A stretch of 44,402 nt of DNA from a virus: the IMG/VR virus record IMGVR_UViG_3300042893_001710, positions 1 through 44,402 of that record; one strand, given 5' to 3'. Positions within the stretch are counted from its first letter, which is position 1, and the number at the start of each line of letters is the position of its first letter. A program made the translations under genes and the position numbers. Positions 1 through 44,402 of this stretch are shown here, in pieces. Under the pieces are notes generated by a model, which was not told the DNA's origin, did not search any database, and saw nothing but the letters and a program-made list of their open reading frames with translations.

Positions 1-2
1 AT

Positions 3-923
3 CGAGCAATTTATCCACACTGGAACATGGAAGAAGGTCAATCGGCCACACTACGCTTCCTACCTGACGGTAACACAAAAAACACATTTTTCTGGGTCGA
101 ACGAGCAATGATCCGACTGCCATTCAATGGCGTCAAAGGAGAGATGGAATCAAAACAAGTATTCGTACAAGTACCCTGCGTGGAAATGTGGGGAGACGCC
201 TGCCCGGTACTGGCAGAAGTTCGCACTTGGTTCAAGGACAAGAGCCTTGAAGAAATGGGTCGCAAGTACTGGAAGAAACGCTCATACCTGTTCCAAGGTT
301 TTGTGCGTGAGAATCCCATCTCCGAAGACAAGACTCCGGACAATCCCATCCGTAAGTTCATCATTGGACCTCAACTGTTTACCTTGATCAAGGGTGCGTT
401 GATGGATCCTGAGTTGGAAGAATTGCCAACTGACTTGATGCGTGGCTTGGACTTCCGTATCACTAAGACCCAAAAGGGCGGCTTTGCCGACTACAACAGC
501 TCTAAGTGGGCACGTAAAGAGTCCGCACTCACAGAAGCTGAACAGGCTGCAATTGAAACTCACGGCTTGTATGACTTGAGCACATTCTTGCCCAAGCGTC
601 CCGGCGATGTTGAGATGAAGGTGATCAAAGAGATGTTTGAAGCATCAGTAGATGGACAGCCATACGACACTGAGCGTTGGGGTCAATACTTCCGCCCTGC
701 TGGCGTAGCCGCACCTGGTGGTGCCGCAGCTGGTGATGCAGATGACACACCAGCACCTGCTGCCAAGCCAGCACTTAAAGTTGCTGCTCCGACTGCACCC
801 GCTGCCGAAGATTCTTTTGATGAAGAGCCAACACCAGCAGCCGCACCTGTGTCAGCAGCCAAGCCCAGCGGTAATGCCCAAGACATCTTGGCCATGATCC
901 GCGCACGTCAAACCAAGCAGTAA
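3..923 (+). CDS. 32: gp32 single-stranded DNA-binding protein, 5' end cut by window edge
   Basis: This coats single-stranded DNA during replication and recombination and works with UvsX and the primosome. The frame is open from base 3, and the residues before the first ATG at 27 (ending YPHWN) fit the family, so the true start lies outside the window. The OB-fold core runs to about residue 190. It is followed by a long Ala/Pro linker and a short C-terminal tail with an acidic DSFDEEP patch, which in T4 gp32 is the protein-interaction region. T4 gp32 binds zinc through His-Cys-Cys-Cys; here I see only two cysteines (VPC and DACP) in the matching stretch, so a classical zinc site is probably missing. 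A strong terminator follows directly. Confidence 0.9.
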   Translation, partial: RAIYPHWNMEEGQSATLRFLPDGNTKNTFFWVERAMIRLPFNGVKGEMESKQVFVQVPCVEMWGDACPVLAEVRTWFKDKSLEEMGRKYWKKRSYLFQGFVRENPISEDKTPDNPIRKFIIGPQLFTLIKGALMDPELEELPTDLMRGLDFRITKTQKGGFADYNSSKWARKESALTEAEQAAIETHGLYDLSTFLPKRPGDVEMKVIKEMFEASVDGQPYDTERWGQYFRPAGVAAPGGAAAGDADDTPAPAAKPALKVAAPTAPAAEDSFDEEPTPAAAPVSAAKPSGNAQDILAMIRARQTKQ

Positions 924-933
924 TCTCTGCATT

Positions 934-970
934 AACACAAGGAGGCAACTCCTTGTGTTCTCTATTTTTA
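934..970 (+). terminator. Rho-independent terminator after gene 32
   Basis: A perfect 11-bp stem (934-944 with 949-959) closes a GCAA tetraloop and is followed by a T-rich run at 961-969. It lies 11 nt after the gp32 stop and 14 nt before the uvsX start, so it separates the abundant gp32 message from uvsX or attenuates read-through. Confidence 0.92.
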
Positions 971-983
971 TAACAGGTGATAC

Positions 984-2039
984 ATGGGAAAACCATTTGA
1001 TGTAAGTAAATTCCGCAAGGAAATTACCAAATCAATCGATGGCCTATCGATTGGTTTTAATGATCCAACAGACTGGATCTCAACAGGCAACTACGCACTA
1101 AACTATTTGATTAGCGGTGACTTCAATCGTGGCATCCCACTAGGCAAGGTAACTGTGTTTGCTGGCGACTCTGGTGCAGGTAAGAGTTATATTTGCTCAG
1201 GTAACATTGTGAAGAACGCACAAGAGCAAGGTATCTTTGTGGTGTTGATTGACTCAGAAAACGCACTAGACGAGGACTGGCTCAAAGCACTTGGCGTTGA
1301 CACAAGTGACAGCAAATTACTCAAATTGAGTATGGCCATGATTGATGATGTGGCCAAAACTATCTCCACATTCATGAGCGACTACAAGGCCTTGCCAGAT
1401 GGCGAGCGTCCCAAGGTCATGTTTGTAATTGACTCACTGGGCATGTTGTTAACACCCACTGATGTGAACCAGTTTGATGCAGGCGAAATGAAGGGTGATC
1501 TAGGACGTAAACCCAAAGCTCTCACCGCCTTGGTGCGTAACTGTGTGAACATGTTTGGTTCATACAATGTGGGCTTGGTTTGTACCAACCACACATACGC
1601 AAGCCAGGATATGTTTGACCCAGACGATAAAATTAGCGGCGGTCAAGGTTTCATTTACGCCTCATCAATTGTTGTGGCCATGAAGAAGATGAAGCTGAAA
1701 GAGGACGAGGACGGCAACAAGATTACTGATGTCATGGGCATCCGTGCCGGTTGCAAAGTAATGAAAACACGCTATGCCAAACCTTTTGAAGGCGTACAAG
1801 TTAAGATTCCATACACAACAGGCATGAGCCCATACTCAGGTCTTACTGACTTGATTGAGAAAAAAGGCCTGCTCAAGAAAGAAGGCAACAGTTTGGTGTT
1901 TACTACCAGTCATGGTGAGATCATCAAGAAGTTCCGTAAAGGATGGGAACGTAATGATGATAACTGTCTTGATACTGTGATGAAAGACTTTGGGAATATT
2001 AAAGAAGAGGTAAGTACCGGCGAGGAGGAAGCAGAATGA
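984..2039 (+). CDS. uvsX: UvsX RecA-like recombinase
   Basis: UvsX is the phage strand-exchange protein that forms filaments on ssDNA, with gp32 and UvsY, for recombination-dependent replication. Walker A is GDSGAGKS at residues 61-68 and Walker B is VMFVIDS at about 145-151. The length of 351 residues is close to the T4 family (about 390). The ATG has an AGGTGA ribosome site a few bases upstream. The C-terminus is acidic (EEVSTGEEEAE). Its last codons overlap the next ATG as ATGA, so the two are translationally coupled. Confidence 0.93.
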   Translation: MGKPFDVSKFRKEITKSIDGLSIGFNDPTDWISTGNYALNYLISGDFNRGIPLGKVTVFAGDSGAGKSYICSGNIVKNAQEQGIFVVLIDSENALDEDWLKALGVDTSDSKLLKLSMAMIDDVAKTISTFMSDYKALPDGERPKVMFVIDSLGMLLTPTDVNQFDAGEMKGDLGRKPKALTALVRNCVNMFGSYNVGLVCTNHTYASQDMFDPDDKISGGQGFIYASSIVVAMKKMKLKEDEDGNKITDVMGIRAGCKVMKTRYAKPFEGVQVKIPYTTGMSPYSGLTDLIEKKGLLKKEGNSLVFTTSHGEIIKKFRKGWERNDDNCLDTVMKDFGNIKEEVSTGEEEAE

Positions 2040-2302
2040 GTGAAGCGATAGCGTCAGAGATTTGGGGCGAACTCAAACGTTTTGTAAACACAGTTGATCG
2101 CCAAGAGGCTGCCGAAACTGTGGTTCAAATTTTGATGGACAATGACAGTGATGTGGAAGATATCCGTGATGCGTTCAAAGGCGATAGTGATATCAAACGA
2201 GCACTTACTGCATATCTTGACAACGACAAAGATTACTCAGAAGACGACGAAGAAGAAGATCCTGAAGAAGAGGATTACAACGAAGACGACTGGGAAAATT
2301 AA
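2036..2302 (+). CDS. Small acidic protein coupled to UvsX
   Basis: This is an 88-residue protein of unknown function. The first 60 residues look helical, and the last 25 are almost all Asp and Glu with a few Tyr and Asn. Similar small acidic-tailed proteins sit next to uvsX in aquatic T4-like phages. The start overlaps the uvsX stop by 4 nt and the stop shares one base with the next start (TAATG), so it belongs to the uvsX operon. The acidic tail might mimic DNA or bind basic recombination proteins, but nothing here shows that. Confidence 0.75.
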   Translation: MSEAIASEIWGELKRFVNTVDRQEAAETVVQILMDNDSDVEDIRDAFKGDSDIKRALTAYLDNDKDYSEDDEEEDPEEEDYNEDDWEN

Positions 2303-3492
2303 TGTCAAAAGTTTTTGAAATTCGGGACTACTATTGCTCCATGAAATTCAAATTTTTAAAGATTGACTTAGAATCGACTACTACTTATAATTGCCATGCA
2401 GCTAGTCCGCACTCAGTTGATTTTAATTGGCTAAAGAATAATCCAGGTAATTTGTTTAACACCAACGTCAATGTTGCCGAACGGCAAATGATGTTGGAAA
2501 ACAAGCGCAATTCAAGTTGTGAACAAAATTGTTGGTCTGCCGAAGACAACGGTGCCCAAAGCCCACGACAGTATCAACTGGGCATACAGCGCACCCACTC
2601 AGTGGTTAATACCAATCCAGAGATTGTTGATCTAACAATTGGTAGTGATTGTAATTTGACTTGCAGTTATTGTTGTAAAGAATACTCTTCGGCCTGGCGC
2701 AGAGATTTAGTCACACACGGAAACTATGATGTGCAGTCTGATGCAAACAGATTTGCGTTAACGGTCAAAGATACTGTCTTGATGAAATTCAGTCAATCGG
2801 CATTAAAATCAACCTTGCATTATCAAAGTTTACTAAACGAGATCAAACTGGTTGCCCCGACACTAAAAAAATTAATAGTAACAGGTGGTGAACCTTTTTT
2901 GGATAATCAGCTAATAGAAACAATCAGGCAGTTACCATTCTCAAAAGATTGCAAGATACAAATGTACACTGGGCTGGGCGTGAATGTTTCAAGATTTGAA
3001 AAAATACTAAACCGGTTAAAAACAGTTGACAATTTGTATCTAACTGTCAGTGCAGAATGTACTAATCAATTGCATGAATTCAATCGCTATGGTTCTTCCT
3101 GGTTGGATTTTGAACACAAGATACAACTAATTCGCAAGCATGGCATAAAGTATGAGTTCCAATCCACACTTTCAAATTTAACTGTATTTGGATTTGCTAA
3201 TTTTGCTAAACAATTCAAGGATGATACTATTAGAATAACTTTTGCGTATCAACCAAACATGATGGCTCCGTATGTTCTTGATTCTACAAGCAAACAAGTT
3301 ATAATAGAACAGTTACAGTTGTTACCTGAATCGATGAAAAATCAAATTGTACGGTCAATGTCAGCAGAGCCAACTGAATCTCAACGCCAGGGTATCAAAC
3401 AATTTCTTACTGAGTTTGTCAACAGACGAAAAGATCTTGACATAACTATATACCCAAAACATTTTTTAAATTGGATAAGTTATGTGGTATAG
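2302..3492 (+). CDS. Twitch-type radical SAM protein
   Basis: This is a radical S-adenosylmethionine enzyme of unknown substrate. The [4Fe-4S]-binding motif CNLTCSYC gives C117, C121 and C124, and the SAM-binding GGEPF motif is near residue 200. The N-terminal part carries extra cysteines (C12, C31, C73, C77) and the pattern SCEQNCW, typical of the phage twitch-domain radical SAM group. The product of 396 residues appears complete. It lies between the UvsX operon and the UvsY-like gene, overlaps the latter by 11 nt, and reads more AT-rich than uvsX, suggesting an insertion. It may depend on the IscU/IscA pair encoded at 39494-40187. Confidence 0.85.
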   Translation: MSKVFEIRDYYCSMKFKFLKIDLESTTTYNCHAASPHSVDFNWLKNNPGNLFNTNVNVAERQMMLENKRNSSCEQNCWSAEDNGAQSPRQYQLGIQRTHSVVNTNPEIVDLTIGSDCNLTCSYCCKEYSSAWRRDLVTHGNYDVQSDANRFALTVKDTVLMKFSQSALKSTLHYQSLLNEIKLVAPTLKKLIVTGGEPFLDNQLIETIRQLPFSKDCKIQMYTGLGVNVSRFEKILNRLKTVDNLYLTVSAECTNQLHEFNRYGSSWLDFEHKIQLIRKHGIKYEFQSTLSNLTVFGFANFAKQFKDDTIRITFAYQPNMMAPYVLDSTSKQVIIEQLQLLPESMKNQIVRSMSAEPTESQRQGIKQFLTEFVNRRKDLDITIYPKHFLNWISYVV

Positions 3493-3934
3493 TCGTGTTG
3501 TTGCCAGTCTTGATGCTATTCCGGACTTCATTGCTCACTACGAGCGTGAGCTTGATGATGCCAAAAAAGATTGTCGGATTGGGGGTCTTGTGGAAAAAAA
3601 TATCACAACACTTCCAGGCCTAACTGAGTTTAGATATAACCAGCTGCAAGAGATTGAAGCTGTGTTGAACTATCTCAACATCCAACTGCGTAAAATCCGT
3701 AGAAAGCACTTTCAAAAGTACCTGGAAGGGTATGCCCGTGCGCTTACAAGTCGCGATGCTGAAAAGTATGTGGATGGCGAGGACGAAGTTATTGACTACG
3801 AAACCATAATCAACGAAGTAGCATACTTGCGCAATCGTTGGCTAGGTATCATGAAGGGCCTGGATACCAAACAGTGGCAAATGGGTCACATTGTGCGCCT
3901 TAGAACTGCTGGTATGGAAGATATCCAGGTATGA
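3482..3934 (+). CDS. uvsY: UvsY-like recombination mediator (probable)
   Basis: This 150-residue, largely helical and charged protein is likely UvsY, which helps load UvsX onto gp32-coated ssDNA. The support is its length (T4 UvsY is 137 residues), its place in the uvsX operon, and a C-terminal pattern (NEVAYLRNRWLGIMKGLD then LRTAGMED) that I associate with UvsY of aquatic T4-like phages. No catalytic motif is expected, so identification from sequence alone is moderate. It begins inside the radical SAM gene and its last codons overlap the next start as ATGA. Confidence 0.55.
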   Translation: MWYSRVVASLDAIPDFIAHYERELDDAKKDCRIGGLVEKNITTLPGLTEFRYNQLQEIEAVLNYLNIQLRKIRRKHFQKYLEGYARALTSRDAEKYVDGEDEVIDYETIINEVAYLRNRWLGIMKGLDTKQWQMGHIVRLRTAGMEDIQV

Positions 3935-4134
3935 AGCAAGAGCAGTTTGAGCAAAAAATTCAACAGGCCTTAAGCAAACAAGAAGAAGCGGAACAGAGAC
4001 AGCAACAGGCTCGCAGCCAATTGACCCCTGAAGAATTGGCCTGGCAAAATGATCTAGAAGAAATACAACTTGTACTAATAATTGTTCTAGTTGCAAGTTG
4101 GGGTGCTTACTGGTATTTTTCAGTACACCTATGA
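3931..4134 (+). CDS. Small C-terminally anchored membrane protein
   Basis: This is a 67-residue protein of unknown function. Residues 1-40 are rich in Gln, Glu and Lys and look like a coiled coil. Residues about 46-65 form one hydrophobic transmembrane helix, followed by a very short tail. It overlaps the upstream gene by 4 nt and ends the plus-strand operon, facing the minus-strand glycan genes only 6 nt away. No terminator is visible between the converging units. Confidence 0.65.
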   Translation: MKQEQFEQKIQQALSKQEEAEQRQQQARSQLTPEELAWQNDLEEIQLVLIIVLVASWGAYWYFSVHL

Positions 4135-4140
4135 CTCTTG

Positions 4141-4971
4141 TCAAGGATTAATACCATTACTCCAAAGATCGGGGTATTGTTTAGCAATGGTTACCAACAC
4201 AGGATCTAAAGCATCAACTCCTACATTTTCTGCTTTCATCTTGCCTTTTTTAACCACTTGATTCCAACTGTTATCAAATATCGCATCAGCAATTCCTTGA
4301 CTGCTGCGATTTACTTTCTGCTCCCAACTTGGAGTTTCTCTTTTGGCACTGATTTGCGCAGTTTTGATATTTAGATTGCCCATGATAGTTAGATGCCATC
4401 CTCCAACCACATGTGCAGGAAACTCGCCCATGCTTTTGTTGCGACTGACATAAAATCTCATGACATCTTCAGGAAGATGTTTTACTCGCGTCATTTTGGT
4501 TCCAGGCCAAAATCCATAACGACCTTTCCATTCTAAGAAACAAACTCTATACTCTTGATGCCAGCATATTCTTTGATTTTGATCAATGAGTTCAATGGCT
4601 TGATCTAACATTCGTGGATCCCAAAATTCATCGCCGTCACTGAACGCCACCACTGATTCTGGCTTGTTTAGGCCATGCACTAATTCTAACGCCCGACTGC
4701 GACTTTGCCGCTCAACTGCTCGCCCTTGATTTTTTAAATCTAATTGGTCAAATTCCGAAGTATCAATTTTTACGTAATCGTAAACAATTTTTTGTTGTAA
4801 CTCGGGAGATAGTTTATCAAAAACATGGTCAAAATGTTTGGCATGCGGTTGCATGGTAAAACTGTGATCAGCCTCTACCACAACAAAATGCTCTACCCAG
4901 GGCGCAAGGTATTGTATCCGTGTGAGAAAAAGATCTGTTTCGTTGTAGTATAAAAAGCTGTCAATTATCAT
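4141..4971 (-). CDS. Glycosyltransferase family 17-like protein
   Basis: This is a putative sugar transferase. The start (DSFLYYNETDLFLTRIQYL, then FVVVEADHSFT) and the DGDEFWD acidic motif match GT17, the family of beta-1,4-mannosyl-glycoprotein GlcNAc transferases and bacterial or phage relatives. The length of 276 residues fits the family. It is the last gene of a four-gene minus-strand operon, 1 nt after the methyltransferase-like gene. In this context it probably adds a sugar to a phage or host surface glycan; donor and acceptor are unknown. Confidence 0.8.
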   Translation of the reverse strand: MIIDSFLYYNETDLFLTRIQYLAPWVEHFVVVEADHSFTMQPHAKHFDHVFDKLSPELQQKIVYDYVKIDTSEFDQLDLKNQGRAVERQSRSRALELVHGLNKPESVVAFSDGDEFWDPRMLDQAIELIDQNQRICWHQEYRVCFLEWKGRYGFWPGTKMTRVKHLPEDVMRFYVSRNKSMGEFPAHVVGGWHLTIMGNLNIKTAQISAKRETPSWEQKVNRSSQGIADAIFDNSWNQVVKKGKMKAENVGVDALDPVLVTIAKQYPDLWSNGINP

Positions 4972-4972
4972 G

Positions 4973-5605
4973 TTAAAATTGGTAAATTATTTGGTAGCGA
5001 TCGTAAATGGGAAATCTTCCTTGACTTTCGAGATATTCTGCTATCCTACGACCTTTGCCTGTACGCTGGCCGTCGCTGAGTTTGCGACAATTGTCGTCTA
5101 TGGCTACAAGTGTTCCAGGTTGTAGATGAGATTCGATAACTTGAAATTCTTTCAAATGATGATTGGCACTGGGTTGATCATTGGCCCATTTGACATCCCA
5201 AGAATCAAGATAAAATAAATCTACTTGATCAAGATCGTGTAAATGGCTTAGCCATTCCACACTGTCACTGCAAACCACACTAAAATGTTTGCTAGGCAAC
5301 AGAGATTGTGCAACCACACATGCTTCAGAGTCGATATCTACACTGCGAACTTGTCCACCAACTGCATCAACAAACTCTGTAAACAATCTAGCACTTTGCC
5401 CATCTTTCCAATTGTCTATCTTGCGCAAAGTTCCAGTTTCTACAATGTTGAAGTTTGAAGATTTTTTCTTCAGCAACAAGTCAAACATCAAAGCAAAGCC
5501 ATCAGCTCGATGAAACATGCCTTCGGTCAGACCACGTTTGGCTCCTGATGTATTGACATTAAGAAGAGGATAATAGTGTTTGTGAAAATGCTCAAGCCAA
5601 TTCAT
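4973..5605 (-). CDS. Class I SAM methyltransferase-like protein
   Basis: This 210-residue protein has a Rossmann methyltransferase pattern: NIVETGTLR as the SAM-binding motif I, VRSVDID as motif II, and VDLFYLDSWD followed by AIDDN further on. The layout resembles the Methyltransf_24/cephalosporin-hydroxylase-like group. It sits between the second radical SAM gene (8 nt upstream) and the GT17 gene, so all are probably co-translated. The substrate is not evident; sugar or amino-sugar methylation is a guess from context. Confidence 0.7.
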   Translation of the reverse strand: MNWLEHFHKHYYPLLNVNTSGAKRGLTEGMFHRADGFALMFDLLLKKKSSNFNIVETGTLRKIDNWKDGQSARLFTEFVDAVGGQVRSVDIDSEACVVAQSLLPSKHFSVVCSDSVEWLSHLHDLDQVDLFYLDSWDVKWANDQPSANHHLKEFQVIESHLQPGTLVAIDDNCRKLSDGQRTGKGRRIAEYLESQGRFPIYDRYQIIYQF

Positions 5606-5613
5606 TGTGATTT

Positions 5614-7134
5614 TTAGGGAAAGTTTACGTGGCTTATACGATTATCAATTTGTACCAAATTATAATCTTGTGTTGTAGCAAGAGTTTTTGCAGTTTGATT
5701 GTTTCGCACAAACAAACAAGCACTGCATTGTTTTCTTGGATCAAAAAATTGTTTAACAGGTTCAATAAATAATTTTTGTACTTGTGTGTTTTTTACTGTT
5801 CCCCATTTGTCACTGTTAAATTTGCGTTCAGGAAGTTGGCCGTCTGATCCTGGTTCACCAGTGATTTCTTCTGCCAGCACAGTGACTGAATCGCATGGAT
5901 AGCAACTGCTATAACCAGCATCTTCGTGGCCGGTAGTATCCCAAAATACATTAAAACTTTGCAAATGGCACTGTCCCTCGTCCCAAAGATCATCAGCTTC
6001 TTGTTGGGTACCATGATACTTCAGTTGGTGAAATATGTGACCAGTTGGCGTTCCATCTTCTTTGATTAAGCCAAGTGCAAAAAGTCTTTCTGCTAGAGCT
6101 TGATGACTGCGTAATTGTATATCTCTAGACAAATTGCAATCAGTTAACAATCGAACATAATCTGCGCCCCAGGCTTGCGCTGCCGATTCTAACCTTGACA
6201 ATATTTCATCTTCAGTCCATGGCCCATACACATAGCTCAATCCCAACGTGATGTCAGGATTGTGTTTTAGTGTTTGAGGTATACGTTGTAAATTAAATTT
6301 TCCTTGAGGATAAAATGGACTGGCATTTTCTGGAGTAATACTGATACGTACCCAATCAAAATGTTGGTAAATGTCATCAGACACCTTGGCAGGAAATCCG
6401 TTTGTGATCAGTCCCAAGCTAATATCTAATTGACCAAGCCATTCAACAAATTCTTCAAAATGCGGCCATATGTTAGGCTGCCCACCACCGCTGAGTATTA
6501 ATCCTCTAAGCCTGATATCTGACCCTGTGATGCTTTTGTACAGGTCATTGTATTCTGGATAGTGCAGGCGATTGTATTCTGCTTGATCAAAATACAGTTT
6601 TGAAACAAAATCTTTGGCTTCTTGCAAAGTCACACTGTCTTTTTTGTTGCGCCCTATAGTAGAACAGTATTGACAATGACTCATACAAACTTGGTGATTG
6701 GTCATTGTGGCTCTTATGATGCTGCCCATTCCTGTATCGCGTAGTTTTTTAAAAATAGGCCAATGATAGTTTAATTTTTCTCCTGTGGCAGTATAAGAAC
6801 TTTCTTGCACAGTCTTTGTGTGCCTTACATCTTTGGGATCAATCTTTTTGCGACTAGGCGATGCCACACGCATTGTGACTGGGCCTGATTGTGTAAGGTA
6901 CATGCCTTCAGTAGGCCCAAATAGTTCTATGTTTTTTGCCAATTCATCAAACTGGTCTGGACTAATGGGTTGCATGTTTAAAAAGCGACCTTGTGAGTCT
7001 AGCAATTGTACATCAGTGTGAACTGCAAAGTGATTGCCAGCACCTTGATATCGTAGCACAAGCTCATACTGATTTTCGTTTTGTCTAAAGGTCAGACTGT
7101 ATTCTCCTGCCTGACTTTGTTTTAATACTTGCAT
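5614..7134 (-). CDS. Radical SAM enzyme with extra C-terminal cysteine motifs
   Basis: This large radical SAM protein (506 residues) has the cluster motif CMSHCQYC (C150, C154, C157) and the SAM-binding motif LSGGGQPN at about residue 214. The first 140 residues form a beta-rich domain with no obvious match. Near the C-terminus there are two CxxC pairs (CYPC and CSAC), which could hold a second iron-sulfur cluster like a SPASM domain. It is co-transcribed with two methyltransferase-like genes and a GT17 gene. The reaction is unknown; epimerisation, dehydrogenation or methylation of a sugar or peptide would fit. Confidence 0.8.
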   Translation of the reverse strand: MQVLKQSQAGEYSLTFRQNENQYELVLRYQGAGNHFAVHTDVQLLDSQGRFLNMQPISPDQFDELAKNIELFGPTEGMYLTQSGPVTMRVASPSRKKIDPKDVRHTKTVQESSYTATGEKLNYHWPIFKKLRDTGMGSIIRATMTNHQVCMSHCQYCSTIGRNKKDSVTLQEAKDFVSKLYFDQAEYNRLHYPEYNDLYKSITGSDIRLRGLILSGGGQPNIWPHFEEFVEWLGQLDISLGLITNGFPAKVSDDIYQHFDWVRISITPENASPFYPQGKFNLQRIPQTLKHNPDITLGLSYVYGPWTEDEILSRLESAAQAWGADYVRLLTDCNLSRDIQLRSHQALAERLFALGLIKEDGTPTGHIFHQLKYHGTQQEADDLWDEGQCHLQSFNVFWDTTGHEDAGYSSCYPCDSVTVLAEEITGEPGSDGQLPERKFNSDKWGTVKNTQVQKLFIEPVKQFFDPRKQCSACLFVRNNQTAKTLATTQDYNLVQIDNRISHVNFP

Positions 7135-7137
7135 AGA

Positions 7138-7779
7138 TTATTTTTTGAGGGTAAAGAACCCATCACCTTGACTGTTGCGTTCGGCCCAATTGTCTTTGAT
7201 ACCTTGCACACGATGTTTTACATGCACAGTGGACCATCCGTACTGTTTGAATTTGTTTGTCCACCATGATTCATCATTGATTTGAACATGGCTACGATCC
7301 AAATGATATTCAGGAATTCTAAATACTCCATTGTCCCCCAAGGGAATCACATGCCACATGTTGTTGGCTAAACTGCTGTAATTTTCTAAAAACATGTTCA
7401 ACGGCTGATCAGGTACATGTTCTAATACATCTTTGGTAATTATCCAATCAAATTTTTGCCGCCAAGGCACTGGGTGGTCGTTAGTAATCAATGCCACAAA
7501 GTCTCTAGTGTCAGGATCTGCTTGCCCTACAGCATATTCACTAACATCAACCCCACGTGCATCTATGCCCAGCAGGCGCAATGCTTTGGTCACATAACCT
7601 TTGCCGCAACCATAATCTAATACTTGATCTCCAGTTTTGAGACCAAGTTCTTTGATAATATAGTACGCCATTGGAATAGTCAGTTCGGGTATCCATCGAT
7701 AATTTACATAGCAACTTTTACCACTGGCTATACCATCTTCGTAGTATTTTTTATCATAAAAATTTGAAAGCAGTTCCAT
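7138..7779 (-). CDS. SAM-dependent methyltransferase
   Basis: Methyltransferase of the Methyltransf_11/23 type, first gene of the minus-strand operon. Motif I is VLDYGCGKGYVTKAL, followed by GVDVSEYAV and the post-motif DWIITKDVLEHV. I choose the ATG at 7779 rather than an in-frame TTG six bases upstream, because a late-type promoter motif (CTAAATA, minus strand 7792-7786) ends 6 nt before this ATG. The mRNA would then be nearly leaderless. No ribosome site is visible. The product of 213 residues is complete. Confidence 0.82.
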   Translation of the reverse strand: MELLSNFYDKKYYEDGIASGKSCYVNYRWIPELTIPMAYYIIKELGLKTGDQVLDYGCGKGYVTKALRLLGIDARGVDVSEYAVGQADPDTRDFVALITNDHPVPWRQKFDWIITKDVLEHVPDQPLNMFLENYSSLANNMWHVIPLGDNGVFRIPEYHLDRSHVQINDESWWTNKFKQYGWSTVHVKHRVQGIKDNWAERNSQGDGFFTLKK

Positions 7780-7785
7780 TGACAA

Positions 7786-7792
7786 TATTTAG
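7786..7792 (-). promoter_or_regulatory. Late-type promoter motif CTAAATA, minus strand
   Basis: On the minus strand this reads CACTAAATATTG, close to the motif CCATAAATATTG before the virion gene at 28506. It ends 6 nt before the methyltransferase ATG at 7779, so transcription would begin at or next to the start codon. It is back to back with the plus-strand motif at 7809. Confidence 0.5.
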
Positions 7793-7808
7793 TGCTGTAA
7801 ACTACGTC

Positions 7809-7816
7809 TATAAATA
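7809..7816 (+). promoter_or_regulatory. Late-type promoter TATAAATA, plus strand
   Basis: This is an exact T4 late promoter core (TATAAATA). It ends 4 nt before the ATG at 7821 of the FkbM gene, so the message would be leaderless or close to it. It forms a divergent pair with the motif at 7786-7792 inside a 41-bp gap. Confidence 0.55.
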
Positions 7817-7820
7817 TGTG

Positions 7821-8444
7821 ATGAAATCTCCCAGAGCCACTGAAATATTTTTAAATCAAATTTGGAATAGTTCTAATCTTGGATTTTATGTTGAAATTGG
7901 TGCATTTGATGGCGTGAGAAAAAACAGCACCATTATATTAGAACGACTGGGATGGGATGGGGTTTGTGTTGAACCTACTCCGAGCAGTTTTCAATCTCTC
8001 AAAAACAACAGAAAATGTCGTTGCTTGAATGTTGCAGTGTATGATCAGCCTGGCCAACTTGAATTTGCATTATTTCCCACCAGACCAGAATGGAATGGAA
8101 TTATTGAAACTTTTGATCATCACCATCAAACACATTTGAATCATCAAGGCGAACAGTATAAAAACCATCCGTGGGAACAGCCAGAAATTATTCAAGTTCC
8201 GTGTGTGACCTGGACTGATCTCGAACTGCCGCTACATATAGATTATTTGCAAATTGATGCCGAAGGTGCAGAACTTAAAATCTTAAATTGCATAGATTGG
8301 GATACAGCAGACATAACTTTTATTTGTTTAGAAGATGTTCCGGGCACAGAAGGTAATACTGTGTTAATTGATTTCATGCAAGATAAGGGATACAAACTTG
8401 TGTTTCAACAAAAATTTGATAACATATGGAAAAAAACAAAATGA
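7821..8444 (+). CDS. FkbM family methyltransferase
   Basis: This is a SAM-dependent O-methyltransferase of the FkbM family, often acting on sugars. The pattern GFYVEIGAFDGVRKNST, then LGWDGVCVEP and later LQIDAEGAELKIL, is the family signature. The frame is open upstream from a TTG at 7764, but I choose the ATG at 7821 because the conserved domain starts shortly after and the upstream part overlaps the divergent gene. The product is 207 residues. It is the first gene of a seven-gene plus-strand run and overlaps the next gene as ATGA. Confidence 0.82.
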   Translation: MKSPRATEIFLNQIWNSSNLGFYVEIGAFDGVRKNSTIILERLGWDGVCVEPTPSSFQSLKNNRKCRCLNVAVYDQPGQLEFALFPTRPEWNGIIETFDHHHQTHLNHQGEQYKNHPWEQPEIIQVPCVTWTDLELPLHIDYLQIDAEGAELKILNCIDWDTADITFICLEDVPGTEGNTVLIDFMQDKGYKLVFQQKFDNIWKKTK

Positions 8445-9202
8445 AAATTGTACTTGTCACAGGCGGCTTTGATCCACTACATTCTGGACACATTGCTTAT
8501 TTTAAATCTGCCCGCACACTGGGCGACATGCTGATTGTAGGACTTAACAGTGACGAATGGCTGACTCGTAAAAAAGGCCGGCCGTTCATGCATTGGACGG
8601 AAAGATTATGTGTGATAAACAATCTTGCCATGGTAGACGAAGTGTACACATTTGACGATGCGGATGGTTCAGCCAAGGAGTTCATACGTCAAGTACGAGC
8701 GCACTATCCTGACGCAACACTGGTATTTGCCAATGGCGGAGATCGTACTGACAAAAATATTCCTGAGATGGATATAGCAGATGCCAATCTAGAATTTGTG
8801 TTTGGTGTGGGTGGTGAAGATAAAAAGAATTCCAGTTCGTGGATTCTTGAAGAGTGGAAAAAGCCCAAGACAGATCGAGCCTGGGGATACTATCGTGTGC
8901 TACATGAAGTTGGTGCTAACACCAAACTGAAAGAACTCACCGTGACACCCAAAACTTGTTTGAGCATGCAACGGCACGACAAACGAGCAGAGTTTTGGTT
9001 TGTGGCCGAAGGCGAAGCCACAGTATACACACTAGATTCCAGCACAGATAGAGATGTCAAAGATCACATGACTGTGCATGAGTCATGTTGGATCAACCGG
9101 AACGAATGGCATCAACTGTGCAACGAAACTGATCAGCCACTCAAATTGATTGAAATACAGTTTGGTGAAAACTGTGTGGAAGAAGATATTGAACGGCAAT
9201 GA
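8441..9202 (+). CDS. Cytidylyltransferase-cupin fusion (nucleotidyltransferase plus type II mannose-6-P isomerase-like cupin)
   Basis: This is a fused sugar-nucleotide enzyme. Residues 1-130 are an HxGH nucleotidyltransferase (GGFDPLHSGH at about 8-17), as in glycerol-3-phosphate cytidylyltransferase or the HldE C-terminal domain. From residue 136 the pattern AWGYYRVLHEV, LSMQRHDKRAEFW and ENCVEEDIER matches the cupin of type II phosphomannose isomerase/GDP-mannose pyrophosphorylase. The two halves would activate and isomerise or bind a sugar phosphate. I use the ATG at 8441 (ATGA overlap with the previous stop); another in-frame ATG lies at 8426. It overlaps the next gene by 4 nt. Confidence 0.82.
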   Translation: MKIVLVTGGFDPLHSGHIAYFKSARTLGDMLIVGLNSDEWLTRKKGRPFMHWTERLCVINNLAMVDEVYTFDDADGSAKEFIRQVRAHYPDATLVFANGGDRTDKNIPEMDIADANLEFVFGVGGEDKKNSSSWILEEWKKPKTDRAWGYYRVLHEVGANTKLKELTVTPKTCLSMQRHDKRAEFWFVAEGEATVYTLDSSTDRDVKDHMTVHESCWINRNEWHQLCNETDQPLKLIEIQFGENCVEEDIERQ

Positions 9203-9633
9203 AAAATCCATGGAGTGATAGATGGGCATTTGTAAAAAATTACATTCCAGATAACACAAGCATTATCGATTTTGGATGCGGCAACAAAGAATTATTAGAT
9301 TATGTTAATCCCACAAGATATCTTGGTGTTGATCGTTTGTCTTGTGCTGATCTTGTGGCAGATTTAGACCAGAATTTTGTATTGCATGACAAATTTGATC
9401 TAGCATTATTGCTTGGTGTTCTTGAATATGTCAAAGATCCCGAATACACTTTAAATAACATTGTTGGTAACGCAGATAATTTTATAGTTCTTTGTCTTGC
9501 TGCAAAAAAAGTCAAACCAGAATGGCAAAGAGTGTTCACTCAACAAAGTATAGACAACTTGCTGCAAAAATATTTTGCAGAAGTAACACACCATGCACAT
9601 GGTAGATATATTTTATCAGTATGTAAAAAATGA
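9199..9633 (+). CDS. Small SAM methyltransferase
   Basis: This is a short methyltransferase of 144 residues. Motif I is SIIDFGCGNKELLDYV, then YLGVDRL and FDLALLLGVLEYVKDPEYTL, the usual order of a minimal MetW/Methyltransf_11 fold. It is shorter than typical stand-alone enzymes (about 200 residues), lacking any cap or substrate domain. It is coupled by 4-nt overlaps to the cytidylyltransferase-cupin gene upstream and the glycosyltransferase downstream. The substrate is unknown. Confidence 0.75.
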   Translation: MKNPWSDRWAFVKNYIPDNTSIIDFGCGNKELLDYVNPTRYLGVDRLSCADLVADLDQNFVLHDKFDLALLLGVLEYVKDPEYTLNNIVGNADNFIVLCLAAKKVKPEWQRVFTQQSIDNLLQKYFAEVTHHAHGRYILSVCKK

Positions 9634-10310
9634 AACTAATTCCTATTTTTGTAGGGTATGATCCACGCGAAGCCATTGCATATCATACCTGTGTAAACTC
9701 AATCATTCGCAACAGCAGCCAACCGGTGGCCATTGTGCCAGTGGCACTGAACTTGTTTCGAGACTATAGTGAAACACACACCGACGGCAGCAATCACTTT
9801 ATCTACACACGATTCCTTGTGCCACATCTCATGCAATACGAAGGCTGGGCTGTGTTCATTGACGGCGATATGATTGTGCGCGGTGATATTGCAGAGCTTT
9901 GGGAATTGCGAGATGCTTACAAGGATGTTATGGTAGTCAAGCACGATTACAAAACATGTATGACTGAAAAATATCTTGGCGCCAAGAACGAAGATTACCC
10001 ACGCAAGAACTGGTCAAGTGTGATACTGTGGAATTGTAACAGTCATCCCAATAGACGTCTCACATCTGAATTTGTGCAAAAAGCCACAGGTGCTGAACTA
10101 CATCGCTTCTCCTGGCTTGATGACAAACGCATTGGTGAACTGCCACCAGAATGGAATTGGTTGCCTGATGAATACGGGCCAAACCCCGACGCCAAGCTCT
10201 TACACTATACCTTGGGCACTCCATGCTTTCATGAGTTTGCTGATACACCACAAGGCAACGAGTGGCATCGAGAACGTATGCTTACAGAATATTGTCAACA
10301 ACGAATATGA
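9630..10310 (+). CDS. Glycosyltransferase (GT8-like, DxD)
   Basis: A putative nucleotide-sugar glycosyltransferase of the GT-A type. It starts with PIFVGYDPREAIAYHTC and has the metal-binding DxD motif in VFIDGDMIVRGDI near residue 77. A late HYTLGTPCFHEF segment resembles the C-terminal His motif of GT8-like enzymes. It is 226 residues long and coupled by ATGA overlaps on both sides. It may extend a glycan made by this island; donor and acceptor cannot be read from sequence. Confidence 0.8.
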   Translation: MKLIPIFVGYDPREAIAYHTCVNSIIRNSSQPVAIVPVALNLFRDYSETHTDGSNHFIYTRFLVPHLMQYEGWAVFIDGDMIVRGDIAELWELRDAYKDVMVVKHDYKTCMTEKYLGAKNEDYPRKNWSSVILWNCNSHPNRRLTSEFVQKATGAELHRFSWLDDKRIGELPPEWNWLPDEYGPNPDAKLLHYTLGTPCFHEFADTPQGNEWHRERMLTEYCQQRI

Positions 10311-11074
10311 TTTTTCACAGCAAAGATGGCAAGGACGAATACATCAATATGCTTGCACACGGCTGTAGGCAACAGCCAGTTGTGGACAGCGAGTTTGATT
10401 ATGATGCTAGTAACGAACCTATAGTTTTACGTGGTATATTAAAGCATAAAATTATGAAACGCTGTTGGGAAGATAACCGCGACTTTTATTATGTAGACAC
10501 TGGATATTTTGGCAACGGTCGATGGAAAGAGTGGCATCGTATTGTTAAGAACAATCTTCAACTTACTCACATACAACCTCGACCAGGTGACCGTTGGGAA
10601 AAACACGGAATTAAGTTTCAACCATGGCAGCACGGCCGAAACATTGTTGTGGCTGCTCCAGACGAAAAACCTTGTAAATTTTACAACATCGATCTTAATC
10701 AATGGATAGAACAAACAGTTGCCACAATCCAACAACACACTGACAGGCCAGTGGTAGTAAGACAAAGAGCACCCAAGCGAATAGATAGATTGACTACAGA
10801 CACATTGGCGGAGGCATTATCAGACGCACATGCCTTGGTCACATTCAATTCTAATGCTGCTACCGAAAGCGTATTGTTAGGAGTTCCAGTGTTTACGTTG
10901 GCACCAAGTGCCGCAGCCCCAGTTGGGCTTCAAGATCTCTCACAAATTGAAACTCCTCGTTATCCCAATCATGATGAGTTGTATGCATGGGCATCCAGTC
11001 TGGCATACGGTCAAGTTCACGTTGAAGAAATGAAGAACGGATCTGCATTACAAATAATTCAAGGTATGTCATGA
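10307..11074 (+). CDS. GT-B-like glycan transferase, paralog 1 of 3
   Basis: The protein (255 residues) has a C-terminal half with TDRPVVVRQR, then ALVTFNSNAATESVLLGVPVFTL and a Leu-Ser-x-Ile-Glu-x-Pro stretch. This resembles the nucleotide-sugar binding half of GT-B enzymes or capsule synthesis proteins. The same order of motifs appears in the genes at 11982 and 16225, so the three are paralogs. The start is the ATG at 10307 (ATGA overlap); an upstream in-frame GTG at 10262 lies inside the previous gene. Exact reaction unknown. Confidence 0.65.
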   Translation: MIFHSKDGKDEYINMLAHGCRQQPVVDSEFDYDASNEPIVLRGILKHKIMKRCWEDNRDFYYVDTGYFGNGRWKEWHRIVKNNLQLTHIQPRPGDRWEKHGIKFQPWQHGRNIVVAAPDEKPCKFYNIDLNQWIEQTVATIQQHTDRPVVVRQRAPKRIDRLTTDTLAEALSDAHALVTFNSNAATESVLLGVPVFTLAPSAAAPVGLQDLSQIETPRYPNHDELYAWASSLAYGQVHVEEMKNGSALQIIQGMS

Positions 11075-11985
11075 AAAAATTCACAGTTGTGCATAGAGTT
11101 GATCTAAACAATGTTGGCGACTTGGCATCAAATCCATTGCAATATTTTTTAAATAGAGATGAGTATGATGTTGTTGATATTGTTGACATTGAGAAACAAT
11201 CGTACGACAGCACTTTGCCGCTGATCATTGGTGGCGGCGGATTGATCAACAATGATTTTTTTGGTGATACATTACGCAATCTGTTGATTTCTGCTGATTA
11301 CAGTCAATTGATGCAATTGTGGCAACAGCGTTGGACATTATGCAATTCAGCAAATGAAGATCTGCACTCAGAGTTCTTAGAACAATATCAACAGTTTATC
11401 AAACACTATGTAGACAAACTAAACACTACCAAAGCCAAACGTTTCCTTTGGGGAGTTGGGCACAATGGTGACGTCAATCGTAAAAAACCACAATCCGTAA
11501 CTTACCCGTCGTGGCTGAGTGATTTTGATTTGATTGGCGTGCGTGACTTTAAACAAAATTTGCCTTGGGTTCCTTGTGCCAGTTGCATGCATCCTGCATT
11601 GCATAAAAAATATGAAATTAAAAATGATGTCATTTGGTTTGAACATAAAAAACAAATAATCAAAGACTTTGGGAGTGACTCAATTCCACGCTTTGTGAAC
11701 TCAGGCAGTAATATTGATCAAACCATTGAATTGTTGGGTAGTGCCAATGTTATTTTAACCAATAGTTATCATGGAGCATATTGGGGTGCGTTGCTTGGCA
11801 AGAAAGTAATTGTAGTAGGTTCATGGAGTTCGAAGTTTTACTTGATGCGGCATCAACCTGTGCTTATTTCAGCCGATGACAACTGGAAAGCAGCAGTTGA
11901 CAAAAGTAAATTGTATCCAGATGCTCTAGACGAATGTGTTGCTGCAACAGAAAAATTTTGGAACAAAATTAAAGAACAAATATGA
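11071..11985 (+). CDS. Polysaccharide pyruvyltransferase-like protein
   Basis: This 304-residue protein resembles the polysaccharide pyruvyl transferase family, which adds ketal-linked pyruvate to sugars. Support comes from NVGDLASNPLQYF near the N-terminus, LIIGGGGLIN at about residue 52, FLWGVGHNGD, and NSYHGAYWGALLGKKVIVVG in the C-terminal part, where the SxHG motif is typical. It is coupled by ATGA overlaps to both flanking GT-B-like paralogs. A pyruvylated glycan would carry a negative charge; whether this acts on virion or host surface is unknown. Confidence 0.78.
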   Translation: MKKFTVVHRVDLNNVGDLASNPLQYFLNRDEYDVVDIVDIEKQSYDSTLPLIIGGGGLINNDFFGDTLRNLLISADYSQLMQLWQQRWTLCNSANEDLHSEFLEQYQQFIKHYVDKLNTTKAKRFLWGVGHNGDVNRKKPQSVTYPSWLSDFDLIGVRDFKQNLPWVPCASCMHPALHKKYEIKNDVIWFEHKKQIIKDFGSDSIPRFVNSGSNIDQTIELLGSANVILTNSYHGAYWGALLGKKVIVVGSWSSKFYLMRHQPVLISADDNWKAAVDKSKLYPDALDECVAATEKFWNKIKEQI

Positions 11986-12920
11986 CTCTGAGTATTGCTG
12001 TATATCATCGTTCAATTCCAAACGCCAAAAATCAAGAAAAATTAGATGTTTTAAGATTTTTCAGTGAAGGCGCTCGTCGCTGCGGTGATCAAGTTGATGA
12101 TGTACACGACAAATTTTACAGGAATGTTGACGTTGCAGTAATACAAGGATGGGTAACGGAAGGGGTCAATTTAAGAGCACACTTAGAGATCAGAAATCGA
12201 GTCATACGAGATCAACTCAAATACAAAAAACATGTTGTGGCCATTGACAGTAATTTATTTTTGTATGCAACTCCAGGAAATCCGCATCACTACCTAAGAT
12301 TTAGTTTTAATAGTGTCTTTCCAGATCAAGGCATATATTGTGATAATCTAATAGATCCCAATCGTTGGCAAAAAATCAGTAGAGATCAGGGCATCAGTTT
12401 AAAAGATTGGCGTACCAACGGCAATCACATACTGTTATTGTTACAACGCAATGGTGGTTGGAGCATGGGTGCATTTAATGTGCAAGCATGGGCGTTAAAT
12501 GTGATTGAACAAATTAGAAGTTATAGTGACAGACCAATTGTGATACGAGCACATCCAGGTGACAAAGGAGCACTCACTTACTTGAATCCTTCCACAGGAC
12601 AATGTTGTATTCCATGGGGACCAAAATTAACATTGAGTACCAACCCCAACTTAGTTGATGACCTTAGAGGCTGTTGGGCTGCTGTAAATCATAATTCTAG
12701 CCCAGTGGTGGCAGCAGCAATTGAAGGTATACCAATATTTGTCACAGATTCAGGCAAAAGTCAATGTAAAGAAATTGCCAATACTAATTTTTCTCTAATA
12801 GAAAATCCTGGACTGCCAGACAGACAAAGTTGGGTAGAACGTTTGAGTATGTTCCATTGGAAGTTTGATGAATTGCAGTCAGGAGAAACCTGGGCACACA
12901 TGAGAAAATATGTTTATTGA
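11982..12920 (+). CDS. GT-B-like glycan transferase, paralog 2 of 3
   Basis: This 312-residue protein shares with the genes at 10307 and 16225 the order ILLLLQRN, SDRPIVIRAHPGD, AAVNHNSSPVVAAAIEGIPIFV and IENPGLPDRQSW, followed by an ELQSGETW ending. The block looks like the C-terminal Rossmann half of a GT-B transferase. It is the last gene of the plus-strand run and its stop overlaps the converging dehydrogenase gene by 7 nt. Function inferred from fold-like motifs and context only. Confidence 0.65.
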   Translation: MTLSIAVYHRSIPNAKNQEKLDVLRFFSEGARRCGDQVDDVHDKFYRNVDVAVIQGWVTEGVNLRAHLEIRNRVIRDQLKYKKHVVAIDSNLFLYATPGNPHHYLRFSFNSVFPDQGIYCDNLIDPNRWQKISRDQGISLKDWRTNGNHILLLLQRNGGWSMGAFNVQAWALNVIEQIRSYSDRPIVIRAHPGDKGALTYLNPSTGQCCIPWGPKLTLSTNPNLVDDLRGCWAAVNHNSSPVVAAAIEGIPIFVTDSGKSQCKEIANTNFSLIENPGLPDRQSWVERLSMFHWKFDELQSGETWAHMRKYVY

Positions 12921-13708
12921 CGCATGCCAGGAAACACTGTGCGTTTTACTTGTTCGTTGTCGTGATTAATTGTGTGAAACAAATCAAACGGCAACTCTAA
13001 CTGCCTGCAAAGATCAGCCATGGCGTTGGTGTCTTTGGGCAGGCACATTCCTCCGTAACCACGCATGTCAGGTCCGCAGGCTAGATAATTTGCACTTGCT
13101 GTGCCACGAAGCAAAAAAGTGTTCAAAACAGTATCATAGTCTGAATTTAATTTTTCGCATACTTCATACATGACATTGGCAAATGTCACACGTAAAGCGT
13201 TGAATGTGTTTGAATAATATTTCAATATTTCTGCTTCAGTTGGTGTCATCTTCACACAATTTTTTGGTAACCAGGCATGGGCTTCGCATACTCTATGCCA
13301 AGCACGGTCGCTGGCTGCTCCTACTGCCAGTAAGTCGTGATTTCGAATAAAATCTTCTAGAGCTGATCGTTCACGCAAAAATTCAGGCACAAAACAAATG
13401 TCTTTGTCCTGGTATTGATCAATCAAAGACTGAGTAGTACCAGGAATGCTAGTGGACTTTAGTGCAATTACTCCGTAATAATCAAGATCCTTCAAACCGC
13501 GTATGGTGTCGTGAACAATAGTCAAATCACATTCGCCATCAGCGCCCTCAGGAGTTGGCACACACACAAACACAATTTCAGTGTCCAATAGATCATTCAA
13601 CGAAGTTTTTAATTTTGGATCGTGAATCTTAACCTTGTGTCCCAACATTCTAAAACCTTCGCCACAAGCAGATCCTACCACACCCCAACCAGCAACACCT
13701 ATTTTCAT
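12914..13708 (-). CDS. Short UDP-glucose/GDP-mannose 6-dehydrogenase-like protein
   Basis: NAD-dependent sugar-nucleotide dehydrogenase family. The N-terminal Rossmann motif is GVAGWGVVGSA, then VFVCVPTP, ALKSTSIPGTT and FVPEFLRE. The catalytic cysteine motif GYGGMCLPKD is present near residue 222. At 264 residues it lacks the C-terminal UDP-sugar-binding domain of full enzymes (about 390-450 residues), although the active cysteine is kept. Such short forms occur in phages. It is coupled (ATGA) behind the epimerase gene. It may oxidise a nucleotide sugar to a uronic acid or act on a different substrate. Confidence 0.82.
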   Translation of the reverse strand: MKIGVAGWGVVGSACGEGFRMLGHKVKIHDPKLKTSLNDLLDTEIVFVCVPTPEGADGECDLTIVHDTIRGLKDLDYYGVIALKSTSIPGTTQSLIDQYQDKDICFVPEFLRERSALEDFIRNHDLLAVGAASDRAWHRVCEAHAWLPKNCVKMTPTEAEILKYYSNTFNALRVTFANVMYEVCEKLNSDYDTVLNTFLLRGTASANYLACGPDMRGYGGMCLPKDTNAMADLCRQLELPFDLFHTINHDNEQVKRTVFPGMRQ

Positions 13709-14583
13709 TTTAAACTTTCTAGAGTCGAACGAATACCTTCTGGTAATGTAATCTTTGCTTCAAAGTCAGTCAAAGAATGAAATTTATCAATTGCTCCACA
13801 TCGACGTTTTACTGAACCTTCGGGTGCTGGCATACAAACAACATCTCCAGAGATACCTGCTTCACGCAATATTTGAATAGCCAAATCTTGGATTGAAATC
13901 TCATCATCAACTCCAATGTTTATAATTTGATTGGCAAATGGTTGTTCAAATATGACTCTGCATGTTGCTTCTATAGCATCTGAAATGTACATGAAACTTC
14001 TAGTATTTTCCCACCCGTGTAATGTTAGGTCACCAATAAGAGCACGTTCATAAAACTCTGGAATAAAATGATCTACTTGCCCAGGTCCATACACATTGTG
14101 ATAGCGAATAATAGCATACTCTTGACCCAGTTGAGCATGAGCCGCGACACACTGGATTTCATTTACAATTTTGCTGCCACCATAACTCCAACGTGGATTG
14201 GTTACATCGCTAATTACCAATGGTACTTGTTCATCTGTGGGTACAGGATAATCAAACAAGTCCACGGCACCAGCATAACTTTCACAGGTGCCAGTAAACA
14301 CAAAACGTTTTACTTGGCCTGCATATCGGTCCAGTAGATATTGTGTGGGCAGCACACTATCACGTACCACATCAAGTGGGCGATTGTAAAAGTGTTTGGT
14401 TCCGTTGTGCGCGGCTAGATGAACCACAATGTCCACATCTGGTAACGAATCTACATTTGCTTTTACAGTTAGATCACACCCATCTGTGCGGTCTGCTCTA
14501 ACTACTACATGTCCTTGTGTTTCTAAAGCAGGCACAAGGTGTTGGCCAATAAAGCCACTACTGCCAGTTACTAATATTTTCAT
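13705..14583 (-). CDS. NAD-dependent sugar epimerase/dehydratase (extended SDR)
   Basis: An extended short-chain dehydrogenase/reductase that acts on nucleotide sugars. It has the NAD motif VTGSSGFIGQHL at residues 5-16, VHLAAHNGT, and the catalytic YGGSK (YxxxK). The length of 292 residues is typical of UDP-glucose 4-epimerase or GDP-fucose synthase relatives. It begins a two-gene minus-strand operon with the dehydrogenase. A late-type motif TAAATA on the minus strand (14594-14589) ends 5 nt before the ATG, which predicts a leaderless message. Confidence 0.85.
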   Translation of the reverse strand: MKILVTGSSGFIGQHLVPALETQGHVVVRADRTDGCDLTVKANVDSLPDVDIVVHLAAHNGTKHFYNRPLDVVRDSVLPTQYLLDRYAGQVKRFVFTGTCESYAGAVDLFDYPVPTDEQVPLVISDVTNPRWSYGGSKIVNEIQCVAAHAQLGQEYAIIRYHNVYGPGQVDHFIPEFYERALIGDLTLHGWENTRSFMYISDAIEATCRVIFEQPFANQIINIGVDDEISIQDLAIQILREAGISGDVVCMPAPEGSVKRRCGAIDKFHSLTDFEAKITLPEGIRSTLESLK

Positions 14584-14588
14584 AAATC

Positions 14589-14594
14589 TATTTA
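14589..14594 (-). promoter_or_regulatory. Late-type promoter motif TAAATA, minus strand
   Basis: On the minus strand this reads GAGTAAATAG and ends 5 nt before the epimerase ATG at 14583. With T4 late spacing, transcription would start at the A of the ATG. It is divergent from the TATAAATA at 14610. Confidence 0.4.
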
Positions 14595-14609
14595 CTCATT
14601 CCCTTAGCC

Positions 14610-14617
14610 TATAAATA
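14610..14617 (+). promoter_or_regulatory. Late-type promoter TATAAATA, plus strand
   Basis: This exact T4 late promoter core lies 20 nt before the ATG at 14638. A GAGGA ribosome site sits between them, so this late message would have a normal short leader. Confidence 0.65.
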
Positions 14618-14637
14618 AAATAACAAATGAGGACACA

Positions 14638-15444
14638 ATGAAAATAGACGTTATGACCAGTTTTAGCAAAGCCTACTATGACCATGTGGGCAAACACAGC
14701 ATCACCAGTTGGTTGGAGTACTGGCCAAAAGACGTACAAATGTTGGCCTACGTTGAAAATTGTGAACTAGAACACAATGATCGCATAACACAAATTGACA
14801 TTGCTGACCTAGATCAAGAGTTTTATGGATTTATGAGGGATCCAGATGTAAAAAGTCGCATCAAAACTTTTGCCAAAAAAGGCTACAGTTGGGTGCATGC
14901 TGTGCAAAATTCTACGGCTGATTATTTAATCTGGTTAGATGCAGATGTAATGACCAAACAACCTGTGACTAAAGAATTTTTAGAACAACAATGTGATCCA
15001 AACTTGTTAGCCACATTTATGGGTGTATGGTATGATGGCAAACGAGATGATAATGGAGTTGATATCAAGTTTGAAAAACCATTGTTTTCTAGCGAAACCT
15101 GTGTGTATTTTTTTAATTTACAACATCCTGAAGCACAGGCCTTTGCTTGTCGCTACAAGGAATACTACACTCAAAAAATCACACATAATTTGCGTAGATT
15201 TATTGACACTGATGTGTTTGGTGCATGCGTGATTGAATTTCAGGACCGTGCCAAGTTTAAAGATATCAATCCAGACAATCGCAAAACACCTTTACCTAAA
15301 ACACATCTGCATCCTTACCTGCAACATTTAAAAGCAGGAATCAAAGATGCAGACAATGTAGATGAAATTATCCGTGAACTAATTGGTAATTTAGTCGACA
15401 GGCAACCTTTAGCTATCACTGAGACCAGTACGCTTCGGATCTGA
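14638..15444 (+). CDS. Putative GT-A glycosyltransferase, paralog A
   Basis: This 268-residue protein has a DxD motif in DYLIWLDADVMTKQPVT near residue 102 and a start (MKIDVMTSFSKAYYDHVG) like family A transferases. The gene at 15416 on the opposite strand encodes a related protein with LIWMDADTVCHSPIT and a similar C-terminal YLxHLK pattern, so the two are paralogs. Expression is likely late, from TATAAATA at 14610, with a GAGGA ribosome site. Its 3' end overlaps that of the convergent paralog by 29 nt. Donor and acceptor unknown. Confidence 0.68.
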   Translation: MKIDVMTSFSKAYYDHVGKHSITSWLEYWPKDVQMLAYVENCELEHNDRITQIDIADLDQEFYGFMRDPDVKSRIKTFAKKGYSWVHAVQNSTADYLIWLDADVMTKQPVTKEFLEQQCDPNLLATFMGVWYDGKRDDNGVDIKFEKPLFSSETCVYFFNLQHPEAQAFACRYKEYYTQKITHNLRRFIDTDVFGACVIEFQDRAKFKDINPDNRKTPLPKTHLHPYLQHLKAGIKDADNVDEIIRELIGNLVDRQPLAITETSTLRI

Positions 15445-16213
15445 TTACTTTTAGATCTTTGGACTTGCTCTTGCCCAGAGTTTTGCGATCACCTTTGAGG
15501 TGATCCAAGTATGCGCCCCAATCTGAATTGATTAATGGATGACCTTCGCCTGTGATCAGATGCCCGCTCCAATCAATTTCTACCAATGGTAAATGTTTTC
15601 TTACTGCATCAAACACAAACGAGTCATGCCATTCTGCTAGGGTAAAAATACCTTGTTCGGCTTGGTCGTAATATTTTTGAAATTGCGTTAGAAAATTTTG
15701 TGTGCGCAGACTCTGAAGATTCATAGCGTACAGTCCACATTCAGTGTATTTGCCACGCCGCCCTAAAAAACAAAGATCCACAGCATCTGGGCATAATTTT
15801 GCCAAATCAACATGAGTGATTGGACTGTGGCACACAGTGTCTGCATCCATCCAAATCAACCAATCAGTCTGTGTGTTTTTTGCACAATGGAAAATGCTAT
15901 ATACCTTGTGAGAGAATCGCACAGCGTCCCACTTGAATCCTTTGCCAGCATCTTTGCGTTTTGATCGTACAGGATCTGAACTTACATCTCCATTGGCTCG
16001 GGGCACACCCTGCCACTGTTGTTTAAATGCAGTAAGATCACTAACTACAGCAATATCATGTACTGAGAGATTAGGTGCTGTTTCGTTTACAGTACAGTCT
16101 TCTGCATACACAACCAAATCAACTGGCCATGTTTGCAAAAACGTTTGGATCATGCGCTGGCCGTACTTTGCGTAACCATCCGCGTTGAAAGTGGTAATTA
16201 CAGTGTATTTCAT
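15416..16213 (-). CDS. Putative GT-A glycosyltransferase, paralog B
   Basis: This 265-residue protein is related to the gene at 14638. Both start with a short beta strand plus a TSF/TTF turn, carry a TxxxWPxD-type segment, a LIWxDAD motif followed by xPIT, and end in YLxHLK. It keeps the DxD acidic pair expected of a metal-dependent sugar transferase. Its start lies 11 nt from the divergent start at 16225, and I see no promoter motif in that gap, so how it is transcribed is unclear. Confidence 0.68.
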   Translation of the reverse strand: MKYTVITTFNADGYAKYGQRMIQTFLQTWPVDLVVYAEDCTVNETAPNLSVHDIAVVSDLTAFKQQWQGVPRANGDVSSDPVRSKRKDAGKGFKWDAVRFSHKVYSIFHCAKNTQTDWLIWMDADTVCHSPITHVDLAKLCPDAVDLCFLGRRGKYTECGLYAMNLQSLRTQNFLTQFQKYYDQAEQGIFTLAEWHDSFVFDAVRKHLPLVEIDWSGHLITGEGHPLINSDWGAYLDHLKGDRKTLGKSKSKDLKVIRSEAYWSQ

Positions 16214-16224
16214 CTCACATACTT

Positions 16225-17073
16225 ATGATCAATAACATAGCCTATTTTCCTTCTCAGTGTGCTCAAAACAGCAGACCCATAATGTCGGCAGTGTTAGATT
16301 ACTTACAAGCCCGCGGCATACAAACGCAGGAAAATTCAATGGAATCTGATGCGGCGGTGATTTGGTCTGTATTGTGGGCAGGGCGCATGGCACCCAATCA
16401 GGCCGTATACCAGCACTATAGATCACAAGGCAAGCCAGTTGTAATAATTGAAATAGGTGCGCTGTATCGCGGCAATACTTGGAAGATTGCAGTAAACAAC
16501 ATTACCTCACAAGGCTATTATGGTCACTTGGACAATTTAGACTGGGACAGACCATCAAAGCTAAAGATCAGTTTGGCCACACAACTTGGTTCCAAGCCCA
16601 ACATCGTCATTGCCGCACAACATGATCGCAGTTTGCAAGTTGCTGGCGTCAACATGACTGAGTGGGTTAACAGCACAATTGGTATTCTAAGAAACAACAC
16701 GGATCGTCCCATTACTATACGCCCACATCCACGATGCAGATTGATGTTAGGCAACTTGCCACCAGGTGTGAGTGTTGAGTCTCCAAAAAAACTAGCCAAC
16801 ACATACGACAGTTATGACATGCATTTTGATTGTCATGCTGTGGTAAACTACAATTCTGGACCAGGCATACAAGCAGCCATTGCAGGAGTACGTCCAGTTG
16901 TGGATATGACCAGCTTGGCGTATCCTGTAGGGATTGGATTTAGCGACATTGAACAACCTTATGAAACAGATAGAGACTTATGGCTTAGACAAATTTGCCA
17001 CACTGAATACACACTTGATGAATTGCGTAAAGGAACATGGCTAAAAAGAATAGAACCCGCACTGACCAAATGA
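16225..17073 (+). CDS. GT-B-like glycan transferase, paralog 3 of 3
   Basis: This 282-residue protein shows the same motif order as the genes at 10307 and 11982: NIVIAAQHDRS, TDRPITIRPHPRC, HAVVNYNSGPGIQAAIAGVRPVVD, a SDIEQP segment, then DELRKGTW. It is therefore a third copy of the family, set apart by intervening minus-strand genes. It has no obvious ribosome site or promoter. It overlaps the next gene by an ATGA (ATG at 17070). Confidence 0.65.
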   Translation: MINNIAYFPSQCAQNSRPIMSAVLDYLQARGIQTQENSMESDAAVIWSVLWAGRMAPNQAVYQHYRSQGKPVVIIEIGALYRGNTWKIAVNNITSQGYYGHLDNLDWDRPSKLKISLATQLGSKPNIVIAAQHDRSLQVAGVNMTEWVNSTIGILRNNTDRPITIRPHPRCRLMLGNLPPGVSVESPKKLANTYDSYDMHFDCHAVVNYNSGPGIQAAIAGVRPVVDMTSLAYPVGIGFSDIEQPYETDRDLWLRQICHTEYTLDELRKGTWLKRIEPALTK

Positions 17074-17777
17074 TTGATTGCGCCTGCGTTATTCACGGAA
17101 CTGGATATGACTGGATCTATGTTGAACGACTGTATAACATGTTGAATCGACGACTATCTGGCGGATGTCGCATGCATGTTTATACAGAACATGATAGATC
17201 AGTACCGCCACACATGATCAAACATTGTTTGGAAGAATGGAAAGGCATTAGTGGACCAAAAAAGTCTTGGTGGTACAAAATGCAGTTGTTCAATCCAGAA
17301 CACTATCAAGGCAACTTGTTGTATTTTGATTTGGATGTGGTAATCAACGGAGACATCACATGGATCACACATCTTGATACTGAAAAGTTTTGGTGCATTA
17401 AAGACTTTAGATACTTGCAAAAAGAAACTTTTTCTGGAATCAACAGCAGTACCATGTGGTGGAATGTGGAACGCTATCAACATGTGTGGGAAAAGTTTAA
17501 ATCTGAAGACGTAACCAAAACAGTAAAGCAGTATCACGGAGATCAGGATTATCTCAATGCCACAATTGATTACAACAATCGCAGATACTTTGATGTAAAC
17601 CGAATCAAAAGTTATCGCTGGCAAATTGCCGATGGCGGCTTTGCGTTTCCCATGCGTGTACCACGGTCACCTGGCGCAGGTGCTGTGATTGATTCTGACA
17701 CTTGTGTTATAGTGTTCCATGGCCAGCCCAAGCCACACGAAGTACACGACCCTAAAATTGTACAACTTTGGGTTTAG
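17070..17777 (+). CDS. Phage-type glycosyltransferase (DxD)
   Basis: This 235-residue protein looks like a GT-A transferase common in aquatic phages. It has WWYKMQLFNP, then LLYFDLDVVINGDI (DxD) near residue 93, HGDQDYLN, and the C-terminal VIVFHGQPKPHEV signature. I use the ATG at 17070 because it overlaps the previous stop as ATGA and conserved sequence starts there; an ATG at 17037 in frame is also possible. It ends the glycan island; early-type promoters follow. Confidence 0.78.
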   Translation: MIDCACVIHGTGYDWIYVERLYNMLNRRLSGGCRMHVYTEHDRSVPPHMIKHCLEEWKGISGPKKSWWYKMQLFNPEHYQGNLLYFDLDVVINGDITWITHLDTEKFWCIKDFRYLQKETFSGINSSTMWWNVERYQHVWEKFKSEDVTKTVKQYHGDQDYLNATIDYNNRRYFDVNRIKSYRWQIADGGFAFPMRVPRSPGAGAVIDSDTCVIVFHGQPKPHEVHDPKIVQLWV

Positions 17778-17787
17778 TTTTGATCGG

Positions 17788-17816
17788 TTGACCAATAATT
17801 GCCGTTTTGCTATAAT
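17788..17816 (+). promoter_or_regulatory. Sigma70 promoter P1 (TTGACC-17-TATAAT)
   Basis: The -35 TTGACC (17788-17793) and -10 TATAAT (17811-17816) are 17 bp apart. The spacer also matches two other promoters at 18487 and 18761 (AATAA-TGCC-TTTGC pattern). The expected start is near 17823, 19 nt before the ATG at 17842. Confidence 0.85.
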
Positions 17817-17841
17817 TAGGACTTATCAACAAGGAGCCGCT

Positions 17842-18048
17842 ATGGGGTACAAGGTAATTGAGGTTGATGCCATGCGTGAAAAATACGGTGCCCGTCCAGG
17901 ACTAGAAGGTCCGTTCAACTTCTCGGGCAGAGTGTTGTATTATGACCCCAAAGAAGGCGCATACTATGACCCCCGTACTGACTTCTATGTGAGCCAGGAG
18001 GAAATGGATGCGCTCAACCAACAATTTTACGAAATCTTAAAAAGGTAA
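17842..18048 (+). CDS. Small conserved phage protein, unknown function
   Basis: This is a 68-residue soluble protein rich in Tyr, Asp and Gly (GPFNFSGRVLYYDPKEG, then YYDPRTDFYVS). Similar small proteins occur in aquatic T4-like phages. I recognise no domain. The ATG has a strong AAGGAG ribosome site at 17831-17836 and its own promoter P1. The longer open frame back to 17719 lies upstream of the promoter start and is unlikely to be used. Confidence 0.7.
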   Translation: MGYKVIEVDAMREKYGARPGLEGPFNFSGRVLYYDPKEGAYYDPRTDFYVSQEEMDALNQQFYEILKR

Positions 18049-18053
18049 TACTT

Positions 18054-18467
18054 TTGTTATACTTTGCTTATGGAATGAACACCAACCGTGAGGGCATGGC
18101 TCAACGCTGTCCGGGCGCCCTGAGCTTGGGCCACGCACGCCTGATTGACCATGCCTTCCGCTTTGCCATTCACGCTGATGTAGTGCCGTGCCGGGGTTCC
18201 TATGTGGACGGTGTGTTGTGGCGCATTGATCAGTATCATTTGAATAGCCTGGACAACCTGGAAGGCTTTCCCTGGTATTACAATCGCGGGCAATTTGCAG
18301 TGGAACACCGGGGTGGAGTGGTTGTTGCAGAGTGTTACTTTATGCAACCAGGAAACGAGGACAGCCTGCCCAACCAAAGCTATTTTGACATGGTGGTGCA
18401 GGGCTATGAGCAACATGGCGTGCCTACAGAGCAGGTTTTTAATAGTGTATACGATAGTATTACATAA
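18054..18467 (+). CDS. Gamma-glutamylcyclotransferase-like protein
   Basis: This is a GGCT/AIG2-like fold enzyme, a family that cyclises gamma-glutamyl groups (release of 5-oxoproline) or cleaves gamma-glutamylamines. It has the YFAYGMNTN substrate loop at residues 3-11 and LDNLEG with the expected catalytic Glu at residue 70. The start must be the TTG at 18054, with AAAGG 8 nt upstream, because the first ATG would cut off the first strand of the fold. The length of 137 residues fits. The substrate in phage infection is unknown. Confidence 0.8.
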   Translation: MLYFAYGMNTNREGMAQRCPGALSLGHARLIDHAFRFAIHADVVPCRGSYVDGVLWRIDQYHLNSLDNLEGFPWYYNRGQFAVEHRGGVVVAECYFMQPGNEDSLPNQSYFDMVVQGYEQHGVPTEQVFNSVYDSIT

Positions 18468-18486
18468 CCCTCCAAATTGGCGGGAC

Positions 18487-18515
18487 TTGACCAATAAATG
18501 GCAATCTGCTACAAT
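18487..18515 (+). promoter_or_regulatory. Sigma70 promoter P2 (TTGACC-17-TACAAT)
   Basis: The -35 TTGACC (18487-18492) and -10 TACAAT (18510-18515) are separated by 17 bp, and the spacer resembles P1 and P3. The expected start near 18522 gives an 18-nt leader with AAAGG before the ATG at 18540. Confidence 0.82.
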
Positions 18516-18539
18516 AGTGGCATACAAAGAAAGGTAGAT

Positions 18540-18764
18540 ATGGATATTCGTGTTAGAGCCGCAGTAAAAACCCTGGGAATTTTGGGGTATCTAGCCATAA
18601 TGGTAGTGGCAATTCAGGTAGTACTAAAGTATGCACCTGTGGAACTACTTCAGTACACCGTGGCCACACTGGCTATTGGGGGTCTGGTATATTTGATGTA
18701 TACTATAGTATTAGGTCGATTGCAGTCGCAAGAAATTTTAGATAAAATGAATTCTAAAGGTTGA
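18540..18764 (+). CDS. Small membrane protein with two transmembrane helices
   Basis: This 74-residue protein of unknown function has two hydrophobic stretches (about residues 10-30 and 38-58) and a short charged C-terminus. The ATG at 18540 follows an AAAGG ribosome site and promoter P2. Its stop codon lies within the -35 box of the next promoter. It may act at the host inner membrane early in infection; nothing more specific can be read. Confidence 0.65.
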   Translation: MDIRVRAAVKTLGILGYLAIMVVAIQVVLKYAPVELLQYTVATLAIGGLVYLMYTIVLGRLQSQEILDKMNSKG

Positions 18765-18789
18765 CGAATAAATGCCAATTTGCTATAAT
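18761..18789 (+). promoter_or_regulatory. Sigma70 promoter P3 (TTGACG-17-TATAAT)
   Basis: The -35 TTGACG (18761-18766) and -10 TATAAT (18784-18789) are separated by 17 bp. It shares spacer sequence with P1 and P2. The expected start near 18796 gives a 39-nt leader ending in CAAGGAG before the AAA+ gene ATG at 18835. Confidence 0.88.
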
Positions 18790-18834
18790 ACACACATAGA
18801 CAGCAAAGTTCAACCGCACACCAAGGAGCCAACC

Positions 18835-19863
18835 ATGAGTGCAATTCGTATCGTTCGCGGCGTTTACCGCAACAAAGTGATTCAAAACCAAGTGTTCACT
18901 CTTGTAAGTGGATTCCAAACTGGTGCCAAAGGTGGCTATGTCACCGTGCAAAATGATGGTACCTTTCCCAACTGCCCCGATGCCATCCGCATCAAGGTAG
19001 AAAACATTTCAGACATTGAGTATACTTCAGGAGAGCATGTGCAAGAAAACACTGTGAAATTCAAGCCCACTGTGGTGGCAGAGACTGATGAACAAGCCAT
19101 GGACCGTATCCGTGAGCGTTTTGACATCCTGCATGAGATGACCAAGGCCTGCGTGAGCGGCGACATCCGTGCTATGATTGTGAGCGGCCCTCCTGGGGTG
19201 GGCAAGAGCTACGGTGTAGAGCAAGAGATTGACAAGGCCTGCTTGTTTGACAAGCTGGCCAGCAAACGCCTTAAGGCCGAGGTTGTTAAAGGCTCAGCCA
19301 GTCCCATTGGCCTGTACCAAACCTTGTACAAGTATTCAGATCCCAATTGTGTGTTGGTGTTTGATGACTGTGACTCCATCCTGTTGGATGACGTTGCTCT
19401 TAACTTGTTGAAGGGTGCCTTGGACTCCGGCAAGAAGCGTAAGATTTCCTGGTTGTCAGACAGTCGCATTCTGCGAAGCGAAGGCATTCCAGACAGTTTT
19501 GAGTTCAAAGGCTCGGTAATTTTTATTACCAACTTGAAGTTTGACACCATGCGTTCGCAGAAATTGCGGGACCACTTGGATGCACTGCAAAGCCGCTGCC
19601 ACTACTTGGACTTGACTCTGGACACCATGCGTGACAAGGTCCTGCGTATCAAGCAGATTGCCAAGGACGGTGTGTTGTTTGCAGACTATGACTTTGACGA
19701 GTGTGTGCAAGACGAGATCATCGCCTTCATGGACGAGAATAAGAATCGTCTGCGTGAGATGAGTCTGCGTATGGCTCTTAAGATTGCGGACTTGCGCAAG
19801 ATGTCAGTGTTGAACTGGAAGCGTCTTGCAGAGACCACTGTTATGAAACCCGCAGGAGCCTAA
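18835..19863 (+). CDS. AAA+ family ATPase
   Basis: This 342-residue P-loop ATPase has Walker A SGPPGVGKSYG near residue 117, Walker B VLVFDDCDS near residue 180, and IFITNL as a likely sensor 1. The N-terminal 80 residues form a separate beta-rich region. It does not look like clamp-loader gp44. Similar ATPases occur in aquatic T4-like phages with unknown partners. The start is set by CAAGGAG 6 nt upstream; two tiny genes follow in the same unit. Confidence 0.82.
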   Translation: MSAIRIVRGVYRNKVIQNQVFTLVSGFQTGAKGGYVTVQNDGTFPNCPDAIRIKVENISDIEYTSGEHVQENTVKFKPTVVAETDEQAMDRIRERFDILHEMTKACVSGDIRAMIVSGPPGVGKSYGVEQEIDKACLFDKLASKRLKAEVVKGSASPIGLYQTLYKYSDPNCVLVFDDCDSILLDDVALNLLKGALDSGKKRKISWLSDSRILRSEGIPDSFEFKGSVIFITNLKFDTMRSQKLRDHLDALQSRCHYLDLTLDTMRDKVLRIKQIAKDGVLFADYDFDECVQDEIIAFMDENKNRLREMSLRMALKIADLRKMSVLNWKRLAETTVMKPAGA

Positions 19864-19864
19864 C

Positions 19865-19981
19865 ATGTATGAAATTTGGGAAGGCGACTTGTACTTGTAC
19901 TCGGTGGATACCGAGTACGAAGCAGATGAACAGCGTGAAGCAGGCTTTACTGTGAAGTGCCTGGAATACTACGGAGCGTGA
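19865..19981 (+). CDS. 38-residue acidic small protein
   Basis: This is a very short open frame (MYEIWEGDLYLYS start, KCLEYYGA end) rich in Glu, Asp and Tyr. The case for a real gene is a good AGGAG ribosome site 6 nt before the ATG and tight packing: it starts 1 nt after the AAA+ stop and ends 1 nt before the next ATG. Function unknown. Confidence 0.55.
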   Translation: MYEIWEGDLYLYSVDTEYEADEQREAGFTVKCLEYYGA

Positions 19982-19982
19982 C

Positions 19983-20198
19983 ATGGAAAAATTTGCAGTT
20001 TTTGTTGGTGCAGTTGTGATTGCTATTGTAGGGCTCTTGTTACTGAGTTTCTTACTGAGCTGGCCAGTGTACATGCTGTGGAACGGTTGCCTGGTGAGTG
20101 CCGTAGCAGGGGTCAGTGAAGTGACTTGGTTGCAGGCCTGGGGTATCACTATCCTATGTGGCTTCTTGTTTAAGACTAGCATCAACTCAAAAGATTAA
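19983..20198 (+). CDS. Small membrane protein, two transmembrane helices
   Basis: This 71-residue protein has one long hydrophobic segment at residues about 5-32 (AVVIAIVGLLLLSFLLSWPVY) and a second at about 45-63. The ATG is preceded by GGAG. It is the last gene of the AAA+ unit before a terminator. It could be a membrane partner of the ATPase, but this is only suggested by linkage. Confidence 0.6.
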   Translation: MEKFAVFVGAVVIAIVGLLLLSFLLSWPVYMLWNGCLVSAVAGVSEVTWLQAWGITILCGFLFKTSINSKD

Positions 20199-20212
20199 CC
20201 CTCCAAGGTTAT

Positions 20213-20240
20213 CCCGGGCATTGGTTGGCTCCGGCCCGGG
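20213..20240 (+). other. GC-rich hairpin
   Basis: CCCGGGC at 20213-20219 pairs with GCCCGGG at 20234-20240 around a 14-nt loop. Only a weak CTTTG follows, so alone it is a poor terminator. It may pause transcription or protect the 3' end ahead of the true terminator at 20249. Confidence 0.5.
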
Positions 20241-20248
20241 CTTTGTGG

Positions 20249-20279
20249 CAGGTACCCGTAAAACGGTACCTGTCTTTTT
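20249..20279 (+). terminator. Rho-independent terminator after the early unit
   Basis: An 8-bp stem (20249-20256 with 20265-20272) is followed by CTTTTTG. It closes the AAA+ unit. Its last T residues are also the first bases of the -35 box of the next promoter (20278), so the two signals overlap. Confidence 0.88.
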
Positions 20280-20306
20280 GACTTCTTGCGGCGGTAAGTA
20301 TATACT
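20278..20306 (+). promoter_or_regulatory. Sigma70 promoter, leaderless geometry (TTGACT-17-TATACT)
   Basis: The -35 TTGACT (20278-20283) and -10 TATACT (20301-20306) are separated by 17 bp. Exactly 6 nt separate the -10 from the ATG at 20313, so transcription should start at the A of ATG. Four other promoters in the window share this geometry. Confidence 0.82.
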
Positions 20307-20312
20307 GTTACA

Positions 20313-21170
20313 ATGCCGCAACACCTGCTGATACATCTAAGCCAAGGCTTGACACTGCAATTTAAAATACGACCAACCCCTCTTGCTGAGTTATGGGTTG
20401 AACGTATGCAAGCCCGCGGCAGTTATCCGTTAGATCATCCAGATAGATTTTACGGCTTTGGTTCTCAATTAGAAGAACGCATTCGTGCCGAAATTATGAT
20501 AGAACAATGTATCACAACAATCAACCAACACACTCCTATCATCAAGCGTGAGTTTGATTGGAGCCAAGACTGTCTCAATTACTTGCACAACATCTTTGAA
20601 CGCTATCATGGACTGCTAGATCAACAGACATCCGAATACTGGCAACAGGCACCTGACCAGGTGAAACAGGCACTGTCAGAATTGAACCTGGCTGTGCATA
20701 GATGTGAGACTGTGCTGCAAGGTACAAAGCCAAGATTTGTTTGCACTTGGTTTGGCATGCCCAAGACAAAAAAACTTGACCCTGCTCAGTTGGCGCAATG
20801 GGGTGAGACGCAAATACAATTTGGAACTGTGTATCTCAATTATTGTGAAATTGGAAAAACAGTCGAGGACCTAGCACACGACAATGACAAGTACATAGGC
20901 GAGGATGCATTCCGACCGTTTGGTCACTACAGTGCCGATTTTCATGTGGCATTTTTCAATCACGATTTAAGCTTCAGAGAGCCAGGCATGCAACAGTACA
21001 TTGATCGACACCAAGATTTTTTTCTTGCCCATGGCATCACAAGTGTGTATAATGCAATAGCACAACCACTGCGTTTTCCCGTGGCAGATTTGCAGTATAC
21101 CGGACAACCACAACAACTCATACAAGAAATAGCACGCCAACAAAGGGTGCTCAAAGTTATTATACAATGA
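20313..21170 (+). CDS. Conserved hypothetical protein upstream of UvsW
   Basis: This 285-residue protein has no motif I recognise. It is soluble, mixed alpha/beta, rich in His, Gln and aromatic residues, with helical central segments (residues about 75-140). It is the first gene of the unit that includes uvsW and overlaps uvsW by ATGA. No ribosome site precedes the ATG; the promoter at 20278 places the transcript start on the ATG itself. A role in replication or recombination is only suggested by linkage. Confidence 0.7.
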   Translation: MPQHLLIHLSQGLTLQFKIRPTPLAELWVERMQARGSYPLDHPDRFYGFGSQLEERIRAEIMIEQCITTINQHTPIIKREFDWSQDCLNYLHNIFERYHGLLDQQTSEYWQQAPDQVKQALSELNLAVHRCETVLQGTKPRFVCTWFGMPKTKKLDPAQLAQWGETQIQFGTVYLNYCEIGKTVEDLAHDNDKYIGEDAFRPFGHYSADFHVAFFNHDLSFREPGMQQYIDRHQDFFLAHGITSVYNAIAQPLRFPVADLQYTGQPQQLIQEIARQQRVLKVIIQ

Positions 21171-22636
21171 AAAGATGCACCATACAAATTCGAGATGAAG
21201 TAAACATCAAGCTAGAGGGTATCGACTTGGATGTGCGCAAGGCCTTGGTCAATGCATTCAAGTATGATGTACCCTATGCAAGATACTTGCCGGCGGTAAG
21301 ATTGGGAAGATGGGACGGCAAGGTCAGTTACTTCCAATTAGGCGGATCAACATACACCAATCTCTTGCCAGAGATCATGCCCATCCTGGAACGCTACAAT
21401 TACGACATTGAGTTAGATGACCAAAGAGAATACTCTACTGTATTTGAGTTTGCCCAAGTTACAGAACAAACATTTGCACACAAGACTTGGCCAAAAGGAC
21501 ATCCTGCAGAAGGGCAACCTATCTTGTTGCGTGACTATCAGGTAGAGATTGTGAACAACTTTCTAACCAACCCACAATGCATACAGGAAGTGGCAACAGG
21601 TGCAGGCAAGACAATCATGACAGCAGCCTTGAGTGCCAGCATAGAGCCATATGGACGATCCATTGTAATTGTGCCCAACAAGAGTTTGGTTACACAAACT
21701 GAAAAGGACTATGTTAATCTTGGCTTGGATGTGGGTGTTTACTTTGGCGACAGAAAAGAACATGGACGCACACATACCATCTGCACTTGGCAGAGTCTAA
21801 ATGTACTGCTAAAGAATACCAAGGCAGGTGTGGGAGAGGCAACCATACAGGACTTTATTGAAGATGTGGTGTGCGTGATGGTGGACGAAGTACACATGGC
21901 CAAAGCAGATGCACTCAAGACCCTGCTGACCAGCGTGATGGCTAGAGTGCCAATTCGCTGGGGATTGACCGGTACTGTGCCCAAAGAAAAGTTTGAAAGC
22001 CAAGCCCTATTGGTGAGCCTGGGGCCGGTGATCAGCAAGCTCAGTGCTAACGAATTACAACAACAAGGGGTGCTGGCGCAGTGTCATGTGAACATTGTGC
22101 AGTTACAGGATCACGTGGAGTATTCAAACTACCAAAGCGAGCTTAAATACTTGTTGGAAGAGTCTGGCAGGCTGGATGCCATGAGTGAACTCATACGCCA
22201 TGTAAACGAAACAGGCAACACCCTGGTACTAGTAGATCGCACTGAATGCGGCAGACAATTGGTCGAGCGACTGGGTGAACGTGCTGTGTTTGTGTCAGGT
22301 GCAACCAAAGCAAAAGATAGACAAGATGAATATGACGAAGTGGCGGACAGCACTGATAAGATTATTGTGGCTACCTATGGTGTTGCCGCTGTGGGTATTA
22401 ATATCCCTAGGATTTTTAATTTGGTTCTTGTGGAACCCGGGAAAAGTTTTGTCCGCGTTATCCAAAGCATTGGACGCGGGATAAGAAAAGCAGAAGATAA
22501 AGACCATGTTCAAATTTGGGACATAACCTCAACTTGTAAATTTGCCAAGCGCCATTTGACCAAGCGCAAGCAATTCTACAAAGAAGCCAACTATCCCTTT
22601 ACCCAAGAAAAATTAGAATGGATGAAAATAAAATAA
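21167..22636 (+). CDS. uvsW: UvsW ATP-dependent helicase
   Basis: A superfamily 2 helicase that in T4 remodels branched DNA (fork regression, R-loop removal) and drives the switch from origin to recombination replication. Walker A is ATGAGKT at residues 143-149, the DEVH box is at 240-243, GLTGT is motif III, and QSIGRGIRK is motif VI. The 489-residue length matches T4 UvsW (about 500). The N-terminal 110 residues match the small substrate-recognition domain. Its 3' end overlaps the next gene by 19 nt. Confidence 0.93.
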   Translation: MKRCTIQIRDEVNIKLEGIDLDVRKALVNAFKYDVPYARYLPAVRLGRWDGKVSYFQLGGSTYTNLLPEIMPILERYNYDIELDDQREYSTVFEFAQVTEQTFAHKTWPKGHPAEGQPILLRDYQVEIVNNFLTNPQCIQEVATGAGKTIMTAALSASIEPYGRSIVIVPNKSLVTQTEKDYVNLGLDVGVYFGDRKEHGRTHTICTWQSLNVLLKNTKAGVGEATIQDFIEDVVCVMVDEVHMAKADALKTLLTSVMARVPIRWGLTGTVPKEKFESQALLVSLGPVISKLSANELQQQGVLAQCHVNIVQLQDHVEYSNYQSELKYLLEESGRLDAMSELIRHVNETGNTLVLVDRTECGRQLVERLGERAVFVSGATKAKDRQDEYDEVADSTDKIIVATYGVAAVGINIPRIFNLVLVEPGKSFVRVIQSIGRGIRKAEDKDHVQIWDITSTCKFAKRHLTKRKQFYKEANYPFTQEKLEWMKIK

Positions 22637-23310
22637 CTGTTGCGGTGTGTGGCGAAAGCTATTGTACTGCCAGCACAGTTGATCTTAAAGAAACAGGACT
22701 AAGAGGACATTTTAGTCAGATACTTGAAGATCAATATGGCTACAAAGTGTTGCATTTTGCACATGGCGGATTCAGCAACACAGGAATCATGTTTCAGATA
22801 CAAGAAGCAGTAAAACACCAACCTGATGTAATTGTCTACAACAAAACTTGGGCCAGTCGCATCACCATCAAACTAAAAGATGGATTTCGACCAGATGACG
22901 GTTTAAGAAATTTTGTGTATTTTAATTCTCACATGCCTAGTACACATGAGACCTGGACCGGAAATCTCAATGCGCCAATATTAAGCACAGTGCCTCAGGG
23001 CTTGGAAAATCATTCAATAGTCTCTCCAGAAAAACTACAGGCTACAAAGCAATATCTTACTGAACTGTTTGATTATGACATGCAACAAATATTAGACAAC
23101 TGGTTGTTTGAATATTGGCATAACAAAATGTTAGCTGCCGGCATACTGCCATTAAAGTTTACCGATGAAGATGTTGGAAAAGTGGCTGTTGACTTTGGCG
23201 GAGCCAATCCAACATTTGATTCTCCATTCCACACAGACCGTGCTACGCAAGAACAAGTGGCTGCAAATATTCATCGCAAAATCGTTGACAAATTGCCACA
23301 GACCAAGTAA
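22618..23310 (+). CDS. SGNH-hydrolase-like protein 1
   Basis: This 230-residue protein has an N-terminal CGESYC block with the expected catalytic Ser, a FAHGGFSNTG block II-like loop, and a C-terminal Asp/His stretch (FDSPFHTDRATQEQVA). These are the positions of the SGNH/GDSL hydrolase triad, a family that includes O-acetylesterases. I class it with the genes at 24685, 26783 and 30572. It lies between uvsW and a conserved gene, and its last codons contain the -35 and -10 of the next promoter. The substrate is unknown. Confidence 0.55.
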   Translation: MDENKITVAVCGESYCTASTVDLKETGLRGHFSQILEDQYGYKVLHFAHGGFSNTGIMFQIQEAVKHQPDVIVYNKTWASRITIKLKDGFRPDDGLRNFVYFNSHMPSTHETWTGNLNAPILSTVPQGLENHSIVSPEKLQATKQYLTELFDYDMQQILDNWLFEYWHNKMLAAGILPLKFTDEDVGKVAVDFGGANPTFDSPFHTDRATQEQVAANIHRKIVDKLPQTK

Positions 23311-23313
23311 AAT
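23285..23313 (+). promoter_or_regulatory. Sigma70 promoter, leaderless geometry (TTGACA-17-TAAAAT)
   Basis: A perfect -35 TTGACA (23285-23290), 17-bp spacer and -10 TAAAAT (23308-23313), with 6 nt to the ATG at 23320. The box lies inside the 3' end of the SGNH-like gene. Confidence 0.8.
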
Positions 23314-23319
23314 GACAAC

Positions 23320-23820
23320 ATGAGAATACTTACCCTAGACAATGCCACTTACGATTTAGATCACCTGCCAGAAGAAGTAGATGACATGCGTTTTGCAATA
23401 TTAGACAATTCAAATCCAGCAGAGCCTGACTATCACTTTATACCCTTGATCTTTTTGGAAAGCTTCAATGCTCCTGCTCTTGTGTTGCGCATTGGCGAGC
23501 ACACCATAAAGATGCCCATGGACTGGCAGATCTTGATTGGTGAACCTGACGTTGGTGATCTAGAAGTGTTGCCACTCACATCAATTAACGACCGTGGGTT
23601 CAAAGTATTCCAATTCAATCCACTAACCAGCTTTCGTCCCAGTTTTCCGGACATTGAAATCCTAGATGTGTATCATGAGGTATCCTGGTACGCACCCAAA
23701 CTCAAGAATGGTCAACTGTTGGCTGTGCCTGTAAGTGAAGGTGCGGACCCTGACTGTGTGTACTTTGTCAAAGACGTCAGTCGTAACTGCGAGATTGTGG
23801 ACTACAACAAGGCCTGGTAA
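23320..23820 (+). CDS. Conserved hypothetical phage protein
   Basis: This 166-residue protein is acidic and mostly beta by appearance (MRILTLDNATYDLDHLPEE start; LVLRIGEHTIKMPMDWQILIG in the middle). I do not recognise the family with confidence. It is the first gene of a tight cluster (23320-24688) and should be translated from a leaderless transcript because no ribosome site precedes it. It shares its final base A with the next ATG (TAATG). Confidence 0.65.
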   Translation: MRILTLDNATYDLDHLPEEVDDMRFAILDNSNPAEPDYHFIPLIFLESFNAPALVLRIGEHTIKMPMDWQILIGEPDVGDLEVLPLTSINDRGFKVFQFNPLTSFRPSFPDIEILDVYHEVSWYAPKLKNGQLLAVPVSEGADPDCVYFVKDVSRNCEIVDYNKAW

Positions 23821-23966
23821 TGCCCTACACTGAACCTGAAGTATTTGAAATTATCAATAGACTGGCCAGAGTGTATCTGGAAAGTTATCCTGACGATCGT
23901 GAAGGCCTAGAGCGTTTTCTACGTTGGGCACATTTACAATACGGCTACCAATATGGGCACCCTTAA
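23820..23966 (+). CDS. 48-residue conserved-looking small protein
   Basis: A small open frame starting at the TAATG junction and encoding a helical, charged peptide (EVFEIINRLARVYLES, then ERFLRWAHLQYGYQ). It overlaps the following gene by 14 nt. The exact stop-start coupling and amino-acid pattern support a real gene, but no homology or function is recognised. Confidence 0.55.
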   Translation: MPYTEPEVFEIINRLARVYLESYPDDREGLERFLRWAHLQYGYQYGHP

Positions 23967-24255
23967 ACCGGGTGCCACATACATTTACGAACGTGTGGGC
24001 AACGAAGTGTATGCTCGAGAGTTTGGTGCTGATCCTGCTGACCGTAAGTTAATGGGCTATGCATATGATCCTGTGACTGGACATCAAATATCCTACGATA
24101 AACGAACCAGCGACGGCCGACCTTTGCTTGATCACCTCCAGGAAGACAAGATGTGGGGCGAAATTCGGCGAGCTGCTCGAACCAATCCCACTTTACAAGA
24201 CGCACTAGAACGTGCTATAATGATTTACAAACTGACCAAAACTGATGAGCGATAA
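23953..24255 (+). CDS. Conserved hypothetical T4-like protein
   Basis: This 100-residue protein starts LKPGATYIYERVGNEVYAREFGAD and ends in a helical segment (NPTLQDALERAIMIY). I associate this pattern with a conserved small protein in aquatic T4-like phages, function unknown. It overlaps the small gene upstream by 14 nt and the next gene by 11 nt. A possible promoter for the next gene lies in its 3' end. Confidence 0.68.
   Translation: MGTLKPGATYIYERVGNEVYAREFGADPADRKLMGYAYDPVTGHQISYDKRTSDGRPLLDHLQEDKMWGEIRRAARTNPTLQDALERAIMIYKLTKTDER
24192..24221 (+). promoter_or_regulatory. Possible sigma70 promoter (TTTACA-18-TATAAT)
   Basis: A perfect -10 TATAAT at 24216-24221 with TTTACA 18 bp upstream, inside a coding region. 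The expected start near 24228 would give a short leader to the gene at 24245. It does not share the 6-nt leaderless geometry. Confidence 0.4.
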
Positions 24256-24688
24256 ACTGACCATTGCCAATGAGATGAAGATGTTTGACCGCAAGGTCAG
24301 ATCATTCTACGACGACCTTACCGCAGAAGAAAAGAAAAAGTTTTCAAACTATCTCATGATACGCTGGGGCTCGGCAGTAGAAGGTTCAAGAGAATTGCAA
24401 GAGTTTTATGTGATTGCCACTAACGAAAGATTGAACAAACACTTCTTCAATGTAAGCAAACACCCAAAACTGCAATGGCTCATGGCCACTAGTGTAAGTC
24501 CAGATTTAGGATCGCAACGCCATCCTTGGATTGCTCCTAAGAAAAAACAAGCTGGCCTTAGTGCCAAACGCAAAGCACTAATGGCAATGTATCCACACTA
24601 TAAAGATGATGAGATAGATGTTATGGCAGCAATCACAACACAAAAAGAAATTGACGCATACAACCGCGCTGCCGGCAATGAAAAATGA
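24245..24688 (+). CDS. Possible clamp-loader small subunit (gp62-like)
   Basis: This 147-residue helical protein may be a divergent gp62, the small subunit of the gp44/62 sliding-clamp loader. The weak support is an LQWLMATSVSP...PWIAPKK stretch resembling the YLMAAVPRGKRYGKWAK region of T4 gp62, and a C-terminal helical MYPHYKDDEIDVMAAI segment as in aquatic phage versions. Neither gp44 nor gp45 lies in this window, so linkage does not help. It overlaps the next gene by 4 nt. Confidence 0.4.
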   Translation: MSDKLTIANEMKMFDRKVRSFYDDLTAEEKKKFSNYLMIRWGSAVEGSRELQEFYVIATNERLNKHFFNVSKHPKLQWLMATSVSPDLGSQRHPWIAPKKKQAGLSAKRKALMAMYPHYKDDEIDVMAAITTQKEIDAYNRAAGNEK

Positions 24689-25392
24689 TCCAGCAATTGG
24701 TTGTAAATGGATGCAGTTACACCCATTCTTATGCATTGGGCAATGGACACACTGATCTAGCACAGCGGTTAGGTATAACTCAAGCCAACAGCATTGCCAT
24801 CAGTGGCAGTGCCAACAGCAGGATACTGCGCACCACTCTCAAACACAGTTACACAGCACCTCCTACGCTGTATGTGTTGGGCATGACATTCCTTAGTAGA
24901 TTAGAAATACCCATCTGCGAACCAGAAAATGATTTTGAAGGACGATGGGTAAATCCGCAAAATCAAGAGTTTGCCTACAGATGGCAAACTGGCTGGAACC
25001 AAAAAGAGTCCGAGCAGTTTGTAGACACCAAACTCAAAACTGAAGTGTACAGCATTTTGGATCGTACTGAAGATCTCATGTACCGCATGCTCAGCACAAT
25101 TGACAGTTTGAAATCTAGAGGACATCGAGTGCTGATGTTTCAACAGGCTGATGATTTGTATCACAAATACCTAACAGATCCCAGATTGAGTTTGTTGAGT
25201 CGTCCAGAAATTGTCAATGGATATCGATGGCGAGCAACTGAATGGCAAGCAACTCAAGGTGTAGAACCCAAAAAGTACCCTCCAGGCTCGCCTTATGTTC
25301 CTCCGGATATGACACATCCGGCTATAGGTCACCACCACAAGCTCAATGAGTTCTTGACATCTTACATACAAGAGCATAAAATACTACAATGA
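24685..25392 (+). CDS. SGNH-hydrolase-like protein 2
   Basis: This 235-residue protein has the Ser block VNGCSYTHSY, an AISGSANSRILRTTL block and the C-terminal HPAIGHHHKLNEFL His block. The ISGSxNxRILRT pattern is shared with the gene at 26783, showing common descent. It overlaps the genes on both sides by 4 nt (ATGA). The last codons contain a perfect TTGACA promoter for the following gene. It may be an esterase or transferase acting on a glycan; the substrate is unknown. Confidence 0.62.
   Translation: MIQQLVVNGCSYTHSYALGNGHTDLAQRLGITQANSIAISGSANSRILRTTLKHSYTAPPTLYVLGMTFLSRLEIPICEPENDFEGRWVNPQNQEFAYRWQTGWNQKESEQFVDTKLKTEVYSILDRTEDLMYRMLSTIDSLKSRGHRVLMFQQADDLYHKYLTDPRLSLLSRPEIVNGYRWRATEWQATQGVEPKKYPPGSPYVPPDMTHPAIGHHHKLNEFLTSYIQEHKILQ
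25354..25382 (+). promoter_or_regulatory. Sigma70 promoter, leaderless geometry (TTGACA-17-TAAAAT)
   Basis: A perfect -35 TTGACA (25354-25359), 17 bp, -10 TAAAAT (25377-25382), and 6 nt to the ATG at 25389. It is encoded within the end of the SGNH-like gene. Confidence 0.8.
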
Positions 25393-26060
25393 CCCAATGC
25401 CAATACTGCAAGAAAGACTTTGCTCGAGAAACCAGTCTAGCAGTTCATGTGTGTGAGCCCAAACGGCGCAGACAGGAACGAGCAGAACGCGGTGTAGAAT
25501 TAGGCTTTCAAGCATATATCCGGTTTTACGAAATGAGCCAAGGTTCGGCCCGGCTCAAGACATTTGACGACTTTGCTGACTCGCCTTACTATCGTGCGTT
25601 TGTGAAGTTTGGGCGCTATTGTGTGAGCACAAGAACAATCAATCCCAAACAGTTTCTTGAGTGGCTGTTGAAAAACAACAAGAAGATTGACCGTTGGGCC
25701 AGTGATCAACTGTACACAGAATATCTCATACAACATTTGCCTGCGGAGAATGTAAACGATGCATTAGCTAGAGCAGTAGAGTTTGGCATGGACTGGGCAG
25801 AAAAAAATTCAGCACAGCCACAAGACTGCTTGAGATATGGCAGCACTCCGGCCATGTGCTATGCAGTCACAACAGGCAGGATATCACCCTGGGTGATTTA
25901 CAATTCAGAGTCAGGGCAACGGTTCTTGGGTGAACTCACTCCCGATCAGATCAACATGGTATGGCCTTACATTGACTCAGATGTATGGCAGAAAAAGTTT
26001 CACAACTATCCTGCTGATCAAGAATACGCAAAAGACATATTGAGCAAGGCAGGTTGGTAA
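25389..26060 (+). CDS. Conserved phage protein with N-terminal zinc-finger-like motif
   Basis: This 223-residue protein starts with CQYCKKDFARETSLAVHVC, a C2H2/C2HC-type finger (C4, C7, H20, C22) of the kind that binds DNA or RNA. The remainder is helical with conserved Trp and Tyr, function unknown. It resembles a conserved protein in aquatic T4-like phages. The ATG overlaps the previous stop and lies 6 nt after a strong -10, so it may be expressed both by coupling and from a leaderless message. Confidence 0.7.
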   Translation: MTQCQYCKKDFARETSLAVHVCEPKRRRQERAERGVELGFQAYIRFYEMSQGSARLKTFDDFADSPYYRAFVKFGRYCVSTRTINPKQFLEWLLKNNKKIDRWASDQLYTEYLIQHLPAENVNDALARAVEFGMDWAEKNSAQPQDCLRYGSTPAMCYAVTTGRISPWVIYNSESGQRFLGELTPDQINMVWPYIDSDVWQKKFHNYPADQEYAKDILSKAGW

Positions 26061-26061
26061 C

Positions 26062-26430
26062 ATGGCAACAGTAATATTTTTAACACTCATACTCTTACAG
26101 ATCAAACACTGGTATATTGACTTTGTGGATCAAAGCATGACGGAGGTCAATCACAAAGGCGTGTACGGACATTGGGTAGGCATGCGGCACAGTCTCAAAC
26201 AAGGTATTGGCACAGCCGTGTGTGTTGGTCTAGTGGTTGGTCCGGCCTATTGGCCAGCCAGCATAATAATGGGCGTGATAGATGCTGTGTCTCACTATCA
26301 CATTGATTGGGCCAAAATGAACTGGGGCAATAGAGACCTTCAGAATCCCAGCTTCTGGGCACACTTGGGCTTGGATCAGATGGCACATCAGTTGACTTAC
26401 ATTGGCCTTGTGGCTATAATTGCATTATGA
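26062..26430 (+). CDS. DUF3307-like membrane protein
   Basis: This 122-residue membrane protein has a His/Asp pattern (KHWYIDFVDQ, then GHWVGMRHSLKQG, DAVSHYHIDWAKMNWG and LDQMAHQLTYIG) typical of DUF3307, a family of phage and bacterial membrane proteins of unknown function. I see hydrophobic segments at about residues 1-14, 50-75 and 105-122. The conserved His and Asp near the membrane suggest metal binding. Its last codons hold the next promoter, and it overlaps the next gene by 4 nt. Confidence 0.75.
   Translation: MATVIFLTLILLQIKHWYIDFVDQSMTEVNHKGVYGHWVGMRHSLKQGIGTAVCVGLVVGPAYWPASIIMGVIDAVSHYHIDWAKMNWGNRDLQNPSFWAHLGLDQMAHQLTYIGLVAIIAL
26392..26420 (+). promoter_or_regulatory. Sigma70 promoter, leaderless geometry (TTGACT-17-TATAAT)
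   Basis: The -35 TTGACT (26392-26397) and perfect -10 TATAAT (26415-26420) are separated by 17 bp, with 6 nt to the ATG at 26427. Confidence 0.83.
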
Positions 26431-26786
26431 TTAGATCTATTAACGGCAGCAAATACATTCAAGTATCAGGTGGCATGTTCACCAATCCATACATCAGTCC
26501 AGGTGCAAGCGGAGCAGGCATGGTGCGGTGGAGTCCCAGCATGAACTGTTTGGAAATTAATGATGGCAACTCCTGGCAATCGCTTCACTCATCACATCCT
26601 ATGATTTCACTCTCATCAGACGCTGAAACCTTATTAGATTGGGCGCGAGCCAAGCGTGATGAAGAATGGCGCATTGCTGCCCTAGCAGCCAAGCATCCTA
26701 CAGTGGCAGATGCCTTGGCAGCAGTTCAACTGGCCAAAGAGAAACTACAAGTTGTGACTGCACTGTGTGATACTGATTCAAAATGA
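26427..26786 (+). CDS. Conserved hypothetical phage protein
   Basis: This 119-residue protein has an N-terminal beta-type region (GSKYIQVSGGMFTNPYISP, then GMVRWSPSMNCLEINDGNSWQSL) that looks like segments of phage structural or fibre proteins. The C-terminal part is helical and rich in Ala (about residues 70-115). No function is recognised. It overlaps the SGNH-like gene by 4 nt and is expected to have a leaderless transcript. Confidence 0.65.
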   Translation: MIRSINGSKYIQVSGGMFTNPYISPGASGAGMVRWSPSMNCLEINDGNSWQSLHSSHPMISLSSDAETLLDWARAKRDEEWRIAALAAKHPTVADALAAVQLAKEKLQVVTALCDTDSK

Positions 26787-27577
26787 GTGCAGACATTGAT
26801 TTTCCAATAGTGTATTGCAATGGCGATAGTTACAGTGATGAAAATTATTATCCAACATTAAAAAATCAAACCTATGCACATGTGGTCGGAGAGTATTTTC
26901 AGGGATTTGTAGTAAACAATGCAATAAGTGGCAGTTGCAATCGACGTATATTAAGAACTGCTGTTCATGATTTAACGCATCAAAGAACGTTAAATCCAGA
27001 TCAAAAAATAATTGCATTGATTGGATTATCATTTGAACTCAGAAGTGAAATATGGAACAATAATAAAATTCCACGCAACGAGTCTGAATCAAATTTTGAA
27101 ACTCACATTTTTACAGAAGAAATAAATTGGCGCAAAATGCTTCTAGCTGGCAAAGACATAGGATTGAAAAAAAACAAACATAGAATTGATCAAAAATTTT
27201 TTGACAAATACAGTCAAGGTCGTGCATACTACTACAGTCCTTATGCAGAGAGGACTAATCTTTTATGCGACTTAATGATGTTTCAGGCGCTGATGCAACA
27301 ACTAGACATACAGTTTTTAATATTTCAAGCGCCAATGGCTGAAAAACTAGAATCTGAATACCTACTTGACTTTTTTAAATCACATCTAAAAAGTGAAAAT
27401 TTCTTTGACTTTGAAACTTTTGGATTTGCACGTTGGTGCTGTCAACAAGGATTTGTTCCGTTGGATTTTAAAGATCGGCCCGACATTGCACACTATGGTC
27501 CAGATGCACATCGTGCATTTGCTGAACAAATTCTTATACCACATTTAGAAAAATATGAGCGCAGACATCGACATTGA
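26783..27577 (+). CDS. SGNH-hydrolase-like protein 3 (inserted before the DnaE-like gene)
   Basis: This 264-residue protein has the Ser block CNGDSYSDENYY, the block AISGSCNRRILRTAV shared with the gene at 24685, and a C-terminal DIAHYGPDAHRAFAEQIL His block. It reads clearly more AT-rich than its neighbours. Its first codons (MSADID) nearly repeat the first codons of the next, unrelated gene at 27555, which suggests it was inserted at that gene's start. It overlaps the next gene by 23 nt. Likely an esterase or transferase; substrate unknown. Confidence 0.62.
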   Translation: MSADIDFPIVYCNGDSYSDENYYPTLKNQTYAHVVGEYFQGFVVNNAISGSCNRRILRTAVHDLTHQRTLNPDQKIIALIGLSFELRSEIWNNNKIPRNESESNFETHIFTEEINWRKMLLAGKDIGLKKNKHRIDQKFFDKYSQGRAYYYSPYAERTNLLCDLMMFQALMQQLDIQFLIFQAPMAEKLESEYLLDFFKSHLKSENFFDFETFGFARWCCQQGFVPLDFKDRPDIAHYGPDAHRAFAEQILIPHLEKYERRHRH

Positions 27578-28133
27578 TGTGCCGGATAGAACGGCGGTGT
27601 TGAAACTGATTCAACACACTGCCGCACGGCAACTGCATCAAGGTCAAGTGCGTAAACACAATTCGGGCATCTATATCACAGACATTCCACAGGACATACC
27701 CAACGGCTGTGCAGCCATAGACTATGAGTCAGCAGAACAGCGTGGATACTTCAAGATAGACCTGTTGAACATGAGTGTGTATCAGTTGATCCGTGATCCT
27801 GCACACTATGCAGAAATGTTAGCAGCCTCCCCGCCCTGGCACAGACTGTGGACTGACACTGTTTGGACCAGTCAGTTGGTGCATGTGGGCAATTACACAG
27901 ACTTGATGGTGTCCATGCAGCCAGATTCAATACCTAGAATGGCAGCATTTATTTCAGTTATCCGACCAGGCAAAGCACACTTGCAAAATCGTCCGTGGAC
28001 CGAAGTATTTGCCGAAGTGTGGAACGGGGATGATTCACGCGGATACACATTTAAGAAAAGCCACGCAGTTTCCTACGCGGCCCTTGTTGCCCTACACATG
28101 AATCTACTTAATCAAGACGCCGCACAAGTGTGA
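27555..28133 (+). CDS. Miniature DnaE-like (DNA polymerase III alpha-type) protein
   Basis: This 192-residue protein resembles the catalytic core of bacterial DNA polymerase III alpha, cut to small islands. ADIDIDVPDR (D6, D8) matches the DxD of the active site, FKIDLLNMSV (D69) matches the third Asp region, and MQPDSIPRMAAFISVIRPGK and FKKSHAVSYA match the finger segments. Cellular DnaE is over 1100 residues. Similar short proteins occur in aquatic T4-like phages. It cannot be a complete polymerase; it could be a regulator, a nuclease or a decoy partner. Its 3' end overlaps the antisense gene by 26 nt. Confidence 0.72.
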   Translation: MSADIDIDVPDRTAVLKLIQHTAARQLHQGQVRKHNSGIYITDIPQDIPNGCAAIDYESAEQRGYFKIDLLNMSVYQLIRDPAHYAEMLAASPPWHRLWTDTVWTSQLVHVGNYTDLMVSMQPDSIPRMAAFISVIRPGKAHLQNRPWTEVFAEVWNGDDSRGYTFKKSHAVSYAALVALHMNLLNQDAAQV

Positions 28134-28485
28134 TTGATTTTCGCTTGGTTTTCTTGCGAGCAATGTCCATCAAACTGCAAGCTGGCCCGTGTAAAATTTC
28201 AAGATCTTTGTTGGAGAATGTGCGTAGTGTAGGGCGAAACTTGTCCCACTCGCCACGCAAAAAGATGTTTATGGGTATACTTCTATTGCTTTCCCACCAC
28301 CAGGTGGCTGCTAATTCCAAGTATTCTAGTTTGGCGTCTTGAGTTAGTACAGCACCAAAATCGTAGATGGTAGTGACAGCATCGTCTTTGTTTTGCACCA
28401 CACCCACATATTCTTCATTGGCGTAAACGCACAGCGTTATAAACGGATATTTTACCGCCAATTTTTGAAAGATATCATTGCCCAT
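28108..28485 (-). CDS. Conserved hypothetical protein on the minus strand
   Basis: This 125-residue protein is the only minus-strand gene outside the glycan island. It has a beta-rich N-terminal half and a conserved-looking WWWESNRSIPINIFL segment, then a basic C-terminus (ARKKTKRKSITLVRR). I associate it with a conserved T4-like phage protein of unknown function. It ends inside the 3' end of the DnaE-like gene. Its start is 20 nt from the divergent virion gene. No clear promoter of its own is visible. Confidence 0.65.
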   Translation of the reverse strand: MGNDIFQKLAVKYPFITLCVYANEEYVGVVQNKDDAVTTIYDFGAVLTQDAKLEYLELAATWWWESNRSIPINIFLRGEWDKFRPTLRTFSNKDLEILHGPACSLMDIARKKTKRKSITLVRRLD

Positions 28486-28490
28486 AAATA
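28483..28490 (+). promoter_or_regulatory. Late-type promoter CATAAATA
   Basis: The motif CCATAAATATTG ends 15 nt before the ATG at 28506 of a virion-type gene. It overlaps the start codon of the minus-strand gene. Confidence 0.6.
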
Positions 28491-28505
28491 TTGTTTGAGG
28501 ATCCT

Positions 28506-29576
28506 ATGTATTCAACCACCGTTTACTTATACCAGCAAATTACCAAAGTCTTGTTAGTTGACACCAGTGGTGGATATTTCACAGCGAGGTACGACCCAGT
28601 GTATGCAAAACAATTAACCGTAAACAAAGGCGTAGACAATGTGCTACTGTTTGAATTTATCAATCAAGAAGAGAAGCCAGTAAACATTACGGGCAGCTCT
28701 TTTGTGTTTAGATTGATGAATCAAACTGGCGATCAACTGTTGGTTGAAAAGCCCATGGTCACACTCAGCGCCACACTGGGCAGAGTAAAAGTAGTGCTGG
28801 ACAATGCGGATACCATTAACATTACAGCACAGCCCGGCAGTTACAGCATACAGCGCACAGCAGGAGACTATGTGCAGGCCGCTTATGTGGATGCTAATTC
28901 AGGTGCTAGAGCAGACTGCAACATTGTAGACTCAGTGTTTCCTGCATTGGTGCCTAGCCAAATGCTTACCATTCCCACAATCTATGGTAAAGCACAACAA
29001 CTGCAACCTGGACCCACAAACTATCCTGATTGGGCACTAACACCACAACCGGTAAACACTACGCAACTTACAGAATTCTATTCTAGTCATATTCCCACTA
29101 GCGGACAAAGCCTAACCACTGTGAAAATGGACATGGATCACTATACCGGAACTGTTAAGTTTCAAGCAGCAGACACTTACGAATCAGTTTGGTATGATGT
29201 TACTGCAAGTTTTGAATTTTTTAATGAAACTTCCACACAGTATTTTAACATTGTGGGTTTTTACAACTTGATCCGAGCTGGATTTAACAACAGCCAAGGA
29301 TTTGGCGCATCAGCCACAGCACAAGTAGCTAATGGAGTAGTAACAGGTATTACTGTGAACAATAGTGGTCAGGGCTATGTGGCACCTCCTAAGATTCAAA
29401 TTTTGGGCAATGGTTCGGGCGCCGAAGCCATTGTAACTAGTGTGGGCAATGGGCAGATTGGACCAATCACTGTCACAAATGGTGGATCAGGATATTTGCC
29501 ATTGCAATACCAAGGCACCATAGCAGCCACAGTATTAATCACCACAGGTTATATTACCAACCTCCAATATCGTTGA
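28506..29576 (+). CDS. Virion structural protein (tail or baseplate type, probable)
   Basis: This 356-residue, beta-rich protein is probably a virion component. The C-terminal part has two Gly-rich repeats of the type AxVxNGxVTGITVNNSGQGY and IGPITVTNGGSGY, with GNGSGAEA between them, a pattern seen in T4-like tail and fibre proteins. The N-terminal part includes a VLLFEFINQEEKPVNITGSS segment. The ATG at 28506 has a GAGG ribosome site and a late-type promoter, consistent with late expression. Its stop overlaps the -35 of the primase promoter. Confidence 0.65.
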   Translation: MYSTTVYLYQQITKVLLVDTSGGYFTARYDPVYAKQLTVNKGVDNVLLFEFINQEEKPVNITGSSFVFRLMNQTGDQLLVEKPMVTLSATLGRVKVVLDNADTINITAQPGSYSIQRTAGDYVQAAYVDANSGARADCNIVDSVFPALVPSQMLTIPTIYGKAQQLQPGPTNYPDWALTPQPVNTTQLTEFYSSHIPTSGQSLTTVKMDMDHYTGTVKFQAADTYESVWYDVTASFEFFNETSTQYFNIVGFYNLIRAGFNNSQGFGASATAQVANGVVTGITVNNSGQGYVAPPKIQILGNGSGAEAIVTSVGNGQIGPITVTNGGSGYLPLQYQGTIAATVLITTGYITNLQYR

Positions 29577-29601
29577 TTTAGTACAGCTGATCTGCTATAC
29601 T
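29573..29601 (+). promoter_or_regulatory. Sigma70 promoter, leaderless geometry (TTGATT-17-TATACT)
   Basis: The -35 TTGATT (29573-29578) and -10 TATACT (29596-29601) are separated by 17 bp, with 6 nt to the primase ATG at 29608. It also overlaps the stop codon of the virion gene. Confidence 0.75.
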
Positions 29602-29607
29602 GTATAG

Positions 29608-30591
29608 ATGCTTGACATCCTTGCGTATCTACCTGCAAAAAGAAAGCCCACACCATCAGGTTGGTTGAGCTTCAATGCGGTTTGCTGTCAGCACAATGGC
29701 AGCACAAGAGACACCAGAGGTCGTGCCGGACTCAAAGCCACTGAAGCAGCATGGAGTTATCACTGTTTCAATTGTTCATACACAGCCAGTTTCATCATGG
29801 GTCGTACACTGAGCGTCAAAGCTCGCAGACTGCTGACATGGATGGGTGTGCCTGACAACGAAATTGAAATGCTCAATTTAGAAAGCCTGCGGCATCGTAG
29901 TATACATGGTATATTGGAAGATAGACAACAGGCTTGGAATCACTTGGCCGGTATCACCTTTGAAGAACGTGATTTGCCACCATTTGCTGAGTTACTAACA
30001 TCTGAGCACCAGATGCATTGGGACTATGTGCAGGGCAGACGTGTGCCCGAAGACTTTCCCATGATGGTACAGACGCAACATGATGGCATTCATTGGACAC
30101 GCCCGCACGTGGTTGTACCATTCACATACGAAAATAAAATTGTAGGTTACACTTGCAGATTTTTAGACAACCGTCAACCCAAGTTTATTTCAGACAGCCA
30201 ACCAGGCTATGTGTTTGGCACAGACTTACAACACAAGGATTGGACCAACGTGATTGTAACCGAAGGCATCTTTGATGCACTCAGCATTGGTGGTGTAGCG
30301 GTCATGCACAATACTGTAAGTGAAGCACAAGCTCGACTGATACGCAATCTAGGTCGAGACATAACTGTAGTACCTGACCAGGATCTTGCAGGGGTAGAAC
30401 TGATTGATCGTGCGGTGGAACTGGGATGGGCGGTAAGTATACCCGAGTGGCCAGACGGCTGTAAAGATGTTAATGATGCTGTAATTGCATTAGGGCGTGT
30501 TGGCACCTTGCTAACTATAATAGCAGCTAGAGAAACCAGTAAGATTAAAATAGAACTAAGGAAGAAACAACTTGTTAAAAGAATACAATAA
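29608..30591 (+). CDS. 61: gp61 DNA primase
   Basis: Synthesises RNA primers for lagging-strand replication, as part of the gp41/gp61 primosome. It has an N-terminal zinc ribbon (C26, C27, H29 region and C53, C56), a TOPRIM core with VTEGIFDAL (E219) and VPDQDLAG (D257, D259), and 327 residues, close to T4 gp61 (342). No ribosome site precedes the ATG and the promoter at 29573 places the transcript start on it. It ends within the SGNH-like gene, which separates it from gp41. Confidence 0.9.
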   Translation: MLDILAYLPAKRKPTPSGWLSFNAVCCQHNGSTRDTRGRAGLKATEAAWSYHCFNCSYTASFIMGRTLSVKARRLLTWMGVPDNEIEMLNLESLRHRSIHGILEDRQQAWNHLAGITFEERDLPPFAELLTSEHQMHWDYVQGRRVPEDFPMMVQTQHDGIHWTRPHVVVPFTYENKIVGYTCRFLDNRQPKFISDSQPGYVFGTDLQHKDWTNVIVTEGIFDALSIGGVAVMHNTVSEAQARLIRNLGRDITVVPDQDLAGVELIDRAVELGWAVSIPEWPDGCKDVNDAVIALGRVGTLLTIIAARETSKIKIELRKKQLVKRIQ

Positions 30592-31378
30592 ACTTTGGGT
30601 ATTTGGCGACAGTTATACAACACCATATGTTTGTGTAGATCCAGTTGACAGTTTTTGGGGTCTAGCTGCAAAATCACTAAATGTGAACACAATTGTCAAT
30701 TGCTCACGTTCAGGAAATAGTTTTGCAACAGTTCAACATTTACTGATAGGAATGTCTCAAGAGATTGACTGGGACCGTGACATGATATTTGTAGGAGTTC
30801 CTCCGTTGGAGCGTATCACAATTTTTGACAATCATAGAAATACGGGATATCATGGACACAATATTAACACCAACACGTGGGAAGTTGATCAATTTGACAT
30901 TGCAGCCCATCGAGGACTTGTTTGTTTGCAAAACTATGGCCAAGATCAACAGTTAATTTTACACCACGATCGCAGTTGGCTCGAAACTGATATATTGAGA
31001 CAGATATTTTTACTTACTCGATGGTTAGACAGTATCGATGCTAACTATTTGATTATTAATTTAAGCAAAAATTTAGATAGCAATAACTGTTGGGGACCAA
31101 GCAATTTTGTCCTGCCATATTGCAAAGATCACGAAAAGTGTATATTATTTGACAAAACATATCATGGCATAAACATCGGGGTCAATAAACCTGCAGACTT
31201 TGACGCACCAGAAGGACACCATGGACCAGCTGGCAATCGGTATTTTTTTGAACAGTCATTGCTACCAAAACTAAAAGAATGCTACACACAGCAAATTGAT
31301 TCAGACACCCCTACTGAAGTGTTAGATGCACTTACATTATACTTGGACTATATTCATGCTAAAAGATTACGGACTTGA
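30572..31378 (+). CDS. SGNH-hydrolase-like protein 4 (inserted between primase and helicase)
   Basis: This 268-residue protein has FGDSYTTPY at the N-terminus (catalytic Ser), SRSGNSFATVQ as a block II-like loop, and a C-terminal HHGPAGNRYFFEQSLLP His block like the gene at 26783. The start is a TTG at 30572 with AAGGA about 9 nt upstream. The first codons (MLKEYN) nearly repeat those of the downstream gp41 (MLKDYG), suggesting insertion at the gp41 start. It reads AT-rich. It overlaps gp61 by 20 nt and gp41 by 23 nt. Confidence 0.6.
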   Translation: MLKEYNKLWVFGDSYTTPYVCVDPVDSFWGLAAKSLNVNTIVNCSRSGNSFATVQHLLIGMSQEIDWDRDMIFVGVPPLERITIFDNHRNTGYHGHNINTNTWEVDQFDIAAHRGLVCLQNYGQDQQLILHHDRSWLETDILRQIFLLTRWLDSIDANYLIINLSKNLDSNNCWGPSNFVLPYCKDHEKCILFDKTYHGINIGVNKPADFDAPEGHHGPAGNRYFFEQSLLPKLKECYTQQIDSDTPTEVLDALTLYLDYIHAKRLRT

Positions 31379-32804
31379 CGTTCAACGTTTATTTCTAGAA
31401 ATGATGTTGGAGGACGCACAGAGCTATGTGCGTGTTCAAAATATCTATAACCCGCAGAACTTTGACAAGAGTTTGAGACCTGCGGCTGAGTTTATCAAAG
31501 AACATTCAGACAAGCACAAAACCCTGCCAGACCGCATGCAAATCTCAGCCACTACTGGTGTTAAATTAACGGCTGTGCCAGACTTGAACGAAGGACACTT
31601 TGACTGGTTCATGGGCGAGTTCGAAGCATTTACACGCCGCCAGGAACTAGAGCGAGCTATCCTAAAAGCCGCCGACTTGTTGGAAAAAGGCGAATACGAT
31701 CCTGTTGAAAAGCTAATCAAAGATGCAGTACAAATATCACTTACCAAGGACATGGGCACAGACTACTTTGCTGATCCTAAGAGTCGCATTGAGAAATACT
31801 TCAACTCTGGTGGACAAGTAAGCACAGGTTGGCCGCAACTGGATCGACTGTTGTATGGCGGATTCTCAAGAGGCGAGCTCAACATCTTTGCAGGTGGGTC
31901 TGGGTCAGGCAAATCCTTGGTCATGATGAACATTGCACTAAACTGGTTACAGCAAGGCTTGAGCGGTGTGTACATTACACTAGAACTTTCAGAAGAACTT
32001 ACGTCACTGCGAACTGATGCTATGTTAACAAACATGAGCACCAAGGACATTCGCAAGGACATAGACACCACAGAGCTTAAGGTCAAGCTGGTGTCCAAGA
32101 AGTCAGGCAACTATCAGGTAAAAGGCCTGCCAGCACAATCAAACATCAACGACATCCGTGCTTACTTAAAAGAGTATCAAATTCAAACAGGCAAGCGGGT
32201 AGACTTTGTGATGATTGATTACTTGGACTTGCTCATGCCAGTTAGTGCCAAAGTCAGTCCCAATGACTTGTTTGTGAAAGACAAGTATGTGTCAGAAGAA
32301 CTGCGCAACTTGGCCAAAGAGCTAGGAATCCTAATGGTAACTGCAAGTCAGTTAAACAGATCCGCTGTGGAAGAAATTGAATTTGATCACTCACACATTT
32401 CGGGTGGTATTTCAAAGATTAACACAGCAGATAATGTGTTTGGTATCTTTACAAGTCGTGCAATGAAAGAGCGTGGCAAGTATCAGATCCAGTGTATGAA
32501 GTCACGAAGCTCGACCGGCGTTGGTCAAAAGATTGATTTGGAGTACAACATTGAAACCATGCGTATTACTGATGAAGGCGGAGATGACAACGAAAACGGG
32601 TTCAGTAAAAAGCCCAGTACAAGTATCATGGACTCGATCAAAGCAAAAAGCCAAGTTAATGCTGCCGCCGCAGACGATGCCAAGTCTGTACCTTGGGAAC
32701 GACCACAAGCCCGAGAAGGTTTTGATCTAGAAGCACCTAAAGTCACAGCTGATGTGCAAAGCGCCAAGCTCAAGCAGTTGTTGGGCAAAATCAAAACAAA
32801 CTAA
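31356..32804 (+). CDS. 41: gp41 replicative DNA helicase
   Basis: DnaB-type hexameric helicase that unwinds the replication fork with gp61. Walker A is AGGSGSGKS at residues 179-187, followed by ITLELSEEL and DFVMIDYLDLL (Walker B). It is 482 residues, matching T4 gp41 (475). I choose the ATG at 31356, 10 codons into the open frame, because the family begins there. The last 60 residues are a low-complexity tail with Ala and Lys. Confidence 0.92.
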   Translation: MLKDYGLDVQRLFLEMMLEDAQSYVRVQNIYNPQNFDKSLRPAAEFIKEHSDKHKTLPDRMQISATTGVKLTAVPDLNEGHFDWFMGEFEAFTRRQELERAILKAADLLEKGEYDPVEKLIKDAVQISLTKDMGTDYFADPKSRIEKYFNSGGQVSTGWPQLDRLLYGGFSRGELNIFAGGSGSGKSLVMMNIALNWLQQGLSGVYITLELSEELTSLRTDAMLTNMSTKDIRKDIDTTELKVKLVSKKSGNYQVKGLPAQSNINDIRAYLKEYQIQTGKRVDFVMIDYLDLLMPVSAKVSPNDLFVKDKYVSEELRNLAKELGILMVTASQLNRSAVEEIEFDHSHISGGISKINTADNVFGIFTSRAMKERGKYQIQCMKSRSSTGVGQKIDLEYNIETMRITDEGGDDNENGFSKKPSTSIMDSIKAKSQVNAAAADDAKSVPWERPQAREGFDLEAPKVTADVQSAKLKQLLGKIKTN

Positions 32805-32816
32805 TGCTCAAAATCC

Positions 32817-32824
32817 GCTAAATA
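32817..32824 (+). promoter_or_regulatory. Late-type promoter GCTAAATA
   Basis: The motif CGCTAAATAAT lies 13 nt after the gp41 stop and 20 nt before the ATG at 32845. It starts the late unit 32845-36033. Confidence 0.6.
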
Positions 32825-32844
32825 ATCCAAAGGCCCTTGAGCAG

Positions 32845-33093
32845 ATGCAAAAACGCACTCGCAGTTTATTAGAAGAATTAGACGATTTGTACATCGAGCG
32901 TGATCGCCGCCTGTTAATTGAAAACCGTGCGGCTACTCTTATTGCTAATGCCATCAGATTGCTAGAACAAATTGACACAGAATTTCCAGCTGACCAAGCT
33001 GAAAATCTACAGCGCAAATTGCTAAATGCCATCCGTACCAGAGACTCGGGAAAGTTTGCTAGATCAGTGAGAAGAACAAATGCAGATACATGA
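32845..33093 (+). CDS. Small helical conserved protein
   Basis: This 82-residue protein is almost all alpha-helical and charged (RTRSLLEELDDLYIERDRRL, then LIANAIRLLEQ), with a coiled-coil look. I choose the ATG at 32845 because a late-type promoter at 32817 precedes it; the longer frame runs back into gp41. It overlaps the next gene by 14 nt. Function unknown; its late promoter and neighbours suggest a virion-assembly or internal protein. Confidence 0.6.
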   Translation: MQKRTRSLLEELDDLYIERDRRLLIENRAATLIANAIRLLEQIDTEFPADQAENLQRKLLNAIRTRDSGKFARSVRRTNADT

Positions 33094-34090
33094 GATATTT
33101 CGTCGCAACACAAATGAAGGCATACTCAAAGGAGTAAAAAACTATGTGGTCAAGCCAGTGGTTAACACGGCAGTTGATATAGCCAAACCAGTGGTAAATT
33201 ATGCGGTTGATCAAGCCAAAGGTGTGGCAAAGGCACCACTCAACACCGCAGAATATTTTGCCAACAAAGTGCTAAATGCTGCTGGAGTTCCTCAAGATCA
33301 ACAAGGCTCATACAGCAAGTATGGCCATATGGCTGCTGGTCAACGGCAAGGCATCACTAATATAGCACAACAAGAACATTACATTGGCAACGAATTGTCT
33401 AAAGAATGGTCCAGCACAGGTACGTTAAATGGTAAGAAAGCAGAAACACTTGATCCAGAAGCTATCAAACAAGCTGCTATTGCGTTTAATGCAGGATCAT
33501 CCAATTTAAAAATTAACACAGATAATGTAGTTAGAACTGTACAAACTCTAGCACCTCAGTATATTAAAGATAGAGAAGCACAACAACTAGCAAGAGCTCA
33601 AGGTAAACTTAATATTAAAAATTTAATGGCAGAACTTGAAAAACAATATACGTTATCTAAAGATCCATCGCAACCAATAACAAACAAACAGCAAGCAATA
33701 GATGCAAAAAACAAAGTAATTGACCAGCTAAAAAAACTGGGCCAGCCAATTGACCAAAAATATTTAGATGATACTGCGACAGCAGCTCAAAGTGCTATTG
33801 CTCAAACTGGCGGCACTCCACTCTTAACAACAACCTCACCTGCTACAACTCCAAAGCCAATGGGCATGCGCCGGACCAAAGTAACAAAACCCCAAGTAAC
33901 GCCTGGTGTGGCGCCACCAGCTGTTACAACACCAATCCCAGTCACTCCAAAGCCAATGGGCATGCGCCGGACCAACGTAGCAAAACCCCAGGCACTAGAA
34001 CCAGCTATGGCAGAATCGTTGACCTGGAGCAAGAACTTTGATCCCAGCAGACAATTATATCGTCGCATGAAACAAGGACAAACACAATGA
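33080..34090 (+). CDS. Late protein with internal repeat, probable virion or internal head protein
   Basis: This 336-residue protein starts MQIHEIF, a type of N-terminus common in T4-like virion or internal proteins. It has a helical middle and a C-terminal region with a duplicated TPKPMGMRRTxVxKPQ segment joined by Pro/Thr/Val-rich linker. No enzymatic motif is visible. It is in one late unit with the small helical gene upstream and the nucleotidyltransferase-like gene downstream (ATGA overlap). Confidence 0.5.
   Translation: MQIHEIFRRNTNEGILKGVKNYVVKPVVNTAVDIAKPVVNYAVDQAKGVAKAPLNTAEYFANKVLNAAGVPQDQQGSYSKYGHMAAGQRQGITNIAQQEHYIGNELSKEWSSTGTLNGKKAETLDPEAIKQAAIAFNAGSSNLKINTDNVVRTVQTLAPQYIKDREAQQLARAQGKLNIKNLMAELEKQYTLSKDPSQPITNKQQAIDAKNKVIDQLKKLGQPIDQKYLDDTATAAQSAIAQTGGTPLLTTTSPATTPKPMGMRRTKVTKPQVTPGVAPPAVTTPIPVTPKPMGMRRTNVAKPQALEPAMAESLTWSKNFDPSRQLYRRMKQGQTQ
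33848..33894 (+). repeat. 47-nt direct repeat, copy 1
   Basis: This stretch encodes TPKPMGMRRTKVTKP and recurs at 33944-33990 with only 2 mismatches, 96 nt apart. It is an in-frame duplication within the gene at 33080. Confidence 0.85.
33944..33990 (+). repeat. 47-nt direct repeat, copy 2
   Basis: Second copy of the direct repeat at 33848-33894, with two substitutions. The unit is 96 nt including linker. Confidence 0.85.
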
Positions 34091-36033
34091 GACTTTTAGA
34101 AGGTGGTAACGTATTCAAAGACGCTGACGGTAATCCTTTAACTGGACGTATCAATCAAAGCGATGTGCCAGCCACAGTGCAATGGTTGGAAACACTTACA
34201 GGATTAGAATTCCCACGTGAACGTTGGTTGGGTTCAACTGGCCGCAAACCCACATCGGGCGACATGGACATGGCAGTTGATGCCAGTGAAATATCCAAAG
34301 AACAACTGGCAGCAAAACTCACACAATGGGCAGTGAGCCACGGACAAGATCCCAAAGCCTGGGTAAAGAAAGCTGGAGAAGTACACCTGCGCACACCCAT
34401 CAATGGCAATCCTCAAAACGGATATGTGCAAACAGACTTCATGTTCTTTCCTAATTTGGATTGGGGACAATTCTACTATGGTGGTGCAGATGATTCAGCA
34501 TATAAAGGCATGAACCGCAATGTACTAATGAGTTCAATTGCCAAACAACAGGGACTTAAAGTGGGTGCCAACGGCATGTTCAGTCGTACCACAAATCAAC
34601 TGGTTGATGGCGGTATGGATCCTGACTATGTAGCCAAAACACTGTTGGGACCAAAGGCCACTAGAGAAAATCTCAAGAATGTAGAGAGCATTTATGCTGC
34701 TCTAGCACGAGATCGAGATCGCGATGCCAAGCTCAAAGATTTCCGTGAATATCTAGCCAAAGAAGGCCTGCAGGAACCGGATCTAGTAAAAGAAAATAGT
34801 GATGTACATTTCCTGGCCAAACTACGTGATAGGATTGTAAATCAAGGCATGCAACCACTAATTGAAGCAGAAAAAACTAACCCATACCAAATCTACGAAG
34901 CTGACGAAGGCAATGTAGGCGGCCGAGCCAAGGGCATCGAACACCTGGAAGATCTAATATTTCGCAAAGGCTCACGTGGGGTAGATGAAGCACTGGCCAT
35001 TATTCAACATGCCGCAGAAGCACCACAAAAGACCACTACTGTAAAGTGGGATGGTAAGCCTGCTGTGATATTTGGTCGCAAGCCTGACACCGGAGAGTTT
35101 GTGCTTACAGATGGGTCAGGCTTTGAAGCCAAAGGCTACGATGGACTTGCTACTAGCCCCAAAATGATGGCACAGATTCAAGGCACACGGAAAGGTGAGC
35201 GTGGTGAATTGGTTCAGTTGTATGCTGACCTTTGGCCACAACTGGAAACAGCTACACCCACAAACTTCCGTGGCTATGTACAAGGTGATTTGTTGTACTA
35301 TCCCGAACAGCCCTGGGAAGAACAAGCCGGTAATCTTGTGTTCAAACCCAACACAGTAGAATATCGTATACCTGCCAAGAGCGCCCTAGGGCAACAAATT
35401 CGCAACAGCACTACAGGCATTGCCATGCACACCATGTATGCTGACCAAGGCGAGCCCAAGCAGCCACTTAGTAGAGTTTCGTTTAACCAAGTACCTGGAT
35501 TGTTTTTAAGTGGGCCCATTTACGGCAAAGGCATCACACCTCAAGATCCTGCACAATCTAAAGGACAGGCCACATTGATCAAACAAATCAAACAACTACG
35601 CAACAGCAAAGGCGCTGCTATTGATACCTTGTTTAATCCTGCTGAACTGCGAGCCATGCAGATCACAGACTTGGCCAAGCTGTGTGTGGATTACATTAAT
35701 TTTAGAATCAAACAACCCAACGGTAACTTTGATAATCTATTGGCAGGATTTGGTGATTGGCTACAATCCAATCCAAAAATAACTCCAAGAAAATTTGCCA
35801 ACATTGTGGAATATCTAAAGAGCCCTGCATCAAACACAGAAGGCTTGGCTGCTGCATTTACACTGTTTATCCTGCTACACGATTTGAAATTAGACATCTT
35901 GCGTAACTTGGATTTGAAAGATCCCGGACACGAAGGCTGGGTAATGGCCACGCCTGCAGGCTATGCCAAAGCAGTAAATCGTTTTGATTTTACTGCTAGA
36001 AATGCCGCACGAAACAATCCTCAACAGGCGTAA
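34087..36033 (+). CDS. Two-domain nucleotidyltransferase-like protein (pol-beta-type and KxDG ligase-type)
   Basis: This 648-residue protein appears to carry two nucleotidyl-transfer sites. Residues 49-61 (GSTGRKPTSGDMD) with D117 in VQTDFMF form the GS-DxD-D triad of polymerase-beta-type nucleotidyltransferases. Residues 319-325 (VKWDGKPA region, K320, D322, G323) match the KxDG adenylation motif of ATP-dependent ligases and capping enzymes, followed by FRGYVQGDLLYY and LVFKPNTVEYRIP, which resemble motifs III-V. The C-terminal third is helical. A late unit controls it. Related proteins occur in T4-like phages with unknown function; an RNA or DNA end-repair role is possible but unproven. Confidence 0.62.
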   Translation: MRLLEGGNVFKDADGNPLTGRINQSDVPATVQWLETLTGLEFPRERWLGSTGRKPTSGDMDMAVDASEISKEQLAAKLTQWAVSHGQDPKAWVKKAGEVHLRTPINGNPQNGYVQTDFMFFPNLDWGQFYYGGADDSAYKGMNRNVLMSSIAKQQGLKVGANGMFSRTTNQLVDGGMDPDYVAKTLLGPKATRENLKNVESIYAALARDRDRDAKLKDFREYLAKEGLQEPDLVKENSDVHFLAKLRDRIVNQGMQPLIEAEKTNPYQIYEADEGNVGGRAKGIEHLEDLIFRKGSRGVDEALAIIQHAAEAPQKTTTVKWDGKPAVIFGRKPDTGEFVLTDGSGFEAKGYDGLATSPKMMAQIQGTRKGERGELVQLYADLWPQLETATPTNFRGYVQGDLLYYPEQPWEEQAGNLVFKPNTVEYRIPAKSALGQQIRNSTTGIAMHTMYADQGEPKQPLSRVSFNQVPGLFLSGPIYGKGITPQDPAQSKGQATLIKQIKQLRNSKGAAIDTLFNPAELRAMQITDLAKLCVDYINFRIKQPNGNFDNLLAGFGDWLQSNPKITPRKFANIVEYLKSPASNTEGLAAAFTLFILLHDLKLDILRNLDLKDPGHEGWVMATPAGYAKAVNRFDFTARNAARNNPQQA

Positions 36034-36047
36034 TTTTTGCTAAAAGA

Positions 36048-36054
36048 CTAAATA
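36048..36054 (+). promoter_or_regulatory. Late-type promoter CTAAATA
   Basis: The motif GACTAAATAAAA lies 43 nt before the ATG at 36098, with an AAAGGA ribosome site between. Confidence 0.65.
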
Positions 36055-36097
36055 AAAGCAGACCCGATAAGGTCACTAACTTTAAAGGAAATTTATC

Positions 36098-36511
36098 ATG
36101 GCATATTTCGCACCCGTAAATGGCGATTCACAACCAGTATTCGCATTAGACACACGTAACGGCCCACAAGCCCCTAGCACATCATTGGCTGGCGTTCCTG
36201 TTCAACCACAAGGTCCAAAACTGGACTTCTATCGCGTAGTTGCTAACACCAGCGCGAACGGCGAAGGTGGCGTACAAGAATACGTTGCTAACGTGATTCA
36301 AGCTGTTCAACGAACTGCTACAGTGGCAATGTACCAAGTTGATGGCACTGCAATTTCATTTGCTACCTATCCAACTGGCGCATTTGGCGACTCAGCTGCC
36401 AACCCACCTACCACAACCAGCGCAGCAATCTTCTTGGCTGCTGCTAACGTGACTTACACCGGCTTCCAGTTGGATAGCTGCACTAGCGTTGGTTTTAAAC
36501 TATCAACCTAA
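36098..36511 (+). CDS. Small abundant virion protein (probable decoration or structural protein)
   Basis: This 137-residue, beta-rich, Ala/Thr/Val-rich protein has no charged catalytic motif and a neutral composition typical of virion surface proteins. It stands alone in a transcription unit: late-type promoter at 36048, strong AAAGGA ribosome site, and a strong terminator at 36536. That pattern suggests very high late expression, as for a decoration or other major virion protein. No family is recognised, so the role is inferred from expression signals. Confidence 0.55.
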   Translation: MAYFAPVNGDSQPVFALDTRNGPQAPSTSLAGVPVQPQGPKLDFYRVVANTSANGEGGVQEYVANVIQAVQRTATVAMYQVDGTAISFATYPTGAFGDSAANPPTTTSAAIFLAAANVTYTGFQLDSCTSVGFKLST

Positions 36512-36535
36512 TAATAAGTAAAGTGTAAACTTTTG

Positions 36536-36564
36536 ACCCCGGAACTAAAAACTCCGGGGTTTTT
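36536..36564 (+). terminator. Rho-independent terminator
   Basis: An 8-bp stem ACCCCGGA/TCCGGGGT (36536-36543 with 36553-36560) is followed by TTTTC. It lies 24 nt after the stop of the gene at 36098. Confidence 0.9.
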
Positions 36565-36572
36565 CTTTGTCG

Positions 36573-36579
36573 TTAAATA
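36573..36579 (+). promoter_or_regulatory. Late-type promoter TTAAATA
   Basis: The motif CGTTAAATACC follows directly after the terminator and ends 8 nt before the ATG at 36588, so the message would be nearly leaderless. Confidence 0.5.
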
Positions 36580-36587
36580 CCTGCAGA

Positions 36588-37010
36588 ATGAATATATTAT
36601 GCAGGACTCTTTTTGACTGTACATGCACTGGTACCACTGGTCACTTTCGCTCAAGTCAAGTGCCGTACCCAGACCGCACAGGACGATTGATCAACACTAT
36701 TGCTGACTGGAACAGATCTAGAAATCAACATCGCAACTGGGAAACTATCATGCAAATGATCAGTCTGCGAGCTCAACCCACTATCGTTCAAGAACCCAAA
36801 TGTGAAGAGGGTGTGTGGCAGTTTGAGTTTAGTGTAGAAACACCTGGCGTGTATTCTACCAACAATGACATTGACAATCTTGATGGCTTGCTAAATGAAT
36901 GTGCTGGAATACCAATGGTTGTGGGGCTGGACGAAACTGGCACTATTGAATCCAGTTTAACAGTGAATGGGCCCAATCAAAACTTGTGGTTCGAAACCAT
37001 AAATAAATGA
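36588..37010 (+). CDS. Conserved T4-like hypothetical protein
   Basis: This 140-residue protein begins NILCRTLFDCTCTGTTGHFRSS and contains NWETIMQMISLRAQP and WQFEFSVETPGVYS, a pattern I associate with a conserved late protein of aquatic T4-like phages. The function is unknown. The start is the ATG at 36588, after a late-type motif; an earlier in-frame TTG at 36567 lies upstream of that motif. Four cysteines cluster near its start and middle. Confidence 0.68.
   Translation: MNILCRTLFDCTCTGTTGHFRSSQVPYPDRTGRLINTIADWNRSRNQHRNWETIMQMISLRAQPTIVQEPKCEEGVWQFEFSVETPGVYSTNNDIDNLDGLLNECAGIPMVVGLDETGTIESSLTVNGPNQNLWFETINK
36999..37005 (+). promoter_or_regulatory. Late-type promoter ATAAATA
   Basis: The motif CCATAAATAAAT overlaps the end of the previous gene and ends 17 nt before the ATG at 37023, with GGGAG as ribosome site. 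Confidence 0.6.
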
Positions 37011-37022
37011 CCGGGAGAAATA

Positions 37023-37286
37023 ATGGCTGATACTACTGATATCGAAAAGAAAAGTCTTGAAGCACACGTTGAATTGTGCGCAGAGCGGTATCGCCTGCTT
37101 GAAACCAAGCTGGAATCAATGGATGAAAAAATCACCACTCTTTTTAATGTAATAGCAGAATTACGCGGCATGTTGCAAGCCACTAATGCCAAAAATAACG
37201 ATAGAATAATCAGTTGGGGCGTGGGTATAATTGCTGCCCTTGTGGGTGCATTAGGCTGGTCAGCGGCACATTTGATCAAACTATGA
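37023..37286 (+). CDS. Coiled-coil protein with C-terminal membrane helix (holin/XhlA-like possible)
   Basis: This 87-residue protein has a helical coiled-coil-like region at residues 5-55 and a transmembrane segment at about 64-80 (WGVGIIAALVGALGWSAA). This layout resembles XhlA-type haemolysin and some holin-associated proteins. Late-type promoter and position fit a lysis-timing or membrane role, but the assignment is tentative. It overlaps the next gene by 4 nt. Confidence 0.55.
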   Translation: MADTTDIEKKSLEAHVELCAERYRLLETKLESMDEKITTLFNVIAELRGMLQATNAKNNDRIISWGVGIIAALVGALGWSAAHLIKL

Positions 37287-37762
37287 CTCGAGAACAAAAA
37301 TTAGAACGCTGGGCCGAGCGTGAAGTTCGCCGCAATATACACACAATGATTGTGAATGACGACACAGGTGGTTATGTGGCGTTTGGACGTTATCACTTGC
37401 GCCCAGCACATCAGACCTTTGACGTATACACACCAGGCGATAATTTAATAGGCACTTTCAGCAACAAACGCACAGCAATCAGTTGGTGTGTGGCTGACAA
37501 ACACAATCAACTTAGACTGGCACAAAGTATCAAGACTTTAGACACCAAAAAACAAACACTGTCAGCAGACATATATTGCAGACGGCAAATGGCTGATCGC
37601 AGCCGAGACAACGGATTTAGCGAAGTAGTATTGACCAAGTTACAACCCAAGGTTCAACAGCATGCACTGGTGGATCAGGAACTTGAAAAATGTTTAAATT
37701 CGGCTAAATATATACAACTTAGGGGATTCCAAAATGAAACTGCAAGAACTAGCGGCAATTAA
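37283..37762 (+). CDS. Conserved hypothetical T4-like protein
   Basis: This 159-residue soluble protein starts MTREQKLERWAEREVRRNIH and contains GGYVAFGRYHLRPAHQTFDVY, then a helical C-terminal half. I associate similar proteins with aquatic T4-like phages but know no function. The ATG at 37283 overlaps the previous stop (ATGA). The late-type motif and start of the next gene lie in its 3' end, with a 29-nt overlap. Confidence 0.62.
   Translation: MTREQKLERWAEREVRRNIHTMIVNDDTGGYVAFGRYHLRPAHQTFDVYTPGDNLIGTFSNKRTAISWCVADKHNQLRLAQSIKTLDTKKQTLSADIYCRRQMADRSRDNGFSEVVLTKLQPKVQQHALVDQELEKCLNSAKYIQLRGFQNETARTSGN
37704..37710 (+). promoter_or_regulatory. Late-type promoter CTAAATA
   Basis: The motif GGCTAAATATAT lies within the end of the gene at 37283 and 23 nt before the ATG at 37734, with AGGGG as ribosome site. 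Confidence 0.6.
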
Positions 37763-38642
37763 GCCAACTAAACAAATAGCCCGTGTATTTGAAAGCTATT
37801 TTGGCTCACGCATGAAGTTTGACCAAATTACTGGCAAGCAAGCTCAACAGATGTTGAAGCGTGTGCGTGGCGTACTAGGCGAAACTCGTCGTCAACCTTC
37901 GTTCCATCAGAGCGAACGCAATCCAGCTTATCTCAAGCTGTTGATGGTCGAACAAGCACTCACTGCTAGAATTAAAGAAGCTATTGCTCCTCCTGCACCT
38001 GCTGCCCCTGGCGCACCTGCTGCACCTGCTGCACCAAATTTATCACAAGCTACCTCAACAGTTAAAGATCCAAAGTTAAAAGCTGCTTTAGATAAAAGTA
38101 CTAAAGGCCAAACTCTTACACCAGACGAACAAAAGATGGTTGCTGGTGCTGCTATGATGGCAGCTGAAAGTCGACTGCGCAGAGCCTACCGCATGCTGAA
38201 AGAATCAGAAGTGCAACAAGCGCAAGTGGTATTGGCTGCACAAGACATGGTTGATAAAATGCAATCAATGTTGGAAGATGCCAGTGAAATGCAATTCAAA
38301 GAACTACCTGCCCTAGTTGATTCAATCAAGAATCAAGTGGGTATTGATCAAGCTGCTCAGTTCAACACAGATGCCACAGCCGCACTTACTGGTTTGGTAC
38401 AAAACTTGCAAGGCGCCAAACAACAACTGGACCAAGCACTTGGCGTAGTAACTGGCGCAACTCCTCCACCTGACGCTGGCATGGCAGCCATGGGCGGCGC
38501 ACCTGCTCCTGGTGCTGAAATGGCTGCTGCTGGCATGGATGACATGGCTGCTGGTGCTGACATGGCTGGCGGCGAAATTGCACCTCCTCCTGAAGAACCA
38601 GCCGCAGTTCCCCCTGCCGCACTTGGTCGTGCCAAGAGATAA
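37734..38642 (+). CDS. Virion or prohead-core-type protein, Ala/Pro-rich
   Basis: This 302-residue protein has a helical N-terminal 90 residues, an Ala/Pro linker (about residues 84-103), a helical middle and an acidic Ala/Met/Gly-rich C-terminal part (residues about 240-290). This composition is common for phage internal head or core proteins. It is expressed from its own late-type motif and coupled by TAATG to the next small gene. No enzymatic motif seen. Confidence 0.5.
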   Translation: MKLQELAAIKPTKQIARVFESYFGSRMKFDQITGKQAQQMLKRVRGVLGETRRQPSFHQSERNPAYLKLLMVEQALTARIKEAIAPPAPAAPGAPAAPAAPNLSQATSTVKDPKLKAALDKSTKGQTLTPDEQKMVAGAAMMAAESRLRRAYRMLKESEVQQAQVVLAAQDMVDKMQSMLEDASEMQFKELPALVDSIKNQVGIDQAAQFNTDATAALTGLVQNLQGAKQQLDQALGVVTGATPPPDAGMAAMGGAPAPGAEMAAAGMDDMAAGADMAGGEIAPPPEEPAAVPPAALGRAKR

Positions 38643-38989
38643 TGCGAATAAATGAAGTTGAATCCACTGATGCTGGAGCCGACCCTAACAAACTAGTAGG
38701 GTTGGTCAACTTCCTGGCAGGTCGAGCAGAAGATACTAATGCTCAAAAGCAAATCAGTCAAGCGGCTTTTATCTCAGCTGCTCAAAGTTTAGGCATTCCT
38801 ATTACCAGTCAAAATCTTGGTGACATTATCAGTCAGCCTCCGCTGAGTGGCGTACTAGAACCGTTAGATCCAAATTCTGGAATGGTCACATTCAAAGGCG
38901 CCGATATTGGTCCAGAAAAATTGTCAGTGCAACAAAGTCAACAAGTGGTAAACAAAATGGCCAAATCGGCCATGAAACGACCAATGTAA
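38642..38989 (+). CDS. Small late protein of MRINEV type
   Basis: This 115-residue protein starts MRINEVES, a type of N-terminus found in several late virion-linked proteins of T4-like phages, and is helical with a Gln-rich middle. It shares the TAATG junction with the gene upstream and has no obvious domain. It is probably co-produced with the core-like protein; function unknown. Confidence 0.55.
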   Translation: MRINEVESTDAGADPNKLVGLVNFLAGRAEDTNAQKQISQAAFISAAQSLGIPITSQNLGDIISQPPLSGVLEPLDPNSGMVTFKGADIGPEKLSVQQSQQVVNKMAKSAMKRPM

Positions 38990-39005
38990 ACCAGTCAACT
39001 AACTG

Positions 39006-39034
39006 TTGACGCAAGGCGTTAAATATAGTATACT
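39006..39034 (+). promoter_or_regulatory. Sigma70-type promoter (TTGACG-17-TATACT) overlapping a late-type TTAAATA motif
   Basis: The -35 TTGACG (39006-39011) and -10 TATACT (39029-39034) are 17 bp apart. A late-type motif TTAAATA (39019-39025) lies in the spacer, so early and late expression may both occur. The -35 also overlaps a small hairpin (38994-39010) with no T-tract. Confidence 0.65.
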
Positions 39035-39052
39035 ATGCTGTAGGAGGCCCGT

Positions 39053-39334
39053 ATGAAAAAACTCATTACTCTCTCGTTATTGGCTTTGGCTGTGTCGGCT
39101 CAAGCACAACATCACCATCATCATAGACATGGTGGAAACTGGATAGCACCAGTGATTGTTGGCGGAGTAATTGGGTATGCGTTGACACGTAACTATTCCG
39201 AGCCTGTTTACAACTACGGCTATGTTCCGCCACCCACAGTGGTTGTTCAGCAACCCATACGTTCTGCCTGCACACCTTGGACCGAAACCCAACATGCAGA
39301 TGGCACTATTACCAGAACTAGAACCTGCCAATGA
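39053..39334 (+). CDS. Exported His-rich protein with signal peptide
   Basis: This 93-residue protein has a clear signal peptide (MKKLITLSLLALAVSAQA, cleavage likely after AQA), then a run of five His followed by RHGG, a Gly/Val-rich hydrophobic stretch (about residues 32-44) and a Tyr/Pro-rich tail ending in a CTPWTETQ motif. It should be exported to the periplasm, where the His run may bind metal. A strong AGGAGG site and its own promoter point to efficient expression. It resembles small bacterial envelope proteins and may come from a host. Confidence 0.75.
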   Translation: MKKLITLSLLALAVSAQAQHHHHHRHGGNWIAPVIVGGVIGYALTRNYSEPVYNYGYVPPPTVVVQQPIRSACTPWTETQHADGTITRTRTCQ

Positions 39335-39519
39335 AACACTGGAAAGCCTACATCAAATACACCGATAGTATCGGTGTTGTAAAACAGTATGTTGCCACAG
39401 TGGCAGCAGAAAATCAGTTTGAAGCCATAAACAAGTTCAAATTGAAATATGGCTCAGAGTGTTTGATTGGTTGGATAGAGGAAACAAAATTATATGGCTT
39501 ACAGTCAGCAGGTTATTGA
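39331..39519 (+). CDS. Small conserved-looking protein upstream of iscU
   Basis: This 62-residue protein reads MKHWKAYIKYTDSIGVVKQY, then VAAENQFEAINKFKLKYG, a compact alpha/beta pattern like other small phage proteins of unknown role. It is coupled to the His-rich gene (ATGA) and overlaps the start of iscU by 26 nt. No function is recognised. Confidence 0.6.
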   Translation: MKHWKAYIKYTDSIGVVKQYVATVAAENQFEAINKFKLKYGSECLIGWIEETKLYGLQSAGY

Positions 39520-39880
39520 TCATTATGAGAATCCCAGGAACGTCGGCTCTTTTGATAAGAGTGATAGTGATATTGGCACTGGCATGGTTGGCGCACCTGC
39601 CTGCGGCGACGTAATGAAACTTCAAATCAAGGTGCAAGATGGTATCATCACAGACGCAAGATTCAAAACATACGGATGCGGCAGTGCGATTGCCTCAAGT
39701 TCTCTCGTTACCGAGTGGGTTAAAGGCCGGACGCTTGAGCAAGCGGCAGCTCTTAAAAATTCAGAAATTGCTACGGAACTCGCGCTGCCACCTGTCAAAA
39801 TCCATTGTTCAATCCTTGCTGAAGACGCCATCAAAGCCGCTGTAGAAGACTACAGAAAGAAGCATGATCTCTCTAACTGA
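39494..39880 (+). CDS. iscU: IscU-type Fe-S cluster assembly scaffold
   Basis: IscU builds [2Fe-2S] and [4Fe-4S] clusters with a cysteine desulfurase and passes them to target proteins. All key residues are present: C37 and D39 (GAPACGD), C62 (YGCGSAIASSS), and H104/C105 in the LPPVKIHCS segment that also binds the HscA chaperone. The 128-residue length is normal. It is followed by iscA with a 17-nt overlap. No phage desulfurase is seen in this window, so it would rely on the host enzyme. Confidence 0.93.
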   Translation: MAYSQQVIDHYENPRNVGSFDKSDSDIGTGMVGAPACGDVMKLQIKVQDGIITDARFKTYGCGSAIASSSLVTEWVKGRTLEQAAALKNSEIATELALPPVKIHCSILAEDAIKAAVEDYRKKHDLSN

Positions 39881-40187
39881 TCGTGCGTACACCAAAGTAA
39901 AACGACTATTGCAAGCCAAAGACTATGCTGGCATTCGCCTGGGTGTGAAAACCACCGGTTGCTCTGGCTTGGCTTATGTGTTAGAATACGTACAAGAATA
40001 CAAGCCTTCTGACTCTGACATCAACTATGCCCAACAAGACTTTGTGGTATTGGTTGACAAGAAAAATGAAGTGTATCTTAATGGTGTCACAGTAGACTAT
40101 GTGCGCCAAGGCCTAAACGAAGGCTTTGAATTCCTCAATCCCAATGAACGTGACCGCTGCGGTTGCGGAGAAAGTTTTAGAGTTTAA
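39864..40187 (+). CDS. iscA: IscA/ErpA-type Fe-S carrier
   Basis: A-type carrier that transfers iron-sulfur clusters to apoproteins. It has the three conserved cysteines C33 (TTGCSGLAY), C99 and C101 (RCGCGESF). The 107-residue length is typical. It is co-translated with IscU and overlaps the nuclease gene's 5' end. HesB/IscA-type genes are known in aquatic T4-like phages; pairing with IscU is less common. Targets may include the two radical SAM enzymes of this phage. Confidence 0.93.
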   Translation: MISLTDRAYTKVKRLLQAKDYAGIRLGVKTTGCSGLAYVLEYVQEYKPSDSDINYAQQDFVVLVDKKNEVYLNGVTVDYVRQGLNEGFEFLNPNERDRCGCGESFRV

Positions 40188-40905
40188 TTTGTACAACCCA
40201 AAATTTGATTATCAACCCATACCCAGGGTCACAATAGACGGTAAAAGATTCTACGCCACTCCAGATGGCAATAAGTTGCCTAGTGTGACCACAATCCTAG
40301 ATCGAACCAAAAGTGAAGAAAGCAAGGCTGCCTTGCATAACTGGCGGCGTGCAGTGGGTGCAGAACGAGCACAAGCTATCACTACAGAAGCTGCCAATCG
40401 CGGCACTAGAATGCACACCTACCTTGAAAAGTACATTCGTGAAGGTGCTATACCTGCTCGTGGGTCAAATCCATTCAGTTGGCCCAGTCATGTCATGGCA
40501 GAAGAAGTCATCCGCAAGGGCCTGGTTAACGTTACGGAATTTTGGGGTATTGAAGTGCCACTATACTTTCCGGGCGTGTATGCAGGCACAACAGATGGTG
40601 CAGGTATTCATTTAAACGAAGAATCAATTCTAGACTATAAACAAACCAACAAACCCAAAAAGCGTGAATGGATTGACGATTACTTTGTTCAGCTGTGTGC
40701 ATACGCAGAAGCCCACAATGAACTGCATGGAACTAAAATCAAAAAAGGCGTAGTTTTGATGTGTGTAAAACCTGACTTGGATGAGAATCACAACATTATA
40801 GGCCAGCCCAAGTACCAGGAGTTTGTGCTAGAAGGTGCAGAATTTGAAAAGTATCGCACCCAGTGGTGGAAAAAGGTCGAACAGTTCTACATGCTAAATA
40901 TGTGA
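40144..40905 (+). CDS. PD-(D/E)XK-type exonuclease
   Basis: This protein (253 residues from the chosen ATG) resembles the RecB-like PD-(D/E)XK nucleases of aquatic T4-like phages. It has PSVTTILDRTKSEESKAAL, a TRMHTYLEKYI segment, and TTDGAG followed by SILDYKQTNK, which gives the D-(D/E)-x-K active site. The start is uncertain: the ATG at 40144 overlaps iscA by 44 nt, and a TTG at 40189 is an alternative after the iscA stop. It may process DNA ends for recombination or degrade host DNA. Confidence 0.72.
   Translation: MNVTAAVAEKVLEFNLYNPKFDYQPIPRVTIDGKRFYATPDGNKLPSVTTILDRTKSEESKAALHNWRRAVGAERAQAITTEAANRGTRMHTYLEKYIREGAIPARGSNPFSWPSHVMAEEVIRKGLVNVTEFWGIEVPLYFPGVYAGTTDGAGIHLNEESILDYKQTNKPKKREWIDDYFVQLCAYAEAHNELHGTKIKKGVVLMCVKPDLDENHNIIGQPKYQEFVLEGAEFEKYRTQWWKKVEQFYMLNM
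40894..40900 (+). promoter_or_regulatory. Late-type promoter CTAAATA
   Basis: The motif TGCTAAATATGT lies in the last codons of the nuclease gene and 24 nt before the GTG at 40925, with AAGGA as ribosome site. Confidence 0.6.
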
Positions 40906-40924
40906 TACCTCAAGGAATCACACT

Positions 40925-42676
40925 GTGGCAATTGTACAAATCTCAAGAATCACCCAACGCAAAGGTCTAGAAGAAGATCTTCCACAACCACTGGCACCTG
41001 CTGAGCTTGGCTGGGCAGTTGACACACGTCAGTTGTATATTGGTCCAGGCACACTGGCTGAAGGATCTCCAGACGAACGCAATAACATAGAAATTCTCAC
41101 TGAATATTCTGACATTTTGGCCACTCAAACGGCTTATACCTACACAGGATTTGGTGCAACTGGGTATAGTGTGCAAACTGGACCTACCGCAGGATCTCCA
41201 GTTAGTCAAAGTCTACAAAGCAGATTGGACAGTTATTGTGTGGTCACTGATTTTGGTGCCACTGGAGACGGGTCTACAGACGACACTGCGGCAATCAATC
41301 GCGCTCTCTATCAATTGTACTGTGTTCAATCCAATCCACAAATTCGCAGAAGCTTGTTTTTCCCAGCTGGGAATTACATAATCACCAACACTATTTTAGT
41401 TCCTCCATATGCCATGCTGTATGGCGAAGGCCCTGAAAGCAGTATTCTAAATTTCTTTGTAGCCGAATGGACCAGCACTGTGGCGTATGCTGCCGGCGTG
41501 TTGGTAAAGTCTGGCAGTCTTTATTATAGATCAAACTTTGCAGTGCCAGCAGGAACTGCGTTAACTGCCACGGTTGGTTCACCAGCACAATACTATTGGG
41601 GTAATATATCCACTGGCGCATCTAGTGGCCTTCCAGCATATATAATGCAAACAGCCAGTAACACACAACAAACTGGTGTGAACATTGTGAGCCCATATGA
41701 GCCACAAAACATTTTGGTCTCCAACATGAACATGGTTACCAACCAAATCATGGATGGATTGTTGATTGAACGAGCACATGATTGCTCATTTACCAACGTT
41801 GGTATTGAAGGCCCACTGACCACTGCCACACTCACAGTGGCCACAGATGATATTGCAGCAGTGCGATGGGCCAGCACAACCACCTTGGTTGACAGTCATA
41901 TCAATTTTGATAATTGCAGTTTTAAAGGTTTTACCTATGGTACCAACACTGATCAACAAATTGAAGGTGTTACATTTAGCAATTGCAATTTTGATACTCT
42001 CTATCAAGGTGTGTATTTAGGCGGCGCAACTCCGGTCAATGGCGGCCCAACTGGCGTACGATTGATCAGCAATGTGTTTGATAACATTTATGTGGAAGGT
42101 GTTGTGATCAATGGAGTAAGTTTAAACACCACAACCAACAATGTGTTCTATGATGTAGGCAATCACTTTAATGGTGCTGCATTGGCCGCAAGTTCAATCA
42201 TTGATATTGATACTGCTAACAATGTTTGCTTGGGTGACATGTTTGAAAGAACCACAGCACAATCAACAGCTTATGCCAGAATTAATTTAAACAACACTGC
42301 CGGCATTGCCATGGAGAATGGCTATCGCCTACAACAAGGCACCTATAAACGTGAGTCGGGTGTGCAATTTACTTTGGTAGATAATGTAAGCGTGGCTGCA
42401 CAAATACTTACATTTTCTGCCACAGCAGTCAAAGCAGTACAAATCAACTACACTATAGTTCGAGGCACTGCTGTTAGAACTGGCGTTTACACTATTGTAG
42501 CCGGAACAGATGCATCAGGTACCAATCTTCAAGGCAGTGATACTGGAGTACAAAATTCTTCTCCAGGCGTGACATTTTCTGTAACAGAAAGTACCAGTGT
42601 TGTGTCATGGAAATATGTCACAACCAGCACCGGTAACAACGGTATTTTAACTTATTCAGTTACCTATCTAGCCTAA
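40925..42676 (+). CDS. Tail fibre/spike protein with pectate-lyase-type beta-helix
   Basis: This 583-residue protein is a virion receptor-binding or depolymerising fibre. The N-terminus (LPQPLAPAELGWAVDTRQLYIG) is a virion-anchor type sequence. From about residue 110 the pattern VTDFGATGDGSTDDTAAINRAL and FFPAGNYIITNTI is the pectate lyase 3 right-handed beta-helix. The remaining part is beta-rich. It starts with GTG and AAGGA and follows a late-type motif. It may bind or cut a host surface polysaccharide. Confidence 0.82.
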   Translation: MAIVQISRITQRKGLEEDLPQPLAPAELGWAVDTRQLYIGPGTLAEGSPDERNNIEILTEYSDILATQTAYTYTGFGATGYSVQTGPTAGSPVSQSLQSRLDSYCVVTDFGATGDGSTDDTAAINRALYQLYCVQSNPQIRRSLFFPAGNYIITNTILVPPYAMLYGEGPESSILNFFVAEWTSTVAYAAGVLVKSGSLYYRSNFAVPAGTALTATVGSPAQYYWGNISTGASSGLPAYIMQTASNTQQTGVNIVSPYEPQNILVSNMNMVTNQIMDGLLIERAHDCSFTNVGIEGPLTTATLTVATDDIAAVRWASTTTLVDSHINFDNCSFKGFTYGTNTDQQIEGVTFSNCNFDTLYQGVYLGGATPVNGGPTGVRLISNVFDNIYVEGVVINGVSLNTTTNNVFYDVGNHFNGAALAASSIIDIDTANNVCLGDMFERTTAQSTAYARINLNNTAGIAMENGYRLQQGTYKRESGVQFTLVDNVSVAAQILTFSATAVKAVQINYTIVRGTAVRTGVYTIVAGTDASGTNLQGSDTGVQNSSPGVTFSVTESTSVVSWKYVTTSTGNNGILTYSVTYLA

Positions 42677-43101
42677 TGTGGGCCCGCACCTTTGATGCCA
42701 GATTGGCCAGTTGGAATCAACTGCGGTCCGCAGTTTCCAACATACCTGCGGACCAATGCCTACATGCCATAAATGCCTGGTGGTTTGATACACCGTGGCG
42801 TGCTTACCATTTGCATTGGGATGATCAACCCACATGGCCCGATCCTTGGCAATTATTAGATGACAATTTGTTCTGTGGACTTGCAAGAGGACTAGGAATG
42901 TTGTATACTATAAGTCTATTGGATCGACCAGACATACAAGATGCTGAATTAATAGACACTGGTAGCGACAATTTAGTCCTAGTGGAACAAAAGAAATATA
43001 TACTGAATTGGGACAGAGATCAATTGTTAAATATCAATCTAACACCGTTTAATACACGGCACCGGCTTAGCCAAGAACAAATAAAAACACAAATAAAGTA
43101 G
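42676..43101 (+). CDS. Conserved T4-like hypothetical protein
   Basis: This 141-residue protein is rich in Trp and Asp (INAWWFDTPWRAYHLHWDD, then WPDPWQLLDDNLFCGLARG and LGMLYTISLLDRPDI). I associate it with a conserved T4-like protein of unknown function near tail genes and nrdA in aquatic phages. It is coupled to the fibre gene at a TAATG junction and ends 6 nt before nrdA. A role in fibre assembly is possible by linkage only. Confidence 0.65.
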   Translation: MWARTFDARLASWNQLRSAVSNIPADQCLHAINAWWFDTPWRAYHLHWDDQPTWPDPWQLLDDNLFCGLARGLGMLYTISLLDRPDIQDAELIDTGSDNLVLVEQKKYILNWDRDQLLNINLTPFNTRHRLSQEQIKTQIK

Positions 43102-43107
43102 CGAAAA

Positions 43108-44402
43108 ATGAAAAATATAACAGTTGTCAAGCGCAGTGGCGCACGTGAACCACTCGCCTTAGAAAAATGGCAGACACAAATTGCCAAAGTATGTGCAGGT
43201 ATAGCAGATGTAAGCCAAAGCATGATAGAGATACGCACACAGCTACATTTCTATGATGGAATTACCACTAAAGAAATCGATGGTATCACACTAAGAGCCA
43301 TTGTGGATCTCATTGATGTAGAGCAAAACCCTGATGTTGGACACACCAACTATCAGCATGTGGCAGGCAAACAGCGGCTATCAATGCTTCGCAAAGACGT
43401 ATACGGTTCATACGATCCTCCGCACTTGTATGACATTGTGAAAACAAATGTGGCCACCGGCTTGTACACTCCTGAATTGCTGGAATGGTATAATGAAGAT
43501 GATTGGAACCGCATGCAAGGCATGATTGACCATGCCAAAGACGAACAGTATTCTTATGCTGCCATTGAGCAGTTGATTGAAAAATATCTTGTAAAAAATC
43601 GTTCAACAGGAAAAATCTATGAAACTCCGCAAGTCAGATACATGGTCGCCGCAGCCACAGTCTTCCATAAGGAGGAACCTAACACAGCTAGGATGCGTTA
43701 TATTAAAGAGTATTACAATGCTGCCAGTGATGGGCTTTTTACTTTGGCTACTCCAGTGCTTGCTGGTCTGGGCACTCCTACCAAGCAGTTCAGCTCTTGT
43801 GTGCTTATTCGTTCTGACGACGACCTGGATAGTATTTTTGCTAGCGGTGAGATGATGGCCAAGTATGCCAGCAAACGTGCTGGCATTGGGTTGGAGATTG
43901 GACGACTGCGTCCATTAGGCTCACCCATTCGTGGTGGTGAGATCATGCACACAGGTATGATTCCGTTTTTAAAGAAATGGTTTGGAGATTTACGTTCATG
44001 TTCACAAGGCGGTATCCGTAATGCAAGTGCCACTGTTTTTTATCCCATCTGGCATCATCAATTCGATGATCTTATTGTGCTCAAGAACAATCAAGGAACC
44101 GAAGAAACCCGTGTCCGACACATGGACTATGGGGTGGTGCTTTCTGCTTTTTTCTGGCGTAGATTTAAACACAAACAAAACATCACGTTTTTTGACCCTA
44201 ACCAAGTACCGGAACTTTACGAGGCATTCTACTCCAACACTGCACTTTTTGAAGATCTGTATGTCAAATATGAAGCTAGATCTGACCTCCGGAAGAAAGT
44301 TATGTCTGCTGAAGAAGTGTTCAAATCAGGCATACTTAAGGAACGAACAGACACTGGTCGTATCTATCTAGTGTTCATTGACAATGTGATGAATCAAGGA
44401 CC
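43108..44402 (+). CDS. nrdA: Class I ribonucleotide reductase large subunit NrdA, 3' end cut by window edge
   Basis: NrdA reduces ribonucleotides to deoxyribonucleotides for phage DNA synthesis, working with NrdB. The visible 431 residues include an N-terminal ATP-cone-like region (VVKRSGAREPLALEKW), the active-site Cys segment QFSSCVLI, AGIGLEIGRLRPLGSPIRGGE, SCSQGGIRNASATVFYPIWH and RVRHMDYGVVLS. All match class Ia enzymes. The NLCLEI catalytic motif would lie just beyond the edge, so it cannot be checked here. The ATG at 43108 has no strong ribosome site or promoter and is likely read through. Confidence 0.94.
   Translation, partial: MKNITVVKRSGAREPLALEKWQTQIAKVCAGIADVSQSMIEIRTQLHFYDGITTKEIDGITLRAIVDLIDVEQNPDVGHTNYQHVAGKQRLSMLRKDVYGSYDPPHLYDIVKTNVATGLYTPELLEWYNEDDWNRMQGMIDHAKDEQYSYAAIEQLIEKYLVKNRSTGKIYETPQVRYMVAAATVFHKEEPNTARMRYIKEYYNAASDGLFTLATPVLAGLGTPTKQFSSCVLIRSDDDLDSIFASGEMMAKYASKRAGIGLEIGRLRPLGSPIRGGEIMHTGMIPFLKKWFGDLRSCSQGGIRNASATVFYPIWHHQFDDLIVLKNNQGTEETRVRHMDYGVVLSAFFWRRFKHKQNITFFDPNQVPELYEAFYSNTALFEDLYVKYEARSDLRKKVMSAEEVFKSGILKERTDTGRIYLVFIDNVMNQG

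Follow-up and report, generated by a model that had tools for sequence, protein, structure and literature searches.

Copied start of a DnaE-like gene at the front of an SGNH-fold gene at a probable gene-exchange hotspot of large freshwater phages

Introduction

How do two adjacent, unrelated phage genes come to open with the same residues? The question is raised by a lake phage (IMG/VR record IMGVR_UViG_3300042893_001710), of which we analysed a stretch of 44,402 nt, referred to here as the window. In it, a gene for a putative SGNH-fold hydrolase is followed by a gene for a DnaE-like protein (Table 1), and their translations, MSADIDFPIVYCNGDS and MSADIDIDVPDRT, both start with MSADID. The original prediction, made when this resemblance was first noticed, was that the SGNH gene had entered at the start of the DnaE-like gene and left a copy of it behind, like a target duplication or a start-codon capture. 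Here we compare the junction with those of related phages.

Results

The two starts agree at 15 of 17 nt (ATGAGTGCAGACATTGA versus ATGAGCGCAGACATCGA), both mismatches falling in third codon positions, exactly as first described. Exact matches to ATGAGYGCAGAYATYGA occur twice in the window, only at these two starts, and a search allowing three mismatches added a single match, at 11355 on the other strand. A direct-repeat scan recovered a second pair after a shift of 6 nt, GACATTGATTTTCC at 26792-26805 and GACATTGATGTGCC at 27570-27583, with a spacing of 778 versus 772 for the first repeat. Because this pair is in register after the shift, the left copy reaches approximately codon 10, spanning ~29 nt and about ten codons of MSADIDIDVP minus one Ile-Asp unit (6 nt). 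Its first 17 nt are identical to the DnaE-like start of an insert-free relative (L003). When 415 other ATGA-start ORFs from related loci were compared with the DnaE-like start, the sole match of at least 10 nt was that in L209, itself at the junction, and the next best covered 9 nt. Judged by these comparisons, the resemblance of the two starts is beyond chance; synonymous-site matching of the two copies within genomes had few sites available. Another repeat pair of 14 nt (26768-26781 and 27601-27614) is probably fortuitous.

Table 1. Features of the window junction and examples of two recurrent cargo families from related loci
Feature	Position	Strand	Remarks
Upstream gene UP119, 119 aa	26427..26786	+	TGA stop 26784-26786 within the following gene's ATGA
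Left copy of the DnaE-like start (MSADI-DFP)	26783..26805	+	17 nt at 15/17, then to about codon 10 past a 6-nt deletion
Cargo gene with predicted SGNH/GDSL-hydrolase fold, 264 aa	26783..27577	+	~33% GC; TesA fold match; weak Pfam match to DUF6071
Right (functional) DnaE-like start, MSADIDIDVP	27555..27583	+	Other frame: YERRHRH and SGNH stop 27575-27577
DnaE-like gene, 192 aa, displaced resident	27555..28133	+	phrog_11778 'DNA polymerase'
Cargo of ~302 aa	L045:3096-4004		
Cargo of ~350 aa	L060:2955-4004		

According to its structure model (pLDDT 84.5, built on 29 relatives), the inserted gene codes for a putative hydrolase of the SGNH/GDSL fold. The best fold matches are GDSL esterases, E. coli TesA among them, with Z 10-12 over 150-170 aligned residues (for TesA, Z 12.1, rmsd 3.7 and 164 residues) and with Foldseek E-values that are weak taken alone; in the family alignment GDSYS and HYGPDAH are conserved and the GxND motif of block III is not evident. 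This one ORF makes up the whole insert, its GC content contrasting with the 44-49% of the flanks, and, as a single gene of differing base composition missing from close relatives, it resembles a moron. Pfam and PHROG searches yielded no match to a nuclease family in the insert. The gene lacks a stop codon of its own and crosses the DnaE-like start in another frame before terminating; the overlaps at both ends suggest that it relies on transcription of the operon. The displaced gene has relatives, annotated as DNA polymerase, in the jumbo phages PA5oct, RaK2, CBB and 121Q, and the N-terminal DIDID of its product resembles the catalytic Asp motif of DNA polymerase III alpha. A distant SGNH paralogue (24685-25392, 24.8% identity) lies ~2 kb upstream in the same operon.

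The check proposed with the original prediction was to look for relatives lacking the SGNH gene, in which the DnaE-like start should follow the upstream gene without a gap; such relatives exist. The DnaE-like protein, used as query in IMG/VR scans, had several hundred relatives, the best of which were taken to yield 165 distinct loci; UP119 directly abuts MSADIDID in 79 of them, with a 4-nt ATGA overlap in 78 of the 79 and in all 66 of an earlier set. The empty junction of L003 reads gattcaaaATGAGTGCAGACATTGACATTGATGTGCCG and that of the window gattcaaaATGAGTGCAGACATTGATTTTCC. Judged by identity, which reaches ~93% on the left and ~92% on the right, both flanks of the window insert belong with the empty-site clade. 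The 122-aa DUF3307-like gene and the 119-aa gene that occupy 26062-26786 in the window are each present or absent among relatives: L024 lacks the 119-aa gene, and in L210 and L235 the DnaE-like gene directly adjoins the gene preceding both.

Unrelated cargoes at this junction also follow remnants of the DnaE-like start. These stubs measure 22 nt in L276, 15 nt in L265, 11 nt in L115, 10 nt in L209, ~42 nt with a lesion in L270 and 99 nt in L227; that of L253 is partial, and the distant phages L293 and L296 have stubs too. In L276, ATGAGTGCAGACATTGACATTG soon meets an in-frame TGA, followed by a nuclease-family gene and a DnaE-like gene re-started as ATGAAAAAAGCAGACATAGAT, and in L265 ATGAGCGCAGATATT is followed by TAA and by cargo of the same gene family. 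L270 keeps nearly all of the first 12 DnaE codons (ATGAGCGCAGAgtatctatGATATTGATGTTGCTGATA) ahead of an HNH nuclease; the nuclease of L253 is 63% identical to it, and the left flank of L253 retains TATTGACTTTGCGGAT. The stub of L115 (ATGAGTGCAGA) is out of frame, ahead of a ~350-aa cargo; that of L209 (ATGAGCGCAG) is in frame. In L227 (2569-2790), as in the near-identical L228, L230 and L238, the stretch between two cargo genes holds a 99-nt pseudogene of the DnaE start fused to a 120-nt duplicate of the 3' end of UP119, which from its sequence is a clear illegitimate join. In L105, ~60 nt from the beginning of another cargo gene were left behind. Prefix copies of at least 10 nt occur in 5 of ~35 non-SGNH inserts at the hotspot, whereas of 415 other starts, scored from 9 nt upwards, 1 has such a copy (p ~1e-5, Fisher test with kinship ignored). 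Two top-scoring 'null' flanks of the stub scan (L227, L284) proved to be real stubs. Most cargoes have nothing more than ATGA by way of a stub, which weighs against the explanation that we prefer. An ORF-based scan had limited the copies to SGNH inserts, a view overturned when the left-junction scan found stubs elsewhere; the start of L099 (MSVVDKPNR) looked copied by eye, and the alignment gave no support.

Because insert-free junctions exist and stubs of the DnaE start precede unrelated cargoes, the direction of copying is, to judge from these sequences, from the DnaE-like gene, the SGNH start being its captured copy. That the SGNH gene entered at this start and left a copy is thus partly supported, by the empty sites and the stubs, although the copied start may predate arrival in this lineage: SGNH homologues beginning MSADIDFP do occur in other phages, always adjoining DnaE, so that the gene may have come with the copied start already in place. 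We consider it probable that the UP119/DnaE junction is a gene-exchange hotspot at which the old DnaE start was left as a stub that the SGNH gene now uses.

The start region would be kept because UP119 has no stop codon of its own, its TGA sitting in the ATGA of the following gene, a requirement that a retained stub of the old start meets automatically. In the window, the copied ATGA also provides the UP119 stop codon, a point absent from the original prediction. An NTGA start with the same overlap is found in 31 of the 38 inserts after UP119 (28 non-SGNH and 10 SGNH). The other upstream neighbour, UP223, ends with its own TAA or TGA, and the SGNH genes that follow it often start ATGG.

The SGNH family comprises 41 loci, nearly all beside the DnaE-like gene. 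Searches of the phage collection and of 84,980 genomes of bacteria and archaea (GTDB) found no relative of the protein, and hence no outside source; nor was a donor phage close to the window gene found, the best reaching 78% protein identity in the alignment. The conserved body starts at (D)FPLIYCNGDSYS, preceded by a variable part that gives starts such as MSADIDFP, MSADLDFP, MSADIDYP, MSADFP, MSADLNFP, MDFP, MEFP, MNLDFP, MQHP, MNDHP, MIKSFTESANVDHP and others. Bodies 88-91% identical in DNA (L189, L190, L192) carry three different starts (MSADIDYP, MSADFP and MIKSFTESANVDHP). On a tree of the body alone, MSAD starts are scattered, with 6 changes of which at least 5 are forced by well-supported branches, and their grouping as one clade is rejected (p 3e-94). 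As a sequence pattern, this scatter would reflect repeated capture or repeated loss; together with the differing starts on near-identical bodies, it implies that the SGNH 5' end has often been re-made. The MSAD start showed no clear dependence on the identity of the upstream gene (p 0.09).

The most serious alternative, which we regard as possible but less likely than not having happened, is that the family gained MSADIDFP once beside DnaE, that homologous exchange carried it here, and that MDFP, MQHP, MNLDFP and others are later losses. It accords with the nine SGNH genes with an MSAD start, which belong to several clades and all adjoin DnaE, and with starts that resemble worn MSAD starts (L179 ATGAATTTAGATTTTCC; L192 ...SANVDHP). 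However, it requires ~11 losses, counted on the tree, versus 6 changes with gains allowed; all nine copies retain AGY and GCA as in the DnaE start, although the same amino acids are variously coded elsewhere, and repeated stub formation is seen with other cargoes. The fusion may have arisen by capture in or near the window lineage instead of being inherited from an old fusion.

The idea of a target duplication fares worse. A transposon-like insertion with target-site duplication would explain the direct repeat that flanks the insert and the clean empty sites, but it is very unlikely given that the copies vary from 10 to 99 nt between cases, often with small deletions, that the single ORF of the insert comes without a transposase, and that a repeat scan of the window junctions found no inverted repeats at the insert ends. 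We give even less credit to convergence of the two starts under translation-initiation constraints in the operon. In its favour, synonymous constraint within the DnaE gene is particularly strong at codons 2, 3 and 5, which rank 10, 1 and 2 of 99; normal starts have GCA for Ala3 in 130 of 136 cases and ATT for Ile5 in 126 of 133. This conservation fits a shared target or recombination anchor, and translation initiation could also explain it. Nevertheless, 0 of 414 ATGA-start ORFs away from the junction match the DnaE start over 10 nt or more, the same comparison found no unrelated genes starting ATGAGYGCAGAYATT elsewhere in these phages, and truncated and out-of-frame stubs are not selectable as protein starts. 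An assembly artefact, conceivable in metagenomic contigs, can practically be dismissed because the arrangement recurs at 100% identity in at least three IMG/VR contigs (L081, L082, L083) from different metagenomes and has analogues in other phages.

All inserts (60 of 60) have a lower GC content than their own DnaE (median 35% versus 47%). Further cargoes found exactly at the junction are a distant SGNH family beginning MIVYSNSDSYG, radical SAM genes, arginine-deiminase-like genes (weak match), and EndoVII-type and HNH/NUMOD3 nucleases, among them those of L005 (Endonuclease_7, E 5e-14) and L253 (phrog_655, E 1e-46, with NUMOD3); the nuclease family of L265 is weakly assigned (phrog_314, E 0.002) and has no Pfam match. 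Two other cargo families, of ~302 aa (MIHIDFQGG) and ~350 aa (KINASG), recur here without convincing Pfam or PHROG match (Table 1). Nuclease or nuclease-like genes occupy the site in at least six lineages. Re-coding of the DnaE start, with ATA for Ile5, was seen in 4 of the 6 lineages that carry a nuclease and in 3 of ~163 others (p 2e-5, related phages being counted as independent here and in all codon-level counts and Fisher tests). ATA is an enrichment and not the strict nuclease signature that we had considered, as L210, L215 and L235 carry it without a nuclease. Two nuclease lineages and the EndoVII carriers have a DnaE start that is not re-coded, which also counts against our preferred explanation.

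Discussion

In the scenario that we favour, the UP119/DnaE junction serves a family of large freshwater phages as a hotspot for gene exchange. DNA coming in, either SGNH-type cargo or a homing nuclease gene, would be joined a short way into the DnaE-like gene at its 5' end and would bring, or re-join to, another DnaE start on its downstream side, while the former 5' end would persist as a stub straight after UP119. Retention of the stub would be favoured by the dependence of the UP119 TGA on the ATGA of whatever comes next. In the window, the stub would have been fused in frame, via a shared GATTTT-like sequence, to an SGNH gene of the native start type M-DFP-LIYCNGDSYS, which would thereby use the DnaE start. 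Such nucleases may drive the exchange through double-strand breaks at the 5' end of DnaE, a point on which we are evenly divided; the window insert itself has no nuclease, those of the site occurring in relatives only, which argues against this explanation.

Free-standing homing endonucleases of T4-like phages (seg/mob) carry out intronless homing (PMC2988022), and F-CphI is a homing nuclease of the EndoVII type (PMC6083498). The genes of such nucleases are located between conserved phage genes and spread when the nuclease cleaves an allele that lacks them (PMC2988022, PMC6083498). The junction studied here is similar in having optional genes between two conserved genes, beside a polymerase gene, with empty alleles and HNH/NUMOD3 and EndoVII-type genes at the same place in relatives. 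It differs in that the window insert is a putative SGNH hydrolase gene without nuclease and that the old start of the resident was left as a stub, now the start of the cargo. Nuclease genes mark the boundaries of exchange between phages (PMC10448857) and, likewise, mark here where neighbouring genes are swapped, whereas the mark in our case is a start-codon scar at the scale of a single gene. As with phage morons, AT-rich accessory cargo, a single AT-rich gene stands between two conserved genes and is missing in close relatives; unlike them, the window gene lies inside an operon with start/stop overlaps and took its start from the resident gene. ATGA overlapping gene pairs undergo termination-reinitiation (PMC6728339), and the same 4-nt overlap, with the upstream stop within the downstream start, is seen here, with the difference that it restricts which insertions survive, so that stubs are kept.

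The window would offer a readable record of the insertion and swapping of accessory genes within tightly overlapping phage operons. There, survival of a join depends on the placement of the upstream stop in the start of the following gene, a constraint whose scar can serve to detect such events from sequence alone. The record also connects gene exchange among large freshwater phages with a replication gene at which a homing site probably lies. More speculatively, and with clear reservations on our part, the catalytic-motif start of DnaE might be a standing homing target for which nuclease and cargo elements compete, each invasion leaving a stub and a new, sometimes re-coded, start, and cargo genes such as the SGNH gene repeatedly adopting the stub as their own. 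If so, stub takeover would be a route to new N-termini and translation signals for phage genes.

One further family deserves mention. L265, L276-L282, L284 and L292-L296 carry a nuclease-like gene (YIKQHNKT..YKGSGLYW), GIY-YIG by eye and with a weak PHROG match to homing endonucleases, which adjoins the DnaE 5' end even in very distant phages.
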